Shown: one piece after another, positions 1 through 60,720 of the stretch | Numbering within the stretch: the first letter of the stretch is position 1 | How the letters are laid out: every line of letters begins with the position of its first letter | NCBI GenBank assembly: GCA_902784305.1 | Contig: CACZUK010000014.1 | Span: 1-60,720, forward strand | Source: Oscillospiraceae bacterium | Lineage (GTDB): Bacteria > Bacillota > Clostridia > Oscillospirales > Oscillospiraceae | DNA length: 60,720 bases | Reading direction: 5' to 3' | Position numbers and translations under genes: made by a program | Notes under the pieces: model-generated | Databases searched by the model: none | What the model was told of the DNA's origin: nothing | What the model saw: the letters and a program-made list of their open reading frames with translations, nothing else

Positions 1-303
1 ACTTCGCCCGCACAGCCCGAAGCAAGGCGCTCCCAAGCCGGGTGAGTGGCTGGAACCGGTACAGACCTTACTCAACAAAATAAAAATTTTGTTGAGTAGA
101 GTGGAGGTGCAAACTCCGGCTGACCCCCGGATACCCCCAATCGGCCCGTTTTGAGGTGCTGACGCAGTTCCGGGCTTCACACCGTTGTTTTCGCGTTTTT
201 TCTCTTTTTCTCTCTCACTTGTTGGTTTACCGCTTGGCTTCCCGTTGCTTCTGAGCCAAACTCTCAGCTGAATCCTGAGCCGAATCCCGATGACAGCAAA
301 CAG
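1..303. other. gene-free left edge with one strong AT-rich hairpin
   Basis: I see no convincing reading frame here on either strand. The main structure is a perfect 13-bp inverted repeat at 69-81 and 86-98 with a four-base AAAA loop, much more AT-rich than its surroundings. Neither side has a clean T-run beyond the stem, so it is not a typical terminator. Positions 180-230 are T/C rich. The segment could be the edge of an element or transcript that continues left of the window. Confidence 0.4.
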
Positions 304-344
304 CAGCGCGCCCCGAAAGCTGGAATGGCTCTCGGGGCGCGCTG
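304..344 (-). terminator. hairpin after panE
   Basis: A 17-bp GC-rich stem (304-320 with 328-344, one wobble position, 7-base loop) lies just past the panE stop. The T-rich stretch on either side is short, so this may be a weak or bidirectional terminator. Confidence 0.55.
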
Positions 345-375
345 TTTCTGTGTCATTGTTTGCGCGGGTCAGTGG

Positions 376-1326
376 TCAGTAGTTGGACTCAAGCGTCTTA
401 ATCTGCCGGTACAGCATCGTGTTCATGGGCACATCCACGCCGTGCTGGGCTGCCAGCTCCAGAATCTTCCCGGTCAGCGTGTCTATCTCCGTGGGCTGGC
501 GCTTGCGGATGTCCTGCAATGTGGACGAGTTGTGATGATAGGTGTCCGGCAGCAGCTTGCGGTAGAACTCCTCCTGATAGGCCTCCGGGGTCTCCCAATA
601 GGTCCGGTAGCCGCTGGCAGTCATCACCGCGAAGAGTTCCTCAATGAGGCCGTTCATGATGGCCTTGCCCTCTGGCGCCTCGCTCAGGGCTCCGTAGTGC
701 AGCCCCAGCACCGCGCTCAAGGGGTTGAGCGTGCAGTTGTAGAGCATTTTAGCCCACAGCGCCGCCCCCACATCGTCCGTGGTCTGGCACGGGATTCCGC
801 CCCGGCTGATGGCCTGGGCCAGCGGCTCCAGCGGCGTCACATCCAGGCCGTAGAGGTTGCCCAGCAGCACCGGCGCGGTGTACACCGTGACCCGGCTGAC
901 ATTGGGCTCCAGGCGCTCGCATCCGGTGATAACCCGTCCGCTGCACACCTGCTGTTCGGAAAAGTACTCCCGATAAGCCGCGTCATTGCCCCAGCCGTTC
1001 TGAAGAATCACCAGCTTCGCGTCGGGCTTGAGAATCTGCCGGTTTTCGGCCAGAAGCCTGCTGATTTCCCGATTCGCCATGGTTTTGACGCTAATCAGAA
1101 CGAAATCAAAGCTCTGCGCCGGAAATTCGCCCAGATTGTCCCGGACGCAGACCGTTTCGGCAGCCGCATCCGCGTCACCCAACAGGCCCCGGCGGTGCAG
1201 GCCGCCCCGCTCGATGGCCTGCTTCGTCGCGCCTCTGGCGTAGACGGAAACCTGATTCCCCGCGGCGTGCAGCGTCGCGCCCATGGCCACGCCGATGGCG
1301 CCCGCTCCAACAATCAGAAGATTCAT
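376..1326 (-). CDS. panE: 2-dehydropantoate 2-reductase (ketopantoate reductase family)
   Basis: A 316-residue cytoplasmic NADPH-dependent reductase of the ApbA/PanE family, which makes pantoate for coenzyme A synthesis. The N-terminus carries the Rossmann motif GAGAIG at about residues 7-12. Later come the family-like segments SVKT, an Asn-Gly pair (LQNGWG) and a Lys in ALWAKMLYN, which fits the catalytic lysine region. The start was chosen at the ATG preceded by AGGAGGGATGCACG; a longer open frame upstream reads antisense through ypeB and is not real. It stands alone with its own promoter. Remote homologues of this fold act on other 2-oxo acids, so the exact substrate is inferred. Confidence 0.85.
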   Translation of the reverse strand: MNLLIVGAGAIGVAMGATLHAAGNQVSVYARGATKQAIERGGLHRRGLLGDADAAAETVCVRDNLGEFPAQSFDFVLISVKTMANREISRLLAENRQILKPDAKLVILQNGWGNDAAYREYFSEQQVCSGRVITGCERLEPNVSRVTVYTAPVLLGNLYGLDVTPLEPLAQAISRGGIPCQTTDDVGAALWAKMLYNCTLNPLSAVLGLHYGALSEAPEGKAIMNGLIEELFAVMTASGYRTYWETPEAYQEEFYRKLLPDTYHHNSSTLQDIRKRQPTEIDTLTGKILELAAQHGVDVPMNTMLYRQIKTLESNY

Positions 1327-1378
1327 CGTGCATCCCTCCTGTGGTGTGTTCTCACCATATTTTGACAATTTCATTCCC

Positions 1379-1406
1379 ATTATAGCCCATATCTGGAAAA
1401 TTGCAA
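1379..1406 (-). promoter_or_regulatory. sigma-A promoter of panE
   Basis: On the minus strand TTGCAA (1406-1401) is followed by a 16-base spacer and a perfect TATAAT (1384-1379). It sits about 53 bases before the panE start. Confidence 0.75.
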
Positions 1407-1417
1407 CACTTTTTTGC

Positions 1418-1447
1418 GGAATATTACGCTCTTTTTTCCTCAGACTA
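1418..1447 (+). promoter_or_regulatory. candidate sigma-G promoter of ypeB
   Basis: GGAATA (1418-1423), a 17-base spacer and CAGACTA (1441-1447) resemble the forespore sigma-G consensus (GHATR, 17-18, CATWHTA) with one mismatch in the -10. It lies 42 bases before the ypeB start. ypeB is sigma-G controlled in Bacillus subtilis, which supports the assignment by analogy. Confidence 0.5.
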
Positions 1448-1488
1448 GAGACATCTGTTTCTTCCTGTGTGCAAAGGAGTGTCGTGTT

Positions 1489-2856
1489 ATGAAGCCCCTC
1501 ACCCGCCGTCAGACCATTCGCGTCCGAACCTATACCGTCGCAGCCTTCGTGGTACTTCTGGGCACCGTTTTCGCGCTGTTTCGGCAGAATCTTGCCTATC
1601 GCAGAAGGATTTCTCTGAATTACGCCCGGGCCTTCTCCCAGCTCACGGACAGCATGGGGAACCTGGACACCGCCCTGGAGAAGAGCATCTACGTGACCAC
1701 CCCGGAGCTCATCGCCGGTCTGTGCGCGGAAATCCAAAGCGACGCCTGCACCGCCCGGCAGGCGGCAGGCGTCCTCCCCTACGCCAACGTGGAGCTGGAG
1801 CAGACCATCAGCTTCGCGGTGCGGGCGGGCGACTACGCCCAGGCCCTCGCCAAGTCCGCGGCGGAGCACCACGGCTATCAGCCGGAGGACCTGGAAAACC
1901 TGAAAGCGCTGTCGAAGGCTGCCTCCTCCCTCTCCGACGCGCTGGACGAGCTGGAGGCGCAGCTCAACGAGGGCACCCTCACCCTGGAGGACGTGGAAAC
2001 GGTTCAGCTGCGCCTGTCCCGGCAGGAGAATCAGCAGGATTTGCCCGGACAGGGCAGCTTTTCCAGTCTGGAAGCCAATTTTCCCGAACTTCCCACCCTG
2101 ATTTACGACGGCCCCTTTTCGGAGCACATGCAGTCGCGCCGCTCGGCCATGCTGGAGCAGGAGGCGCCCGTCACCGCCGCTCAGGCCAGGCGCAAGGCCG
2201 CGGCCTTTCTGGGGCTGGACGAACAGCTCTTCTCCGGCGGAGCGTTGGTGGAGGCGCAAATTCCCTGCTATCGTTTCCAATTCGGCACCGAGGGCAGTCC
2301 CGACTGCACGGTGGATGTGACCCAGCGGGGCGGCTACGTCCTGGCCCTGACCAACGGCCGGGCTGTGGAGGCCGCCAGATTGACCCACAAGGAGGCCATC
2401 CAGCGGGCCAAAGAGTGGTTGGAGGCCCATGACATCACAGACCTGACCGAAAGCTACTCCCTGTGCCGGGACAACGCCCTGACCATCAACTTCGCCGCCG
2501 TGCAGCAGGGCGTCATCTGCTATCCCGACCTGCTGAAGGTGGAGGTGGCGCTGGACAACGGGGAAATCATCGGCATGGAGAGCGCCGGATTCCTGATGAA
2601 TCACACCCAGCGGGACGCTCTGCGCTCGGAAGTCTCCCACACGCAGGCGGAGGAGCGCGTGTCGCCGGAGCTGACCATCCTGTCCCGGCATCTGGTGCTC
2701 ATTCCCACCCAGGGCGGCCACGAGCGCCTGTGCTGGGAGTTTCGCTGCCAGAACAAGGAGAAAAAACACTATTTGGTGTATATCAACGCCAAAACCGGCG
2801 CGGAAGAGGAAATCTTGATTCTTCTGGAGGATGAGAGCGGTTCCCTGGCCCTGTGA
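1489..2856 (+). CDS. ypeB: germination protein YpeB
   Basis: This 455-residue protein has an N-terminal membrane anchor (about residues 15-35: YTVAAFVVLLGTVFALF), an alpha-helical middle region, and a C-terminal part made of PepSY-like repeats, as in YpeB. In Bacillus, YpeB sits in the spore inner membrane and is needed to hold and protect the cortex-lytic enzyme SleB. The usual partner gene sleB is not next to it here: panE lies upstream and a peptidase-like pair downstream. The start is the ATG after AAAGGAG at 1472-1478. A possible sigma-G promoter precedes it. Length matches the family (about 450 residues). Confidence 0.85.
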   Translation: MKPLTRRQTIRVRTYTVAAFVVLLGTVFALFRQNLAYRRRISLNYARAFSQLTDSMGNLDTALEKSIYVTTPELIAGLCAEIQSDACTARQAAGVLPYANVELEQTISFAVRAGDYAQALAKSAAEHHGYQPEDLENLKALSKAASSLSDALDELEAQLNEGTLTLEDVETVQLRLSRQENQQDLPGQGSFSSLEANFPELPTLIYDGPFSEHMQSRRSAMLEQEAPVTAAQARRKAAAFLGLDEQLFSGGALVEAQIPCYRFQFGTEGSPDCTVDVTQRGGYVLALTNGRAVEAARLTHKEAIQRAKEWLEAHDITDLTESYSLCRDNALTINFAAVQQGVICYPDLLKVEVALDNGEIIGMESAGFLMNHTQRDALRSEVSHTQAEERVSPELTILSRHLVLIPTQGGHERLCWEFRCQNKEKKHYLVYINAKTGAEEEILILLEDESGSLAL

Positions 2857-2933
2857 GGCAGTCTGTGGGCACTCCCCTGCCCTGTCCGCGGTGGCGGAAT
2901 CGGTCAGATTTCGCCCTTCCTGCCCCGGAACCC

Positions 2934-2962
2934 TTGAAATTGCGGGTCTGATTGGGTATAAT
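2934..2962 (+). promoter_or_regulatory. sigma-A promoter of yfmF-yfmH-lgt
   Basis: TTGAAA (2934-2939), a 17-base spacer and TATAAT (2957-2962). The location shows that the yfmF start must lie downstream of 2962, which excludes the ATG at 2952. Confidence 0.8.
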
Positions 2963-2993
2963 GGTGGAAAACAACGGCAAAGGAGGTGCCTGC

Positions 2994-4289
2994 GTGGAGG
3001 AAATGAAGCGCGTGTGTCTGATGCCCGGCGTGTTTCTCACCTGCGGTCAGACGAAAAAGTTCAAGCGCAGTCACTGGTATCTGGGACTCTCCGTCCCTCT
3101 GACCAGCAAGTACGCCTCCCTGAACGCCCTGCTGCCCCGGGTGCTCCGGCAGGGCACGGCGGACCTCCCCGACAGCCAGGCCATCGAGGCGCGTCTGGAG
3201 GAGCTGTTCGGCGGCAGCGTGGAGGCCGTGGTCACCAAGCGGGGCGAGCTCCAGTGGCTGGGCTTCCGGGCCAGCTTTCTGGACGAGGCGCTGGTCCCGA
3301 AGGACTGCCCCATACTGGACGAGGCCGCCCGCCTGCTGGGGGATTTGCTGCTGCGGCCCGCCACCAGAAACGGACGCCTGCGCAGCGACTATGTGGAGCG
3401 GGAAAAGCAGCACCTCATGGACGACATCCAGCGCAGTGTGAACGACAAGGCCTATTACGCCATGCAGCAGGCTTTGGAGCGCATATGCGTGGGTGAGGCC
3501 TACCGGGTGAGCCGCTACGGCACCCTTGCAGAGGCCCGGAAAACCAGTGTGGGCCGCCTCACCCGTCAGTACCGTCAGCTCCTCTCCAGCGCCGCGGTGG
3601 AGCTCTACTACTCCGGCTCCGCAAGCCCGGAGCGGGTGGAGCGGGCCTGGCGGGAGGCTCTGCGGGGGCTCCCCCGCGCCCGGGCTCTCACCGAGGGGCA
3701 CACCGACTGGCTGATTCAGCCCCGCAATGTGCGGCGCTTCTCCCAGACCATGGACCTGAGTCAGGCCCGGCTGGTGATGGGCTTTCGCACCCTCTGCACC
3801 CTGAACAGCCCCCATTACCCCGCGCTTTTGGCGGCAAACGCCCTGCTGGGCGGCGGAGCGGCCTCCCGCCTGTTCACCACCGTGCGGGAACAGCTCTCCC
3901 TGTGCTACGCCATCCACTCCACGCTGGACCGGCACAAGGGCATCCTCCTCATTCAGGCGGGTGTGGCCAACGACAAGCTGGAGCGCACGGAGGAGGAGAT
4001 TCTGCACCAGCTCCTCCAGCTTCAGCAGGGGGCCTTTGACGACGCGGAGCTGAGCAGCGCCATCCGCTCTGTCTCCAGCCAGTATCGGCGCCTTTCGGAC
4101 AGTCAGCTGCTGCAAGCGGACTACTGGCTCAGCCAGACGGCTGCGGAGCTGCGCATCTCCCCCGACGAGCTGGCGGACAAGCTGGAGGCAGTCACCCGGG
4201 AGCAGGTGGTTCAGGCCCTCAACCGGCTGGCTCTGGACAGCATCTACACCCTCAGCGCACCGGTGCAGGAGGAGGTGAACCAGGCGTGA
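2994..4289 (+). CDS. yfmF: M16-family peptidase-like protein (YfmF type)
   Basis: This 431-residue protein has the two-lobed fold of M16 (insulinase/mitochondrial processing) peptidases but no HxxEH zinc motif, so it is probably the catalytically silent partner of the next gene. Such pairs are annotated as YfmF/YfmH; their Bacillus counterparts are linked to 5-aminopentanol modification of EF-P. The start is a GTG placed 7 bases after AGGAGG (2981-2986). An ATG at 3003 has poor spacing and the ATG at 2952 overlaps the promoter. The stop overlaps the start of yfmH (GTGA), so the two are translationally coupled. Confidence 0.8.
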   Translation: MEEMKRVCLMPGVFLTCGQTKKFKRSHWYLGLSVPLTSKYASLNALLPRVLRQGTADLPDSQAIEARLEELFGGSVEAVVTKRGELQWLGFRASFLDEALVPKDCPILDEAARLLGDLLLRPATRNGRLRSDYVEREKQHLMDDIQRSVNDKAYYAMQQALERICVGEAYRVSRYGTLAEARKTSVGRLTRQYRQLLSSAAVELYYSGSASPERVERAWREALRGLPRARALTEGHTDWLIQPRNVRRFSQTMDLSQARLVMGFRTLCTLNSPHYPALLAANALLGGGAASRLFTTVREQLSLCYAIHSTLDRHKGILLIQAGVANDKLERTEEEILHQLLQLQQGAFDDAELSSAIRSVSSQYRRLSDSQLLQADYWLSQTAAELRISPDELADKLEAVTREQVVQALNRLALDSIYTLSAPVQEEVNQA

Positions 4290-5581
4290 AGCAGACCATC
4301 TATCCCCGTTTGAACGAAACTGTGTATTCGGAGCGGCTGGAAAGCGGACTCACGGTCCTGGTTTCCCAGCGGCCCGGATACCGGAAGGCCTATGCCTTTT
4401 TCGCGGTGAATTACGGCGGAATGGACTATGAATACCGCCTGGACGGCACCCCGGAGCGCTCCCCGGAGGGCGTGGCCCACTTTCTGGAGCACAAGCTCTT
4501 CGATATGCCCGAAGGCAACGTCCTCCAGAGCCTGAGCGCGAAAGGCGCCTCGGTGAACGCCTTCACCGGCTCGTCCATGACCGCCTACCACTTCGAGTGC
4601 GCGGAGCACTTTTTTCCCAACCTGCGCACCCTGCTCACCTTCGTCACCACGCCCTACTTCACCCAGCAGAGCGTGGCCAAGGAGCAGGGCATCATCGCCC
4701 AGGAAATTCGCATGATTGCCGACCGACCCGGCTGGCGGGTGTACTACAATCTGCTTCAGACCCTCTATCAGAAGCACCCGCTCCGGACCTCCGTGGCGGG
4801 CAGCGAGGCGTCCATCGCCCGCATCACCCCCGCCGTACTGCGTCAGTGCCACAGCGCCTTCTATCGCCCGGAGAATATGATTCTCTGCGTCGCGGGGGAT
4901 GTGGACCCGGAGCAGGTGGCGGCCATCGCCCGGATGGTGGTGCAGAGCGCCAAGGGCTCCGCCGCCGGGCGGCTGGAGATTCAGGAGCCTCCCACTGCAG
5001 CGGAGCCGTCCACCATCACGCAGTCCATGCCCATCGCCTCCCCCACCTTCCTGGCGGGCTTCAAGTTCTCCCCTGCCGCGGATGATTTGCTCCGCCAAAG
5101 TCTGGTGGGCGATTTGGCCGGTGATTTGCTCTGCGGGGCGTCCAGCCCCCTGTACCAGCAGCTCTATCGGGAGGGGCTGATTGACCGCGGCTTCGGGGTC
5201 TCCTTTGAAGCCCAGCCCGGCGCGGCCTTTCTGGTCCTGGGGGGCGACAGTCCCGACCCCGAGCGGGTCGCCCGGGCGGTGCTGGAGGAGGGCGAGCGCC
5301 TGCGCCGGGAGGGCATCCCGGAGGAGACCTTCCGCCGCACCCTCCGCTCCTGCTACGGCAGCCGGGTGGGCGCGCTGGACTCCTTCGAGCACACCTGCGT
5401 TCAGCTCGCCCGCAGTCACTTCCAGGGCTGCGACTACCTGCGCTTTCCGGAGCTGTACGACCAGCTCACCAAAGAGGAGGTTCTCGCCTTCCTGAGCGAG
5501 GCCATGCAGCCGGAGCGCATGGCCTGCTCCGTCCTCACGCCTCTGGAGCAAACTACTGAAAAGGAGCCGCAATTGTCATGA
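4286..5581 (+). CDS. yfmH: M16-family zinc peptidase (YfmH type)
   Basis: A 431-residue M16 peptidase with the inverted zinc motif HFLEH at about residues 67-71 (context GVAHFLEHKLF), so this is the active subunit of the pair. It starts with GTG inside the yfmF stop and has GGAGGAGGTGA just upstream. Its own stop overlaps the lgt start (ATGA). It is expected to form a heterodimer with YfmF. The role in EF-P modification is known only from Bacillus relatives; here it is inference. Confidence 0.85.
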   Translation: MKQTIYPRLNETVYSERLESGLTVLVSQRPGYRKAYAFFAVNYGGMDYEYRLDGTPERSPEGVAHFLEHKLFDMPEGNVLQSLSAKGASVNAFTGSSMTAYHFECAEHFFPNLRTLLTFVTTPYFTQQSVAKEQGIIAQEIRMIADRPGWRVYYNLLQTLYQKHPLRTSVAGSEASIARITPAVLRQCHSAFYRPENMILCVAGDVDPEQVAAIARMVVQSAKGSAAGRLEIQEPPTAAEPSTITQSMPIASPTFLAGFKFSPAADDLLRQSLVGDLAGDLLCGASSPLYQQLYREGLIDRGFGVSFEAQPGAAFLVLGGDSPDPERVARAVLEEGERLRREGIPEETFRRTLRSCYGSRVGALDSFEHTCVQLARSHFQGCDYLRFPELYDQLTKEEVLAFLSEAMQPERMACSVLTPLEQTTEKEPQLS

Positions 5582-6405
5582 ACCCAATCACCTTTCCCGG
5601 TCTGGGCATCAGCGTGCAGATTCAGCGGGTGGCCTTCTCCATTTTGGGGAAGGACATCTACTGGTATGGCATCATCATCGCCGTTGGTTTCCTGCTGGGC
5701 AGCTACTTCGCCAGCCGTCAATACGCCCGTCTGGGCGGAAAGGAGGACGACGCCCTGGATGTGCTGCTCTACGCGGCGCCCGCGGGCATCCTATGCGCCC
5801 GCATCTACTACGTCGTCTTCTACTTAGACCTCTACCGGAACACCGACGGCAGCTTCAACTGGAAGGAGGCCATCGCCATCTGGGACGGCGGCATCGCCAT
5901 CTACGGCGGCATCATCGGGTCCTTTCTGGCCGCGTTCATTTACTGCCGACTGCGCCGGCTGAGCTTTCTCACCATGGCGGACGCCTACTCCTATGGCCTG
6001 CTCATCGGCCAGTCCATCGGCCGCTGGGGCAATTTCGTCAATCAGGAGGCCTACGGCGGGCAGTGCACCCTGCCCTGGCGCATGGGCCTGACCCTGGGCA
6101 CCGGCACCGCGGTGGAGGTCCATCCCACCTTCCTCTACGAATCCCTCTGGAACCTGACGGGCCTGCTGCTGCTCTACTTCGTGGTGCGGCCCCGCAGGCG
6201 CTTCTCCGGGATGCTGTTTTGTACCTATCTGTTCTGGTACGGACTGGGCCGCTTCTGGATTGAGGGGCTGCGCACGGACAGCCTGTACCTCTTCCAGACC
6301 GGGCTTCGGGTCTCCCAGCTGGTGGCCCTGACCAGCGCGGTGGTGACGGGTGCGATTCTCTTTTGGAACCTCGCCCGCTCACCCAAAGAGAAGAATCCCG
6401 CCTGA
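5578..6405 (+). CDS. lgt: prolipoprotein diacylglyceryl transferase
   Basis: This integral membrane enzyme transfers diacylglyceryl from phosphatidylglycerol to the lipobox cysteine of prolipoproteins, the first step of lipoprotein maturation. The Lgt signature GRWGNFVNQEAYGG lies around residue 147, and there are about seven hydrophobic segments. Length (275 residues) fits the family. It overlaps yfmH by four bases and ends the three-gene operon. Two lipoproteins in this window (37018 and 38071) are natural clients. Confidence 0.95.
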   Translation: MNPITFPGLGISVQIQRVAFSILGKDIYWYGIIIAVGFLLGSYFASRQYARLGGKEDDALDVLLYAAPAGILCARIYYVVFYLDLYRNTDGSFNWKEAIAIWDGGIAIYGGIIGSFLAAFIYCRLRRLSFLTMADAYSYGLLIGQSIGRWGNFVNQEAYGGQCTLPWRMGLTLGTGTAVEVHPTFLYESLWNLTGLLLLYFVVRPRRRFSGMLFCTYLFWYGLGRFWIEGLRTDSLYLFQTGLRVSQLVALTSAVVTGAILFWNLARSPKEKNPA

Positions 6406-6430
6406 ACCCTCCCCTTTTCCATCTCCCTCA

Positions 6431-6463
6431 AACAGATCGGACCACCGTCCGGTCTGTTTTTTT
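6431..6463 (+). terminator. terminator of the yfmF-yfmH-lgt operon
   Basis: A 12-bp stem (6431-6442 with 6447-6458, one wobble) runs into seven T residues. Confidence 0.8.
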
Positions 6464-6502
6464 CTGCTCCGGCATAGAAATTGACAGACAGGAGGGGATG
6501 GC

Positions 6503-7018
6503 ATGGAAAAACAGGAGCAAAGCCAGAGCATAAACTGGCTTCCGGCGCTGGTGGTGGCCCTGCTGCTGGGCGTGGGGCTGCACGAGCTGTTTCGCATCTG
6601 GCCCAGCATTGTGACGGAATTCCTCTCGCCGGTCAACAATAGCATTTGGGAGCATCTGAAGGTCCTCTTCTGGCCGCTGCTGCTGGTGGAGCTGGGCATT
6701 TTCCCGCCTGCGCACCGGAGCGGCGGGCTGCTGGCCCTGCTGCTCTCCTGCGCTGCCATGCTGGCGGCGGGCTGGGTCTATCATCTGGTGCTGGGCGGAA
6801 CGGAGCTGTGGGTGGATTTGGCCATCTTCGGCCTGTGCATCCTGGCCTATTTTCTCCTCTCGGATGCGCCGAGGCCGGGAAAACAATGGCTGCCGGTGCT
6901 CCGGCTGCTCACGGCGCTGCTGGCCGCGCTGATGATTCTCTTCACTCTCAACCCGCCCCACGGCGCGCTCTTTGTGGACCCGGCCAGACCTGCCATCTGG
7001 TATGAACGCCTGTGCTGA
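6503..7018 (+). CDS. small membrane protein, DUF6512-like
   Basis: A 171-residue protein with about five hydrophobic segments (about residues 12-30, 52-67, 74-97, 103-120, 130-148). The conserved-looking motif VNNSIWEHLKVLFWP after the first segment is typical of a small uncharacterised membrane family that I believe is DUF6512. The start follows AGGAGGGGATGGC. It is monocistronic between the lgt terminator and a terminator shared with ftsK. The function is unknown. Confidence 0.65.
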   Translation: MEKQEQSQSINWLPALVVALLLGVGLHELFRIWPSIVTEFLSPVNNSIWEHLKVLFWPLLLVELGIFPPAHRSGGLLALLLSCAAMLAAGWVYHLVLGGTELWVDLAIFGLCILAYFLLSDAPRPGKQWLPVLRLLTALLAALMILFTLNPPHGALFVDPARPAIWYERLC

Positions 7019-7071
7019 GCGGACATTTCTTCGGGTTCTGCCGCTTTTTGTTCCTACCTGCCCATCTGTGC

Positions 7072-7104
7072 AAAAAAGGAGCTGATTCCACCGGAATCAG
7101 CTCC
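7072..7104 (-). terminator. bidirectional terminator between 6503 gene and ftsK
   Basis: A perfect 12-bp stem (7078-7089 with 7093-7104) with a 3-base loop. On the minus strand it is followed by six T residues, serving ftsK; on the plus strand by a T-rich run. Confidence 0.85.
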
Positions 7105-7123
7105 CTTTTCCTGTTTTTCGCGC

Positions 7124-9970
7124 TCAGGACTCGTCCTCCTGGGTTTCTGCAAACTCCTGGTCGGCGCTCTCGCTCATGGCCTTGGCCATCTCCAGCGTTT
7201 GGTCCAGGCTGGAGGCGTTCCCCAGCCGCAGCTTCTGCTCCGCCCACTGTTCCTTGGTCAGCAGCAGCTTTCTGGGCTTGGAGCCCTCGAAGGGACCCAC
7301 GACGCCGCCCTCCTCCATCTGGTCCACCAGCCGGGCGGCCCGGGAGTAGCCCAGCTTCAGGCGGCGCTGGAGCATGGAGGCAGAGGCCATGCCGGTCTCC
7401 ACCACCACATCCACGGCATCGTAGTACAGGGGGTCGCGGTCGTCCTCCGGCGCACCGGTCTGGTCGGCGGAGCTCTCCACACCCGCGGAGCCTCCGGCGC
7501 CCTTCTTCCCCTTTTCGTTGTTCCGGGCGTTCTCCTCCACCTGCTGGAGCACGTCGTCGCTGTACTCCGCGGGGGCCTTGCTCTTGACGAAGTCGATGAC
7601 CGCGTTGACCTCCTCATCCGAGATGAAGCAGCCCTGCACGCGGCGCTTGGGCTTGCCCAGCGGTGCAAAGAGCATGTCGCCGTTGCCCACCAGATTCTCC
7701 GCGCCGGAGGCGTCCAGAATGATGCGGGAATCCAAAGAGGACGCCACCGCCAGAGCAATGCGGGAGGGAATGTTGGCCTTCATCAGGCCGGTGATGACAT
7801 CCGAGGAGGGTCTCTGGGTCGCAATGACCAGGTGCATGCCCGCCGCGCGGCCCATCTGAGCCACCCGGCAGATGGCCTCCTCCACCTCCTTGGCCGCTGC
7901 AATCATCAGGTCGGCCAGCTCGTCGATGAAGATGACGATTTTCGCCTTGTGCTCTCCCAGCTCCGGGTTCGAGCGGACGATGGAGTTGTAGGACTCAATC
8001 TCCCGCACGCCGATCTGTGCAAAGTCCTGATAGCGGCGCATCATCTCATTCACCGCCCACTGGAGGGCACCCGCCGCCTTCTTCGGGTCCGTGACCACGG
8101 GAATGAGCAGGTGCGGGATGCCGTTGTAGTTGCTCAGCTCCACCATCTTCGGGTCAATCATGATGAGCTTCACGTCCTGGGGCGAGGACTTGTAGAGCAA
8201 AGAGATAATCATGGAGTTGGTACACACCGACTTACCGGAGCCGGTGGTGCCCGCGATGAGCAGATGGGGCATCCGGGCGATGTCGCCGATGACGTTCCGG
8301 TTGGAGATGTCCTTGCCCACGGCAAAGGCCACCTGACTTCTGGCCCCCTCGAACTCTCTGGAGTCGATGACGCTGCGGATGGGCACCGGCGAGACCAGCC
8401 GGTTGGGCACCTCAATGCCCACGACGGAGTTCTTGCCCGGAATCGGCGCGATGCGGACGCTGACCGCGCCCAGGCTCAGGGCGATGTCCGCGGCCAGATT
8501 GGTGAGCTTGTTCAGCTTGACGCCCCGCTGCAGCTCCAGCTCGTAGCGGGTGACCGACGGGCCGCGGGTCACCTCGATGATGTTGGACTCGATGCCGAAG
8601 GATTGCAGGGTGTCGGCCAGCAGCTCCTCGGTCTCCTGGAGCTCCCGTCCGGCGTCCGCGCCGGAGATGCCCGCCATGGTCTTGAGCAGCTCCACCGGCG
8701 GGAACTGGTACTCCTCCGACGCGGCGTCCACCGCCAGCTCCAGCTCCTGCTGAACCGCCTCATCGGGCACCAGCTTCTCCTTCTTCTTCGGCCCCTCGGG
8801 CACGGCCGGAGGAGTCGGCTGTACCGGAGGCAGGGGCACGGCCGGAGGTGCGGGCGGTTCCGGAACGGGAGGTGCGGGCGGTTCAGGCGCGGCGGGTGCG
8901 GGCTGTTCCCGCTCCTGCTCCTGGGCCAGGTACTGGTCCGGGGTGCTCACCCGAATCCGGCTGTCAAACAGCCCCTCCTTCCTGGCCCGCCTGGGGGGCA
9001 CCACCCGGGCGGGAACCGCCTGCTGAGTCTCATCCTCCAGCAGCTCCGGGCGGTATTCCTCCGCCTTCATGGTCTCCACCTGGGGCACCGCGTCCTTTGC
9101 GGGATAGATGGGGTCGTCCACCTCCAGGTCGTAGTCTCGGATGTGCTTCTTCCGGCGGGGACGCTCCCGGACGGGCGGCAAGGGCTGCGGGAGCAGCTGC
9201 GCCTCCGATTCCTCCGGCGCATCCGGCTCTTCCTCGTCGTAGGGGTGGAGGAATTCGTTCAGCCTGGCCAGCGGCCCCATGTGCTCGCCCTCCTCCAGCT
9301 CCTCGCGCTGGGCCGCGCGCTGCCGACGGTCCTCTCTGCGCTCCCGGACCCAGTCCCCCACCATCTCCGGCGTGGTACGGGTGAGCACCATCAGGATGGC
9401 CGCCGCTCCCACCAGCAGGCTGAGGAACGCGCCCGCCCGGCTGAACACCCGGGACAGGCCCACGGCAGCCACGCCGCCCAGCACACCTCCGGTGTAATCC
9501 GACCCGGCCAGGTTCCACAGCGCCGGAACGCCGTCCCGGGACAGGGAAATCTCCAGCGTGCCCAGCAGCGTATGGGCTCCCGCGCCCAGCAGTGCGGAAA
9601 TCAGCAGGGCGCAGAGCACCCGCAGCCGCACCGGTCTGCCCCGGGCAAAGAAGAGCTGACAGCTGGCCGCAAACAGGCACAGCGGCACGGACCACCAGGC
9701 CCAGCCCACCAGGCCCCGCTCCGCCTGCTCCAGGGCGCGAATGAACAGGCCATCCGTGTGGAACCAGCACAGGGCAGAGAACACCGAAAGAATCAGCAGG
9801 ATGAAGCCCCAGGTGATACGCGCCTGATAGTTGGCCCGCTGGGAACGTTTGGCCCCTTTGGGGGTCTTTTTCGCCCCGCCCGTGCGTTTTCGAGCGGCGG
9901 CGGAGCCGCTTCGGCTCCGGGCAGCGCCCTTGGAGGCCGATTTCTTTTTTCTCCCTTGATTGGTAGCCAT
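7124..9970 (-). CDS. ftsK: DNA translocase FtsK/SpoIIIE
   Basis: A 948-residue membrane-anchored DNA pump for chromosome segregation at division or sporulation septa. It has a basic Ala/Lys/Arg-rich N-terminus, four hydrophobic segments within about residues 45-175, and a long acidic then Pro/Glu-rich linker (about 200-420, with repeated APPVPEPP-like units). The motor domain follows, with Walker A GTTGSGKS near residue 575 and a Walker B-like IFIDELADL. The C-terminal winged-helix gamma domain ([20 protein letters not shown]) normally reads KOPS/SRS sequences. Upstream, AAGGAG is 16 bases from the ATG, a long spacing, so the start is likely but not certain. Confidence 0.95.
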
Positions 9971-10015
9971 AAAACCGCTTTCTTCTCTCCTTTCGTCACA
10001 ATTTGTGCGGATGAT

Positions 10016-10039
10016 ACTGGAATTAGTCCAGTTTTTTTA
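10016..10039 (+). other. terminator-like hairpin pointing away from ftsK
   Basis: ACTGGA, a 5-base loop and TCCAGT followed by seven T residues on the plus strand. No plus-strand gene precedes it. Read on the minus strand it is a hairpin preceded by an A-tract in the ftsK leader. Confidence 0.4.
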
Positions 10040-10301
10040 CCAGCAATGATGGTGATAACAGGAACGTGTATTGGTCGTCTGCCCTTGCCTCCCGCTCTGA
10101 CTGCCGCGCGTCGCATGGCAATTCCTTCATGCGCGGCATGCGGGGAACCGCGCCCCATCGAGGCGCGTGCGTCGCAGGGAAGCAGCACGGCAAAGCCGTG
10201 ACGGAAGAAGTGGAACTGCCCAAACTTGTTCTTTTTCCACCACGCTTCCGACTAACATCTCAATGATTCAGAATCCGTCCTCCGCACACTATGACGGTGA
10301 A
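10040..10301. other. non-coding spacer between ftsK and the M18 aminopeptidase
   Basis: I see no gene here. There are two short GC hairpins: CGCGCC/GGCGCG at about 10149-10167, and CACGGC/GCCGTG at 10186-10200. Neither has a T-run on the minus strand, so the end of the upstream operon is not marked by a clear intrinsic terminator. Confidence 0.4.
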
Positions 10302-11693
10302 TCAGGCGTTGTAGAACGCTCTGGCGGCGCGGTAGGTCATGTAGCAGTCCAGCTTCGCGGACACCTCGAAGGGCGCGTGCATGGCCAGAAGCGGCGTGCC
10401 GCCGTCCAGCGTGGGAATGCCTCTGCGGGCCATGTAGTGGGAAATGGTTCCGCCGCCGCCTTCGTCCACCTTGCCCATTTCGCACACATGCCACAGCACG
10501 CCCTCGCCATCCAGCACCCGCCTGGCGTAGGCCATCAGCTCGGCGGAGGCGTCGGAGGCCCCGGACTTGCCCCGGGAGCCTGTGTACTTGGCAATGCCCA
10601 GTCCGCCGTTCACACGCCCCGCGTTCCGCTTGTCGTAGGCAAAGGCGTAGTTGTCGTCGTAGGCGGCAGTCACGTCACTGGACAGGCAGAAGGAGTGCTC
10701 GATGCAGGTGTTGTAGTCCGCCCCTGCCCCCCGGCACAAATCCGAGAGGAAACGGTCGAAATAGCTGCTGTCCATGCCGGTGACGCCATAGGAGCCAATC
10801 TCCTCCTTGTCCACCAGGAGGCAGATTCCGGTCCGTTTCAGGGTGTTTTCCGCATCAAACAGGGCTTGCAGGCAGGCAAAAGCGCATACGCGGTCATCCT
10901 GACCGTAGCCGCCGATCATGGAGCGGTCCAGACCCACGTCCGTGGGCCGGAAGGCGGGCACGACGCACAGCTCGGCGGTGTTGAAATCGTCCTCCGTGAT
11001 GTCGTACTTCTCATGGAGCAGCGCCATAATCTGGAGCTTGAAGCGCTCCTTCTCCTCCTCGTCGGGGTAAGGCTCGCTGCCCACCACCACGTTCAGGTCC
11101 TCGCCCTTGATGGCCTGCCACAGGGGCTCCTTCGCCTGCTTGTCCGCCAGATGGGGCAGCAGGTCGGGAATGGTGAGCTGAGGGTCGCCGGGCTCATCGC
11201 CCAGCCGCACCCGCACCCTGGTGCCGTCCGCGCGGTACACCACGCCGTGGAGCGCCAGAGGAATCGACACCCACTGATACTTGCGGATGCCGCCGTAGTA
11301 GTGGGTCTTGAACCGGGCCAGACCGCCGCCGTCCTCGTAAAGCGGATTGGGCTTCAAATCCAGCCGGGGATTGTCGATGTGCGCGCCGCAGACCACGACT
11401 CCCTGCTCCAGCGGCTCGCTGCCGATGACGGCCAGCACAATGGCCTTGCCCGCCTCCACGCGATACACCTTGTCGCCGGGCTGAGGCACCTCCCCACGGC
11501 GCAGCGCACGGTAGCCTCTGGCCTGGGCGAGTCGGAGAATCTCCTCCACGCACTCCCGTTCCGTGCAGCCCTCGGCCAGAAAGCGCTTGTAGTTCTCACA
11601 ATACTCGTTCATCTCCCGGCGCTCCGCCTGTGTCAGGCGGTCATAGCCGTTTTTCCTCTGACTCAGCAGTTTTTTGCTCATTTTGTCCATCAT
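10302..11693 (-). CDS. M18-family aminopeptidase
   Basis: A 463-residue cytosolic metallo-aminopeptidase of family M18 (aspartyl aminopeptidase/ApeA type). The expected metal-site segments are present in order: GAHIDNPR, GGYGQDDR, DKEEIGSYG and a C-terminal MHAPFEVSAKLD. It likely trims acidic or other N-terminal residues from peptides; the substrate preference is not visible. It follows coaE by 16 bases and appears to be the last gene of the leftward run that begins at ddl. Confidence 0.9.
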   Translation of the reverse strand: MMDKMSKKLLSQRKNGYDRLTQAERREMNEYCENYKRFLAEGCTERECVEEILRLAQARGYRALRRGEVPQPGDKVYRVEAGKAIVLAVIGSEPLEQGVVVCGAHIDNPRLDLKPNPLYEDGGGLARFKTHYYGGIRKYQWVSIPLALHGVVYRADGTRVRVRLGDEPGDPQLTIPDLLPHLADKQAKEPLWQAIKGEDLNVVVGSEPYPDEEEKERFKLQIMALLHEKYDITEDDFNTAELCVVPAFRPTDVGLDRSMIGGYGQDDRVCAFACLQALFDAENTLKRTGICLLVDKEEIGSYGVTGMDSSYFDRFLSDLCRGAGADYNTCIEHSFCLSSDVTAAYDDNYAFAYDKRNAGRVNGGLGIAKYTGSRGKSGASDASAELMAYARRVLDGEGVLWHVCEMGKVDEGGGGTISHYMARRGIPTLDGGTPLLAMHAPFEVSAKLDCYMTYRAARAFYNA

Positions 11694-11709
11694 TCAGCGG
11701 ATTCTCCTG

Positions 11710-12303
11710 TCAATTCTCACACAATAGTTTTTCAAATAAGTCCTTCGCCGCGGCGCGGAAGGTCTCCTGAGCGCCGTTGTTCTCCAGCACATAGCCGCAG
11801 CGCTCCCGAATCCATTCATCGCTGCGCTGGGCGGCGATGCGGGCGCGGGCGTACTGCTCGCTGATGCCCTCCCGGGCCATCACCCGGCGCACGCGCTCCT
11901 CCACGGGCGCCACCACCGCAACCAACGCGTCACAATCCTGAACCACCTCGCTCTCCAGCAGCACCGCTCCGTCGATGCCCACGCCTCTGCGCCCCTGCTC
12001 TCTGGCCGCTTCTATGCGGCGGCGCAGCTCCGGCACGAGCACGCTGAAGGCGATGCGGTTCAAGTCCCGCAGAGCCTCCGGGTCGTGGAAGACCATCTGG
12101 CCCAGTTTGCGCCGGTCCAGGCCGTTTTCATGAAAAACAGGGCCAAAACGCCCTTCAATTCCCTCTTTCAGCTCCTGACTGCTCTCCAGCAGCTCGTGAT
12201 AGACTGCGTCGCAGTCCAGCAGCTCCACATTCAGCGCGGACAGCTCCTCCAGCGCGGTGGTCTTCCCCGCACCGGTGCCGCCCACGATTCCAATCACCTT
12301 CAT
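11710..12303 (-). CDS. coaE: dephospho-CoA kinase
   Basis: This enzyme phosphorylates the ribose 3'-OH of dephospho-CoA, the last step of CoA synthesis. The P-loop GGTGAGKTT lies at residues 8-16, with the substrate region LDCDAVYHEL after it. Length is 197 residues, as in the family. The start is the ATG with GGAGGCGCT upstream; it overlaps the previous stop (ATGA), so translation is coupled to the gene before it. A longer frame upstream reads inside that gene and is not used. panE at the left of the window belongs to the same pathway but is not in this operon. Confidence 0.93.
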   Translation of the reverse strand: MKVIGIVGGTGAGKTTALEELSALNVELLDCDAVYHELLESSQELKEGIEGRFGPVFHENGLDRRKLGQMVFHDPEALRDLNRIAFSVLVPELRRRIEAAREQGRRGVGIDGAVLLESEVVQDCDALVAVVAPVEERVRRVMAREGISEQYARARIAAQRSDEWIRERCGYVLENNGAQETFRAAAKDLFEKLLCEN

Positions 12304-13337
12304 AGCGCCTCCACCGTGTGAAATCCAGCCGCCTTTTTCAGCCGGTTCTGTACTGCCAGTCCCAAGCCGGACGGGTCCGGACACTGGGCCAGAATCTCCC
12401 GGACCTGGGTGTGGTCAAAGGCCCGCAGCGCCTCAAACACCCGATGCGCCTGGGCCGCCTGGTCGTGAACGCTGCCCAGCCGCTCCACCGTCAGGTCGGA
12501 AAACAGCTGCGCGTACTCGTCGAAGCAGATGACCCCCGTGTCGGCCTTTGCACGCGAGCGGATATAGGCGGCGCTACGCTCCGGCGCGCCCGTGACCACC
12601 GTCACCGGGGCCTGGGGGGCATAATGCCGATAGGCCATGCCGGGCGCCTTGGGCTGCTCTCCCTCGTGAAGCTCGCGGTAGACCGCCTGGTCCACGCCCA
12701 CACTGCCCAGCACCTCCTCCAGTGCCTCCAGCGGCATCCCGCCGGGCCGCAGCAGGCAGGGCTTCTCTCCGGTCAGGTCGATGATGGTGGACTCCACGCC
12801 CACAGCGCTGTCGCCGCCGTCCACAATGCCGGCAATCTTTCCGTTCATGTCCTCCTGAACATGGGCGGCGCTGGTGCAGCTGGGCCGCCCGGAGGTGTTG
12901 GCGCTGGGCGCGGCGATGGGCACGCCCGCCGCCTCGATGATGGCAAGCGCCACCGGATGTGCCGGGCAGCGCACCGCCACCGTGTCCAATCCCCCCGTCG
13001 TGGCCTTGGGCACCACGGGTTTTGCCGGAAGAATCATGGTCAGAGGGCCCGGCCAGAACCGACGCGCCAGCCGGTAGGCCAGCTCCGGCACGTTCTCACA
13101 GTAGCGCTCCAGCCATTCGGCGGAGGGCACATGAATGATGAGGGGATTGTTGGAGGGGCGCCCCTTCGCCTCGTAGATGTGCCGCACCGCCTCCGGGTCC
13201 AGCGCGTTGGCCCCCAGTCCGTAGACCGTCTCCGTGGGGATTGCCACCAGCTGGCCGGAGCGAAGCAGCTCCGCCGCGGCGCGCACCTCCTGTTCGTATC
13301 CCTCCGGCCGGGGGATGGTGAACAGCCTGGTTTTCAT
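12300..13337 (-). CDS. ywlC: L-threonylcarbamoyladenylate synthase (Sua5/YwlC type)
   Basis: This enzyme makes threonylcarbamoyl-AMP from threonine, bicarbonate and ATP for the t6A37 modification of ANN-decoding tRNAs. The 345-residue protein has the YrdC domain, with PTETVYGLG and the KGRPSNNPLIIHV nucleotide-binding segment, followed by the C-terminal Sua5 domain (PGMAYRHYAPQAPV). The start is the ATG preceded by GGAGAAGTAACT; an upstream extension to 13463 overlaps prfA. It sits directly after prfA, a common clostridial and Bacillus neighbourhood. Confidence 0.93.
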   Translation of the reverse strand: MKTRLFTIPRPEGYEQEVRAAAELLRSGQLVAIPTETVYGLGANALDPEAVRHIYEAKGRPSNNPLIIHVPSAEWLERYCENVPELAYRLARRFWPGPLTMILPAKPVVPKATTGGLDTVAVRCPAHPVALAIIEAAGVPIAAPSANTSGRPSCTSAAHVQEDMNGKIAGIVDGGDSAVGVESTIIDLTGEKPCLLRPGGMPLEALEEVLGSVGVDQAVYRELHEGEQPKAPGMAYRHYAPQAPVTVVTGAPERSAAYIRSRAKADTGVICFDEYAQLFSDLTVERLGSVHDQAAQAHRVFEALRAFDHTQVREILAQCPDPSGLGLAVQNRLKKAAGFHTVEAL

Positions 13338-13392
13338 AGTTACTTCTCCAAATCGTTCGTTATTTGTCATTTCCTGCCCAAAATTGAGGTTT

Positions 13393-14448
13393 TCAGGCCT
13401 GGGCCAGCTTTTCCGCCTGGTCCGCGGCGGACAGGGCGTTGATGATTTCATCCAGCTCCCCATCCATCACGCTGTTGATTTTGTACAGCGTCAGGCCGAT
13501 GCGGTGGTCCGTCACCCGGCCCTGGGGGAAATTGTAAGTTCGGATGCGTTCATTGCGCATACCGGTTCCCACCTGGCTGCGCCGGTCCGCAGAGATGGAA
13601 TCCTGCTGCTCCTGGAGCTTGCGCTGATACAGGCGCGAGCGCAGAATCTCCATGGCCTTGTCCTTGTTCTGGAACTGGCTGCGCTGGTCCTGGCACTCCA
13701 CCACCATGCCGGTGGGCAGGTGGGTGATGCGGATGGCCGAAGAGGTCTTGTTGATGTGCTGCCCACCCGCGCCGGAGGAGCGGAAGGTGTCGATGCGCAG
13801 ATCGTTCCGGTCCAGCTCGAAGGTGACCTCATCCACCTCCGGCAGCACCGCCACCGTCGCCGTGGAGGTGTGAACCCGACCGCCGGACTCTGTTTCCGGC
13901 ACTCTCTGAACGCGATGCACCCCGGATTCGTACTTCAAACGGGAAAAAGCGCCCTTTCCGTTGATTGTAAAGGTGATTTCCTTGACGCCTCCCAGCTCCG
14001 TCAGGCTGGCGTTGGCTGTTTCCAACGACCAGCCCTGGCGCTCGCTGTACATGCTGTACATCCGGTACAGGGAGTGGGCGAACAGCGCCGCCTCCTCCCC
14101 GCCCACACCGGAGCGGATTTCCACGATGACATTCCGCTCATCGTTGGGGTCCTTGGGCAGCAGCAGAATCTGGAGGCTGTGCTCCAGCTCCTCCGCCTCC
14201 CGCTTCGCGCTCAGCAGCTCCTCCCGGGCCAGCTCCCTCAGCTCCGGGTCCTCCATCAGGGCTTCCGCGTCCGTCTGCGTCCGGAGGCAGCGCCGGTAGC
14301 GGCGGACGGTCTCCACCAGCTCCTCCAGCTCCCGCAGCTCCTGATTCAGACGGGCCACCAGCGCCGGGTCGTCGTAGGTCTCCGGCTGATTGAGCCGTTC
14401 CTGCGCCAGGCTGTAGCGCTGCTCCAGTTGTTCCAGCTTCTCTAACAT
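13393..14448 (-). CDS. prfA: peptide chain release factor 1
   Basis: RF1 ends translation at UAA and UAG. The 351-residue protein has the catalytic GGQ in SSGAGGQHINKT, and a PET tripeptide in RVQRVPETES at the place of the RF1 PxT codon-reading motif, which separates it from RF2. Length is normal. It starts four bases after the stop of the DUF218 gene and is followed by ywlC. Confidence 0.97.
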   Translation of the reverse strand: MLEKLEQLEQRYSLAQERLNQPETYDDPALVARLNQELRELEELVETVRRYRRCLRTQTDAEALMEDPELRELAREELLSAKREAEELEHSLQILLLPKDPNDERNVIVEIRSGVGGEEAALFAHSLYRMYSMYSERQGWSLETANASLTELGGVKEITFTINGKGAFSRLKYESGVHRVQRVPETESGGRVHTSTATVAVLPEVDEVTFELDRNDLRIDTFRSSGAGGQHINKTSSAIRITHLPTGMVVECQDQRSQFQNKDKAMEILRSRLYQRKLQEQQDSISADRRSQVGTGMRNERIRTYNFPQGRVTDHRIGLTLYKINSVMDGELDEIINALSAADQAEKLAQA

Positions 14449-14451
14449 TCC

Positions 14452-15216
14452 TCAACCTCGATCCAGAAGAAAGGATTTCACCAGCGCCGCGCACTCCCGC
14501 AGACAGAAGTACAGCTTGTAGGAGCTGCCCCCGGGCATGGGCGCGGAGAGCGTGCTGATGCGCAGGCCATTGCGCCGCGCCAGCAGCCGAACCCGTGCCA
14601 GATGGGCGCTGCTGCTGACCACCAGCAGGTTTTCGGTGGATTCTCCCCGCTCTTCCAACAGTTTTTTGGTGTTTTTCAAGTTTTCAAAGGTATTGGTGGC
14701 GGCCTCCTCCAGCAGGATGCGCTCCGCGGCGACACCGCGCTCCTCCAGCACCCGCGCCATGCAGGAGGCCTCCGAGATGGGCTCGTCGTCGCCCATGCCC
14801 CCCGTGACCACCACATTGGTCTCCGGGTGGGCGTTGAGGTAGTCGGCGGCGCACTCCAGCCGTTCCATGAGGATGGGAGACGGCTCATGGTTCCACAGGT
14901 TCGCCCCCAGAACCACCAGCGTCTTCGGCTCCCCGGAGATGCGGCTGTCGTTGTTCACGGCCACCCAGCCCAGCAGCGCACCAAAGGCCAGGGCAGCCAG
15001 CACCACCAGCGCCATGAGCGTCCGCACCAGCGGAACGCACTGCTCCGGCGGCAGCGTCAGAGCCAGTCCCAGCAGCAGCGCAACGGTCCCCATCCCCCAG
15101 AGCGCCAGGGCCCCGAAGAGCATGGGCCGCCCTCCGCTCCGGTGCAGCAGCAGACCCGCCGTCACCAAAATCACGCCCAGCACCACAGGCCAGGCGGGTG
15201 AGAGGGTGTATTTCAT
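14452..15216 (-). CDS. YdcF/DUF218 family membrane protein
   Basis: A 254-residue protein with three hydrophobic segments in its first 90 residues, then a DUF218 (YdcF/SanA-like) domain. Family-like motifs are TLVVLGANLW, VVTGG followed by an acidic EAS, and SSSAHLARV. Family members are linked to envelope metabolism or vancomycin sensitivity, but the reaction is unknown. It overlaps the ABC-F stop by four bases and precedes prfA by three. Its presence in an operon with murF and ddl weakly suggests an envelope role. Confidence 0.8.
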   Translation of the reverse strand: MKYTLSPAWPVVLGVILVTAGLLLHRSGGRPMLFGALALWGMGTVALLLGLALTLPPEQCVPLVRTLMALVVLAALAFGALLGWVAVNNDSRISGEPKTLVVLGANLWNHEPSPILMERLECAADYLNAHPETNVVVTGGMGDDEPISEASCMARVLEERGVAAERILLEEAATNTFENLKNTKKLLEERGESTENLLVVSSSAHLARVRLLARRNGLRISTLSAPMPGGSSYKLYFCLRECAALVKSFLLDRG

Positions 15217-17105
15217 GACTGTTCCTCCATCTGGAGCGAAAGCTCCTCCCAGCTCTGGTACAGCTTGGAGAGCTGAGCCTCCATCTGCTGCTGCTCTTCG
15301 CTGAGCTCCTGAAGGCGCTGGTAGTCGGTGGCGTGCTCACTCATCTGCTCCTCCAGCTCGGAGATTCGGCCCTCCACCCGGGCAATCTCCCGCTCCGTCT
15401 GGGCCAGCTTCTTCTCCAGCAGCTTGGTGCCGCCGCCGCGCCGGGTCTTCTCTTTTTTGGGCTTCTCAGGGGCAGGCTTGAGGACGCTCCGCAGCTCCTG
15501 CTCACGGGCCTTCTTCGCCAGCCACGCCTCGTAGCCGCCCCGGAAGTCGGTGATTTTCCCGTCCTTCAGCTCCCAGATGCGGGTGGCAAAGCGGTTGATG
15601 AAGTACCGGTCGTGGGAGACGAACAGCAGCGCTCCGTCGTAGTCCTCCACCGCCGCCTCCATCCACTCCCGGGAGGCGATGTCCAAATGGTTTGTCGGCT
15701 CGTCCAGAACCAGCAGGTTGATGCGCTGGTCCATCAGAATACACAGCTTCAGGCGGCTGCGCTCCCCGCCGGAGAGGCTTCGGACCTCCTTGAACACGTC
15801 GTCGCCCCGGAACAGGAAGGCACCCAGCCGGTCCCGGGCCTCCTGGGCCGTGCAGTTCTGCTCGTAGAGCATGGTGTCCAGCAGCGTGCGCTCCATGTGC
15901 TCAAAGGTGATGATCTGGGGCAGATTTCCCGCTCTCACAGAGGGTCCAAAGTGGATGGTTCCGCTGTGCTGCTTGTCCTTGCCCAGCAAAATGTTCAAAA
16001 AAGTGGTCTTTCCGGTGCCGTTGTCCCCCAAAAGGGCGATGCGCTCGCCGCCCCGGACCTCCATGCTCACATCGGAGAACAGGGTGCGCTCACCGTAGGA
16101 CTTGCCGACCCGGGTGAGGGTGAACAGCTCATCCCCCTGAAAGTCCAGCTGAGAAAAGCCGGCCTTCATGGTCTTTTCCCGGCCCATGGGCCGCTCCTGG
16201 GTGCGCATGCGCTCGATGCGCTTCTCAATGGCAAAGGCCGTCTTGTGCTGCTTCTCCGTGCCCCGCTGGTGCATCAGCGTCGCGGTGGCGGTGAGCTGGG
16301 CGATTTTGGCCTGCTCCTTTTTGTACTGCTTCAGCTGCTCCTGGTAGCGGCGCTCCTTCTCCGCCACATAGAAGGAGTAGTTGCCGGAGTAGAACACCGC
16401 CTTGCCCCGGTCAATCTCCACCACGCGCCGCACCACCTTGTCCAGGAAGTAGCGGTCGTGGGAGATGGCCAGAACCGTGCCCTTGAAGCCGGCGAGGTAG
16501 TCCTCCAGCCACTCCACGGCGTGGAGGTCCAGGTGGTTCGTCGGCTCGTCCAGCAGCAGGATGTCCGTGTCCTCCAGAATCAGCCGACCCAGGTTCACCC
16601 GGGTCTTCTCGCCGCCGGAGAGCATTTCAAAGGGCTGCTCCCGCATCTGGGCGGAGATGCCCAGACCGTTGCAGACCTTGTTGATCTGGACCTGGATGTC
16701 GTAGCCGCCCAGGCGCTGAAACTCATGGGAGAGGTGGTCGTAACGGTTCATGGTCTCCGCGGAGCTGTCCCCGGCAGCCATCGCCGCCGTCAGACGCTCC
16801 AGCTCCCGCTCCATCCGGTGGACCCGGACAAAGGCGTCGTCCAGAACCTGCTCCACCGTGCAGCCCATGGGGTAGACGGGAATCTGGGAAATCAGACCCA
16901 GCCGCTTTCCCGGCGCGATGGACAGCTCTCCCTCGTCGTAGTCGTACTCTCTGGTGAGGATTTTGAAGAGTGTGGACTTCCCGCAGCCGTTTTTGCCCAG
17001 GATGCCCACCCGCTCTCCCTCGTTCACCTGAAAGGAGAGGCCGTCCAGCAGATTGTCTCCGATGGTAAAGGATTTTACCAGCCCGTTCACGGAAATGTCG
17101 ATCAT
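15213..17105 (-). CDS. ABC-F family ATP-binding protein
   Basis: This 630-residue soluble protein has two ABC ATPase domains and no membrane segments. The Walker A motifs are GKNGCGKST (about residue 36) and GDNGTGKTT (about 355), with two signature motifs LSGGE and two DEPTNHLD Walker B segments. The interdomain linker, rich in Lys/Glu/Gln (about residues 240-310), and a C-terminal coiled coil (about 550-625) are typical of ABC-F proteins. ABC-F proteins act at the ribosomal E site in translation or antibiotic protection. The sequence does not tell which, and the housekeeping context favours a translation factor. Confidence 0.9.
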   Translation of the reverse strand: MIDISVNGLVKSFTIGDNLLDGLSFQVNEGERVGILGKNGCGKSTLFKILTREYDYDEGELSIAPGKRLGLISQIPVYPMGCTVEQVLDDAFVRVHRMERELERLTAAMAAGDSSAETMNRYDHLSHEFQRLGGYDIQVQINKVCNGLGISAQMREQPFEMLSGGEKTRVNLGRLILEDTDILLLDEPTNHLDLHAVEWLEDYLAGFKGTVLAISHDRYFLDKVVRRVVEIDRGKAVFYSGNYSFYVAEKERRYQEQLKQYKKEQAKIAQLTATATLMHQRGTEKQHKTAFAIEKRIERMRTQERPMGREKTMKAGFSQLDFQGDELFTLTRVGKSYGERTLFSDVSMEVRGGERIALLGDNGTGKTTFLNILLGKDKQHSGTIHFGPSVRAGNLPQIITFEHMERTLLDTMLYEQNCTAQEARDRLGAFLFRGDDVFKEVRSLSGGERSRLKLCILMDQRINLLVLDEPTNHLDIASREWMEAAVEDYDGALLFVSHDRYFINRFATRIWELKDGKITDFRGGYEAWLAKKAREQELRSVLKPAPEKPKKEKTRRGGGTKLLEKKLAQTEREIARVEGRISELEEQMSEHATDYQRLQELSEEQQQMEAQLSKLYQSWEELSLQMEEQS

Positions 17106-17193
17106 ATCGCTCCTGATCCTTTTTTCTATGGAGAAGAGGACGCCCCCCGATGAGAACCCGGTGCCTTCCGGGCCCTCACCGGGCGGCAGAGCC

Positions 17194-18585
17194 TCAAATC
17201 TCCTGGGTCATGGTCTTTAAAAACTCCACCAGCTCCTCCATGTGCACCCCTCGGGAGGCCTTGAAGAGGACCACCGTGCCCGGCGTGACCACCTGCTCCA
17301 GCACGGCCTTGGCCTCCTCCTTGTCGGGACGGGCGTAGCACTCCGTGTTGGGGTTGGACCCGGCGCCCACGCAGATGTTCTCCGCCAGCTCGCCCACGGT
17401 GATGAGGATGTCGATGTTCTTCTGAGCCACGAAGCGGCCCACGCCCTCGTGGAGCACCGGCCCCAGGGTGCCCAGCTCCAGCATGTCGCCCAGAACCGCC
17501 ACCCGCCGCTTTGCGGGCATCTTGGACAGGGTGTCCACGGAGGAGCGCATGGACTGGGGATTGGCGTTGTAGGTGTCGTTAAGGATGGTGATGTTGTTGG
17601 CCCGGCGCAGAATCTCCATGCGCATCTTGGTGGGCACGAAGGAGGTGACGCCCTTGCGAATCTCCTCAATGGTCATGCCGAACCAGCTGCCCACCGCCGC
17701 GGCGGAGAGCACGGAGTAAATCATGTAGCTGCCCAGGCTGGGGATGTACTGCCGCCAGCTGCCCTGAGGCGCCTTGGCCTCCATGATCATGTGGTCGTCA
17801 AAGCCCTCGTCCAGCCTGAGGCAGCGGAAGTCGTTCTCCTCCCCGGCGCCATACCAGAGAATCTGCTGGCTGAGCGTTCCGTCCAGGGTGCGCAGCAGGG
17901 AGTCGTCGCCATTGAGCACGGCCACGCCTCTGCCGCCCATGCCGTTGAACACCTCGCTCTTGGCCCGGAGGGTGTTCTCCCGGCTGCCCAGGTTCTCGAT
18001 GTGGGCGTCGCCAATGTTGCTGATGACCGCCACGTCGGGGTTGGCCATCCGGGTCAGGTAGTCAATCTCCCCCAGGTGGTTCATGCCCATCTCCACCACC
18101 GCCATCTCGTGACGGCGGTTCAGGCGGAAGAGGGTCTTGGGCACGCCGATGTTGTTGTTGAAGTTGCCCTCCGTCTTGAGGACGTTGTACTTCTCCGAGA
18201 GCACGGCGGCGACCATATCCTTTGTGGTGGTCTTGCCCACGCTGCCCGTCACCGCAACCACCTTCACCTGGAACTTGTGTCGATAGTAGTGGGCCAGCTT
18301 GCCCAGCGCCAGCATGGTGTCCTCCACCAGCACATAAAACTTGTCGGGGTCATACTCCTCCAGCTCCCGGGAGGTCAGGGTCCCGTAGGCGCCGGCCTTC
18401 AGCGCCCGGACGATGTAGTCATGGCCGTCAAAGCGCTCGCCCACCAGCGGGACGAACAGAGAGCCGGTGCTCATGGTGCGGCTGTCCGTGTCCACCGCGC
18501 TGACCTGAATGTTGCCGTTGTCAAAGCTGCCCAGCAGCCGGCCTCCCACTGCGGTGAGGACCTCAGATAAGGTGATGGGTTCCAT
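17194..18585 (-). CDS. murF: UDP-MurNAc-tripeptide--D-alanyl-D-alanine ligase
   Basis: The last cytoplasmic peptide ligation of peptidoglycan synthesis, adding D-Ala-D-Ala to the UDP-MurNAc tripeptide. The 463-residue protein shows the Mur ligase ATP motif TGSVGKTTTKD (about residue 114), FNNNIGVP, EMGMNHLGEI and a DTYNANPQSM C-terminal segment. It lies 12 bases after ddl, so the enzymes making and using D-Ala-D-Ala are coupled. The 88-base gap to the next gene holds a 7-bp hairpin (17157-17163 with 17177-17183) without a T-run. Confidence 0.97.
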   Translation of the reverse strand: MEPITLSEVLTAVGGRLLGSFDNGNIQVSAVDTDSRTMSTGSLFVPLVGERFDGHDYIVRALKAGAYGTLTSRELEEYDPDKFYVLVEDTMLALGKLAHYYRHKFQVKVVAVTGSVGKTTTKDMVAAVLSEKYNVLKTEGNFNNNIGVPKTLFRLNRRHEMAVVEMGMNHLGEIDYLTRMANPDVAVISNIGDAHIENLGSRENTLRAKSEVFNGMGGRGVAVLNGDDSLLRTLDGTLSQQILWYGAGEENDFRCLRLDEGFDDHMIMEAKAPQGSWRQYIPSLGSYMIYSVLSAAAVGSWFGMTIEEIRKGVTSFVPTKMRMEILRRANNITILNDTYNANPQSMRSSVDTLSKMPAKRRVAVLGDMLELGTLGPVLHEGVGRFVAQKNIDILITVGELAENICVGAGSNPNTECYARPDKEEAKAVLEQVVTPGTVVLFKASRGVHMEELVEFLKTMTQEI

Positions 18586-18597
18586 TTCCTTCCCTCC

Positions 18598-19656
18598 TCA
18601 AATCCGGCTGCCCCGCAGGCGCAGGGACTCCCGGATGATGATTTCGCACAGCTCGCCGTAGCTGATGCCCGCCGCGGCCGCCTCCTGGGGCACCAGGCTG
18701 GTGGGCGTCATGCCGGGCAGGGTGTTGATTTCCAGGAACCAGGGCGTGCCGTCCTCGGTGACGATGAAGTCCGCCCGGGCGTACACCGCCATGCCCACGG
18801 CCCGGAACACCTTGCGGGTGTCCTCTGCCAGCCGCCGCTCCCAGCTCTCGGGGATGGGTGCGGGCGTGATTTCCTCCGCCGCTCCGGGCTGATACTTGTT
18901 GGCGTAGTCATAGAAGCCGCTCTTGGGTACAATCTCGATGGAGGGCAGCGCCCGGTCCACCAGATAGCCCACCTGAATCTCTCTGCCCTCGATGTACTGC
19001 TCCAGCACCACGTCGCCGCCCAGGGGGATGCACTCCTCAAGGGCCTGCACCAGCTCCGCCTTCGTGTTGGCGATGGACACGCCGATGGAGCTGCCCGAAG
19101 CCAGCGGCTTCACCACCACCGGCAGCGGAGTGCGCCGGGCAATAGCGGGGATGTCGGCGGCGGTGTAGCTCACCTTTTCCCAGGACGGGGTCTTGACGCC
19201 GGTGGGCACCACCAGCTTTTTGGTCAAATCCTTGTCCATGGCCATGGCCGCGGCCAGGAATCCGGTGCCGGTGAAGGGAATGCCCAAAGTTTCCAGGGTG
19301 GCCTGGATGCGGCCGTCCTCGCCGCAGGCCCCGTGGAGGGCCAGGAACACGATGTCCGCCATGCGGCACAGCTCCAGCACACCCTCACCGAACAGGGACT
19401 CGCTCTTCCACTTCCGGGCCGCCTTCAGCCCCTCCAAATCCGGCGGCTGACGGCTCACCTTTTTCCAGCCCGTGGGGATGGGCAGATTGAAGCACTCCTC
19501 CATGGCACCCTGGTGGTCCTCCAGTCCCAGGTACAGGTCCACCAGCGCCACCTCGTGGCCGCGGCCGCGCAGGGCCTCCGCCACCATCGTGCCCGAGGAC
19601 AGGGACACGTTGCGTTCATCGCTCAGGCCTCCGGCCAATACAACAATTCTCATCAT
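18598..19656 (-). CDS. ddl: D-alanine--D-alanine ligase
   Basis: An ATP-grasp ligase of 352 residues that joins two D-alanines. Visible features are LHGACGEDG, VVKPLASGSSIGVS, the KSGFYDYANKY omega-loop region and the metal site FLEINTLPGMT. The tyrosine-containing omega loop fits a D-Ala specific enzyme rather than the VanA/VanC ligases. Two ATGs lie in tandem; AAAGGAG is 6 bases from the first. It is the first gene of the long leftward run through murF to the M18 aminopeptidase. Confidence 0.95.
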   Translation of the reverse strand: MMRIVVLAGGLSDERNVSLSSGTMVAEALRGRGHEVALVDLYLGLEDHQGAMEECFNLPIPTGWKKVSRQPPDLEGLKAARKWKSESLFGEGVLELCRMADIVFLALHGACGEDGRIQATLETLGIPFTGTGFLAAAMAMDKDLTKKLVVPTGVKTPSWEKVSYTAADIPAIARRTPLPVVVKPLASGSSIGVSIANTKAELVQALEECIPLGGDVVLEQYIEGREIQVGYLVDRALPSIEIVPKSGFYDYANKYQPGAAEEITPAPIPESWERRLAEDTRKVFRAVGMAVYARADFIVTEDGTPWFLEINTLPGMTPTSLVPQEAAAAGISYGELCEIIIRESLRLRGSRI

Positions 19657-19695
19657 CCTACACTCCTTTGCTGGGAGAAATTTGCATACAGATTC

Positions 19696-19724
19696 ATTTT
19701 AGCATATGGGTGGAGGAAATACAA
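19696..19724 (-). promoter_or_regulatory. promoter of the ddl-murF operon
   Basis: TTGTAT (19724-19719), a 17-base spacer and TAAAAT (19701-19696) on the minus strand, about 40 bases before ddl. Confidence 0.7.
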
Positions 19725-19749
19725 CCGAAGATTCCCTTTTTCAGGGGTG

Positions 19750-19797
19750 AAAATGAACAAAATACCAGAACAGGAACCGAAATTCCTGTTCTGGTAT
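19750..19797 (-). terminator. candidate terminator of the kinase genes
   Basis: A perfect 15-bp inverted repeat (19762-19776 with 19783-19797, 6-base loop) is followed on the minus strand by a T-rich tract (TTTTGTTCATTTT). It would separate the hybrid kinase transcript from ddl, though it lies more than 400 bases past the kinase stop. Confidence 0.6.
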
Positions 19798-19952
19798 CCA
19801 AATCGCGGCCCGGCTCCCACGCCCCGGCCCCGAAATGGTGCAGGGAATGGTGGGAATCGCCCCAATTGCCCTTCTTCCGCAGTCGGTCGAGCGGCCACGA
19901 ACCCTCCGGGCGCTGCCCGGACAGTCCCCGCCGCGCGTGAGGGGAGAAAATG
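19798..19952. other. GC-rich spacer with no recognised feature
   Basis: No gene, repeat or clear regulatory site was recognised between the hairpin and the tandem repeats. Confidence 0.4.
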
Positions 19953-20223
19953 ACCTGAACAAAGCAGAGAATTTGTCCGAAACAGAGAAATCAGGCTGCA
20001 ATCAGCGTTTTTTCGCGATAATCTGTTCGTTCATCACCCGCGCTAGCTCCTCAGTGCAGAAATCGCCCTGAACATAGCAAAAACCTGCCCGAAACAGAGA
20101 AACAGGCCCAATCAGCGCTTCTTTGCGGTAATCTGTTCGTTCATCACCAGCACCAGCTTCTCAATGCTGAAATCACCCTGAACAAGGCAGAGAATCTGCC
20201 CAAAACAGTGAAAACAGGCTCAA
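19953..20223 (-). repeat. two degenerate tandem copies of the 3' end of the adjacent kinase gene
   Basis: Units of about 110 bases begin at 19999 and 20109, in register with the true gene end at 20221 (spacings 110 and 112). Read on the minus strand, the copies would encode GDFCTEELARVMNEQIIAKKR-stop and GDFSIEKLVLVMNEQITAKKR-stop, matching the real C-terminus DIDELVQVIHEQITAKKR-stop. Each copy is followed by a similar linker containing CTCTGTTTCGG and CTTGTTCAGG-like segments. The copies have no start codon and no upstream receiver domain, so they look like remnants of repeated duplication or collapse. Confidence 0.8.
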
Positions 20224-21849
20224 TCAGCGCTTTTTCGCGGTAATCTGTTCGTGAATCACCTGCACCAGCTCATCAATGTCGAAGGGCTTGGCCACATGCT
20301 CGTCCATGCCGAACTCCCGGCTTTTGCGCCGGTCCTCCTCCCTGGCGTTGGCGGACAGGGCAACAATGGGCAGCGCTCCCTTCTCTCCCAGGGCGCGAAT
20401 GGCCAGGGTGGCCTCGTAGCCGTCCATCACCGGCATCTGGATGTCCATCAGAATCAGGTCGAAATAGCCCGTCGGATGCTCCGCGACGGCATCCACCGCC
20501 TCCCGGCCATTGACCGCGCACTCGACCTCAAAGCCGGACTCCTCCAGCAGCGCTTCCGCCAGCAGCAGGTTGAGCTCCACGTCCTCCACCACCAGAATCC
20601 GGAGGGGACCGTCGATTCTGGGCTGGGCAGTTTCCCTCGGCGCGCTGGCCTCCTCCCCGGGCAGCAGAGGCAGGCTCAGGGCGATGGTGAACGTGGTGCC
20701 CTTCCCCTTCTCGCTCTGAACGGAGATGGTGCCCCCCATCCGGTCGAGCAGGTTCTTCACGATGGTCAGGCCCAGACCGGTGCCGAAGGTGCCGGATTGG
20801 GTGGAGGTCTCCTCCCGCTCGAAGGCGTTGTACATGCGCTCCAGAAAGGCGGGGGAAATGCCGATGCCCGTGTCGGCCACGGTGATGGTGTAGCCCATCC
20901 GCTCCCCCTGCGGCTCCGGGCTCTGCCGGGCCGTCAGAGTGACCGTCCCGTTCCGGGGCGTAAACTTCATGGCGTTGCCCAGCAGATTGCTCAGCATGCG
21001 GCGCAGGGCGCTGGGGTCTGCCAGAACCCGGCTCTCGTCCAGTGCCAGCTCCTCCCGCAGGCAGAGGTGCCGCTCCTCGGCCTCCACGCGGTAGGACTCC
21101 AGCAGCAGCTCCAGCTGGCCGCGCAGCTGAACCGGCTCATCTTTCAGGACAAAGCGGCCGCCCTCCAGCCGGTTCATCTCCAGCATGTCGTCGATGATGC
21201 ACAGCATTTGACGGCTGGAGAGCGCAATCTTGTCCAGATACTCCTCCAGCAGCTCCGGCTGCCGGAAGTGCCGCCTGGCCAGCTCCGAATAGCCGATGAT
21301 GGCGTTCATGGGCGTGCGGATGTCGTGGGAAATATTGAACAAAAAGTTGGTTTTTATCTCGTTGAAGCGCTTTTCCTCCAGCAGCTCCAGCTCCATGTGG
21401 TGCCGCTCCTCCTGACTGCGCCGCTTCTCGGTGACATCGGAGAGGAACACATAGTACACCGGCCCATAACCGGGCAGCTGGGTGTAATGGCCGTAGTCCT
21501 CCACCCAGCGCAGCTCCCCGTCCCGGCGCCGGATGCGGTACTCCACATAGTCCAGGTTGTCGTTGGACCGGTCCGCAATCTGACGTTCGATGGAGGCCTG
21601 CACCCGGGGATAGTCCTCCGGGTGGACCATGCCCCGGAAGGTGTAGCCGGTGAGCGCCCGAAAGTCCTCCAGGCTCCCGCACCCGAAGATGCGCAAAACG
21701 GCCTGATTGACGTGCAGCAGCTCCTGCTCCCCTCCCTCCCGGTAAAGGAAGAATCCGCCCGGAAGCTGATCCCCCAGCCAAAGCAGGGAGGATAAATCCG
21801 GATTTGACGGGTCAAACCCAGCGATTGAGGTTTTTTCATGCTCGTTCAT
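20224..21849 (-). CDS. PAS-domain hybrid sensor histidine kinase with C-terminal receiver
   Basis: A soluble 541-residue hybrid kinase with no membrane segment. In order it has a PAS domain (about 30-140), a DHp domain with phospho-accepting His175 in SHDIRTPMNAI, a HATPase with an N-box (LLGNAMKF) and G-boxes (DTGIGIS, GTGLGLTIV), and a receiver with Asp469 in LILMDIQMPVMDG. The start is the ATG with GGAG 8 bases upstream rather than a TTG two codons earlier. It follows the permease-kinase gene by 38 bases, so the two are likely cotranscribed. Its 3' end is followed by two degenerate copies of itself. Its signal is unknown. Confidence 0.92.
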   Translation of the reverse strand: MNEHEKTSIAGFDPSNPDLSSLLWLGDQLPGGFFLYREGGEQELLHVNQAVLRIFGCGSLEDFRALTGYTFRGMVHPEDYPRVQASIERQIADRSNDNLDYVEYRIRRRDGELRWVEDYGHYTQLPGYGPVYYVFLSDVTEKRRSQEERHHMELELLEEKRFNEIKTNFLFNISHDIRTPMNAIIGYSELARRHFRQPELLEEYLDKIALSSRQMLCIIDDMLEMNRLEGGRFVLKDEPVQLRGQLELLLESYRVEAEERHLCLREELALDESRVLADPSALRRMLSNLLGNAMKFTPRNGTVTLTARQSPEPQGERMGYTITVADTGIGISPAFLERMYNAFEREETSTQSGTFGTGLGLTIVKNLLDRMGGTISVQSEKGKGTTFTIALSLPLLPGEEASAPRETAQPRIDGPLRILVVEDVELNLLLAEALLEESGFEVECAVNGREAVDAVAEHPTGYFDLILMDIQMPVMDGYEATLAIRALGEKGALPIVALSANAREEDRRKSREFGMDEHVAKPFDIDELVQVIHEQITAKKR

Positions 21850-21887
21850 ACTCAATTCTCCGCTCTCTGGAAGGCCCGCGGGGTCGC

Positions 21888-24800
21888 TCAGCCCCCGTGC
21901 TGACGAAGCAGCTTGTGAAGCGTCTCGTACAGCCGTTCCGGCTCCACGGGCTTGGACAGGTGCGCGTTCATGCCCGCCTGGAGGGAGCGCTGCACGTCCT
22001 CGTCGAAGGCGTTGGCCGTCATGGCGATGATGGGAATCTTCTTTGCGTCGGGGCGTTCCAGCGCGCGAATCTTCCTGGTGGCCCCCAGGCCGTCCATCAC
22101 CGGCATGCGCACATCCATGAGGATGGCGTCGTAGTAGCCCGGCTCGCTCTTCTCAAACATTTCCACGGCCACCTGGCCGTTGACTGCGCGTTCTCCCTCG
22201 ATTTCCTCCATGTCCAGCAGGTCCATGAGGATTTCGGCGTTGATGTCGATGTCCTCCGCCAGCAGGACCCGGTGACCGGCCAGAATGCCGCCCTCCTCCT
22301 CGCTCTCAGAGGTGTCATCGTCGCTCTGGGCTCCGGCGTCGGGGTTCTTTTTGTGGAGCACGTTCTGAATCTCCCGGGTCAGGGTGTCCGTAAACAGAGG
22401 CTTGCTCAGCAGTCCGTCCACTCCGGCGGCCCAGGCCTCATCCGTGGCCTCTTCCAGGCTGTAGCCGGTGAGCAGGAACACCGCCGTCTGTCCGTGGTCG
22501 TGGCGGCGCAGCTCCCGAATCAAATCAATTCCGTTCAAATTGGGCATCCGGTAGTCCGTCACGACCATCTGGAAGGGCGCGCCATGCTTCAGCTCCGCGA
22601 GGATTCTGTCCAGCGCCTTCCGGCTGTCGGTGCAGCCCTCGGCCTGAATGCCCACGTCGCTGAGCACCAGCTGGGCGTGCTGGCAGGCCACCTCGTCGTC
22701 GTCCACGACCATCGCCTTCAGATGGCTCAGGTCCAGATCGTGCTCCTCCCGGGCGCTGCGGCTGGAGGACTTCAGCATCACCGTGACGGTGAAGCTGGAG
22801 CCCACACCCTTCTCGCTCTCCACCTGGATTTCACCGTTCATCATCTCCACGATGTTCTTGGTGATGGCCATGCCCAGGCCGCTGCCGCCGTAGCGGTTCG
22901 TGGTGGTGGCGTCCTCCTGGGAGAAGGCGTCGAAAATCTTGGGGATGTAGTCCTTGTCCATGCCGATGCCGGTGTCGGTCATGGTGAAGCGGAGGGTGCG
23001 GTGCCCCTCATAGCTGCCAATCTCCTCGACGGTGAAGGTGACGGTGCCGGGCGCGTTGGTGAACTTCACCGAGTTGCCCAGGATGTTGATGAGCACCTGC
23101 TTGAGCTTCATATCGTCGCCCACATAGTACTCCCCGATGCGTCCGATGATGCGGCAGTGGAAGGTCAGGCCCTTATCCTGGCACTGGCCGTTGATCATCA
23201 CGTTGATTTGGTCCAAAAAGTCCCGGAAGGAGAACTCCTCGCTCTTCAGAACCATGCGGCCGGACTCGATGCGGCTCATGTCCAGAATGTCGTTGATGAG
23301 GCCCAGCAGATGCTTGGCGCTGCCCCCGATTTTCTCCAGCTGCTCCCGGGTTCTCGGGCTCAGGTTCGGGTCCTTGAGGGCGATGTTGTCCAGGCCGATG
23401 ATGGCGTTCATGGGCGTGCGGATCTCATGGCTCATATTGGACAGGAAGCTGGTCTTGGCCCGGCTGCTCTCCTCGGCCAGAATCTTCTCCACCTCCATCT
23501 GTTTCTCCCGCTTCTGCATGATGGAGTAGATGTCAAACAGCAGAATCAGCGCCCCCATAATCAGCACCATCTGCACGGTGCTGTCGATGTTGATGCTGCG
23601 GTTGATGCGCTCCATGCCCTTCTGGATGACCTGCTCCTCCTCTTCCTGTTCGCCCGGCTCCTCCTCCGGGTTCTCCGCCGCGGCGGTGTGGTATTCCTCA
23701 AACACCCGGGCCGTGACGCGGGCCGTGGACTGGCGCAGCCAGACCAGAGAGGTGAAGAGAATCAGGCCGAAGAGCACCATCCAGACCATGGTGGAGCGGC
23801 CCAGACGCCGCTGCCTGTCCGCCCGGAACACATGCCGGAAGAACACAAAGCCCAGAATGCTCCAGGTGGCCAGAATAAGATAGGATTCCGGGGAGAGTGT
23901 GCTGACATCCAGCATATTGGGCACCAAAAAGTAGAGGATAAAGGTGAAGGAAATCCCCAGTCCCAGAGCGCCGAACACCGTGTAAAACCGGGACTGATTG
24001 GCGCGCGCCTCCTTGAGGGCGCTGGCGGAGGTGTAGGCGTAGGCAATCGCCGCGCCCACCGTGGTCACGTCCACAATCCAGCTGATGGCCGTGCGGCCGA
24101 AGAAGGGCAGCACGACGGAAATCAGCATGGTGCAGGCGATGGCATTCCCGGGGACGCCGAAGCGGTTGAGCCTGCCCATCCAATCCGGGAGCATTTCGTC
24201 CTGAGCCAGCGCGTACATCAGGCGGCTGGAGGCCACATAGTTGCTCACCAGACCCGTGACGATGCCGCCCAGAGCCGTGACGCCCAGCAGCGCGGAGCCC
24301 AGATGACCCAGCACGGAGTGGACGGCGAAGAAGGTGGGCAGGCCCTCCAGGCCAGAGTGGCTGCCCAGATTGGCGATGTACTCCCACCAGCCCGCGTAGC
24401 CCGCCGGCTGCACCATGGCGGCCACCACGGCCAGCATCCCGTAGGCACCTCCCGCCGTCACCACCGCGATGGCCAGAATCCGGAAGGACTTTTGGGCCGG
24501 GAACCGGAACTCACTGGTGGAGTGGGAGATGGACTCAAAGCCCACATAGGCCCAGGGCGCCAGAGCCACGACGTTCATCATGCCGGAGAGGCCTTTGGGG
24601 CCCACAGCGTGGGGTCCGGAGAGCACCGCGGCCGGTCCGCCGGTATGCACAGACACCACGGTGAAGCACAGCGTGATGCCCACAAAGGTGATGAGGGCCA
24701 TGACCGACTGAACCACGCCTCCGGCGCGGCCCTGGATGCACAGCGCCCCGGCAATCACCAGCGCCAGCACGGCCGCCAGCACCTCGCCCAGGTAGATGTG

Positions 24801-25223
24801 GAACCCAGCCATCTCGTAGCCCAGTCCCCACTGGAGGGCGCTGCCCAGCAGATTGCGTCCAATCAGCGGCAGGGCAGTCGCGTTGGCCCAGATGATGGCA
24901 ACGTAGGTCAAAATCAGAAACCAGGCGCACAGAAAGCCGTGATCGCAGCCAAAGCACTTCTGCACATAGGTGTAGGAGCCGCCGCAGGACGGGTTCAGGT
25001 TCATCAGATAGTGGTAGTTCACGCCGATAATCAGCATGACCACCGCGCCGATGAGAATGCCCAGCACCGTGCCCAGCGGACCCGCCAGAGGCAGGAAGGT
25101 GGTGCCCGGCATCACAAAGGAGCCCCAGCCCACCGCGCCGCCGAAGGCCAGCGCCCAGGCGCCCAACGGCCCCAGATAGTGCCGCAGGCCGCCGCGCTGC
25201 TTGTTCGTTTCGTTTTTAGCCAA
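21888..25223 (-). CDS. amino-acid permease (APC) fused to a hybrid histidine kinase with two receivers
   Basis: A 1111-residue membrane protein. Residues 1 to about 450 form an APC-superfamily permease with about twelve hydrophobic segments, beginning FGGAVGWGSFVMPG. A further segment, an acidic loop rich in Glu (about 510-540) and another membrane segment (LIMGALILLFDIY) follow. Then come a DHp with His599 (SHEIRTPMNAI), a HATPase (GNSVKF, DTGIGMD, GSGLGMAIT), receiver 1 with Asp890 (VVTDYRMPN) and receiver 2 with Asp1037 (LMDVRMPVMDG). The start is TTG with GGGAGAG upstream. The permease half is probably a solute sensor, as in other transporter-linked kinases. Whether it still transports is unknown. 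Confidence 0.9.
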   Translation of the reverse strand: MAKNETNKQRGGLRHYLGPLGAWALAFGGAVGWGSFVMPGTTFLPLAGPLGTVLGILIGAVVMLIIGVNYHYLMNLNPSCGGSYTYVQKCFGCDHGFLCAWFLILTYVAIIWANATALPLIGRNLLGSALQWGLGYEMAGFHIYLGEVLAAVLALVIAGALCIQGRAGGVVQSVMALITFVGITLCFTVVSVHTGGPAAVLSGPHAVGPKGLSGMMNVVALAPWAYVGFESISHSTSEFRFPAQKSFRILAIAVVTAGGAYGMLAVVAAMVQPAGYAGWWEYIANLGSHSGLEGLPTFFAVHSVLGHLGSALLGVTALGGIVTGLVSNYVASSRLMYALAQDEMLPDWMGRLNRFGVPGNAIACTMLISVVLPFFGRTAISWIVDVTTVGAAIAYAYTSASALKEARANQSRFYTVFGALGLGISFTFILYFLVPNMLDVSTLSPESYLILATWSILGFVFFRHVFRADRQRRLGRSTMVWMVLFGLILFTSLVWLRQSTARVTARVFEEYHTAAAENPEEEPGEQEEEEQVIQKGMERINRSINIDSTVQMVLIMGALILLFDIYSIMQKREKQMEVEKILAEESSRAKTSFLSNMSHEIRTPMNAIIGLDNIALKDPNLSPRTREQLEKIGGSAKHLLGLINDILDMSRIESGRMVLKSEEFSFRDFLDQINVMINGQCQDKGLTFHCRIIGRIGEYYVGDDMKLKQVLINILGNSVKFTNAPGTVTFTVEEIGSYEGHRTLRFTMTDTGIGMDKDYIPKIFDAFSQEDATTTNRYGGSGLGMAITKNIVEMMNGEIQVESEKGVGSSFTVTVMLKSSSRSAREEHDLDLSHLKAMVVDDDEVACQHAQLVLSDVGIQAEGCTDSRKALDRILAELKHGAPFQMVVTDYRMPNLNGIDLIRELRRHDHGQTAVFLLTGYSLEEATDEAWAAGVDGLLSKPLFTDTLTREIQNVLHKKNPDAGAQSDDDTSESEEEGGILAGHRVLLAEDIDINAEILMDLLDMEEIEGERAVNGQVAVEMFEKSEPGYYDAILMDVRMPVMDGLGATRKIRALERPDAKKIPIIAMTANAFDEDVQRSLQAGMNAHLSKPVEPERLYETLHKLLRQHGG

Positions 25224-25446
25224 AGTTTCTCTCCCATTCCCCGCAAGGGGTCCGTCAGTGCTTCTGTTGCCGAAAAACCGGATAAATCGCCCCAGTAATC
25301 GGCTTTTTCAGCCGTTTTTTTCGTCCTTTTGGGACAGCTGCAAAACACGGCGATAATATTTCCGGCAAGCTCACGTTTTTCAAATGGGGAAAATTGTTTC
25401 CCTGCCGGAGCAGTCAAGGCGCAAGGGCAGCGCCGGTCAGATGCTC
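25224..25446. other. leader region of the permease-kinase gene
   Basis: No gene. A hairpin CGGCT/AGCCG at 25300-25314 is followed by seven T on the plus strand, pointing away from the kinase gene. A weak minus-strand promoter is possible near 25350 (TATTAT with a poorly spaced TTGAAA), but I am not sure of it. Confidence 0.35.
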
Positions 25447-25483
25447 ATGAAAAAGGCCAAACTCTGCCCGAAGGCAGAGTTTG
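25447..25483 (-). terminator. terminator after the HPt gene
   Basis: An 11-bp stem (25458-25468 with 25473-25483) with a stable TTCG tetraloop on the minus strand, then GCC and five T. It separates the HPt transcript from the permease-kinase gene. Confidence 0.8.
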
Positions 25484-25501
25484 CAAGGCTGCAGCGCCTC
25501 G

Positions 25502-25870
25502 TCAGCCCTGTTCGTACTGACGAATGCCGTCGATGGTGCGCTGATAGAGCGCGGCAATGGCGCTCAGCTTTTCCCTGACCTGCTCGTCGGTGTACTTGCG
25601 CGCGGTGCCGGGGCGGAACTCCTCCGCCAGCTCGCTGGCAGCCTCGGACAGGGTCACCAATCCCAAGTTGGCACACACGCCCTTCATGGCGTGAGCGCTC
25701 TCGAACATACCCGTGGCATCCAGCTTCTCCCCCGCCGCGGCGAGAGACTCCCCCACCTGGCTGCTGCTGAGCTTGCGGATGTAGCGGTCAATCAGCCGGT
25801 CCCGGCGCATAATCTTGGTCGCCTGCTCGTAATCGCCCCCGATGAGGGTGTAAAGCTCCTGAAGTGTCAT
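25502..25870 (-). CDS. stand-alone HPt (histidine phosphotransfer) protein
   Basis: A 122-residue all-helical protein with the HPt motif ESAHAMKGVCANLGL, in which His60 is the expected phospho-site and the following Lys and Gly are conserved. It has no other domain. HPt proteins carry phosphate between receivers in multi-step relays. Here it sits between a receiver-EAL regulator upstream and two hybrid kinases downstream, so it is the natural shuttle between them. The upstream region has TCCTCC on the plus strand, i.e. an AGGAGG-type site before the ATG. Confidence 0.9.
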   Translation of the reverse strand: MTLQELYTLIGGDYEQATKIMRRDRLIDRYIRKLSSSQVGESLAAAGEKLDATGMFESAHAMKGVCANLGLVTLSEAASELAEEFRPGTARKYTDEQVREKLSAIAALYQRTIDGIRQYEQG

Positions 25871-25950
25871 TTTTTTGTTCCTCCTTTATTCTGGCATCTC
25901 CGCACAGCGGCGCTTTTTCCGCCCTTTGACGCGGAGAAGTCTTGTCCATC

Positions 25951-26094
25951 TTTAGAGGTTGTATTCACAAGTGAAGTGCGCCAGATGGACGAGCAATTTT
26001 GCCGTCAATCAAGGCAAAATTTCGCAGGAATCCTTTGTGGATTTCAAGGGCCGTCCAGATGGTGTGCGGCACCTTGTGAATACAGCCTCTTAAA
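25951..26094. mobile_element. MITE-like element with terminal inverted repeats
   Basis: The left end (25951-25970) and the right end (26074-26093) are inverted repeats matching at 18 of 20 positions (core TGTATTCACAA). Further inward are paired blocks GATGGAC/GTCCAGAT and AATTTTGCC/GGCAAAATT, so the whole 144-bp unit can fold into one long imperfect hairpin. It has no reading frame and sits between the HPt gene and the receiver-EAL gene. It looks like a non-autonomous, transposase-dependent repeat. I see no second copy in this window and no clear target duplication. Confidence 0.65.
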
Positions 26095-26112
26095 TCAGCC
26101 CGTTTTGGCGCT

Positions 26113-27813
26113 TCAAGCGCGGCTTCTCAGCTCCAGCTCCTGGCGAATCAGCGCCTCAAACTCCTCCGGCGGCAGCGGCCGGGAGAAGTAGTAGCCCTGC
26201 ACCAAATCGCAGCCCGCCTGTTTGAGCAGCCTGAGCTGGTTCTCCGTCTCCACGCCCTCCGCCACCACGGGCACGTTCAGGTATCGGGCGATGTCGAGAA
26301 TCAGCTCCACCAGCCGGAAGTCCTTTTCGTTGACCTCAATGTTCTGAATGAACTTCATGTCCATTTTCAGCACGTCCAGCGGCAGAGAGGAGAGCATGTT
26401 CAGAGAAGAGTAGCCCGAACCGAAGTCGTCCATTTCCACCTTGAAGCCCAGCTTCCGCAGGCGTTCAATCACCGAGATGAGCTGCTCGCCGTCGTCGGTG
26501 TACGCCGACTCCGTCACCTCCAGCTTCATATCCGTGGGACTCAGGCCGTTGTCCTGGATGAGCCGCAGCAGCTCGCCCTCCAGCTCCGGGTCGAAGATGT
26601 CCGTGCGGGAGAGGTTCACGCTCACCGGAAGGGTGATGCCCAGTCGGCTGCGCCACTCGCCGATTTGTCTGGCCGTCTGCGTCCAAACGTAGTTGTCCAC
26701 CACATGAATCAGGCCGTTGCGCTCAAAGAGCGGGATGAAATCCCCTGGGGAAACCATGCCCAGCTCCGGGTGCCGCCAGCGAATCAGGGCCTCCGCGCTG
26801 CGCAGTCTGGGCGGCTCCACCTGAATATCGTACTTCGGCTGATAAAAGACCACGAACTGGTGCTCCTCCACGGCGCTGCGCAGGTCGTTGAGCAGCCGCT
26901 GGTAGTACAGCTCCCGCTGGTGGACGCTCTCGTCGTAAACCATCAGATGGGTCTTGTAGCTGCCCCGAACCATGTTGCACGCGGTCTTGGCCCGGTCAAA
27001 CACGCTCCCCAAATCCACGCCCTCTCTGCACGGGCACACGCCCATGCGCAGGCTCACATTAACCCGGGTGCACAGACTGTGCATTTGCGTCTGGAAGCGG
27101 GCGAGCACCTCGTTGTAGTCCTCCCGGTGCTGACAGAGGATGTAGAATTGATCCGCCTCCATCCGGCCGGCCAGGCCCCGCGTCTCCTTCAAAAAGGCGC
27201 GAATTTCGTCGGCCAACTGCCTCAGCGTCCGGTCTCCGAACTCCCGTCCGTTCAGGTCGTTGACCGATTGGAAGCGCTCGATGTCCAGCATCACCGCGTC
27301 CATCCTCCACTCGGGATGGAAGTGCAGAACCTGCTCCGCGTACTCGTGGAAGAAGCCCCTGCTATAAAGATGCGTCAGCGGGTCGCGCTCCGTGGCCTGG
27401 ATGAGCTGCCGGCCCTCGTTGAGCTCAATCATCCGGCTCACGCGGGCCAGAATGACCTCGTGCATATCAAAGGGCTTGGTGATGAAGTCCGCCGCGCCCA
27501 GCTGCAACGCCCGCAGCTCCGCGCTCTTCTCCGCCGTCAGCACGATGATGGGGATGCGCTTCATGCGCGGGTCGCTGAACACCCGCTCCAGCACCTCAAA
27601 CCCGTCCATCACGGGCATCATCAAATCCAGCAGGATGATGGACAGCTCCTCCAGATGCTTCTCGATGGCCTCCACGCCCTCCTGACCGTTGTCGGCATAG
27701 ATGACCTCGTAGCCATCCTCCTCCAGAATGTCGCCCAAAACGGCCTGGTTGATCTCCTGATCCTCAACCACCAGCACCACGCGACGTCTCTGGATTTTGC
27801 CGGACTGCATCAT
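26113..27813 (-). CDS. response regulator with degenerate GGDEF and intact EAL domain
   Basis: A cytoplasmic protein of about 566 residues: a receiver (Asp63 in LLDLMMPVMDG), a GGDEF-like domain, and a C-terminal EAL phosphodiesterase domain. The GGDEF signature is replaced by GREFG, so cyclase activity is unlikely. The EAL domain keeps EALIRW (about 341), VNLS, EVTES, MDDFGSGYSS, VVAEGVE and QGYYFSRP, the residues expected for metal binding and c-di-GMP hydrolysis. The start is uncertain: GTG at 27822, ATG at 27813 or ATG at 27810. GAGG spacing favours the last two. It is the likely output of the kinase cluster. Confidence 0.9.
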   Translation of the reverse strand: MMQSGKIQRRRVVLVVEDQEINQAVLGDILEEDGYEVIYADNGQEGVEAIEKHLEELSIILLDLMMPVMDGFEVLERVFSDPRMKRIPIIVLTAEKSAELRALQLGAADFITKPFDMHEVILARVSRMIELNEGRQLIQATERDPLTHLYSRGFFHEYAEQVLHFHPEWRMDAVMLDIERFQSVNDLNGREFGDRTLRQLADEIRAFLKETRGLAGRMEADQFYILCQHREDYNEVLARFQTQMHSLCTRVNVSLRMGVCPCREGVDLGSVFDRAKTACNMVRGSYKTHLMVYDESVHQRELYYQRLLNDLRSAVEEHQFVVFYQPKYDIQVEPPRLRSAEALIRWRHPELGMVSPGDFIPLFERNGLIHVVDNYVWTQTARQIGEWRSRLGITLPVSVNLSRTDIFDPELEGELLRLIQDNGLSPTDMKLEVTESAYTDDGEQLISVIERLRKLGFKVEMDDFGSGYSSLNMLSSLPLDVLKMDMKFIQNIEVNEKDFRLVELILDIARYLNVPVVAEGVETENQLRLLKQAGCDLVQGYYFSRPLPPEEFEALIRQELELRSRA

Positions 27814-27822
27814 ATTCCTCAC

Positions 27823-28114
27823 GCCCTTTCAGGGGGTATTCTCCGCGTTTCGAGCCGAAAACGCCGGAGCGCTCCGCTTCCTTCCAATTGTAACATATCA
27901 GCGGAAAGATTTCCAGTCCCACTTTCATTTTGTTTTCCCTTTCAGCCGTGTTTTTCGCGCCGCGGGGAGGGAGCGGTGCGCGCTCCGGCGGCTGCCCCGA
28001 TGAGACGGACCGCGTGCCGCGCTGACTGGCCTTTCCAGCCGCGGCAACACGCGCAAAGCGAAGGATAAACCCCGGATTGTGCCCCGTCGGGCGCGTCTCG
28101 CCCACCCACAGGCA
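27823..28114 (-). other. leader and spacer upstream of the receiver-EAL gene
   Basis: The only signal I see is an extended -10 element TGTTACAAT on the minus strand (-10 hexamer at 27892-27887), about 75 bases before the gene, with no good -35. I found no c-di-GMP riboswitch motif and no convincing small gene. Confidence 0.4.
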
Positions 28115-28162
28115 CAAAAAAAGAACTGACCCGGACCTTGAATCCCCGTCCGGGTCAGTTCT
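28115..28162 (-). terminator. strong intrinsic terminator of the orphan RNA
   Basis: A perfect 15-bp stem (28122-28136 with 28148-28162) with an 11-base loop, followed by seven T on the minus strand. Confidence 0.9.
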
Positions 28163-28187
28163 CTTCTATCTTGAAGTCCAATTTCAT
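28155..28187 (-). CDS. possible 10-residue peptide inside the orphan RNA
   Basis: An ATG placed 8 bases after GAGG opens MKLDFKIEEN and stops inside the 5' arm of the terminator. The ribosome site lies in the loop of a possible UUUGAAG/CUUCAAG stem. This could be a leader peptide or chance; nothing else supports translation. Confidence 0.25.
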   Translation of the reverse strand: MKLDFKIEEN

Positions 28188-28436
28188 ATCCATTTCCTCA
28201 CTTTCTTCAAACTACCGGACACCACGCAATCAGACTGCACCGCACTCATCTGACCGGTTTCGGGCCTCAACACGTCAGCGCTGGAATCTTTACCCCGCTC
28301 CGGCAGGGACTCTTACCACGGACATTGTGTCTCGTCAGCCCACCCGCTGGTGGAATCCGCATCGACTTTCACTCCCGGGCGGCCGTCGATTCTGCCATCC
28401 CCCGAAGAGTTCTTCCTCTCTCTTCTGACTGTTGCC

Positions 28437-28465
28437 ATTGTACCACAGCGCTCTCTTTCTGTCAA
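28437..28465 (-). promoter_or_regulatory. promoter of the orphan RNA
   Basis: TTGACA (28465-28460), exactly 17 bases and TACAAT (28442-28437) on the minus strand, one of the best promoters in the window. Confidence 0.8.
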
Positions 28466-28525
28466 GCAGTTTTGAAAAGTTTTTTGATTATTTTTTCAGA
28501 CGCACCGGTGCCCCGAAACGGCTCC

Positions 28526-28548
28526 GCCCCGCCCGGGACGGGCGGGGC
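28526..28548 (-). other. GC hairpin after the exonuclease gene
   Basis: A 10-bp all-GC stem (28526-28535 with 28539-28548) lies just past the stop. No T-run follows on the minus strand, so its use as a terminator is uncertain. Confidence 0.4.
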
Positions 28549-28575
28549 AGCTTTGTCCCTCTGTCTGGTCAGGCG

Positions 28576-29778
28576 TCAGCCGCGCACCAGCGCCAGGAAC
28601 TCCTCCTCGTTGAGCAGTCGAAGCTCTTTCCCGGCGGCAATCAGCTCCCGGGCCTTCTTCTCCTTGCTGCTCATAGCCGCGCCGTTCTCCCTGCGCCCCA
28701 GCACAACAATCTGGGTTTTTCCGGACACGCCGCTCTTCACCACGGCGCCCTTGTTCACGGCCAGCTGCACCGCCTCCGAGCGGTCTATGCTCAAATCCCC
28801 GGTAAACACCAGCGTTTTCTGGTAGAGCGGGTGCGTCAGGTCAAACTGGTCCACTGTGGCGTGAACGTCCCCCAAACGCACGGATTTTCGCTGAAATCGG
28901 TTGAAATTGTTCCTCCTGTGGAAGTCTGTCTGGGGAAAGCCCTCCTGCTTCAGAAAGGCGCGCAAACTCTCACAGCCGACGCTTCTGACGCAGCAGAGGG
29001 CCACATTCGCGCAGGCCACCGCGTCGTCCAGCGCGTTGTGATGATGCTCCAGAGGGATGTCGAAATAAGCGCAGCAGGCGTCCAGCGTGTGGCGGCCGGG
29101 GACGATGTTGCGCACCATCTGCACGGTGTCGGCAAATTTGAAGTTGGGAATCCCGTCGCTCTGGCGCAGACTGCTGCGCAGGACGGAGGTGTCGAAGCGG
29201 GCGTTGTGGGCCACCACCAGGGTTCCGTCAAAAAAGTGACGAATTTCCGGCCAAATCTGGTCCAGCGTGGGGGCGTCGGCCGTCTGCGAGGGCGTGATGC
29301 CGTGCACCCGGACGTTCGCCTCCTCGTAGCGGTTCTGGGGCGGCTGAAGGAGGTGATACCATGTCTCCGCCACCCGGCCGTCCCGCACCACGGCAATGCC
29401 CAGCGCACAGGCGCTCTCATAGCTGCTGGTAGCGGTCTCGAAGTCGATGGCGACAAAATCCGGACCCGTCGCCTTGGCCGGTGCCTTCCGCTCCCGCGCC
29501 GCTTTGGTGCGCTCCCGGCCGCGGCCAGCACCCTTCTGCATCTCCGCCAGACAGTCCGGGTGAATACAGTGGTAGCGCTCCCCCACCTGAATGACCAGCG
29601 TGCAGGAATCCGCCGTGCCCTCGGCGGTGCATGGCTCCGTGCCCTCGGCAAACACGCCGCTATAGAACAAAGCCTTGGGTGCCTTTGCCCCCTGAGGGGC
29701 CAGCTTGTGCTCCTTTAAGTAGTTCAGCCGCTCCTCGTCAGAGGCGAAGGGCTGCCAGTTGGTGGGTTGAATCGCCAT
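28576..29778 (-). CDS. DnaQ-like 3'-5' exonuclease with BRCT domain
   Basis: A 400-residue cytoplasmic protein. After an N-terminal region of about 130 residues with two cysteine pairs, it has a DEDDh exonuclease domain with DFETATSS (first Asp-Glu), VAHNARFD and a final HHNALDDA. A C-terminal BRCT domain follows (about 310-400, starting TLVFTGDLSID). The family resembles the DNA polymerase III epsilon proofreading subunit, and BRCT-containing forms are common in Firmicutes repair proteins. The start is the ATG preceded by AGGAGAGAGACT; an extension to 29859 lacks a site. It is monocistronic. The substrate is not known. Confidence 0.85.
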   Translation of the reverse strand: MAIQPTNWQPFASDEERLNYLKEHKLAPQGAKAPKALFYSGVFAEGTEPCTAEGTADSCTLVIQVGERYHCIHPDCLAEMQKGAGRGRERTKAARERKAPAKATGPDFVAIDFETATSSYESACALGIAVVRDGRVAETWYHLLQPPQNRYEEANVRVHGITPSQTADAPTLDQIWPEIRHFFDGTLVVAHNARFDTSVLRSSLRQSDGIPNFKFADTVQMVRNIVPGRHTLDACCAYFDIPLEHHHNALDDAVACANVALCCVRSVGCESLRAFLKQEGFPQTDFHRRNNFNRFQRKSVRLGDVHATVDQFDLTHPLYQKTLVFTGDLSIDRSEAVQLAVNKGAVVKSGVSGKTQIVVLGRRENGAAMSSKEKKARELIAAGKELRLLNEEEFLALVRG

Positions 29779-29857
29779 AGTCTCTCTCCTGAATCCGGAA
29801 GGGCAAGGCCCTCCCCTGCGTGACGTGAATTGGGAGCCGTTTTGCTCCTGTCCCCCC

Positions 29858-29886
29858 ATTATAGCGCTGTTTGCCCGGAAAATCCA
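29858..29886 (-). promoter_or_regulatory. weak promoter of the exonuclease gene
   Basis: A perfect TATAAT on the minus strand (29863-29858), with only a poor -35 (TGGATT) 17 bases upstream. Confidence 0.4.
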
Positions 29887-29897
29887 CTGTTTTTCGC

Positions 29898-29935
29898 AAA
29901 AAGCCGCCCCTGCCAGAAAAACTGACAGGGACGGC
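29898..29935 (-). terminator. terminator of pfkA
   Basis: A 14-bp stem (29903-29916 with 29922-29935) with two G-U pairs and a TTTTT loop, followed by five T on the minus strand. Confidence 0.85.
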
Positions 29936-29966
29936 GGGGAATTGCCTCAAGGAGACGCAAACGCGC

Positions 29967-31010
29967 TTACATGGAGCCGGTCACGGCCTCCAGCACCTCC
30001 TGCTCGTCGGCGTTGAGCTTGTTCTTCATCTTCAGGCCCTCGACCATGTCGATGTCGGTGATGTGGCCTTCCTGATGGACGATGACCCGGTTGGTCTTGC
30101 CCTCAGCCAGAGCCTTGACGGCGAAATAGCCCATACGGGTGGCGGTGACGCGGTCGCGGGCGGAGGGAGAGCCGCCGCGCTGCACATGGCCCAGAACCGT
30201 CACGCGGGGATCCAGGAAGAGCTCCTTGCGGATGAGGTCTGCCACCTGCTGGCCGGCGCTGCCATCGCCCACCTTCTCGTTGTCCAGGCTGCCGTCCTCC
30301 TTGCGCTTGGCACCCTCAGCGCAGACCACCATGAAGTGGGTGCGGCCGGCCAGACGCGCGGAGCGAATCTTCTCCGCCACATCCTTCTCGAAGTCCCAGG
30401 GCCGCTCAGGCACCAGAACCGCGGTGGCACCGGTGGCCAGGCCCACATACAGGGCCAGGTTGCCCGCCCGATGGCCCATCACCTCGATGACGGAGCAGCG
30501 CTCGTGGGCTTGCATGGTGTCACGGAGCTTGTCGATGGCGTCGATGGCGGTGTTGGCAGCGGTGTCGTAGCCGATGCAGTAGTGGCTGCACCCGATGTCG
30601 TTGTCGATGGTGCCGGGGATGCCCACCACAGAGATGGGATACTCGCTGGACAGGGCCAGGCAGCCCGCGAAGGTGCCGTCACCGCCGATGGCGACCAGAC
30701 CGTCCAGGCCCAGCAGCTTGCAGGTGCGATAGGCCAGCTTCCGGCCTTCGGGCGTGCGGAACTCCTCGCTGCGGGCGGTGTTCAGAATGGTGCCGCCCCG
30801 GTTGATGATGTGAGCCACGTCACCGGTGGTCATGTGGAACACGTCGCCGTTGATCAGGCCGTTCCAGCCCCGCCGGATGCCCACCACGTCAATGCCGCGA
30901 TAAATGGCCGTGCGGACCACCGCTCTGACCGCTGCGTTCATGCCGGGCGCGTCGCCGCCAGAGGTGAGAATGCCGATGCGCTTCACCGCGTTTGTAAATA
31001 CCTTCTTCAT
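29967..31010 (-). CDS. pfkA: ATP-dependent 6-phosphofructokinase
   Basis: The committed step of glycolysis, phosphorylating fructose 6-phosphate to the 1,6-bisphosphate. The 347-residue protein has TSGGDAPGMN, GGDGTF and GIPGTIDNDI, then MGHRAGNLA and GHVQRGGSPSARDR. Glycine in GGDG, where pyrophosphate-dependent enzymes carry aspartate, indicates ATP use. The start is the ATG preceded by GAGGGAAAACT; the longer frame to 31208 runs through the promoter and is not used. It is monocistronic with its own promoter and terminator. Confidence 0.95.
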   Translation of the reverse strand: MKKVFTNAVKRIGILTSGGDAPGMNAAVRAVVRTAIYRGIDVVGIRRGWNGLINGDVFHMTTGDVAHIINRGGTILNTARSEEFRTPEGRKLAYRTCKLLGLDGLVAIGGDGTFAGCLALSSEYPISVVGIPGTIDNDIGCSHYCIGYDTAANTAIDAIDKLRDTMQAHERCSVIEVMGHRAGNLALYVGLATGATAVLVPERPWDFEKDVAEKIRSARLAGRTHFMVVCAEGAKRKEDGSLDNEKVGDGSAGQQVADLIRKELFLDPRVTVLGHVQRGGSPSARDRVTATRMGYFAVKALAEGKTNRVIVHQEGHITDIDMVEGLKMKNKLNADEQEVLEAVTGSM

Positions 31011-31068
31011 AGTTTTCCCTCGCCTTCCGGTAAAGATGTGCAGCGTAATCCGACTGCTCGTCAGCTCT

Positions 31069-31097
31069 ATTTTACTCCATCTTCGGCCCAATGGCAA
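31069..31097 (-). promoter_or_regulatory. promoter of pfkA
   Basis: TTGCCA (31097-31092), 17 bases and TAAAAT (31074-31069) on the minus strand. Confidence 0.75.
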
Positions 31098-31340
31098 GAT
31101 AAAAAAGAAACTTTTTTCAAATAGCGGCTTGTCCGCCCTTTTGCGCTCCGTGGACGTCCCCTCCGCGGAGCAGCGGCGAGCGTCCTCGGACGAGAAAACG
31201 CTGTTCAAAAAGGCGTGATTTCACAGCATTTTTGCGCGCGGCGGCCTCTTCACACCGGGGGAAGTTTTGTACAGAAATCCTTGAAAACCGTCAGAGCCGG
31301 GGCTCAGAATCACCTCTGCCGGTCTTCCTTCATCTTGATA

Positions 31341-31376
31341 TAAAGGGCGGTTTTCGGGAAAAGCACCGAAAACCGC
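31341..31376 (-). terminator. hairpin terminator of the CCA-adding enzyme gene
   Basis: An 11-bp perfect stem (31347-31357 with 31366-31376) sits six bases past the stop. The T-tract after it is short (CCTTTATATC). The rest of the spacer, 31098-31340, holds nothing I recognise. Confidence 0.65.
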
Positions 31377-31382
31377 TCCAAT

Positions 31383-32711
31383 TTAGTTCTTTTTTACCAG
31401 CTTCAGCAGCGCCTCCCGCTCGTTTGGAACCTCGTCGCGGAGCACCGTCTCCAGCAGCTCGTTCAGCACTCTGCCCAGGCCCGGCCCGGGCTTGCAGCCC
31501 AGCGCGATCAAGTCCCGGCCGGAGACCGCCAAATCCCGGGTGTGAAGGCAGGCGTTCTCCTCCTCCAGCTGGGCCACCAGCTCCCGCCAGCGCTCCAGGG
31601 TCTCCAGCTTCTCGTCCAGGGTCTCCGGGGACTGCGCCCGCGCGTCCGCCTCCGCGATGCGGAAGAGCTGCTGCGTCCGCTCGCTGCCCAGAGCCGCCAG
31701 CAGGCGCTTGGCCCCCCGGCGACGGGGCTCCCGGCAGTAATCGTGCCAGAGAATGAGCAGGGAAACGTTCTCCCGCGTCCGATTGTCACAGCGAAAGCGC
31801 TCCAGAACCTGCTCCGCCAGCTCTGCGCTGACCTTTGGATGGCCGTGGAAGTGGTCAATGCCCCGCGCGTCCCGGGTCTGACAGGCGGGCTTGCCGGAGT
31901 CGTGGAGCAGCAGCGCAAAGCCCAGCACACCATCTCCGCTGACTCCGTCCAGGGCCCGGCAGGTGTGGGTCCACACGTCAAAGCAGTGGTGGGGATTGTG
32001 CTGGGGGAAGTCGAACATAGCCGTCAGCTCCGGGATGACCACAGCCAGCACATCCCGGTACTCCTCCGCCAGCCGTCCGGCCTGCGGACCGGCCAGAATG
32101 CCCCGCAGCTCCGTCCAGATGCGCTCCCCCGCCACACAGCGCAGCAGCTCCGCCTTGCGGTGGATGGCCTGGGCTGTGCCCGGCTCAATGGTGAAGCCGT
32201 ACCGGGCGGCAAAGCGCAGCGCCCGGAGAACCCGCAGCCCGTCCTCCTCAAATCGCTCCTCCGGGTTTCCAACACAGCGGATGAGACCGTTTTTCAGGTC
32301 CTCCTGACCGCCAAAGCAGTCTTGAATCCCCAGCTCCGGGTGGCAGGCCATGGCGTTGATGGTGAGATCCCGCCGGGCCAAATCCTCCCGCAGACTGCGC
32401 ACAAAGCGCACCTCATCGGGGTGGCGGTGGTCGGAATACGCGCCGTCGGTGCGGAAGGTGGTGATCTCGTAGTTCTCCCCCTCCAGGGGCAGAACCACCG
32501 TGCCATGCTGGATGCCGACGGTGTAGATTTTGTGCCCAGGAAAGGCGGCCATCACCTGCTCCGGCAGCGCGCTTGTGCACACGTCCCAGTCCTTTGGCAC
32601 CCGCCCCAGCAGGGAGTCGCGCACACAGCCCCCCACCGCGTAGGCCTCATAGCCTGTCCGATTCAGGGTTTGAATGATTATCTGTACCGCTCTTGGCATT
32701 TCAAAGGGCAT
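31383..32711 (-). CDS. cca: CCA tRNA nucleotidyltransferase
   Basis: It adds or repairs the 3' CCA of tRNAs. The 442-residue protein is a class II enzyme: GGCVRDSLLG, the metal pair DWDVCT, RRDLTINAMA and a KNGLIRCVGNPEERFEEDGLRVLRA-type neck (described in parts). A C-terminal HD domain follows (HHCFDVWTH, LLHDSGKP). The start is the ATG after GGAAGGAGTCCTAT. It follows the BIG2 protein gene by 37 bases without an evident terminator, so the two probably share a transcript. Confidence 0.93.
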   Translation of the reverse strand: MPFEMPRAVQIIIQTLNRTGYEAYAVGGCVRDSLLGRVPKDWDVCTSALPEQVMAAFPGHKIYTVGIQHGTVVLPLEGENYEITTFRTDGAYSDHRHPDEVRFVRSLREDLARRDLTINAMACHPELGIQDCFGGQEDLKNGLIRCVGNPEERFEEDGLRVLRALRFAARYGFTIEPGTAQAIHRKAELLRCVAGERIWTELRGILAGPQAGRLAEEYRDVLAVVIPELTAMFDFPQHNPHHCFDVWTHTCRALDGVSGDGVLGFALLLHDSGKPACQTRDARGIDHFHGHPKVSAELAEQVLERFRCDNRTRENVSLLILWHDYCREPRRRGAKRLLAALGSERTQQLFRIAEADARAQSPETLDEKLETLERWRELVAQLEEENACLHTRDLAVSGRDLIALGCKPGPGLGRVLNELLETVLRDEVPNEREALLKLVKKN

Positions 32712-32748
32712 ATAGGACTCCTTCCCGGTTTATCTGTACGGAAAACTT

Positions 32749-33918
32749 TTATTCATCAGAGGGCGGCTCAGCGGAATCCTCATGCTCCTGCCCGTTGTCC
32801 TGTTCGTCGTCGTTGAGCCCCAGCAGGTCGTCCAGAAAGTCCTGGATGGAACGGCGAGCGCACTCCACCTCGCACTGGGCGAAACACTCCTCTGCGGAGG
32901 CTGTGATGGTGCAGCTTCCGCCGCCCACCCAGGTGACGGTCCCATTCTCATCCACCCCGGCCACAGATGGGTCGCTGGACCACCATTCCACGGTGCCCGA
33001 CCAGTTGGAGGGCAGCACCTCGGCCGTAAGCGTAAAGCTTTCATTCTGCGCAAGATTCAGTGTATACTTGTTCAGCCGCACATCTGTGGGACGAGGACTC
33101 TCACAGTGGACACTGCACTGGGCCTCCTTCTCCCCCGCTCTGGCCGTGATGACGCATTCGCCTTCGGATTTCCAGACCACCAGCCCGTCGGAGACTTCTG
33201 CCACCTCCGGATCGCTGCTGGACCACTCCACCTCTCCGTGCCAGTCGGAGGGCTTCACCTTGGCCTTGAGCTGTACATATTCATTGCCCGCCAGCCAGAC
33301 CTCCGTCTCATTCAGGGTAATCTTCTTCGCCGGAGGATATACCACCGTCACATAGCTGGTGACGCTTGCGCTGTTGCCGGAGCGGTCCGTCACAGAGTAG
33401 GTGATGGGGTAGCGCCCCGGCTCCGAGAGCTTCACCTTGCCCGCGCTGACCTTGATGGATTCCGTCAGGTCTCCATCTGCCGCGTCCGTCGCGGAGACGT
33501 GGCCCTGATAGGCCAAATCCTTGTCCACATAGATGGTGAACTCCTCCGCCTGAAGCACCGGCGGCGTGGTGTCCACCACCTCCACCGTGGTGTCCTGGGT
33601 GACGGCGTTCCCATGCTCATCCGAGGCGGTGAGCTCCACCTGAAAGCTGCCCACAGAGGGAAAGCTGATGCTCTTGCCGTCCGCCGACACGCTGCCCTGG
33701 GGCGCGCTCACGGAGAGCGAAAAGCTGCTCTCATCGTTCACCCGGTCGATGAGCTCATACATGGACAGGGACTGTCCAAACTCCACGGTTACATCCGTGC
33801 GCAGCGTCAGCTCCGGGGGCTGACGGTCCGCCTTGAGATACATGGCCGCGGCCGCGCCTGCGCCTCCCATCAGAAGCAGGATGAGAACCAACACCAAAAT
33901 CGTCTTTTTCTTGCCCAT
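32749..33918 (-). CDS. membrane-anchored surface protein with Ig-like and BIG2 domains
   Basis: A 389-residue protein with an N-terminal signal anchor (residues 6-26) and no lipobox. The outer part has two Ig-like cell-surface repeats of the HYR/DUF5011 type (about 33-195, containing DTTPPVL and GRYPITYSVTDRSGN). Two BIG2 repeats follow (about 200-345), each with a WSSSDP-type core and a CTITA/CVITA strand. The C-terminus is acidic. No LPXTG motif is present, so it is probably held by the N-terminal anchor. It may bind wall polymers; the ligand is unknown. A GGGAGG site precedes the ATG. Confidence 0.8.
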   Translation of the reverse strand: MGKKKTILVLVLILLLMGGAGAAAAMYLKADRQPPELTLRTDVTVEFGQSLSMYELIDRVNDESSFSLSVSAPQGSVSADGKSISFPSVGSFQVELTASDEHGNAVTQDTTVEVVDTTPPVLQAEEFTIYVDKDLAYQGHVSATDAADGDLTESIKVSAGKVKLSEPGRYPITYSVTDRSGNSASVTSYVTVVYPPAKKITLNETEVWLAGNEYVQLKAKVKPSDWHGEVEWSSSDPEVAEVSDGLVVWKSEGECVITARAGEKEAQCSVHCESPRPTDVRLNKYTLNLAQNESFTLTAEVLPSNWSGTVEWWSSDPSVAGVDENGTVTWVGGGSCTITASAEECFAQCEVECARRSIQDFLDDLLGLNDDEQDNGQEHEDSAEPPSDE

Positions 33919-34002
33919 GGAACCAACCTCCCTTCCGGATACACATTGACAAAAAACTGCGCCGTTCCACGAAATGCGGGTGCTTTCCCGCCCGCAGTGC
34001 CT

Positions 34003-34011
34003 ATCATACCA
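34003..34011 (-). promoter_or_regulatory. extended -10 promoter of the BIG2-cca pair
   Basis: TGGTATGAT on the minus strand: an extended -10 (TG-N-TATGAT, hexamer at 34008-34003) without a good -35. A short GC hairpin lies between it and the gene. Confidence 0.4.
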
Positions 34012-34080
34012 TGAAAAGAGTAAAAATTCTACTGGGCAAATTTGAAAATCGTGTTAAAAATCATTTACAAGGGGTGACAG

Positions 34081-34120
34081 TGAAAAGAGCCCTGCGGCCG
34101 GGGTCCGGACGCAGGGCTCT
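34081..34120 (-). terminator. terminator of the HAD-HPr operon
   Basis: An 11-bp stem (34086-34096 with 34110-34120) with a GC-rich 13-base loop and a T-rich end on the minus strand. Confidence 0.8.
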
Positions 34121-34151
34121 GCTGCTTTCTCTTACTGAGCTTTGCCCAGAA

Positions 34152-34409
34152 TTACAGGTTGGCCTCGAAGAAAGCCTTCAGGCCGGCGATGGCAGCATCC
34201 TCATCGGCGCCGTCAGCCTTGATGGTGACGGTCTCGCCCTTCTTGACGCCCAGGGACATGATCATCATCAGAGCGGTCAGCTTCTTGGTGGTGCCGTTCT
34301 TGGTGATGGTGCAGGTGGAGGCATACTTCTTGGCTTCCTTGGCCAGCAGGCCGGCGGGACGAGCGTGAATGCCAAGTTCATCCTTAATGACGTAATCGAA
34401 TTCTTTCAT
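34152..34409 (-). CDS. HPr-family phosphocarrier protein lacking Ser46
   Basis: An 85-residue HPr-fold protein. His15 in GIHARPA, the residue phosphorylated by PTS Enzyme I, is intact. In an ungapped alignment with Bacillus HPr, the regulatory Ser46 region reads LTALMMIMSLGV, with Ala at position 46 and Thr at 45. It therefore should not be regulated by HPr kinase in the usual way. Its start overlaps the stop of the upstream HAD gene (ATGA). It may be a PTS carrier, or a paralogue with a regulatory role. No other PTS gene is in the window. Confidence 0.85.
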   Translation of the reverse strand: MKEFDYVIKDELGIHARPAGLLAKEAKKYASTCTITKNGTTKKLTALMMIMSLGVKKGETVTIKADGADEDAAIAGLKAFFEANL

Positions 34410-35113
34410 GGTACGTACTCCTTTTCGATTTGTTTTATATGATCAATCAACTCCAGATAGCCCTGAATTGATTTCACATCCTTCTCCTCAGCCGCGCCCG
34501 GCCCGTCAGGACGGAACCACAGCGCGTGCATGCCGGCGTTCCGGGCACCCCGCACATCCTTGCGCAGGTTGTCCCCGATGAACAGGCACTCCTCCGGCTC
34601 ACAGCCCGCCTTCTGCGCGCAGAGCTGAAACAGGCCCTCGTCCGGCTTCTCCACACCGGCCTCCTCGCTGGTGACCACAAAGTCCAGCTCCTCCAGCAGA
34701 CCCAGCCGGTGGAGCTTCTTCAGCTGCCAGTCCGTGGTCATGTCCGAGCCCACGCCCCGGCGGATGCCCCGCTCGCCCAGCGCCCGGAGGACTTCCTTCA
34801 CCCCCGGAAAGGGCTCAATCACGTCCAGCAGGCTGTTCCAGTACAGGTCGTTGAGCACCGCTGCGTGGTACAAAGGCGCACCCAGCCGCTCCAGCACCAT
34901 CTGAAAGCGGATGGCCCGGCTGTGGCAGCCCGCCACCGTGCTGTGGCCGCGCAGCTGCTCCTCCATGCAGCGCTGATACAGCGCCAGGAACCGCTCCGGG
35001 TCCTCTCCCAGCTCCCGCCGGACGTACTCGCCCACCCGCGGCAGCGCGGAGGCATTTCCCGCGCGATAGCTGTACAGGGTGTCGTCAATGTCGAAGATGA
35101 CCGCCTTCAGCAT
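34406..35113 (-). CDS. HAD-superfamily hydrolase
   Basis: A 235-residue soluble haloacid-dehalogenase phosphatase. Motif I is FDIDDTLY at residues 6-13. The others are SDMTTD, a Lys in EKPDEGLF, and IGDNLRKDVRGARNAG with the final acidic motif. A helical cap lies between motifs I and II. The start is the ATG at 35113; an upstream TTG has no binding site. It is translationally coupled to the HPr-like gene, suggesting a link to sugar-phosphate metabolism, but the substrate cannot be read from sequence. Confidence 0.85.
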   Translation of the reverse strand: MLKAVIFDIDDTLYSYRAGNASALPRVGEYVRRELGEDPERFLALYQRCMEEQLRGHSTVAGCHSRAIRFQMVLERLGAPLYHAAVLNDLYWNSLLDVIEPFPGVKEVLRALGERGIRRGVGSDMTTDWQLKKLHRLGLLEELDFVVTSEEAGVEKPDEGLFQLCAQKAGCEPEECLFIGDNLRKDVRGARNAGMHALWFRPDGPGAAEEKDVKSIQGYLELIDHIKQIEKEYVP

Positions 35114-35157
35114 GGCACCTGCCCTTTCCCACAACGCTTTTTTCAAATGACACTGTG

Positions 35158-35186
35158 ATTATAACCTGTTTTTTCAAAACTTGCAA
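35158..35186 (-). promoter_or_regulatory. promoter of the HAD-HPr operon
   Basis: TTGCAA (35186-35181), 17 bases and TATAAT (35163-35158) on the minus strand. Confidence 0.8.
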
Positions 35187-35192
35187 GCCCTT

Positions 35193-35209
35193 TTGTGAAA
35201 TTTTCACAA
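35193..35209. promoter_or_regulatory. palindromic operator candidate next to the HAD-HPr promoter
   Basis: TTGTGAAA-T-TTTCACAA is a perfect 17-base palindrome six bases beyond the -35. The half-sites match the Firmicutes Rex box (TTGTGAAN4TTCACAA), but the spacer is one base short. Confidence 0.45.
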
Positions 35210-35310
35210 TTTTTCTCGTTCGCTTCTGTTTTTCTGTGGAGAACTGGGCCGAATGAGGAAAAAAGGCCGATTCTGCCGCCTCTCCGACCTCCATTTGAGC
35301 CGCGTCAGGA

Positions 35311-35342
35311 GAAAGAGGCGGACGACCTCTGCCGTCCGCCTC
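35311..35342 (-). terminator. terminator of the amino-acid ABC operon
   Basis: A 9-bp stem (35315-35323 with 35334-35342) followed by TTTCTCC on the minus strand, six bases past the ATPase stop. Confidence 0.75.
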
Positions 35343-35347
35343 AAATA

Positions 35348-36133
35348 TCAGCCCTGTGTGTAGCGGGAGAGGAACTGCTTCGTCCGCTCCTGCTTGGGAT
35401 GGTGGAACACCTGGTCGGGGGTTCCCTCCTCGCAGATCATGCCCTCGTCCATGAAGATGACGTGGTTGGCCACGTCCCGGGCAAAGGCCATCTCGTGGGT
35501 GACGATGATCATGGTGGTCTTCTGCTCCGCCAGCTCCCGCATGACCCGCAGAACCTCGCCGGTCAGCTCCGGATCCAGCGCCGAGGTGGGCTCGTCGAAA
35601 CAGAGGATGTCCGGCTGGAGGGCCAGCGCCCGGGCGATGGCCACTCTCTGCTGCTGACCGCCGGAGAGCTGGTGGGGATAGTTGTCCATCCGGTCCCCCA
35701 GGCCGATCTGGGTGAGCAAAGTCTCCGCCTGGGCCTCAATCTCCTGGAGAATCTCCTTGCGGCGGGCCTTGTAGTCCGGCTGCTCCTTCGCCAGCAGTTG
35801 CCGGGCCAGCATCACATTGCCCTTGGCCGTGTACTGGGGAAAAAGGTTAAAGGACTGGAACACAAAGCCGAAGTGCAGCCGCTTTTTGCGCAAATCCCGC
35901 TCCCGCTGGGTAGCCGGGTCCTGGGCGTCGAAAATCACGTCACCCTTGACCGATACCCGGCCGGCGGTGGGCCGCTCCAGCAGATTGATGCAGCGCAGCA
36001 GCGTGGTCTTGCCGCTGCCGGAGGAGCCGATGATGGACACGACCTGTCCCTGCTCCAGGGAGAAGCTGATGTCCTTGAGCACCTCCGTGTCCCCAAAGGA
36101 CTTGCGGATGTGCTCCACGTTGAGGATTGCCAT
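35348..36133 (-). CDS. polar amino-acid ABC transporter, ATP-binding protein
   Basis: A 261-residue GlnQ-type ATPase that drives uptake of polar amino acids. It shows Walker [10 protein letters not shown] (about 36), Q-loop FQSFNLFP, signature LSGGQQQR, Walker [14 protein letters not shown] and the switch His in VTHEMAFA. It follows the permease gene by 12 bases and ends the operon. Which amino acid is carried cannot be fixed from sequence. Confidence 0.93.
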
Positions 36134-36145
36134 AGTTCTCCCTCC

Positions 36146-36832
36146 TTATCTGAAGTAGTCCAGCTTCTTCTCCACCCGGGAGAGGGCAACGGTCAGAATC
36201 CCGTTGAACACCAGGTAGTAGAAGGCCGTGAAGAACAGGGGCCAAATGGCACCGGAAATGCCCTGAGAGCCCTTCATAAAGGCCTGACCAGCCCAGATGA
36301 CCTCCTGAAGGGAGATGATGCGGGCCAGAGAGGTGTCCTTCACCAGGGTGATGATCTCGTTGGACATGGGGGGCACGATGCGCTTGATCATTTGCAGCAG
36401 CGTGACCTTGAAGAAGATCTGAGAGCGGGTCATGCCCAGCACCAGACCGGCCTCCTCCTGTCCCTTGGGCACGCCCTGGATGCCGCCCCGGTAGATTTCG
36501 GAGAAGTAGCAGGCGTAGTTGATGATAAAGGACACCGAAGCGGCCATGAATCGGCCGGTTTCGCCGCCGCCCCAGATGGGGTTGTCGAACACCAGGCCCG
36601 GGAAGTAGTAGACAATCAGCATCTGAATCATCAGAGGCGTGCCGCGGATGATCCACACGAAGAGCTTGGTCAGCATGCTCAGAGGCTTGAAGCGGGACAT
36701 GGAGCCAAAGGCGATGAGCAGTCCCAGAGGCATTGCCCCCAGCAGCGTGACAAGGAAGAGTCGGAGAGTCTGCAAAAAGCCCACGTTCAGCGCGTGCAGG
36801 ACGATGGGCATTTGCTCCATTATGGTTTGCAC
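36146..36832 (-). CDS. polar amino-acid ABC transporter, permease
   Basis: A 228-residue HisM/GlnP-type inner membrane protein with about five membrane segments. The EAA-type loop that contacts the ATPase reads EEAGLVLGMTRSQIFFKV around residue 130. The start is a GTG with AAGGTGG upstream; an internal ATG four codons later is possible. It lies between the binding protein gene and the ATPase gene. The 185-base gap to the binding protein holds stacked hairpins. Confidence 0.92.
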   Translation of the reverse strand: MQTIMEQMPIVLHALNVGFLQTLRLFLVTLLGAMPLGLLIAFGSMSRFKPLSMLTKLFVWIIRGTPLMIQMLIVYYFPGLVFDNPIWGGGETGRFMAASVSFIINYACYFSEIYRGGIQGVPKGQEEAGLVLGMTRSQIFFKVTLLQMIKRIVPPMSNEIITLVKDTSLARIISLQEVIWAGQAFMKGSQGISGAIWPLFFTAFYYLVFNGILTVALSRVEKKLDYFR

Positions 36833-36862
36833 CAGGCCACCTTCTTTCTGTAATCTGTGAAA

Positions 36863-36932
36863 AGCAGAGAGCGGTTTTCCGCTCTCTGCTGAGGGCTTTT
36901 GAGTCGTTCAGAGGGTTTTTGAAACCTTCTGA
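36863..36932 (-). terminator. stacked hairpins between binding-protein and permease genes
   Basis: A perfect 12-bp stem (36863-36874 with 36879-36890, TTTT loop, short T end) lies beside a second 11-bp stem (36908-36918 with 36922-36932, one wobble). A small GTAAAG/CTTTAC stem lies further upstream. Such structures usually stabilise the binding-protein mRNA and reduce read-through to the permease. Confidence 0.6.
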
Positions 36933-37017
36933 GTCAGTAAAGGGTTAAGGCTTTACCCCGTTGAGCACCGGCGGTGGGCAGTCGCTTCGCGCCGAAGGCT
37001 CTCCGGAAGGGCAAATC

Positions 37018-37842
37018 TCAGCTCACCAGAGCGGCCTGAACCTTATAGGTTTTGGCAACCTTCTCCAGGGTGCCGTCCTTGTCACAGGCGGACAGGAAAT
37101 CGTTCAGGGCGGCGGCCATGTCAGAGCCCTTGCGGAAACCAACCACATACTCCTCCTTGTTCAGGCCCAGAGAGTAAGTCAGATCCTCGTAGCTGGTGCC
37201 CTCGCCCACCATGGCGGCGGCCATCAGGGCGTCGATGATGGCGGCGTCAGAGGTGCCGGCGGCGACCTCCATCAGCGCGGCAGCCTGGTTCTGCACCTCG
37301 GTATAGTTCAGACCGTTGGCCTCCGCCTGCTCCTTGCCGGCGCTGCCCGCCTCCACGGCGAAGGTCAGCTCCGCCAGGTCGTCCACAGACTTGTACTTGT
37401 CGGCCTCGGCCTCCTTGAGCACCACGACCTGGGCGTTGTTCAGATAGGGCTTGGAGCACTCCATGGCGTTGCTGACCTCATCGGTCAGGGTCATGCCGTT
37501 CCACACGCAGTCGATGCTCTTGCCGTCCAGCTCCAGGGCTTTGTTGTCCCAGTCAATCTCCACGAACTCGCAGGAAACGCCCAGGCTCTCGGCAAACATG
37601 CGGGCCAAATCGGCGTCGAAGCCAATCCACTCGCCGTTTTCATCCTTATAGTCCATAGGCTCGAAGTCGGTGATGCCCACCAGCAGCGTGCCCTTCTCCT
37701 TCACAGAGGCCAGGTCGCTCTCCCCGGTCGAAGCAGCGGGCTCCGAGGAAGCGGCGGTGTTCGCGGCACCTCCGCCGGAGGAGCAGGCGACGAGGCTCAG
37801 AGCCATAGCAAGGGTCAGCATCAGTGCAATCAGCTTTTTCAT
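37018..37842 (-). CDS. polar amino-acid ABC transporter, substrate-binding lipoprotein
   Basis: A 274-residue family 3 solute-binding protein with a lipoprotein signal peptide and lipobox LVAC (Cys20). The mature domain starts after a Ser/Ala-rich linker and has the two-lobe fold (GTLLVGITDFEPMDY, IGFDADLARMFAE, ELTFAVEAGSAG). It is the first gene of the operon with permease and ATPase. Maturation would need the Lgt encoded at 5578. Confidence 0.93.
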   Translation of the reverse strand: MKKLIALMLTLAMALSLVACSSGGGAANTAASSEPAASTGESDLASVKEKGTLLVGITDFEPMDYKDENGEWIGFDADLARMFAESLGVSCEFVEIDWDNKALELDGKSIDCVWNGMTLTDEVSNAMECSKPYLNNAQVVVLKEAEADKYKSVDDLAELTFAVEAGSAGKEQAEANGLNYTEVQNQAAALMEVAAGTSDAAIIDALMAAAMVGEGTSYEDLTYSLGLNKEEYVVGFRKGSDMAAALNDFLSACDKDGTLEKVAKTYKVQAALVS

Positions 37843-37906
37843 TTGAATTCTCCTTCACAAGGTGGTTTCCATCAAGCTGTGCCGTCCTCAGGAACGGTAC
37901 GCTACC

Positions 37907-37935
37907 ATATTACCAATTTATTGAATTAAAGTCAA
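37907..37935 (-). promoter_or_regulatory. promoter of the amino-acid ABC operon
   Basis: TTGACT (37935-37930), 17 bases and TAATAT (37912-37907) on the minus strand. Confidence 0.75.
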
Positions 37936-37976
37936 CCTCTGTTTTCCATATTTTTGTATTTTTTGCCCATTTCGTC

Positions 37977-38014
37977 AAAAGAGGAGCGTCCCGGCCGGAA
38001 CGCTCCTCTTTTTT
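37977..38014 (-). terminator. bidirectional terminator after the orphan binding protein
   Basis: A 9-bp stem (37981-37989 with 38000-38008) with additional inner pairing. Four T follow on the minus strand and six T on the plus strand. Confidence 0.7.
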
Positions 38015-38070
38015 GCTGATAAAGGTCAAATAACAAACTATTTCAGGTTTATTTTATCTGTGTGGTAATA

Positions 38071-39204
38071 TTACTTTACAACAATGGCGCTGTTGTCGGC
38101 CTCCACTTCCTCGGTAATATCGTCCTCGGAGCCATCGGTATCAGCCTCGACGCCGTCCTCCAGCTCAGCCAATTCCTCGTCCGTCAGCACGCTCCAGTCA
38201 GCGGACTGATCCTCCCCCAAATCAGACTCATACTCCTGCATCTGATTGAGGCTGCAGCAGCCCAAAACGGCCGCGTAGGCACCGTTGTCCTTCCTGGCCC
38301 AGTCGTCGAGAATTTCAGTGACCTTGCCCTCAGCGTTCAGGGTCTCCATGCCCTGGGCGAAGGCGTAGAAGAGATCAGATTCCGTCAGGAAACCCGCGCC
38401 CAGCTCCAGATCGCAAACGCCGTTGTAGTTCATAAACTCAAACTCCTGCTCGGAGCTGTCACCCTCGGAGCTGTACACATCCACATCGTAGAGCGCTTTG
38501 AAGATGACGTCCTCCCCGAAGGCGTCAAAGTCCACCGTGCTGTCGGCGGCAGCGCTGACCAGGATGGCGTCGCACTTGCCCTCAGCCAGGTCCTTGTAGG
38601 CGGTGGCGGCGTCGGCCACCTTGTCCACCTGCGCGGCGTCGGCCGCGATCTGCTTGCCCAGCTCAGTGGCGTTTTCGCCCTCAATGCTGAACAGTGCGGT
38701 GGGCTCCACCTCAATCTTCTTGCCCTTCAGGTCGGAAATCTTGTTGAACTCAGAGTTGTCCAGAACCGTGGCGTCCACACAAATGCTGCCGTAGGTGCTC
38801 CAGAGGGTCTCATTGTTGTAGGCCTCGGAGTAGCTCACAGACCCCCAGATGCAGTCCACCTTGCCGTCGGCCAGAACGGAATCCCGCTCGGCGTCCCAGT
38901 CGATGCCCTGGGCAGAGAACTTCCAGCCGTTCATCTCACACAGGGCCTTGGCGATATCCACATCAACACCCACCATCTCACCGCTTTCGTTCTCAAAACT
39001 GAAAGGGGCGTTGTCCTTGTCAAAGGCCACCTTGAGCTCGTATCCCTCGGGGATGTTGAACTCCTCCACATCGCTCTCATCGGCGGCGGAAGCGCTGGCA
39101 TCAGCGGGGTCCTGACCGCCCGCCGGCGTGCCGCTCTTTCCGCAGGCGGCCAGAGACAGAGCCATCAGCAGGCACAACAAAAGTGCTGTAACTTTCTTCA
39201 TCAT
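38071..39204 (-). CDS. orphan solute-binding lipoprotein with acidic tail
   Basis: A 377-residue lipoprotein (lipobox LAAC, Cys21) with a family 3 binding domain (APFSFENESGEMVGVDVDIAKAL). It is about 100 residues longer than the neighbouring binding protein. The extra sequence includes an insertion of about 45 residues (about 235-280, rich in acidic and aromatic residues) and a C-terminal tail of about 60 residues that is nearly all Asp/Glu. It has no permease or ATPase of its own: rpiB lies 33 bases upstream and probably shares the transcript. It may feed the adjacent transporter or act as a sensor. Confidence 0.85.
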   Translation of the reverse strand: MMKKVTALLLCLLMALSLAACGKSGTPAGGQDPADASASAADESDVEEFNIPEGYELKVAFDKDNAPFSFENESGEMVGVDVDIAKALCEMNGWKFSAQGIDWDAERDSVLADGKVDCIWGSVSYSEAYNNETLWSTYGSICVDATVLDNSEFNKISDLKGKKIEVEPTALFSIEGENATELGKQIAADAAQVDKVADAATAYKDLAEGKCDAILVSAAADSTVDFDAFGEDVIFKALYDVDVYSSEGDSSEQEFEFMNYNGVCDLELGAGFLTESDLFYAFAQGMETLNAEGKVTEILDDWARKDNGAYAAVLGCCSLNQMQEYESDLGEDQSADWSVLTDEELAELEDGVEADTDGSEDDITEEVEADNSAIVVK

Positions 39205-39237
39205 TCATTCCTCCTGAACTTTTTGACGTGCTCGCGC

Positions 39238-39708
39238 TCAGCGAATCTCCGCGTCGGCGTAGCCGTAGTCCTTCTCCACCTGGCCGATCAGGCCCACGCG
39301 GCGGGCGTGACGCCCTCCCTGGAACTGGGAGTCGAAGAACACATCGCAAATCATCTTGGCCAGCTCCTGGCCCACCACGCGCTCGCCCATGGCCACGATC
39401 TGGCAGTTGTTGTGCTCCGCAATCATCTTCGCGGTGTAGGGCTCGCTGCACACGCCGGCCCGGATGCCGGGCACCTTGTTGGCCGCCAGGGAGATGCCCA
39501 CGCCCGTGCCGCACACCAGCACGCCGCGGTCAATCTCGCCTCTGCGGATGGCCTCGGCCACCGCGCGGCCGGGGACGGGGTAGTCCACCTTCTCGGTGGG
39601 GCTGTAGGCGCCGAAATCCACACATTCAAAGCCCCGTTCCTTCATATGCTCCAGCAGGCAGTTCTTCAGCCCAATGGCCGCATGGTCGCTTCCAAATCCG
39701 ATTTTCAT
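39238..39708 (-). CDS. rpiB: ribose-5-phosphate isomerase B (RpiB/LacAB family)
   Basis: It interconverts ribose 5-phosphate and ribulose 5-phosphate in the pentose phosphate pathway. The 156-residue protein has GSDHAAIGLK at the N-terminus, the catalytic Cys in VLVCGTGVGIS (about residue 66) and a phosphate-binding HARRVGLI end. A good AAGGAG site precedes it. Relatives isomerise galactose 6-phosphate or allose 6-phosphate, so the sugar is inferred. Confidence 0.92.
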   Translation of the reverse strand: MKIGFGSDHAAIGLKNCLLEHMKERGFECVDFGAYSPTEKVDYPVPGRAVAEAIRRGEIDRGVLVCGTGVGISLAANKVPGIRAGVCSEPYTAKMIAEHNNCQIVAMGERVVGQELAKMICDVFFDSQFQGGRHARRVGLIGQVEKDYGYADAEIR

Positions 39709-39772
39709 GCTTATCGCTCCTTATTTGTAATCATTGTGGCAGAAAACCTTCGGAACTACTTCTTCGTCTCCG

Positions 39773-39801
39773 ATTATACTACAAAATTTCTCTTCTGTAA
39801 A
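39773..39801 (-). promoter_or_regulatory. promoter of rpiB
   Basis: TTTACA (39801-39796), 17 bases and TATAAT (39778-39773) on the minus strand, in a divergent arrangement with the fructokinase promoter. Confidence 0.8.
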
Positions 39802-39857
39802 CCACTTTCCGGGAGGAATTTGCTCTGCGTTTTTTTGTGAGAATGTTACAAAAACAC

Positions 39858-39887
39858 TTGACAAAAAGCCACATTGCTTAGTATTAT
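39858..39887 (+). promoter_or_regulatory. promoter of the fructokinase-amylosucrase operon
   Basis: A perfect TTGACA (39858-39863), an 18-base spacer and TATTAT (39882-39887). Confidence 0.75.
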
Positions 39888-39896
39888 AAGAGAAGC

Positions 39897-39910
39897 AAAC
39901 GATACCGTTT
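39897..39910. promoter_or_regulatory. LacI-family operator candidate
   Basis: AAACGATACCGTTT, with AAACG/CGTTT half-sites around ATAC, overlaps the expected transcription start. This is the usual place and form for a LacI/GalR-type sugar repressor such as ScrR. The repressor gene is not in the window. Confidence 0.55.
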
Positions 39911-39940
39911 TCAATCCCTAGAGAAACGAGGTACCAAAGT

Positions 39941-40900
39941 ATGTTTGACATCACCGCAATGGGCGAGCTGCTCATCGACTTCGCCCCTGTCAGCACCGAC
40001 GCAGACGGCTATCCCACCATGGCCGCTCATCCCGGCGGAGCACCCGCCAACTTCCTGGCCGCCGTCAACAAGCTCGACGGCAAGGCCGCCTTCATCGGCA
40101 AGGTCGGCAACGACGCCTTCGGCAAGCTGCTGGTGAACACCGTGCGTGAGGCCGGCATCGAGACCCGCGGCGTCCTGCTGGACAACGACACCTTCACCAC
40201 CCTGGCCTTCGTCACCCTGGACGAGACCGGCGACCGGGAGTTCTCCTTCGCCCGCAAGCCCGGCGCGGACACCCAGCTGCGCTTCGAGGAGCTGGACCTC
40301 TCCCTCATCGACGAGGCCAACGCCTTCCACTTCGGCACCCTGTCCCTCACCGGCGAGCCCGCCCGCACCTGCACCCAGAAGGCCGTGGCCTACGCCAAGA
40401 GCAAGGGCAAGCTCATCACCTTCGACCCCAACCTCCGCGAGCCCCTGTGGGACGATCTGGAGGAGGCCAAGAAGCAGATCCTCTGGGGTCTGGAGCAGTG
40501 CGACGTGGTGAAGATCTCCGACAACGAGATCGAGTTCCTCTTCGGCTGCACCCCCGCTGAGGGCGCCGAGAAGCTGCTCAAGGAGTTCGGCATCAAGCTG
40601 GTCTTCGCCACCCTGGGCCCCAACGGCTGCCTGTTCGCCAACAAGAAGGGCTCCGGCGTGGACGGCAAGGTCTCCGGCCTGAAGATTGTGGACACCACCG
40701 GCGCCGGCGACATCTTCGGCGGCACCGCCATCCGTGAGGTCCTGCGCGCCAGCGCCGCCCCCGACGAGCTGGAGGACGCGGAGCTGCGCAACATCGTGAA
40801 GCTGGCCTGCGCCACCGCCTCCCTGAGCGCCACCAAGTACGGCGGCATCTCCAGCGTGCCCACCCGCGAGGAGGTCCTGGAGCTGCTGGCCAGGCAGTGA
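39941..40900 (+). CDS. scrK: PfkB-family fructokinase
   Basis: A 319-residue cytosolic ribokinase-fold sugar kinase. It has the N-terminal GGAPANFLAAVNKL substrate motif and the C-terminal DTTGAGDIFGG anion-hole/catalytic-base motif. Pairing with an amylosucrase, which releases fructose, makes fructokinase the best assignment. Its codons are strongly biased to C- and G-ending forms (GCC, CTG, AAG, ATC), more than in neighbouring genes, which suggests high expression. GAGG lies 9 bases before the ATG. Confidence 0.88.
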   Translation: MFDITAMGELLIDFAPVSTDADGYPTMAAHPGGAPANFLAAVNKLDGKAAFIGKVGNDAFGKLLVNTVREAGIETRGVLLDNDTFTTLAFVTLDETGDREFSFARKPGADTQLRFEELDLSLIDEANAFHFGTLSLTGEPARTCTQKAVAYAKSKGKLITFDPNLREPLWDDLEEAKKQILWGLEQCDVVKISDNEIEFLFGCTPAEGAEKLLKEFGIKLVFATLGPNGCLFANKKGSGVDGKVSGLKIVDTTGAGDIFGGTAIREVLRASAAPDELEDAELRNIVKLACATASLSATKYGGISSVPTREEVLELLARQ

Positions 40901-40960
40901 ATGTCTCCGGTCCCCGGACCGGTGTAAATAAACAAAGATTTCAGAAACGGAGTGATTGCC

Positions 40961-42907
40961 ATGGCGGTGAAAAAGCCCGCAAAGAAAGCAAAGAAGGCTA
41001 TCCCCAGCCCCAAGTCCAATCCCGTGGTGGAAGTGGTGGAAGAGGCCATCCGCAATGCCAATGAGTTCGAGACCCGTCTGGAGCGGCATATCGGCGAGCT
41101 GCGCTGGCTGTTCTTCGAGCTCTACGAGAACATGGCCCTCGAGGCCCGGGAGGAGAGCTTCAGCGAGCTGCTCCAGAGAATGCGCGCTGCCTACGACCGG
41201 CGCCGCGACGGCCTCAAGGAAATGGACCGCAAGCGCGAGGCCAATCCCGGCTGGTACAAGGACAACAAGCTGCTGGGCATGTGCCTGTACGTCAAGCCCT
41301 TCGCCGGCAACCTGAAGGGCGTGCAGAACGCCTTGGACTACATCCAGGAATCCAACGTCAACTACCTCCACTTCATGCCCCTGCTCGACACCGTGGACGG
41401 GCGCAGCGACGGCGGCTACGCCGTGGCCGACTTCCGCAAGGTCAAGCCGGAGCTGGGCACCATGCAGGACCTGGCCGAGCTCACCGCTGACTGCCACAAG
41501 CGCGGCATCTCCTGCTGCATGGACTTCGTGATGAACCACACCAGCGAGGACCATGAGTGGGCCAAGCGCGCCAGAGCCGGTGAAAAGGAGTATCAGGATT
41601 ACTACTTCTTCTACGACAACTGGGACATCCCCAACGAGTATGAGAAGTATGTGCCCCAGGTGTTTCCCACCACCGCGCCCGGCAACTTCACCTGGCTGGA
41701 GGACTGCCAGAAGATCGTTCTCACCTCCTTCTACCCCTATCAGTGGGACCTGAACTACTGGAACCCCAAGGTCTTCATCGAGATGGCCGACAACATGATG
41801 TTCCTCTCCAACGAGGGCATGGACGTCATCCGCATCGACGCGGTTCCCTACATCTGGAAGCAGCTGGGCACCGACTGCCGCAACCTGCCCCAGGTCCACA
41901 CCATCGTGCGCATGTGCCGCATGATCTGCGAGGTCGTCTGCCCCGGCACCATCCTGCTGGGCGAGGTCGTCATGGCCCCCGAGAAGCTGGCCCCCTACTT
42001 CGGCACCGTTGACAAGCCCGAGTGTCACATGCTCTACAACGCCACCACCATGTGCACCATGTGGTCCACCGTTGCCACCCGGGACACCCGCCTGCTGCGC
42101 CATCAGATGGACGCGGTGAACAACCTGCCCAAGGAGTACACCTTCCTCAACTACGTCCGCTGCCACGACGACATCGGCTGGGGTCTGGACTACCCCTGGC
42201 TGGCCTGGAACTTCGGTCAGCAGGAGGTCCCCCACAAGAAGTACCTCAACGACTTCTTCACCAACAAGATTCCCTCCTACGCCCGGGGCGAGCTGTACAA
42301 CGACGATCCCCGTCTGGGCGACGCCCGCCTGTGCGGCACCACCGCCTCCCTGGTGGGCATCGAGGCCGCCGAGTACGAGCACGATCAGCACAAGCTGGAG
42401 CTGGCCACCGACTTTGACCTGATGCTCCACGCCTTCCTGCTGGGTCAGACCGGTCTGCCCATCCTGTATGCCGGCGACGAAATCGGTCAGCTCAACGACT
42501 ACGGCTACCACAACGATCCCCTCAAGTGGGACGACAGCCGCTACATCCACCGCGGCAACTTCAAGTGGGATGAGGTCGATCTGCGCCACGACGTGCACAC
42601 CCGTCAGGGCAAGATCTACCAGGGCCTGCTGAAGCTGGAGAACATCCGCAAGTCCAACCCCATCTTCGGGCCGGAGTCCGATATGTGGACCTTCTGGGCT
42701 GGCCACGAGTCCCTTCTGGGCCTCAAGCGGAAGCTGAGCGAGCAGATTCTGACTGCCGTCTACAACTTCTCCGAGTCTCCCCAGCACGTCAGCCTGGAGG
42801 CCTATGGCCCCCACATCGACCTGCTCACCGGCGAGAAGCTGGACATCGTGGGCGATTGGGAGCTGGCCCCTTACGGCTTCCTCTGGATTCTCTACAATCC
42901 CCAGTAA
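40961..42907 (+). CDS. amylosucrase-like GH13 glucansucrase
   Basis: A 648-residue cytoplasmic enzyme with no signal peptide. After a Lys/Ala-rich N-terminus and a helical domain, it has a GH13 barrel. Catalytic residues by comparison with Neisseria amylosucrase are nucleophile Asp293 (VIRIDAV), acid/base Glu335 (LLGEVV) and Asp403 (CHDDIGW). IWKQLGTDCRNLPQ and GDEIGQLND are amylosucrase-like. The likely reaction is sucrose to alpha-1,4-glucan plus fructose; sucrose hydrolysis or phosphorolysis cannot be excluded. The ATG at 40961 is preferred to a GTG at 40952 because ACGGAG is 8 bases upstream. Codon bias matches scrK. Confidence 0.85.
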   Translation: MAVKKPAKKAKKAIPSPKSNPVVEVVEEAIRNANEFETRLERHIGELRWLFFELYENMALEAREESFSELLQRMRAAYDRRRDGLKEMDRKREANPGWYKDNKLLGMCLYVKPFAGNLKGVQNALDYIQESNVNYLHFMPLLDTVDGRSDGGYAVADFRKVKPELGTMQDLAELTADCHKRGISCCMDFVMNHTSEDHEWAKRARAGEKEYQDYYFFYDNWDIPNEYEKYVPQVFPTTAPGNFTWLEDCQKIVLTSFYPYQWDLNYWNPKVFIEMADNMMFLSNEGMDVIRIDAVPYIWKQLGTDCRNLPQVHTIVRMCRMICEVVCPGTILLGEVVMAPEKLAPYFGTVDKPECHMLYNATTMCTMWSTVATRDTRLLRHQMDAVNNLPKEYTFLNYVRCHDDIGWGLDYPWLAWNFGQQEVPHKKYLNDFFTNKIPSYARGELYNDDPRLGDARLCGTTASLVGIEAAEYEHDQHKLELATDFDLMLHAFLLGQTGLPILYAGDEIGQLNDYGYHNDPLKWDDSRYIHRGNFKWDEVDLRHDVHTRQGKIYQGLLKLENIRKSNPIFGPESDMWTFWAGHESLLGLKRKLSEQILTAVYNFSESPQHVSLEAYGPHIDLLTGEKLDIVGDWELAPYGFLWILYNPQ

Positions 42908-42957
42908 CACCATCTTTTCCCGGCCTCCGCTGCCCCGCGCGGCGGAGGCCCTTCTCC

Positions 42958-43022
42958 CTTCACCGCACAGAGGAGAGCGCAGCGCCCCGCGCCCTTGTCT
43001 CCGCGTGCGGTGAAGGTTTTTT
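42958..43022 (+). terminator. terminator of the scrK-amylosucrase operon
   Basis: An 11-bp stem (42958-42968 with 43005-43015) enclosing a GC-rich region, followed by G and six T. A second GC hairpin (GGCCTCCGC/GCGGAGGCC) lies at about 42922-42950. Confidence 0.75.
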
Positions 43023-43046
43023 GTCCCCATTTTGCCCCGCGACGCC

Positions 43047-43075
43047 TTGATTTTGGCCCTCTCTTCGCGTATAAT
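43047..43075 (+). promoter_or_regulatory. promoter of the hydrolase gene cluster
   Basis: TTGATT (43047-43052), 17 bases and TATAAT (43070-43075). Confidence 0.75.
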
Positions 43076-43131
43076 GGGACGTGTAAGGCCGTCTGCCTCC
43101 CGCGCGGCGGCCTCTGGGAGGAGGAATTCCC

Positions 43132-43905
43132 GTGGAGAAGGCACTCACCATCAATCAGGCCCCCTGGAGCATCCGATGCAGGCTCTTCTGCCCCGATTCC
43201 GGAGCGGTGCGCACCGTTTTGGTCTACGCCCACGGCTTCGGCGGCAGTAAGGACGGAACCGTCCCCAAGAGATTGGCGCAGAAGCTCCTGTCCAAGCACA
43301 AGGACGCCGCCCTGCTGGCCTTCGACTGGCCCTGCCACGGGACCGATGGCCGGAAGAGCCTCCTGCTCTCGGACTGCGACGCCTACCTGGACCAGGTGCT
43401 GCGCTATGTGGAGCAGCGCTTCCACCCGGACCGGCTCTGGGGCATGGCCACCAGCTTCGGCGGTTTTCTGTTCCTCCGGCGGCTGATGAACCAGGGCAAT
43501 CCCTTTGAAAAGCTGGTACTGCGGTGCCCGGCAGTGAACTTTCCCCGGCTGTTGGAGGAGGTCATTCTCACACCGGAGCAGCTCTCAAAGCTCCGCTCCG
43601 GCAAGGCCGTGACGGCGGGCTTTGAGCGAAAGATGAAGCTCACCCGCGCCTTCCTGGAGGAGCTTCGGCACGCGGATGTGGAGCAGCTGGACTTCAGCCC
43701 CTTCGCATCGCGGCTGCTCATCCTCCACGGCGACAAGGACCGCGTCATTCCCATCGAAACCGTCCGCGCCTTCGCCCAACGCAGCGGCATCCCCTTCATT
43801 CCCATCGAAAACGCCGACCACGGCTTTCAGGACCCCCAGCGGCTGGATTTGGCCCTCCGGGCAGCGCTGGACTTTTACGCTCAATCTCACCAGAGGGAGG
43901 ACTAA
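43132..43905 (+). CDS. alpha/beta-hydrolase
   Basis: A 257-residue soluble alpha/beta-hydrolase. It has an oxyanion HGFGG motif near residue 34, the nucleophile Ser in MATSFGGF (about residue 106), the acid in LHGDKDRVIP and the base His in NADHGF. It resembles bacterial S9-like esterases or peptidases; the substrate is unknown. The start is a GTG 7 bases after GGAGGAGG. It opens a three-gene run, with the next ATG two bases past its stop. Confidence 0.82.
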   Translation: MEKALTINQAPWSIRCRLFCPDSGAVRTVLVYAHGFGGSKDGTVPKRLAQKLLSKHKDAALLAFDWPCHGTDGRKSLLLSDCDAYLDQVLRYVEQRFHPDRLWGMATSFGGFLFLRRLMNQGNPFEKLVLRCPAVNFPRLLEEVILTPEQLSKLRSGKAVTAGFERKMKLTRAFLEELRHADVEQLDFSPFASRLLILHGDKDRVIPIETVRAFAQRSGIPFIPIENADHGFQDPQRLDLALRAALDFYAQSHQRED

Positions 43906-43907
43906 GG

Positions 43908-44996
43908 ATGGAACTCACGAAAATTGTTATCACCGGCGGCCCATGCGGCGGAAAATCCACCGCTATGAGCTGGATTCAGAACGCCTTCGCCACCATGGGC
44001 TACACCGTCCTCTTCGTCCCCGAAACCGCCACGGAGCTCATCAGCGGCGGCGTGGCCCCCTGGACCTGCGGCACCAACGGGGAGTACCAGAAGTGTCAGA
44101 TGAAGCTCCAGCTGGAGAAGGAAAAGGTCTTCGAGCAGGGCGCGCGCAGCATGAAGGTGGACAAAATCCTCATGGTTTGTGACCGCGGCGCCCTGGACAA
44201 CAAGGTCTACATGAACGAGGAGGAGTACCAGGCCGTGCTGGACTTCCTCAACACCAATGAAATCGAGCTGCGGGACAACTACGACGCGGTGTTCCATCTG
44301 GTCACCGCCGCCAAGGGTGCCGTGGAGTTCTACACCCTGTCCAACAACGCCGCGCGCATTGAGAGCGTGGAGCAGGCCATCGCCATGGACGACAAATTCA
44401 TCCACTGCTGGACGGGGCACCCTCACCTGCGGGTCATCGACAATTCCACCAACTTTGAGAACAAAATGAAGCGGCTGATTGCGGAAATCTCCTCTTTTCT
44501 GGGTGAAACGCTGGGGGCTTACGACAGCAAGCGCCGTTTCCTGATTGAGTACCCGGACCTGGAGGCCCTGGAGCGCAATCCCAACTGCCAGCGCATTGAA
44601 ATCATCCAGACCTACCTCAAGTCCAACGCGGACGAGGAGGTCCGGGTCCGGCAGCGGGGCTACGGCGGCCACTACATCTACTACAAGACCGTCCGGCGGC
44701 TGGTCGGCGGCCAGAAGCGGGTGGAGGTGGAGAAGCGGCTGACCCAGTCCCAGTACCTCACCCTGCTCATGGAGGCGGACACCACCCGGCGTCAGGTTCG
44801 GAAGAATCGCTACTGCCTGATGCACGAGGGGCAGTACTTTGAGATTGACGTGTACCCCTTCTGGGACCACCAGGCCATTCTGGAAATCGAGCAGAGCGAG
44901 GAAGGGCAGGAGATTCACTTCCCCCCGGAGCTGAAGATTCTCCGGGAGGTGACAGAGGACGAGCGCTACGAGACCTCTGCCCTCGCCGTGATTTGA
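43908..44996 (+). CDS. AAA-type ATPase (NadR/TTD14-like) with C-terminal CYTH-like domain
   Basis: A 362-residue soluble protein. The N-terminal P-loop domain has Walker A GGPCGGKST (residues 10-18) and a VCDRGALDN segment. The C-terminal half (about 205-350) looks like a CYTH/triphosphate-tunnel domain, with paired acidic and basic strands (RRFLIEYP, RVRQRGYGG, RVEVEKRLT, RYCLMHEGQYFEIDVYP). The combination resembles eukaryotic TTD14-type GTP/lipid-binding proteins. Its role in bacteria is not known to me; nucleotide or polyphosphate handling is a guess. Confidence 0.75.
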   Translation: MELTKIVITGGPCGGKSTAMSWIQNAFATMGYTVLFVPETATELISGGVAPWTCGTNGEYQKCQMKLQLEKEKVFEQGARSMKVDKILMVCDRGALDNKVYMNEEEYQAVLDFLNTNEIELRDNYDAVFHLVTAAKGAVEFYTLSNNAARIESVEQAIAMDDKFIHCWTGHPHLRVIDNSTNFENKMKRLIAEISSFLGETLGAYDSKRRFLIEYPDLEALERNPNCQRIEIIQTYLKSNADEEVRVRQRGYGGHYIYYKTVRRLVGGQKRVEVEKRLTQSQYLTLLMEADTTRRQVRKNRYCLMHEGQYFEIDVYPFWDHQAILEIEQSEEGQEIHFPPELKILREVTEDERYETSALAVI

Positions 44997-45069
44997 GGAG
45001 CACGCCGCTCCGTCTCTCCCGCGCCCGTTCCCGGGCTCGGATGATAACTCCATTGGAAAGGATGTTTCT

Positions 45070-45726
45070 ATGAAGAATCGTACCGCTTTGCTGGCTCTGT
45101 CCGCCGTTTCCGGGGGGCTGTTCCTTCTCACTTTGGTGCTGGTGCGCACTGTGGATGTGGCTGCCGTCGGCCCGGCGGGCACCTCCATCGGCTTGAGCCA
45201 CCTCAACGCCGCCTTCCACCAGCTCACGGGTCAGCATCCCCTGTTTTACAGCATCTCCTCCCTGCTGGGCTACGGAATCCTGGCTCTTGCGGCCCTTATG
45301 GCCGTTTTGGGCCTGATTCAGCTCATTCAGGAACGCAGTCTGCGAAAGGTGGAGCCCTCCTTCCTGCTGCTGGGGGGACTCTACGCCGTCACCCTCGCCC
45401 TTTACGCCCTCTTCGAGGTGGTCATCATCAACTACCGGCCCATTCTGGAGGCGGGCCAGACCTTCCCGGAGGCTTCCTTTCCCTCCACCCACACCATGCT
45501 GGCCGTGGTCATTCTGGGCAGCCTCAGCCTGCTGCTGGAGCGCTACGTCTACGACGAGGTCTATTGCAGAGCCCTCAAGACCCTGTGCTGGGTTGTGATG
45601 GCGACAACCGTGGTGACAAGGCTTCTGAGCGGCGTGCACTGGCTGACGGACATCCTCGCCGGTGTGTTCCTGGGCCTGTTTCTGGTCCTCGCTTTCGATT
45701 TGATGCTGGAGGAGCTGGGCGCCTGA
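45070..45726 (+). CDS. PAP2-family membrane phosphatase
   Basis: A 218-residue membrane protein with about six hydrophobic segments. It has the three phosphatase motifs of the PAP2 superfamily: an Arg-containing INYRPIL, PSTHTM and RLLSGVHWLTDI. The first motif is shorter than the usual KxxxxxxRP. It probably acts on a lipid phosphate such as phosphatidate or undecaprenyl pyrophosphate at the outer face of the membrane. It ends the rightward cluster. Confidence 0.82.
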   Translation: MKNRTALLALSAVSGGLFLLTLVLVRTVDVAAVGPAGTSIGLSHLNAAFHQLTGQHPLFYSISSLLGYGILALAALMAVLGLIQLIQERSLRKVEPSFLLLGGLYAVTLALYALFEVVIINYRPILEAGQTFPEASFPSTHTMLAVVILGSLSLLLERYVYDEVYCRALKTLCWVVMATTVVTRLLSGVHWLTDILAGVFLGLFLVLAFDLMLEELGA

Positions 45727-45767
45727 AGCTGTCCCCTCCCCTACATCATTTTCCAAAAAGATACACA

Positions 45768-45802
45768 AAAACGCCCGACAAGCTCATCCTGCCGGGCGTT
45801 TT
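45768..45802. terminator. terminator between convergent PAP2 and MBL genes
   Basis: A 10-bp stem (45768-45777 with 45793-45802) whose arms end in AAAA/TTTT, so it can serve both directions. Confidence 0.75.
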
Positions 45803-45808
45803 CCATGT

Positions 45809-46610
45809 TTATAATTGCAGAGTCTCCCCGCAGTGGACGTAGTGAAGCCGCTGTCCGAGAATGGCCTTCATCTCCCGGAAGGGCTCCAGCCCGGTACAAT
45901 GGCAGGTGTACAGCTCCCCGCCGTAGTGCTCCCTGAGCCAGAAAGCCGTTTGGCGGATGAGGTCCAAATCCTCCCGGGTATAGCCGCCCGCGCGCTTCAT
46001 CATGTGAAAGCCGCTGACCACCGCGTCCGGCTCGCCTCCTCACAATTCCCTGATGGGCGCAGCCGGAGAGCAAAACGCGCGTATCCCAATCTTCACGGAC
46101 CACCAAGTACTGCTCGTGGTCAAAAGGGTCCTGGACCATCTGTCCCTCCCGCTGGCAGAAGAGCCGGCGGTTGGACCGGGGCCAGAGCTTCTCATGGGAA
46201 GCTCCGTCAAACAGGGACAGCTCCTCGTCCAGGTCCACCCGGCCCTGGGTCCACACCAGGTTGGGCAGCGCGGCAATGTCCGGGTCCATGCCGTTGTAGC
46301 GATAGCCCTTCGGGTCCAGAGAAAAGCGCGGCTGCTCCGCCCCCTTGTGGAGGTAGATGGCGGCGTGAGGGTTCCGGCGGGCAAAAGCCGGGAGGCCGTC
46401 GGCGTGGTCGTAGTGGCCGTGGCTCAGAACCACCGTGTCCACCCGGGACAGGTCCACGCCCAAAGCGTCGGCGTTGTCCACCAGAACCGGGCCGGGCCCC
46501 GCGTCCATGAGCAGACGGTGATGCTGCGTTTCAATGTAAAAGCTCAGGCCGTGGGCGCTCTGACAGCCCTCCGCCCCGGGGGTGTTCTCCACCAGATTGA
46601 TGAGTTTCAT
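45809..46610 (-). pseudogene. metallo-beta-lactamase-fold hydrolase, frameshifted
   Basis: The N-terminal part (from 46610) has the MBL zinc motif SHGHYDHADG (about residue 65) and reads well through LLSGCAHQGIV. It then runs out of family sequence near 46040. The proper C-terminus continues in another frame from about 46035 to 45809 (EPDAVVSGFHMMKRAG, then YTCHCTGLEPF and LHYVHCGETLQL). Relatives have about ten more residues between the two parts, so a short deletion that is not a multiple of three seems to have removed them. Family members resemble 7,8-dihydropterin synthase-like MBL proteins. A sequencing error is the alternative. Confidence 0.75.
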
Positions 46611-46684
46611 GGCTTTTCCCCTTTCCAGTCGGTTTCTTCTCTCAGTTTACCACGCAAAGGGGGCAAATGCCAGTCCAAACTGCG

Positions 46685-46724
46685 AAACCGCGCCTCTGTT
46701 CGGAACAGAGACGCGGTTTTTCTC
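46685..46724 (-). terminator. hairpin after galE
   Basis: A 16-bp stem (46685-46700 with 46704-46719, one wobble) with a 3-base loop. The T-run is better on the plus strand than on the minus strand, so it may act both ways. Confidence 0.7.
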
Positions 46725-46736
46725 AGAAAGAAGGAC

Positions 46737-47744
46737 TTATTTGGACCACTTGCCGCACTGCCATCTCCAGGAATCCCGGCACATATCCTGAAGGGACAGC
46801 TCCGCCTTCCAGCCCAGCACCTTCTCGGCCTTCTCGGTGGAGGCGTAGCAGGTGGCGATGTCGCCGGCCCGGCGGGGGGCGATTTCATAGGGAATCTTCA
46901 GGCTGTTGGCCTCCTCGAAGGCGTGAACGATGTCCAGCACGCTGTATCCGATGCCGGTGCCCAGGTTGAACACCTCACAGCCGGTGTGCTCCGTGCTGTA
47001 GTTGTAGGCGGCCACGTGGCCCTTGGCCAGGTCCACCACATGGATGTAGTCCCGCACGCCGGTGCCGTCGGGAGTGGGATAGTCGTCGCCGAAGACGCTC
47101 AGATGGTCCCGGATGCCGGCGGCCACCTGGGTGATGTAGGGCATCAGGTTGTTGGGGATGCCGTTGGGCTTCTCGCCGATCATGCCGGAGGCGTGGGCGC
47201 CGATGGGGTTGAAGTAGCGCAGCAGCACCACGGACAGCTCCGGGTCGGCGGCGGCGGCGTCCTTGAGAATCTGCTCAATCATGAACTTCGTCCAGCCGTA
47301 GGGGTTGGTGCAGCCCAGCTCCTTGGCGTCCTCGGTGAAGGGCACCTTGTCGGAGGTACCGTAGACCGTGGCGGAAGAGCTGAAGATGAAGCGGTGGCAG
47401 CCGTACTTCTTCATGGTCTCCAGCAGGGTCAGCGTGGAGTCCAGGTTGTTGCGGTAATAGGCCACGGGAATCTGAACGCTCTCCCCCACCGCCTTGAAGC
47501 CGGCGAAGTGAATCACCGCGTCGATGCTGTTCTCGGAGAAGACCTTCTCCATCACGGCCTTGTCCGCCACGTCTCCCTTGTAGAACACGGGACGCTTGCC
47601 GGTGATGACCTCAATCCGGTCCACCACGGAGGCGGAGCTGTTGGACAGATCGTCCACGATGACCACATCCTGATTCACGCAAAGCAGCTCCACAGCGGTA
47701 TGGGAGCCAATAAAACCGGTGCCGCCGGTGCACAAAATAGACAT
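46737..47744 (-). CDS. galE: UDP-glucose 4-epimerase
   Basis: A 335-residue NAD-dependent short-chain dehydrogenase that interconverts UDP-glucose and UDP-galactose for galactose use and envelope sugars. TGGTGFIG at residues 6-13 is the NAD site, and SSSATVYG with YGWTK (catalytic Tyr and Lys) follows. The start is the ATG after AAAGGACGG; a longer frame to 47810 overlaps the promoter. It is monocistronic. Confidence 0.95.
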   Translation of the reverse strand: MSILCTGGTGFIGSHTAVELLCVNQDVVIVDDLSNSSASVVDRIEVITGKRPVFYKGDVADKAVMEKVFSENSIDAVIHFAGFKAVGESVQIPVAYYRNNLDSTLTLLETMKKYGCHRFIFSSSATVYGTSDKVPFTEDAKELGCTNPYGWTKFMIEQILKDAAAADPELSVVLLRYFNPIGAHASGMIGEKPNGIPNNLMPYITQVAAGIRDHLSVFGDDYPTPDGTGVRDYIHVVDLAKGHVAAYNYSTEHTGCEVFNLGTGIGYSVLDIVHAFEEANSLKIPYEIAPRRAGDIATCYASTEKAEKVLGWKAELSLQDMCRDSWRWQCGKWSK

Positions 47745-47798
47745 AGAAATACCGTCCTTTCGGTGATTTGAGATGCGGTTTCGCCGCCTCTTTCTGCT

Positions 47799-47827
47799 AT
47801 TGTAGCTCACATTCCGCCGCTTGACAA
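47799..47827 (-). promoter_or_regulatory. promoter of galE
   Basis: TTGTCA (47827-47822), 17 bases and TACAAT (47804-47799) on the minus strand. Confidence 0.75.
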
Positions 47828-47850
47828 GGGGCTTTTGTTACATCCGCAGG

Positions 47851-47892
47851 AAAAATGTGACCGACACGCCCGGCAGGGGCGCATCGGTCACA
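47851..47892 (-). terminator. terminator of the dnaG-rpoD operon
   Basis: TGTGACCGA at 47856-47864 pairs with 47884-47892 and the stem continues inward; five T follow on the minus strand. Confidence 0.85.
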
Positions 47893-47906
47893 AGGATTCT
47901 CATTTC

Positions 47907-49154
<1,248 letters not shown>

Positions 49155-49191
49155 TGGCGTTCCTCCATCTTATGTGTGCGGAATGTGTGGC

Positions 49192-50934
49192 TTATGTGTT
49201 GTTTCTGCTGCGCTTGTCCCGAATCAGGGTGAGCAGGTCCCCGTCCCCGGACATGGTTCGCTTGCGGTACTCTGACTGAATGGTGCTGACATAGTCGGCC
49301 AGCGCCTGCTCCGCGCTGCCCTGTCGCTCGGGGGTCTGGAGAATCCGGGTCAGGTGGCTCAGCTCCTCCGGGGCGAGCCGGGCGCTGAGGCTGTCCAGGG
49401 TGCTCTCCAGCCCCTCCTCCCAGCGCTGACGCAGCAGCTGGAAGATGTGCTGAAGCACCGGGGCGGAAAACTGCTCCTCCTTCAGGCTCCCCAGCCGCTC
49501 AAACAGGCTCGGGTCCATCAGCACCAGGCGGATAACCCCCTCCTCTGCCAGCGCGGAGCGGACGTGCTCATATCGGAAGCTGCGCTGGTCCGGCTGGTGA
49601 TTCGCCGCCGGTGTCAGCGCCTTTCGCTCCTCCTGCCGACGGGTGCGCCAGCTCTTCTGACGGCGCTGCCGCTCCACCTCTTCGCTCATCACCTTGCTCT
49701 CCACGCCCGCCGCCCGGGCCGCGCGGCTGCCGTAGACCTCCCGCTCCACCGGGCTGGGCATGAGCGCCACGAACTGCGCCGCCTCCTGGAGAAAGCGCAC
49801 CCGCTGCTCGTCGTCGGTCAGGTCGTACTTCTTCTGAATCTGGAGCAGCTGGTACTCCGCCTGATTCTCCGACTGGTCCAGCAGCCGCTGGAAGGCTGAC
49901 GGGCCATACTGCTTCAAAAACTCGTCCGGGTCCTTGGCACCCACCACCTTGAGCACCTTTACATTCAGACCCACCCGGTTCAGAATCCCGATGGCCCGCT
50001 TCGCCGCGGCCACGCCCGCCTCGTCGGAGTCGTAGGAGAGGACGATCTCCTTGGTGTACTTGGCCAGCAGGCGGGCGTGGTCCTCCGTGAGGGAGGTGCC
50101 CAGGGACGCCACAGCGCAGTCAAAGCCCGCCTGATGCAGGGCAATGGTGTCCATATAGCCCTCAGTGAGGATAATCTGGCCCGCCTTGGACTTTTTGACG
50201 ATATTCATCGCAAAAAGGTTCCGGCTCTTGTTGTAGATGAGGGTGTCCGGGGAGTTGAGGTACTTGGGCTTCGTGTCGTCCAGCACCCGGCCGCCGAAGC
50301 CGATGACGTTCCCCCGCAGGTCGATGATGGGGAACATCACCCGCCCCCGAAACCGGTCGTAGATGCGGCCCTTGTCCGTGCTCACCGCCAGGCCCGCGTC
50401 CAGCAGCTCCCGCTTGGTGTAGCCCTTGGTCTGCATGGCCTTCAGCAGGGCATCCCACTCGGGAAAGGCGTAGCCCAGACCGAAGTTGGTGATGGTCCTT
50501 TTGCTCAAACCCCGGCGCGCAAAGTAGCGGCGCCCCGGCTCCGCCTGGGGGGTGGACAGATTGGCGTGAAACCAGCGCGCAGCGGCCTTGTTCAGCTCCA
50601 GCAGACGCTCCCGGCGCTTGCGCTGCCCCTCGTCCTCGTTGTACTCCGGCATGGGAATTCCCGCCCGCTTGGCCAGAATCGCCACCGCGTCGGTGAAGCC
50701 CACGCCCTCCTCCTCCATAACGAAGCTCACCGCGCCGCCGCCCTTGTGGCAGCCAAAGCAGTAGTACATCTGCTTGTCCGGCGTGACGGAGAAGGACGGC
50801 GTCTTTTCACTGTGGAAGGGGCAGCAGGCCCAGTAGCGTCCGCCCTTCTTCTGGAGGGGAACATAGGAGGAAATCAGGTCCACAATGTCCGTCCGGGACA
50901 TCAAATCGTCCAAAAAGGACTCCGGAATTGCCAT
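49192..50934 (-). CDS. dnaG: DNA primase
   Basis: It makes RNA primers for replication. The 580-residue protein has an N-terminal CHC2 zinc finger (CCPFHSEKTPSF and YYCFGCHKGG, about residues 36-66), the core with EGYMDTIAL and the TOPRIM acidic cluster (SYDSDEAGV, about 305). A divergent C-terminal helicase-interaction domain follows. GGGGAGGCGGCAG precedes the ATG. A 287-base upstream region contains a possible leader stem (CGCCGCG/CGCGGCG) but no promoter I trust. Confidence 0.97.
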   Translation of the reverse strand: MAIPESFLDDLMSRTDIVDLISSYVPLQKKGGRYWACCPFHSEKTPSFSVTPDKQMYYCFGCHKGGGAVSFVMEEEGVGFTDAVAILAKRAGIPMPEYNEDEGQRKRRERLLELNKAAARWFHANLSTPQAEPGRRYFARRGLSKRTITNFGLGYAFPEWDALLKAMQTKGYTKRELLDAGLAVSTDKGRIYDRFRGRVMFPIIDLRGNVIGFGGRVLDDTKPKYLNSPDTLIYNKSRNLFAMNIVKKSKAGQIILTEGYMDTIALHQAGFDCAVASLGTSLTEDHARLLAKYTKEIVLSYDSDEAGVAAAKRAIGILNRVGLNVKVLKVVGAKDPDEFLKQYGPSAFQRLLDQSENQAEYQLLQIQKKYDLTDDEQRVRFLQEAAQFVALMPSPVEREVYGSRAARAAGVESKVMSEEVERQRRQKSWRTRRQEERKALTPAANHQPDQRSFRYEHVRSALAEEGVIRLVLMDPSLFERLGSLKEEQFSAPVLQHIFQLLRQRWEEGLESTLDSLSARLAPEELSHLTRILQTPERQGSAEQALADYVSTIQSEYRKRTMSGDGDLLTLIRDKRSRNNT

Positions 50935-51168
50935 TCTGCCGCCTCCCCTCTCTTAGAAATCACGGTTTTTTTGCCCGCGGATGGAAAGAGAAAAGGAGAC
51001 GCCGCGTGCCGGAGCTGAGCTTCCCCGGCCCCAGCGCTAAAACACCGCGGCGCGCTTTCCTTTTTTCCTTCTAATATCTTATACGCAGTTTTTCGCCCTT
51101 ATCCTTTTAAAAACTGAAAAATTTTTGAGAGCGCTCCGCCGCGGCGAGGTTTCTTGCCGTACAGGAAC
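50935..51168. other. spacer between mgtE and dnaG
   Basis: No gene. On the minus strand it would be the dnaG leader. There is a 7-bp CGCCGCG/CGCGGCG pairing and AT-rich stretches near 51070-51130, but no clear -35/-10 pair. Confidence 0.35.
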
Positions 51169-51208
51169 CAAAAACAGGAAGAGAAAGGCAAAATCCTTCC
51201 TCTTCCTG
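51169..51208 (-). terminator. terminator of mgtE
   Basis: A 9-bp stem (51175-51183 with 51200-51208) followed by five T on the minus strand. Confidence 0.85.
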
Positions 51209-51221
51209 TAGCTTTTGTTGT

Positions 51222-52595
51222 TCACACCAGATGCAGAAACGCGCTGGCAAAGCGGAAATAGATGAGCAGCGACACCGCGTCCACCAGCGTTGTGATGAAC
51301 GGCGAGGCCATCACCGCCGGGTCGAAGCCCGCCTTCTCCGCCAGCATGGGCAGCGAGCAGCCGATGCACTTGGCGCACACGATGGTCAGCAGCAGCGTCA
51401 GGCACACCACCGCGTCCACCGCCAGCGTGATGTCCGTGCGGCCGAACAGCGTGCGGTCAATCAGCCAGATTTTCGCAAAGTTGATGACCGCCAGCGTCGC
51501 GCCGCAGCACACCGCCACCCGAATCTCCTTCCAGATGACCTGGAGCACGTCGGAAAACTCGATTTCCTTCAAACTCAGGCCGCGAATCACCGTGACGCTG
51601 GCCTGGGAGCCGGAGTTGCCGCCGGTGTCCATCAGCATCGGAATGAAGCCGGTGAGCACGGCGCAGGCGGCCAGGGCGCTCTCGAAGCGGTCGATGATGA
51701 GTCCCGTGAAGGTGGCCGAAATCATCAGCAGCATCAGCCAGGGGATGCGGGCCTTCCAGGTGTCGAAGACGCTGGTCTTCAGATAGGGCTTCTCCGAGGG
51801 CAGAATGGCGGCCATCTTCTCGATGTCCTCCGTGGCCTCCTCCTGCATGACGTCCACCGCGTCGTCCACGGTGATGATGCCCACCAGGCGGTTCTCCTTG
51901 TCCACCACGGCCAGGGACAGCAGGTCGTACTTCTTCATAGCGTTGGCCGCGTCCTCCTGGTCATCGGTGGTGCGGCAGCAGATGACGTCCACGTCCATGA
52001 TGTCCTCGATGGGCACCTCGTAGTCGTGCATCAGCAGGTCCTTCACCGTCACCACGCCCTCCAGGTGGCGCTGCTGGTCGGTGACGTAGAGGACGTAAAT
52101 CGTCTCCTTGTCCTGGCCGTGGGCCCGGATGTAGTCGAAGGAATCCTTCACCGTCATGCCCTGCTTCAGGGCGATGTACTCCGCGGTCATGATGCTGCCT
52201 GCGGAGTTTTCCGGGTAGTTCAGGAACTGGTTGATGGTCTTTCGGGTCTCCGGGGTGGCGTTCTCCAGCACGCGGCGCACCACCGAGGCGGGCAGCTCCT
52301 CCAGCATGTCCACCACGTCGTCCACAAACAGGTCCTCCACGATGCGGTGAAGCTCCTTGTCCGTGATGGCGTTGATGACCTCCTTCTGGATGTCCACGGA
52401 CAGGAAGGCGAACACGTCCGAGGCCTCCGCCTTGGGCAGCATCCGGAAGACCAGCACGGCCTCCTTCAGGGGCAAGTCCTCCAGGAAGTCCGCCACGTCC
52501 GCCTCATTCATCCGTTCCAGCAAAAACTTGAGTTTTTTGTACTCCTTGTTCTCCACGAGCTCCTTCAGCTCGTCCATATTGATCTCAATATTCAT
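51222..52595 (-). CDS. mgtE: magnesium transporter MgtE
   Basis: A 457-residue Mg2+ channel/transporter. It has a cytosolic N domain (about 1-130), two CBS domains that sense Mg2+ (about 135-255) and five membrane segments (about 280-457) with the conserved DTGGNSGSQAS pore-region motif. The start is the ATG with AAGGAAGG 8 bases upstream rather than a GTG two codons earlier. It is monocistronic behind a structured leader of about 280 nt. Confidence 0.95.
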   Translation of the reverse strand: MNIEINMDELKELVENKEYKKLKFLLERMNEADVADFLEDLPLKEAVLVFRMLPKAEASDVFAFLSVDIQKEVINAITDKELHRIVEDLFVDDVVDMLEELPASVVRRVLENATPETRKTINQFLNYPENSAGSIMTAEYIALKQGMTVKDSFDYIRAHGQDKETIYVLYVTDQQRHLEGVVTVKDLLMHDYEVPIEDIMDVDVICCRTTDDQEDAANAMKKYDLLSLAVVDKENRLVGIITVDDAVDVMQEEATEDIEKMAAILPSEKPYLKTSVFDTWKARIPWLMLLMISATFTGLIIDRFESALAACAVLTGFIPMLMDTGGNSGSQASVTVIRGLSLKEIEFSDVLQVIWKEIRVAVCCGATLAVINFAKIWLIDRTLFGRTDITLAVDAVVCLTLLLTIVCAKCIGCSLPMLAEKAGFDPAVMASPFITTLVDAVSLLIYFRFASAFLHLV

Positions 52596-52878
52596 GGGCA
52601 CTACCTTCCTTCTTATTCTTCAGATAAGTCGGGAGGCAGAGCTGCGAAATGGCCACAGCCGCGGACACGCACGGCGCCGGGCAAAAGTCTCGCAGAGCGG
52701 CCGCTCTCAACCGGTGCTGAGACCGGCGGGGCAGGTGCGTATGGGCACGTGGTCATTCTCACTCTCAGCTCTGCGACTTCGACCGCCAGCATCCATCCGA
52801 ATCTCAGCTCCTTTCCGCGGAAACGTCCGCCTTCTTGTTCTGGTCTGCACTGGAAAGCAGTCCTCCAGCTTTCCAATC
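52596..52878 (-). promoter_or_regulatory. long structured 5' leader of mgtE (riboswitch candidate)
   Basis: From the predicted start near 52878 to the mgtE ATG there are about 280 untranslated bases. On the minus strand they form GGAAAGC/GCTTTCC, GCGGA/TCCGC, GTGC/GCAC and CCGGT/ACCGG (52711-52726). A long-range 9-bp stem GCAGAGCTG/CAGCTCTGC (52774-52766 with 52644-52636) encloses the central part. I do not recognise the M-box (ykoK) sequence motifs, although mgtE genes are often controlled by that Mg2+ riboswitch. Confidence 0.55.
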
Positions 52879-52884
52879 GCTTCT

Positions 52885-52913
52885 ATTTTATCCCCATCCG
52901 GGGAAAAAATCAA
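52885..52913 (-). promoter_or_regulatory. promoter of mgtE
   Basis: TTGATT (52913-52908), 17 bases and TAAAAT (52890-52885) on the minus strand. Confidence 0.75.
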
Positions 52914-52972
52914 CAACAAATCAACGTTTTTTTCGTTTCGCTCCCGAAACGACAGCGCGGCTGTCAGCGCGC

Positions 52973-53006
52973 GGACCCTCCGGACGGCTGTGCGCCCGGA
53001 GGGTCC
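52973..53006 (-). terminator. GC hairpin after tyrS
   Basis: A perfect 11-bp stem (52973-52983 with 52996-53006) lies 25 bases past the tyrS stop. There is no T-run after it, so termination efficiency is uncertain. Confidence 0.5.
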
Positions 53007-53030
53007 CATTCTCTGCAAATCTGACCGATT

Positions 53031-54251
53031 TTACTTCAAAATCACGCGGCGATAGACCTTCTTGCCCTTTTTCAGCACCAGGCCCTGGCTGTCGAGGGAG
53101 AAGCTGGTGTCAATGGCGCTGACCTTCTCGCCGTTGACGCTCACGCCGCCGCCCTTGACCAGCTTCTTGGCCTCGCCGTTGCTGGCGCACAGGCCCGCGG
53201 CGGTGAGCAGCTTGACGATGGTGATGGTCCCGTCGGTGAGCGCGTCGGCACCCAGCTCCGTGACGGGCATGTCCGCGTCGTCCGCACCGGCGCCGAAGAG
53301 GCTGCGGGCCGTGGCCTGGGCCTTGTCGGCCTCCTCCTGGCCGTGGACCAGCTTGGTCAGCTCGTAGGCCAGCAGCTCCTTGGCCTGGTTGAGCTGACTG
53401 CCCTCCCAGGACTCCATTTTTGCAATCTCCTCCAGGGACACGTCCGTGAGCATCTTGAGGCACTTGAGCACGTCCGCGTCGTCCACATTGCGCCAATACT
53501 GGTAGAAATCGTAGGGGGAGGTCTTCTCCGGGTCCAGCCACACGGCACCGCCCACGGTCTTGCCCATCTTCTGACCCTCGCTGTTGAGCAGCAGGGTGAT
53601 GGTCATGGCCTCCGCGTCGTCCTTGCCCAGCTTCCGGCGAATCAGCTCCCGGCCGCCCAGCATGTTGGACCACTGGTCATCGCCGCCGAACTGGAAGTTG
53701 CAGCCATAGCGCTGGTAGAGGGTGTAGAAGTCGTAGCTCTGCATGATCATGTAGTTGAACTCCAGGAAGCTCAGGCCCTTCTCCATGCGCTGCTTGTAGC
53801 ACTCGGCCCGGAGCATGTTGTTCACGCTGAAGCAAGCGCCCACCTCCCGCAGCAGGTCCACATAGTTCAGGCTCAGCAGCCAGTCCGCGTTGTTGACCAT
53901 CAGGGCTTTCCCCTCACCAAAGTCAATAAAACGGCTCATTTGCTTCTTAAAGCACTCGATATTGTGCTCGATGGTTTCCACCGTCAGCATCTTTCTCATG
54001 TCGCTCTTGCCGGAGGGGTCACCCACCATGCCGGTGCCGCCGCCCAGCAGCGCGATGGGGCGGTTGCCCGCCTTCTGGAGACGGCGCATCAGGCACAGGG
54101 CCATAAAGTGGCCCACATGGAGGGAGTCGGCGGTGGGGTCAAAGCCGATGTAGAAGGTGGCCTCGCCGTTGTTGAGCATCTTGCGGACCTTTTCCTCGTC
54201 CGTCACCTGAGCAATCAGGCCGCGGGCCTGCAATTCTTCATAAATTCCCAT
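53031..54251 (-). CDS. tyrS: tyrosyl-tRNA synthetase
   Basis: A class I synthetase that charges tRNA-Tyr. The 406-residue protein has the HIGH-type motif HVGH at residues 45-48, KMGKT near residue 228 and a C-terminal S4 RNA-binding domain. The start is the ATG preceded by AGGAGAAGAAAC; an extension to 54287 would overlap the terminator of the leader. Expression is controlled by the T-box just upstream. Confidence 0.97.
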   Translation of the reverse strand: MGIYEELQARGLIAQVTDEEKVRKMLNNGEATFYIGFDPTADSLHVGHFMALCLMRRLQKAGNRPIALLGGGTGMVGDPSGKSDMRKMLTVETIEHNIECFKKQMSRFIDFGEGKALMVNNADWLLSLNYVDLLREVGACFSVNNMLRAECYKQRMEKGLSFLEFNYMIMQSYDFYTLYQRYGCNFQFGGDDQWSNMLGGRELIRRKLGKDDAEAMTITLLLNSEGQKMGKTVGGAVWLDPEKTSPYDFYQYWRNVDDADVLKCLKMLTDVSLEEIAKMESWEGSQLNQAKELLAYELTKLVHGQEEADKAQATARSLFGAGADDADMPVTELGADALTDGTITIVKLLTAAGLCASNGEAKKLVKGGGVSVNGEKVSAIDTSFSLDSQGLVLKKGKKVYRRVILK

Positions 54252-54292
54252 GTTTCTTCTCCTATCCTGGTTATTTGGACAGAGCACGCACC

Positions 54293-54751
54293 AAAAAACG
54301 CCCTCTGTCCGCTCTATGCGAACAGAGGGCGCAAATGCGCGGTACCACCTCTGGTGCGTCGGCCCCTCGCGGGGCGGACCTCAGGGAGTCGCGGGCGCAG
54401 AAAGCCCCCTGGGCGACTCCGGCGGGATAACGGCCGCAAACCGGCTGCGCCTACTGCCCGGAGGCGCTCCGGGGTTCGGACAACTGCTCGGGAGCGTATT
54501 CACTGTGCTCGCCCGCCTCCTCTCACCCACCGGAGGCTCTCTGAAGGACTGCCGCGCAGCTACTCTTCTCCGTCTTTGCATTTGCTTTGGCTGTGCTCTA
54601 GAGCAATCATCAAAAATGCTGACAGAGTTCGGGGCGCAGAACCGCCCAGCACTTCGTTGCAGCCCTTGGAAATCCGTCAGGATTCCCTGCGGACTGCGCC
54701 TCGTTCTGAACGCTTCTTCATCCCCTCCTTTCTGCCACTATTTTTGCATCT
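54293..54751 (-). ncRNA. tyrosine T-box leader
   Basis: The minus strand carries the invariant T-box TGGTACCGCG (54347-54338). Next is a terminator stem, CGCCCTCTGT/ACAGAGGGCG (54331-54322 with 54308-54299), followed by six T. The Stem I region starts near 54590 with GAGAAGAGTAG, and the specifier loop GTGAATACGC contains the Tyr codon TAC (54498-54496), which matches the downstream gene. Uncharged tRNA-Tyr should pair with the T-box and allow transcription of tyrS. The leader is unusually long because about 160 bases precede Stem I. Confidence 0.93.
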
Positions 54752-54757
54752 TGCTCT

Positions 54758-54786
54758 ATCTTACTGAAAACAGGCAGAAAAGTCAA
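54758..54786 (-). promoter_or_regulatory. promoter of the tyrS T-box
   Basis: TTGACT (54786-54781), 17 bases and TAAGAT (54763-54758) on the minus strand. The -35 overlaps the recN stop codon. Confidence 0.65.
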
Positions 54787-56504
54787 GCTCCTTTTTTCAT
54801 TTCCACCGCCGCCGCCAGCTCCAGACGATAGGCAGCGCTCTCCCGCAGCAGCTCTCCGGCGCTCTCCAGCGTGGCGCTGGTGACGACGCTGCCGCCGGTG
54901 AGCCGGGCCAGCTCCTCCCGTCTGCGCTCCTCGCTCAGGCGCTCCACCGCCGTGAAGGTCCTTCCGTCCCGCTCGCCCTTCTCCACGGAGAAGTGCACGT
55001 CCGCCATCGCGGCAATCTGCGGCAAATGCGTCACGGTGAGCACCTGCTTGTGCCGGGCCACCTGGGCCATCTTGCGGGCCACCTTGGTCGCCGCGCGGCC
55101 GGACACGCCCGTGTCCACCTCGTCAAAGACCAGGGTCGTGATGAGCTCGTTCTCCGAGAGCACGTTCTTGAGGGCCAGCATGATGCGGGCCAGCTCGCCG
55201 CCGGAGGCAATCTTCTGGATGGGCTTGAGGGCCTCGCCCAGATTGGCCGACATGAGGAACTGCACCTCGTCCATCCCGGTTTCGTCCATGTGGAAAGCCC
55301 CCGGCTTGGGCTTGAACTCCACGGAAAAGCGCACCTTGGGCATATCCAGCTCCGAAAGCTCCACCTGAATCCGCTCCTCCAGCGTCCGGGCCCACCGCCT
55401 GCGCTGCTGGGAGAGCTTCTTCCCCCGCTCGGCAGCCTCCCGCAGAGCGCCCACCAGCTGCTTGGTCAGCTTCTCGATGCGCTCGTCGGCGCACTGAATC
55501 TCCTCCAGCTCCGCCTTGCAGCGCGCCAGATACTCCAGCATTTCCTCCACAGTGGAGCCGTATTTCTTCCGCAGACGGTAGATGAGGTCCAGACGGGTCT
55601 CAATCCGGTCCAGCTCCTCCGGGGTCACATCCAGGCTGTTGCGCTTGTCCGCCACCCGCTCCGCAGCGTCCGCCAGCTGGTAGCGCAGCTCCGTCAGCCT
55701 GCCGCTCAGCTCTCCCAGGTCCGCGCTGAACGCTCCGACCCGCTCCAGCGCCTGCTCCGCGCCCTCCAGCAGCGAAAGGGCGCCCTGTGCCTCCTCGCCG
55801 CCGAAAAGGGACCAGTAGGCCGTCTCAATGCCCTCCATCAGCTTTCCCGCGTTCCGGAGCAGGGTCCGGCGCTCTGCCAGCTCCTCATCCTCGCCGGGCC
55901 GGAGCTGCGCGCGCTCCAGCTCCTCGATTTGGTAGCTCAGCGCGTCGATGCGGCGCTCCTTTTCCGCCTCGTTCAGCTTGAGCGCGGCAATCTGCCGCCG
56001 CAGAGCAGCCGCCCGGGCGTAGGCGCGGGCGTAATCCTCCCCCAGGCTCTCCAGCCCGGCGAAGCGGTCCAGATAGCTCAGATGACAGGCGGGGTCCAGC
56101 AACTGCTGCCCGTCATGCTGCCCGTGGATGTTCAACAGCTGACGGCCCAGCTTCCGGAGCTGAGGCAGCGTGATGGGCCGACCGTTCAGCCGGCACACAT
56201 TGCGCCCGTCCCCCCTCAGCTCCCGCTGGAGCAGCAGCTCTCCGTTCTCATCCGGGCCCAGGCCGTTGTCCGCAAACCACGCCAGCTCCGGAAGCTCCCG
56301 GAAGCACGCGCTGACCAGGGCGGACTTCGCCCCCGTGCGAATCAAATCCCGGGAGGTCCTGCCCCCCAGCACCGCGCCGATGGCGTCCACCACAATGGAC
56401 TTGCCCGCGCCGGTCTCGCCGGTCAGGACGTTGAAGCCCCGGTCAAACTGGATGTCCGCCGACTCAATGACGGCGATGTTTTCAATGTGAAGCAACGACA
56501 GCAT
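54783..56504 (-). CDS. recN: DNA repair protein RecN
   Basis: An SMC-like ATPase that acts early in double-strand break repair. The 573-residue protein has Walker A GETGAGKS (residues 29-36), long coiled-coil arms (about 150-370), and the C-terminal ABC signature (SGGELARIMLALK) with Walker B LVFDEVDTGVSG. The start is the ATG at 56504, the SLLHIENIAVI N-terminus of the family; the frame to 56723 runs into argR. It has its own LexA-box promoter. Confidence 0.96.
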   Translation of the reverse strand: MLSLLHIENIAVIESADIQFDRGFNVLTGETGAGKSIVVDAIGAVLGGRTSRDLIRTGAKSALVSACFRELPELAWFADNGLGPDENGELLLQRELRGDGRNVCRLNGRPITLPQLRKLGRQLLNIHGQHDGQQLLDPACHLSYLDRFAGLESLGEDYARAYARAAALRRQIAALKLNEAEKERRIDALSYQIEELERAQLRPGEDEELAERRTLLRNAGKLMEGIETAYWSLFGGEEAQGALSLLEGAEQALERVGAFSADLGELSGRLTELRYQLADAAERVADKRNSLDVTPEELDRIETRLDLIYRLRKKYGSTVEEMLEYLARCKAELEEIQCADERIEKLTKQLVGALREAAERGKKLSQQRRRWARTLEERIQVELSELDMPKVRFSVEFKPKPGAFHMDETGMDEVQFLMSANLGEALKPIQKIASGGELARIMLALKNVLSENELITTLVFDEVDTGVSGRAATKVARKMAQVARHKQVLTVTHLPQIAAMADVHFSVEKGERDGRTFTAVERLSEERRREELARLTGGSVVTSATLESAGELLRESAAYRLELAAAVEMKKGA

Positions 56505-56529
56505 GGCTCTCACCCCGCAAAAAGGCAAT

Positions 56530-56543
56530 CGAACGACAGTTCT
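56530..56543. promoter_or_regulatory. LexA (SOS) box before recN
   Basis: CGAACGACAGTTCT matches the Firmicutes LexA/DinR box CGAACN4GTTCG at nine of ten positions. A second partial site (CGAACGATGGTACT on the minus strand, 56575-56562) overlaps the -10. The two lie in a 14-bp inverted repeat (56523-56536 with 56569-56582). Confidence 0.75.
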
Positions 56544-56559
56544 CTGAACTCTTTGTTTC

Positions 56560-56588
56560 ATAGTACCATCGTTCGACTGCCTTGTCAA
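56560..56588 (-). promoter_or_regulatory. promoter of recN
   Basis: A perfect TTGACA (56588-56583), 17 bases and TACTAT (56565-56560) on the minus strand. Confidence 0.8.
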
Positions 56589-56619
56589 GAGGTTTTTTGA
56601 TTTTTGTCGAAAGTTTGTT

Positions 56620-57072
56620 TCACTGCACCATGGACTGAAGCTCCCGGCAGAAGTCGGCCGCGTCCTCGTTGGTGCGCATGATGAGCAGTACGGTGTCGTC
56701 CCCGGCCAGAGAACCCACCACATTGGGCAAATCCATGCCGTCCAGCGCGGCGGCGGCGGCGTTGGCCAGACCCGGCATGGTCTTCAGCACCACCAGATTC
56801 TGGGCCCGGTCAAAGGCCGTCACGCCCTCCCGGAAGATGGTCTGAAGCCGTCCGGAGAGGTCGCTGTGACGAGCGTGGCGGGCATCGGCATAGCGGTAGG
56901 CGCCGCTGCGGCCCAGCTCCTTCACCAGCCGCAGCTCCTTGATGTCCCGCGAGATGGTGGCCTGGGTGCAGCGGATGCCCCGCTCCTGGAGGGCCAGCAG
57001 CAGCTGCTCCTGGGTTTCGATGTCCCGGCTGCGTATGATGTTGAGGATGGCCGTTTGCCTCTGTTCCTTCAT
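56620..57072 (-). CDS. argR: arginine repressor
   Basis: A 150-residue transcription factor of the ArgR/AhrC family. The winged-helix N-terminus includes CTQATISRDIKEL (about 36-48), the DNA-recognition helix. The C-terminal oligomerisation and arginine-binding domain has VVGSLAGDDTVLLI. The start is the ATG with GGAG 6 bases upstream. As in other Clostridia and Bacillus, it lies between nadK and recN rather than with arg genes. Confidence 0.95.
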   Translation of the reverse strand: MKEQRQTAILNIIRSRDIETQEQLLLALQERGIRCTQATISRDIKELRLVKELGRSGAYRYADARHARHSDLSGRLQTIFREGVTAFDRAQNLVVLKTMPGLANAAAAALDGMDLPNVVGSLAGDDTVLLIMRTNEDAADFCRELQSMVQ

Positions 57073-57109
57073 ACTTTGCTCCTGTTTTCGATAAAAAAGT
57101 GACAAAAGC

Positions 57110-57973
57110 TCACTGTCTGCGGCCCAGCTTCCGGTTGAGGATGGAGTAAAAGCTCCGGCCGGTCAGCTTCACAAGGTTGATGCGGTGACGGGAGCAGCGC
57201 AGCTCCGCCACGTCCCCGCCGGAGAGCCGGAACGCCCGGCCACCGTCCGCGGACAGATAGGCGCTCTTGTGGCTCTTGATGCCCACCTTGACCGCCACCA
57301 TCCGGTCCCGTCCCAGCACCAGCGACCGGGTCATCAGGTCATGGGCACAGATGGGGGTGACGATGATGTTCTCCGCGGTGGGCTCCACAATGGGGCCGCC
57401 GGCGGACATGGAGTAGGCCGTGGAGCCAGTGGGCGTGGAAATCACAATGCCGTCCCCGGAGAACTCCATCATCACGTCCCGGTCCCCGTAGACCACCATG
57501 TCGATGACCCGCGCCACCGCGCCGTTGGAGATGACCACGTCGTTCAGGGCAGTGTCCCGAAAAATGCAGCGTTCTCCGCGAAGAACCCGCATATCCAGCA
57601 TCATTCTGGACTCTAAAGTGTAGTCTCCCTCCGCCAGGCGGCGCAGCTGCTCCAGCTCGCTGGCCTCCAGCTCCGCCATAAAGCCCACGCTGCCCATGTT
57701 CACGCCCAGCACGGGGACGTTGTAGGTGCGCGCCATGCGGGCGGAGTGCAGCAGGGTTCCGTCGCCGCCGAAGCACAGGAGCATATCCGCGCTGCGCAGC
57801 TCCGTGTGGATGTCCTTCAGGTGCATCCCCTGGGGCAGCTCCATGCCGTGGTCCGGCCGGAAGGGCAGGCACATGCAGGTTTCCACGCCGCACTCCTCCA
57901 GAATCCGCTGGGCCTCCCGGACCGCGTGGAGGTTCTTGTCCCGATAGGGGTTGGGGCTCAATACAATCTTCAT
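57110..57973 (-). CDS. nadK: NAD kinase
   Basis: It phosphorylates NAD to NADP. The 287-residue protein has the GGDGTLL motif (about 69-75), GVNMGSVGFM, an NDVVISNG segment and the glycine-rich STPTGSTAYSMSAGGPI. Its ATG overlaps the tlyA stop (ATGA), so translation is coupled. Confidence 0.96.
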   Translation of the reverse strand: MKIVLSPNPYRDKNLHAVREAQRILEECGVETCMCLPFRPDHGMELPQGMHLKDIHTELRSADMLLCFGGDGTLLHSARMARTYNVPVLGVNMGSVGFMAELEASELEQLRRLAEGDYTLESRMMLDMRVLRGERCIFRDTALNDVVISNGAVARVIDMVVYGDRDVMMEFSGDGIVISTPTGSTAYSMSAGGPIVEPTAENIIVTPICAHDLMTRSLVLGRDRMVAVKVGIKSHKSAYLSADGGRAFRLSGGDVAELRCSRHRINLVKLTGRSFYSILNRKLGRRQ

Positions 57974-58776
57974 GATGATTTCTCCAATGCCGCGTGGGAC
58001 TCCCGAACCAGCCCGGCCAGATCAGGGACCTGCGCGCCAGTCTCCTGAACGCTCAGCCAGCCCAGATACTCAATGTTGCCCTCCGGGCCGCGAATGGGGG
58101 AAAAGGTGATGTCCCGAACCGTGAGCTGACTCTTTGCGGCGTGCTCCAAAAAGTGCTCCAGCACCTCCAAATGGATCTTTGGGTCCCGAACAACGCCGTT
58201 TTTGCCCACTTTTCCCTTGCCTGCCTCAAACTGAGGCTTGATGAGGCACACCAGCTCGCCCTGGGGGGCCATCAGGGGCCGGAGGGCCGGCAGAATCAGG
58301 CTCAGAGAGATGAAGCTCACGTCCACAGAGACAAAATCCAGCGGCTCCGGAATCTGCTCCGCCGTCAGATAGCGGGCGTTGGTGCGCTCCATGCACACCA
58401 CCCGCTCATCGCTGCGCAGCTTCCAGGCCAGCTGCCCGTAGCCCACGTCCACGGCGTAGACCTTCTTCGCCCCGTTTTGCAGCATGCAGTCCGTAAAGCC
58501 GCCCGTGGAGGCACCGCAGTCCATGGCCACAGCCCCCTCCAGGCGAATGGGCCAGCGCTGCATGGCCTTCTCCAGCTTCAGGCCGCCCCGGCTCACATAG
58601 GCCAGCGTTTTGCCGCGCACCTCGATTTTGGCCGCCTCCGTCACCTGCGCACCGGATTTGTCCACCCGTTGGCCGTCCACAAACACCAGCCCGCTCATGA
58701 TGATGGCCTGGGCCTTCTGACGGCTCTCCGCCAGACCCAGCTCTGTCACGCGCACATCCAGCCGTTTTTTGCTCAT
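57970..58776 (-). CDS. tlyA: TlyA-family S4/FtsJ-like RNA methyltransferase
   Basis: A 268-residue protein with an N-terminal S4 RNA-binding domain (KKRLDVRVTELGLAESRQKAQ-type region, residues 3-60) and an FtsJ-like methyltransferase domain with the SAM motif DCGASTGGFTDC (about 88). Relatives 2'-O-methylate rRNA (TlyA), though this family was first annotated as haemolysin. The start is the ATG two bases past the dxs stop; an upstream TTG is less likely. Confidence 0.92.
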   Translation of the reverse strand: MSKKRLDVRVTELGLAESRQKAQAIIMSGLVFVDGQRVDKSGAQVTEAAKIEVRGKTLAYVSRGGLKLEKAMQRWPIRLEGAVAMDCGASTGGFTDCMLQNGAKKVYAVDVGYGQLAWKLRSDERVVCMERTNARYLTAEQIPEPLDFVSVDVSFISLSLILPALRPLMAPQGELVCLIKPQFEAGKGKVGKNGVVRDPKIHLEVLEHFLEHAAKSQLTVRDITFSPIRGPEGNIEYLGWLSVQETGAQVPDLAGLVRESHAALEKSS

Positions 58777-58778
58777 TC

Positions 58779-60641
58779 TCAACTCTGCCCCTCTCCATGC
58801 TTCACAATGGCACGCGCCGCGGCGGCAATCTGCTCCGCGCTCAGACCCAGCAGCTCCCGCAGCTGCTTCACCGAGCCGTGGGGGATGAACTGGCTGCCGC
58901 AGTTCAGCAGCCGGAACGCGGAGAGCGCGAGGCCGTGCTCCGCGAAGTCCGCCGCCAGCACCTGTCCGGCGCAGCCCTGATTCGCCACCTCTTCCACCAC
59001 CAGCACCCGGCCCGTCTGCTCCGCCCAGCGGCGCACCGGCGCGGTCTCCAGAGGGCAGACCCGGTTGAGCTTCACCACCTGGGCGGAGATGCCCTGCTCC
59101 TCCAGCCGCTCGGCGGCCTGGAGCACAGGTCCGGTGAGGATTCCGTGGGTAATCAGGGTGATGTCCCTGCCCTCCCGCAGCAGCGTCACCGGTTCCACCT
59201 TGCAGTCGGCGTCATAGGACTCCTCCCCGCCCCGGGGATAGCGCACCGCCACAGGCGCCCGGCACACCTCCACCGCCCAGCGCAGCATGGTCCGCAGCTC
59301 CGCGAAGCTGGCCGGAGCCAGCACCATCATGCCCGGCACGGCGGAGAGCAGCGCCAGGTCGAAGACCCCCTGATGGGTCTCCCCGTCCGCGCCCACCAGT
59401 CCGGCCCGGTCCACGCCGAAGACCACATGGAGGCCGTCCAGCGCCACGTCGTGGAAGAGCATGTCAACACTGCGCTGCAAAAAGGTGGAATAGACCGCGA
59501 ACACCGGCACCGCGCCCTGCTTGGCCATTCCGCCGCACATGGACGCCGCGTGGCCCTCGGCAATGCCCACGTCAAAGGTGCGCTCCGGAAAGCGCAGGGC
59601 GAAGTCGCTCAGTCCCGTCCCCGGGACCATGGCAGCAGAAATTGCGCAGATTTTGCCGTTTTCCCGGGCCATTTCCAGCAAAGTTTCGCCAAACACCTGG
59701 GAAAAGTCCCGCGTCGGTGGACACAGAGGCTTTCCCGTCTTCAAGTCGAAGGGAGAGACACCGTGGAAAAAGTGCGGCTCCCGCTCCGCCGGGGGGTAAC
59801 CCTTTCCCTTTCGCGTGCGCACATGGACAACCACCGGGCCCTCCATGTCCCTGGCCCAGCGGAGAATCCGGGTCAGCTCCGCCAGATCGTGGCCGTCCAC
59901 AGGCCCAAGATAGCTGAAGCCCATGTCCTCGAACATGCTGCTGGGCAGCAGGGCCCCCTTGACCATCCTCTTGAGCCGAACCGTGGTATTGAAAAACTGC
60001 CTGCCGCCGGGCACGCGCTCGGAGGTCTCCTTGTAGCGCCGCTTCAGGGCTAGATAGCGGGGCCGCAGGTGGTGCTGCTCCAGCAGCCGGGCCATGCCGC
60101 CCACGTTCTTCTGGATGGACATGCCGTTGTCATTGATGATGACCACCAGCTTTTCCCCACTCTGTCCGGCGTTGCTCAGCCCCTCATAGGCGAGGCCGCC
60201 CGTCAGAGCGCCGTCTCCAATCAGCGCCGCCACCTGATACCGCTCTCCCAGCATCGACCTGGCCCGGGCCATGCCCAGCGCCACCGAGACGGAGTTGGAG
60301 GCGTGACCGGCCACAAAGGCGTCATGGACGCTCTCCCGGGGCTTCGGGAAGCCGGACATGCCTCCGAATTTGCGCAGCGTCCCCATGAGGTCCGCCCGCC
60401 CGGTCAGCATCTTGTGGCAGTAGCACTGATGGCCCACATCGAACACGATGCGATCCGCGGCGGTGTCGTAGACCCGGTGCAGCGCCACGGTCAGCTCCAC
60501 CACGCCCAGATTGGAGGCCAGATGCCCCCCGGTGGCGGCGACATCCTCAATCAGCTCCCGCCGCAGACGGCGGCAGAGCAGTCTGCCCTCCTCGTCGGTG
60601 AGCGCTGTCCAATTGATGCCCTCGTAATTCTCAGGACTCAT
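58779..60641 (-). CDS. dxs: 1-deoxy-D-xylulose-5-phosphate synthase
   Basis: A thiamine-diphosphate enzyme that condenses pyruvate and glyceraldehyde 3-phosphate, the first step of the MEP isoprenoid pathway. The 620-residue protein shows GHQCYCHK, the ThDP motif GDGALTGG through IINDN, and transketolase segments such as DVGIAEGHA and a GADGETHQG loop. The ATG follows GAGGGTATAGA. It leads into tlyA, nadK and argR, a typical clostridial cluster. The 79 bases upstream to the window edge hold no further feature I can name. Confidence 0.97.
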   Translation of the reverse strand: MSPENYEGINWTALTDEEGRLLCRRLRRELIEDVAATGGHLASNLGVVELTVALHRVYDTAADRIVFDVGHQCYCHKMLTGRADLMGTLRKFGGMSGFPKPRESVHDAFVAGHASNSVSVALGMARARSMLGERYQVAALIGDGALTGGLAYEGLSNAGQSGEKLVVIINDNGMSIQKNVGGMARLLEQHHLRPRYLALKRRYKETSERVPGGRQFFNTTVRLKRMVKGALLPSSMFEDMGFSYLGPVDGHDLAELTRILRWARDMEGPVVVHVRTRKGKGYPPAEREPHFFHGVSPFDLKTGKPLCPPTRDFSQVFGETLLEMARENGKICAISAAMVPGTGLSDFALRFPERTFDVGIAEGHAASMCGGMAKQGAVPVFAVYSTFLQRSVDMLFHDVALDGLHVVFGVDRAGLVGADGETHQGVFDLALLSAVPGMMVLAPASFAELRTMLRWAVEVCRAPVAVRYPRGGEESYDADCKVEPVTLLREGRDITLITHGILTGPVLQAAERLEEQGISAQVVKLNRVCPLETAPVRRWAEQTGRVLVVEEVANQGCAGQVLAADFAEHGLALSAFRLLNCGSQFIPHGSVKQLRELLGLSAEQIAAAARAIVKHGEGQS

Positions 60642-60720
60642 TCTATACCCTCGTTTCTCTCTGTCTCCCGCCTTCCGCGAAAGCGAGGCAGCTGTATTAG
60701 CAGCAAAAACCGCATTAAAA

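Follow-up and report, generated by a model that had tools for sequence, protein, structure and literature searches.

Here we describe a gene neighbourhood of a gut bacterium of the Oscillospiraceae that likely encodes a His-Asp-His-Asp phosphorelay controlling c-di-GMP breakdown, in which a sensor kinase built on an APC permease fold would signal through a stand-alone HPt protein to an EAL phosphodiesterase. The locus lies in a 60,720-nucleotide stretch of DNA (GCA_902784305.1, contig CACZUK010000014.1, positions 1 to 60,720), referred to below as the window. We propose that the kinase is gated by its APC-permease-derived membrane domain, which is followed by two extra hydrophobic segments and would respond to a solute or to the state of its transport. 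Phosphate would then pass from His599 to Asp1037 of the second receiver (REC2), from REC2 to His60 of the free HPt, and from the HPt to the phosphodiesterase, a REC-GGDEF-EAL protein that would accept it on its own receiver and whose activity phosphorylation may raise or lower, with several sensors converging on the one HPt. REC1, a second and more diverged receiver, would probably be modulatory.

Gene content and order of the locus

ORF calls and Pfam matches place four genes on the minus strand, all with the domains that a first-pass annotation of this DNA had assigned to a multi-step relay: a REC-GGDEF-EAL output protein (26113..27822; 569 aa from a GTG start, 566 aa if begun, as in that annotation, at the ATG of 27813), a stand-alone HPt protein (25502..25870; 122 aa; Hpt), the APC sensor kinase (21888..25223; 1111 aa; AA_permease_2-HisKA-HATPase_c-REC-REC) and a PAS hybrid histidine kinase that carries a single receiver (20224..21855; 543 aa; PAS_3-HisKA-HATPase_c-REC). 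The listed phospho-sites are likewise intact, with numbering that depends on the start codon: HisKA His599, REC1 Asp890 and REC2 Asp1037 in the APC kinase, His60 in the HPt, Asp66 in the output protein (Asp63 from the ATG), and His177 and Asp471 in the PAS kinase from its TTG start (His175 and Asp469 from the next ATG).

Conservation of the neighbourhood in relatives had been suggested as a check on the relay, and its absence as grounds for refutation. Such a refutation did not follow: the order EAL-HPt-APC kinase, read from match-anchored ORFs, is kept in 14 of 17 related loci, where genes for REC-GGDEF-EAL, HPt and APC-HK-REC-REC proteins occur together. Contig ends truncate two of the remaining three (L028 and L038); the third (L034) has the HPt and APC kinase genes and carries a kinase receiver end where the EAL gene is expected. 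In 16/17 loci the HPt gene is immediately followed by that of the APC kinase. Spacing between the EAL and HPt genes is tight in many of the 14 loci, with a 4-nt overlap in five and a distance of at most 6 nt in ten, and gaps of 80-148 nt occur in four (L031, L033, L035 and L036). None of the parts used as queries matched in G046, a genome from the same genus as the source.

The PAS kinase is an accessory gene of the locus. Its position is common to the window and L041 only (1/17 related loci, a count that includes L036 and L038, each truncated on one side, and L028, where the sequence continues for just 375 nt past the APC gene). In our receiver tree, its receiver is not part of the REC2 clade. 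Neither synteny nor the tree thus supports it as a core relay member, and the four-gene relay first proposed is upheld for the EAL protein, the HPt and the APC kinase, leaving out the PAS kinase. The companion proposal that two kinases could converge on one HPt is, for the same two reasons, better founded for other kinases of this genome than for the PAS kinase of the window.

Because of a hairpin and an inserted element, we do not assume a four-gene operon or a single transcript. The hairpin, which is terminator-like (25458..25483, minus strand) and has an 11-pair stem followed by a T run, lies 18 nt after the HPt stop codon and separates the HPt gene from the APC kinase gene. The region holds eight terminator-like sites and its shuffled versions 7.2 on average, and the case for this hairpin is therefore made by its position and the length of its stem. 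Between the EAL and HPt genes lies a dispersed MITE-like element (25951..26093, no strand assigned) of 143 bp with 21-nt inverted-repeat ends; a second copy is present in L019 and a partial copy in L108, and a plasmid search with the element returned no match. Upstream of the EAL gene is a promoter-like site (27887..27915, minus strand; 9/12, TG before the second hexamer), one of four in the region against a shuffle mean of 1.7 and identified by consensus match only. An Rfam search of positions 19600-28700 gave no match.

The permease-derived sensor kinase

Pfam places the permease domain at residues 17-441 of the APC kinase, where 414 of the 427 positions of the AA_permease_2 model are covered; the AA_permease model also matches. 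The same scan listed no match to SSS (SLC5), and none to STAC, a model that the library may lack. Compared with the 12-helix core of an APC permease, hydropathy picked out only 9 segments ahead of residue 470, and two extra hydrophobic segments, at about 478-496 and 550-568, flank an acidic loop. The H-box, the REC1 Asp and the REC2 Asp are each kept in 17/17 rows of an alignment of the window and 16 relatives (L038, incomplete, was omitted, and the row of L032 is blank at the acidic pocket of REC1). Going by the fold alone, the ligand would be an amino acid. When the APC kinase was used as a query against plasmids, at least 5000 records matched and none covered 80% of the query; the five listed align with the kinase part only.

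The APC domain could be a real transporter whose turnover is read by the kinase (a transceptor) instead of a transport-dead receptor, an alternative that concerns the input step only and that we regard as possible though somewhat doubtful. The solved chain nearest to the permease domain is GkApcT. Lysine 191 (chain numbering) of the solved Geobacillus transporter, which we take to be its proton site, has no counterpart in any of the 17 sequences, and TM1 reads GWG as opposed to GTG in that chain. Against these two differences stand the nearly full-length match to AA_permease_2 and the permease-length APC relatives that occur in the family sample with no fused output. There is also a precedent in CbrA, which transports histidine (PMC7918813).

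A single HPt and its probable c-di-GMP output

The window HPt matches the Pfam Hpt model with 30.9 bits against a cut-off of 24.6, and its His60, which sits in the motif AHAMKG, is kept in 17/17 rows of the locus alignment. All 28 members of the HPt family match the Hpt domain, and His60 is invariant among them. Only one HPt was detected in the source genome, both by Pfam and by a family model. The same genome encodes five other hybrid kinase/receiver genes whose last receivers are 63-72% identical to REC2 and whose first receivers are 31-41% identical to REC1; in a sixth (C77) these values are 54% and 26%. In a tree of 54 hand-chosen receivers, 16 form one clade (support 100/99) that unites the REC2s of different sensors with receivers of small membrane kinases, and one receiver from the family sample (F_L149) falls outside this strict clade. 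A single HPt combined with several REC2-like last receivers suggests that the HPt is probably a hub collecting several sensors, and a single deletion or H60 mutation would consequently probe many sensors together. Three further receiver-bearing c-di-GMP proteins of the source genome (C2:11835-13556, C2:47061-50915 and C35:110-3916) could likewise be targets of the HPt.

Alternatively, the HPt and EAL protein could be served mainly by another kinase, either the small-membrane-domain hybrid kinase that relatives encode upstream of EAL or one of the genome's other REC2 kinases, with the APC kinase a minor or historical partner. The small membrane kinase lies directly upstream of the EAL gene in 10/17 loci, and the four of its receivers placed in the tree all fall in the REC2 clade. 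G080 has an HPt-EAL cluster with a non-APC HK-REC-REC kinase and both of its APC matches on other contigs. In G011 a non-APC kinase adjoins the HPt of the HPt-EAL cluster; an APC kinase of this genome lies on a different contig, and 2.3 kb from the cluster the contig ends in the first part of an APC gene on the other strand. However, the window has no such upstream kinase and the HPt gene almost always directly precedes that of the APC kinase, and we consider this alternative improbable.

The output of the proposed relay is probably a c-di-GMP phosphodiesterase, judging from the conservation of its EAL motifs and the degeneracy of its GGDEF half. Among 14 EAL proteins (the window and 13 relatives), all keep the receiver Asp and the motifs EAL.RW, VNLSR, LEVTES, DDFG, LKMD and EGVE, the catalytic motifs of such enzymes, and differ only in small changes: MDDFGSGYSS has Thr for Ser in L042, EGVET has Asn for Thr in L035, SAEALIRW has Val for Ile in L027 and L041, and QGYYF has an aromatic residue or leucine at one position in L029, L033, L035 and L036. 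All 14 have a degenerate GGDEF motif, EADQF or similar, and an intact GG(D/E)EF is absent, which does not favour a bifunctional cyclase/phosphodiesterase. The degenerate half would also suit an EAL protein that acts as a c-di-GMP-binding adaptor. Phosphorelays are often reversible, which would allow the HPt to be a phosphate sink draining the relay in place of enzyme activation. The source genome also gave no match to a PilZ protein in a search whose control matched in 5/14 genomes. We nevertheless think either arrangement unlikely: the examined EAL motifs are kept throughout, and a motif check found HD-GYP enzymes with intact signatures at the same gene position in relatives. An MshEN match in the source genome (C105:2306-2569) is a candidate c-di-GMP receptor; a search for c-di-GMP-I riboswitches matched in no control genome and is hence uninformative here.

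Across 120 family genomes, the stand-alone HPt is tied both to REC2-like receivers and to c-di-GMP enzymes. Every genome with a stand-alone HPt has a REC2-matching receiver (41/41) and the reverse holds in 41/43, counts that are uncorrected for shared ancestry and that use a threshold (E at most 1e-26) that admits receivers down to about 47-58% identity, not all of them within the strict REC2 clade. A c-di-GMP gene lies within 100 nt on the same strand for 34 of 47 stand-alone HPts, 31 with a receiver in the frame of that gene and three without; the other 13 have none within 100 nt. Some of the domain models used for this sample were built partly from proteins later scanned, and separate support comes from Pfam and motif checks. 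Together with the conserved gene order, this co-occurrence leads us to reject a chance assembly of unrelated genes. Relatives appear to keep the relay yet exchange both the sensor and the enzyme.

Relation to known systems

Phosphorelays of this general type are known, among them Roc, VieSA and RpfCG; the APC-permease sensor appears to be new, as a limited literature search found none, nor any such relay for rumen and gut Clostridia. To our knowledge, RpfC-RpfG of Xanthomonas has no separate HPt gene. A close parallel is RocS4-HptA-RocR3 of Pseudomonas aeruginosa, where the hybrid kinase, the separate HPt and the receiver-EAL protein interact by two-hybrid test and where, as in our proposed hub, several kinases with different sensors converge (PMC12051241). 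In that account, however, the kinases are drawn with SBP/PAS sensors and their own Hpt, RocR and RocR3 are REC-EAL proteins without GGDEF, the activity of RocR3 may, as the authors note, be impaired, outputs extend to transcription factors, and the phylum is a different one (PMC12051241). Three orphan hybrid kinases likewise feed HptB of P. aeruginosa, with a link to c-di-GMP via HsbD, but phosphate there passes to HsbR and a partner-switching path, so that the direct target described is not a phosphodiesterase (PMC5085249). VieSA of Vibrio cholerae resembles the present system in that a hybrid kinase acts on a receiver protein that lowers c-di-GMP, and differs, as described, in having the Hpt inside VieS, an HTH on VieA and no transporter domain (PMC4352251). 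In RpfC-RpfG a hybrid kinase controls a receiver-HD-GYP phosphodiesterase, as seems to be the case in relatives here, whereas the sensor responds to fatty acids and the enzyme is HD-GYP and not the EAL type of the window (PMC5391125).

As a sensor type, an APC-family transceptor would be distinct from the SLC5-STAC kinases and from the ammonium-transporter kinase, which is reportedly another transporter-type sensor kinase. CbrA and other SLC5-STAC kinases join a transporter fold to a histidine kinase in one chain, as here, but use SLC5 and STAC in place of APC (AA_permease_2) and two hydrophobic segments, and their CbrB-type partners are described as transcription regulators (PMC13022988, PMC7918813). 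The yeast protein Ssy1 is an amino acid receptor derived from an APC-family transporter and, unlike the APC kinase, acts via Ptr3 and the protease Ssy5 and not through a kinase fusion (PMC12958826).

The proposed relay offers a concrete wiring diagram by which Clostridia of the rumen and gut could set their c-di-GMP in response to nutrients. More broadly, the family's stand-alone HPt, the only one in the window's species, may be a gate between changeable sensors (APC-permease folds, solute-binding, Cache and PAS domains) and c-di-GMP, with an exchangeable enzyme (EAL, HD-GYP or HD-GYP-GGDEF), and the APC-permease-plus-two-helix unit a portable receptor used on kinases and directly on diguanylate cyclases, a generalisation on which we are evenly divided. 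If true, this transporter-fold receptor would be a bacterial counterpart of Ssy1 wired to a second messenger. Natural APC fusions to both a kinase and a cyclase make ligand and gating testable with the same input module: elsewhere in the source genome, one protein joins the same APC-plus-two-segment sensor directly to an intact GGDEF (576 residues aligned, 40%), and by Pfam G036 too encodes an APC-GGDEF chain.

Conserved gene order and phosphorylation sites

The four minus-strand genes at 20224-27822 are present as the first-pass annotation described them, with Pfam domains PAS-HisKA-HATPase_c-REC (the PAS kinase), AA_permease_2-HisKA-HATPase_c-REC-REC (the APC kinase, with receivers REC1 and REC2), Hpt, and REC-GGDEF-EAL (the EAL protein). 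Every phosphorylation site it had called intact was found, with shifts in numbering that come only from the choice of start codon. One scan of a named genome collection found 530 relatives, with 78 loci retained, and close relatives of the APC kinase are encoded at 17 loci (L026-L042). The organism labels, which are submitter names, are of Clostridia type at 13 of these (Oscillospiraceae, Clostridiales, Clostridia, Lachnospiraceae) and come from other phyla at four (Flexilinea, Atopobiaceae and, twice, Chloroflexi).

The HPt gene immediately precedes the APC kinase gene in 16/17 loci, the remaining locus (L038) being cut, and the EAL gene immediately precedes HPt in 14/17, including L032, where just the final 99 aa of the EAL protein are present, and L036, where the APC gene runs off the contig. 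The exceptions are the cut L038; L028, with only 274 nt ahead of HPt and no EAL match there; and L034, where the receiver end of a hybrid kinase (1-741), not an EAL gene, lies directly ahead of HPt and the APC kinase. The four-gene neighbourhood proposed earlier is conserved for the EAL-HPt-APC kinase order but not for the PAS kinase, whose only counterpart among the 17 loci is in L041 (55% identity). A hybrid kinase with a small membrane domain lies ahead of the EAL gene in 10 of the 17 loci; in L026 a kinase follows the APC kinase, and its receiver groups in the tree with those of the small membrane kinases. Other APC kinases occur in the more distant loci L043-L045, L070, L072 and L103, and in L047 and L070 EAL and HPt are paired with a non-APC HK-REC-REC kinase.

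Alignment of the window with 16 loci (L038 left out) showed the H-box and the REC1 and REC2 aspartates of the APC kinase retained in 17/17 rows, as was the HPt histidine; the receiver aspartate was retained in 14/14 EAL proteins, in which the EAL motifs show small changes only and the GGDEF motif is degenerate throughout (14/14). Ala59-His60 and Lys63-Gly64 are invariant among 28 aligned HPt proteins, all of which match Pfam Hpt, and their profile hits HPt domains of known structure, for example in ArcB and CheA.

The EAL and HPt genes overlap by 4 nt in 5/14 loci, are no more than 6 nt apart in 10/14, and are 80-148 nt apart in L031, L033, L035 and L036. The window's 242-nt gap holds a 143-bp element (25951-26093) with 21-nt inverted ends that folds much better than shuffled sequences (z -5.25). 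Its end sequence recurs elsewhere in the same genome, at near-equal spacing (117 and 118 nt) in region L019 and once in L108, and the element is dispersed, with another copy in the former and a partial one in the latter. Because of a terminator-like hairpin 3′ of the HPt gene, EAL-HPt and the APC kinase may form separate transcripts in the window.

REC2 receivers and a single HPt

The window's genome assembly (2.40 Mb, 96.8% complete) yields one Pfam Hpt match, and likewise one HPt with a model built from the 28 stand-alone HPts, the window's among them. Several kinases on other contigs carry a receiver close to the window's REC2. The HK-REC-REC kinases of C24 (SBP_bac_3 sensor; 72% to REC2, 31% to REC1), C1 (PAS; 72% and 32%) and C86 (a second APC kinase at L106:3954-7268, on a contig without HPt; 71% and 41%) are joined by the single receiver of a dCache HK-REC kinase on C2 (63% to REC2), a C32 frame that has PAS and two receivers yet lacks a kinase domain (71% and 38%), and a PAS HK-REC-REC kinase on C77 (54% and 26%). 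A further kinase of the REC2 family (C97:590-2403, L114) is split into three frames, being either a pseudogene or an assembly error.

With C77 left out of both sets, pairwise identity averages 67% among 6 REC2 sequences and 40% among 5 REC1 sequences. In a tree of 54 chosen receivers, a 16-row clade (100/99) unites REC2s, regardless of sensor, with the small membrane kinase receivers, and the C77 REC2 falls just outside it; the PAS kinase receiver pairs with its L041 counterpart, away from this clade. Docking of the REC2s to one common HPt, a putative hub, would account for the pattern, and quicker divergence of REC1 following a duplication of the gene would be compatible with part of it as well.

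Co-occurrence across the family and known systems

In a sample of 120 family genomes, Pfam Hpt matched in 53, and 43 had a match to the REC2 query at E at most 1e-26. Because this threshold also admits receivers about 47-58% identical, it defines a broader class than the strict clade; the L149 kinase, for example, has a single receiver that falls outside that clade in the tree. Stand-alone HPts (Hpt hits in frames shorter than 300 aa) occur in 41 genomes, one of them (G028) via a match below the Pfam cut-off, and REC2 is present in all 41. REC2 without such an HPt was seen only in G048 (59% complete) and G053, and our own HPt model detected a stand-alone HPt in the latter. The association of stand-alone HPt with REC2 has a Fisher p of 4e-30, ignoring shared ancestry.

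Regions were taken from the other 40 stand-alone-HPt genomes and G053; after removal of L148, which has no HPt, and L152, which lies within L184, 49 regions from 41 genomes remained, with one HPt by our model in each of 47 and none in L177 and L179. A same-strand c-di-GMP gene lies within 100 nt of HPt in 34/47 regions (32 genomes), comprising 14 HD-GYP-GGDEF, 14 HD-GYP and 6 EAL genes, with a receiver in the same frame in 31/34; two of the 47 have another receiver gene there and 11 have neither. A c-di-GMP neighbour is found in 34 of the 43 regions whose HPt scores 60 or more, and a hybrid kinase lies within 250 nt of HPt in 22/47. As a scale for comparison, 13 non-kinase receiver genes pass the cut-off in the window's genome, and 4 of them encode c-di-GMP proteins; eight of the others were judged by frame length only, and the frames of C32 and C97 are not counted. 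The C63 receiver gene encodes an AraC-type regulator with a Pfam GGDEF_2 match. Of the 29 distinct REC-HD-GYP proteins from HPt regions, 27 have the GYP signature, 27 have the HD signature and 26 carry the two together, and GG(D/E)EF is intact in 13/13 HD-GYP-GGDEF proteins. EAL (E at most 1e-110) and APC (E at most 1e-50) queries matched in 11/120 and 10/120 genomes, and the window's version is therefore a local variant of a more widespread module. The Hpt, REC2, EAL and APC searches all found nothing in G046, a genome from the same genus.

The comparative evidence argues well for a predicted kinase-HPt-EAL route for three of the four genes originally placed in it, and hints only faintly that the PAS kinase would belong. 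Each single link already has a precedent; the known systems considered were Roc (PMC12051241), VieSAB (PMC4352251), RpfC-RpfG (PMC5391125), HptB (PMC5085249), CbrA (PMC13022988 and PMC7918813) and Ssy1 (PMC12958826), and PMC11109136 was also drawn on. Among the open-licence literature matches listed, none combined a phosphorelay with an APC-family permease kinase or described HD-GYP or EAL together with a stand-alone HPt in Oscillospiraceae.

The APC sensor unit and other c-di-GMP genes

No NCBIfam transporter model points to a substrate for the permease part, the best one staying far from its cut-off (77 bits versus 690). The nearest solved chains are the amino acid transporters 6f34 (E 3.6e-8) and 5oqt (E 1.4e-7), both presumably Geobacillus GkApcT. 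TM1 reads GWG here versus GTG in the solved transporter, a Pro-Trp pair is conserved in TM6, and none of the 17 sequences has a counterpart of the solved chain's lysine 191, which we take to be the proton site; because of these features the APC domain is possibly a receptor that no longer transports, by analogy with yeast Ssy1. Two further hydrophobic segments follow the APC domain around a variable loop, acidic in the window. On C69 of the same genome, this unit (576 residues aligned, 40%) is fused to a GGDEF domain whose motif is intact (L148:2662-4899), and Pfam finds an APC-GGDEF chain in G036 (L130) as well. This natural swap onto GGDEF supports a predicted role for the unit as an input module whose business would be c-di-GMP.

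In the window's genome there are 35 matches to GGDEF, 17 to EAL and none to PilZ. A second c-di-GMP cluster (L109:2062-13831, on C2) encodes an EAL-PAS-GGDEF-REC-GGDEF protein, the dCache hybrid kinase with its REC2-type receiver, and a GGDEF-EAL protein that shares 69% identity with the window's in its EAL domain. A MshEN domain in a 604-aa frame (C105:2306-2569, L185) is a candidate c-di-GMP receptor.
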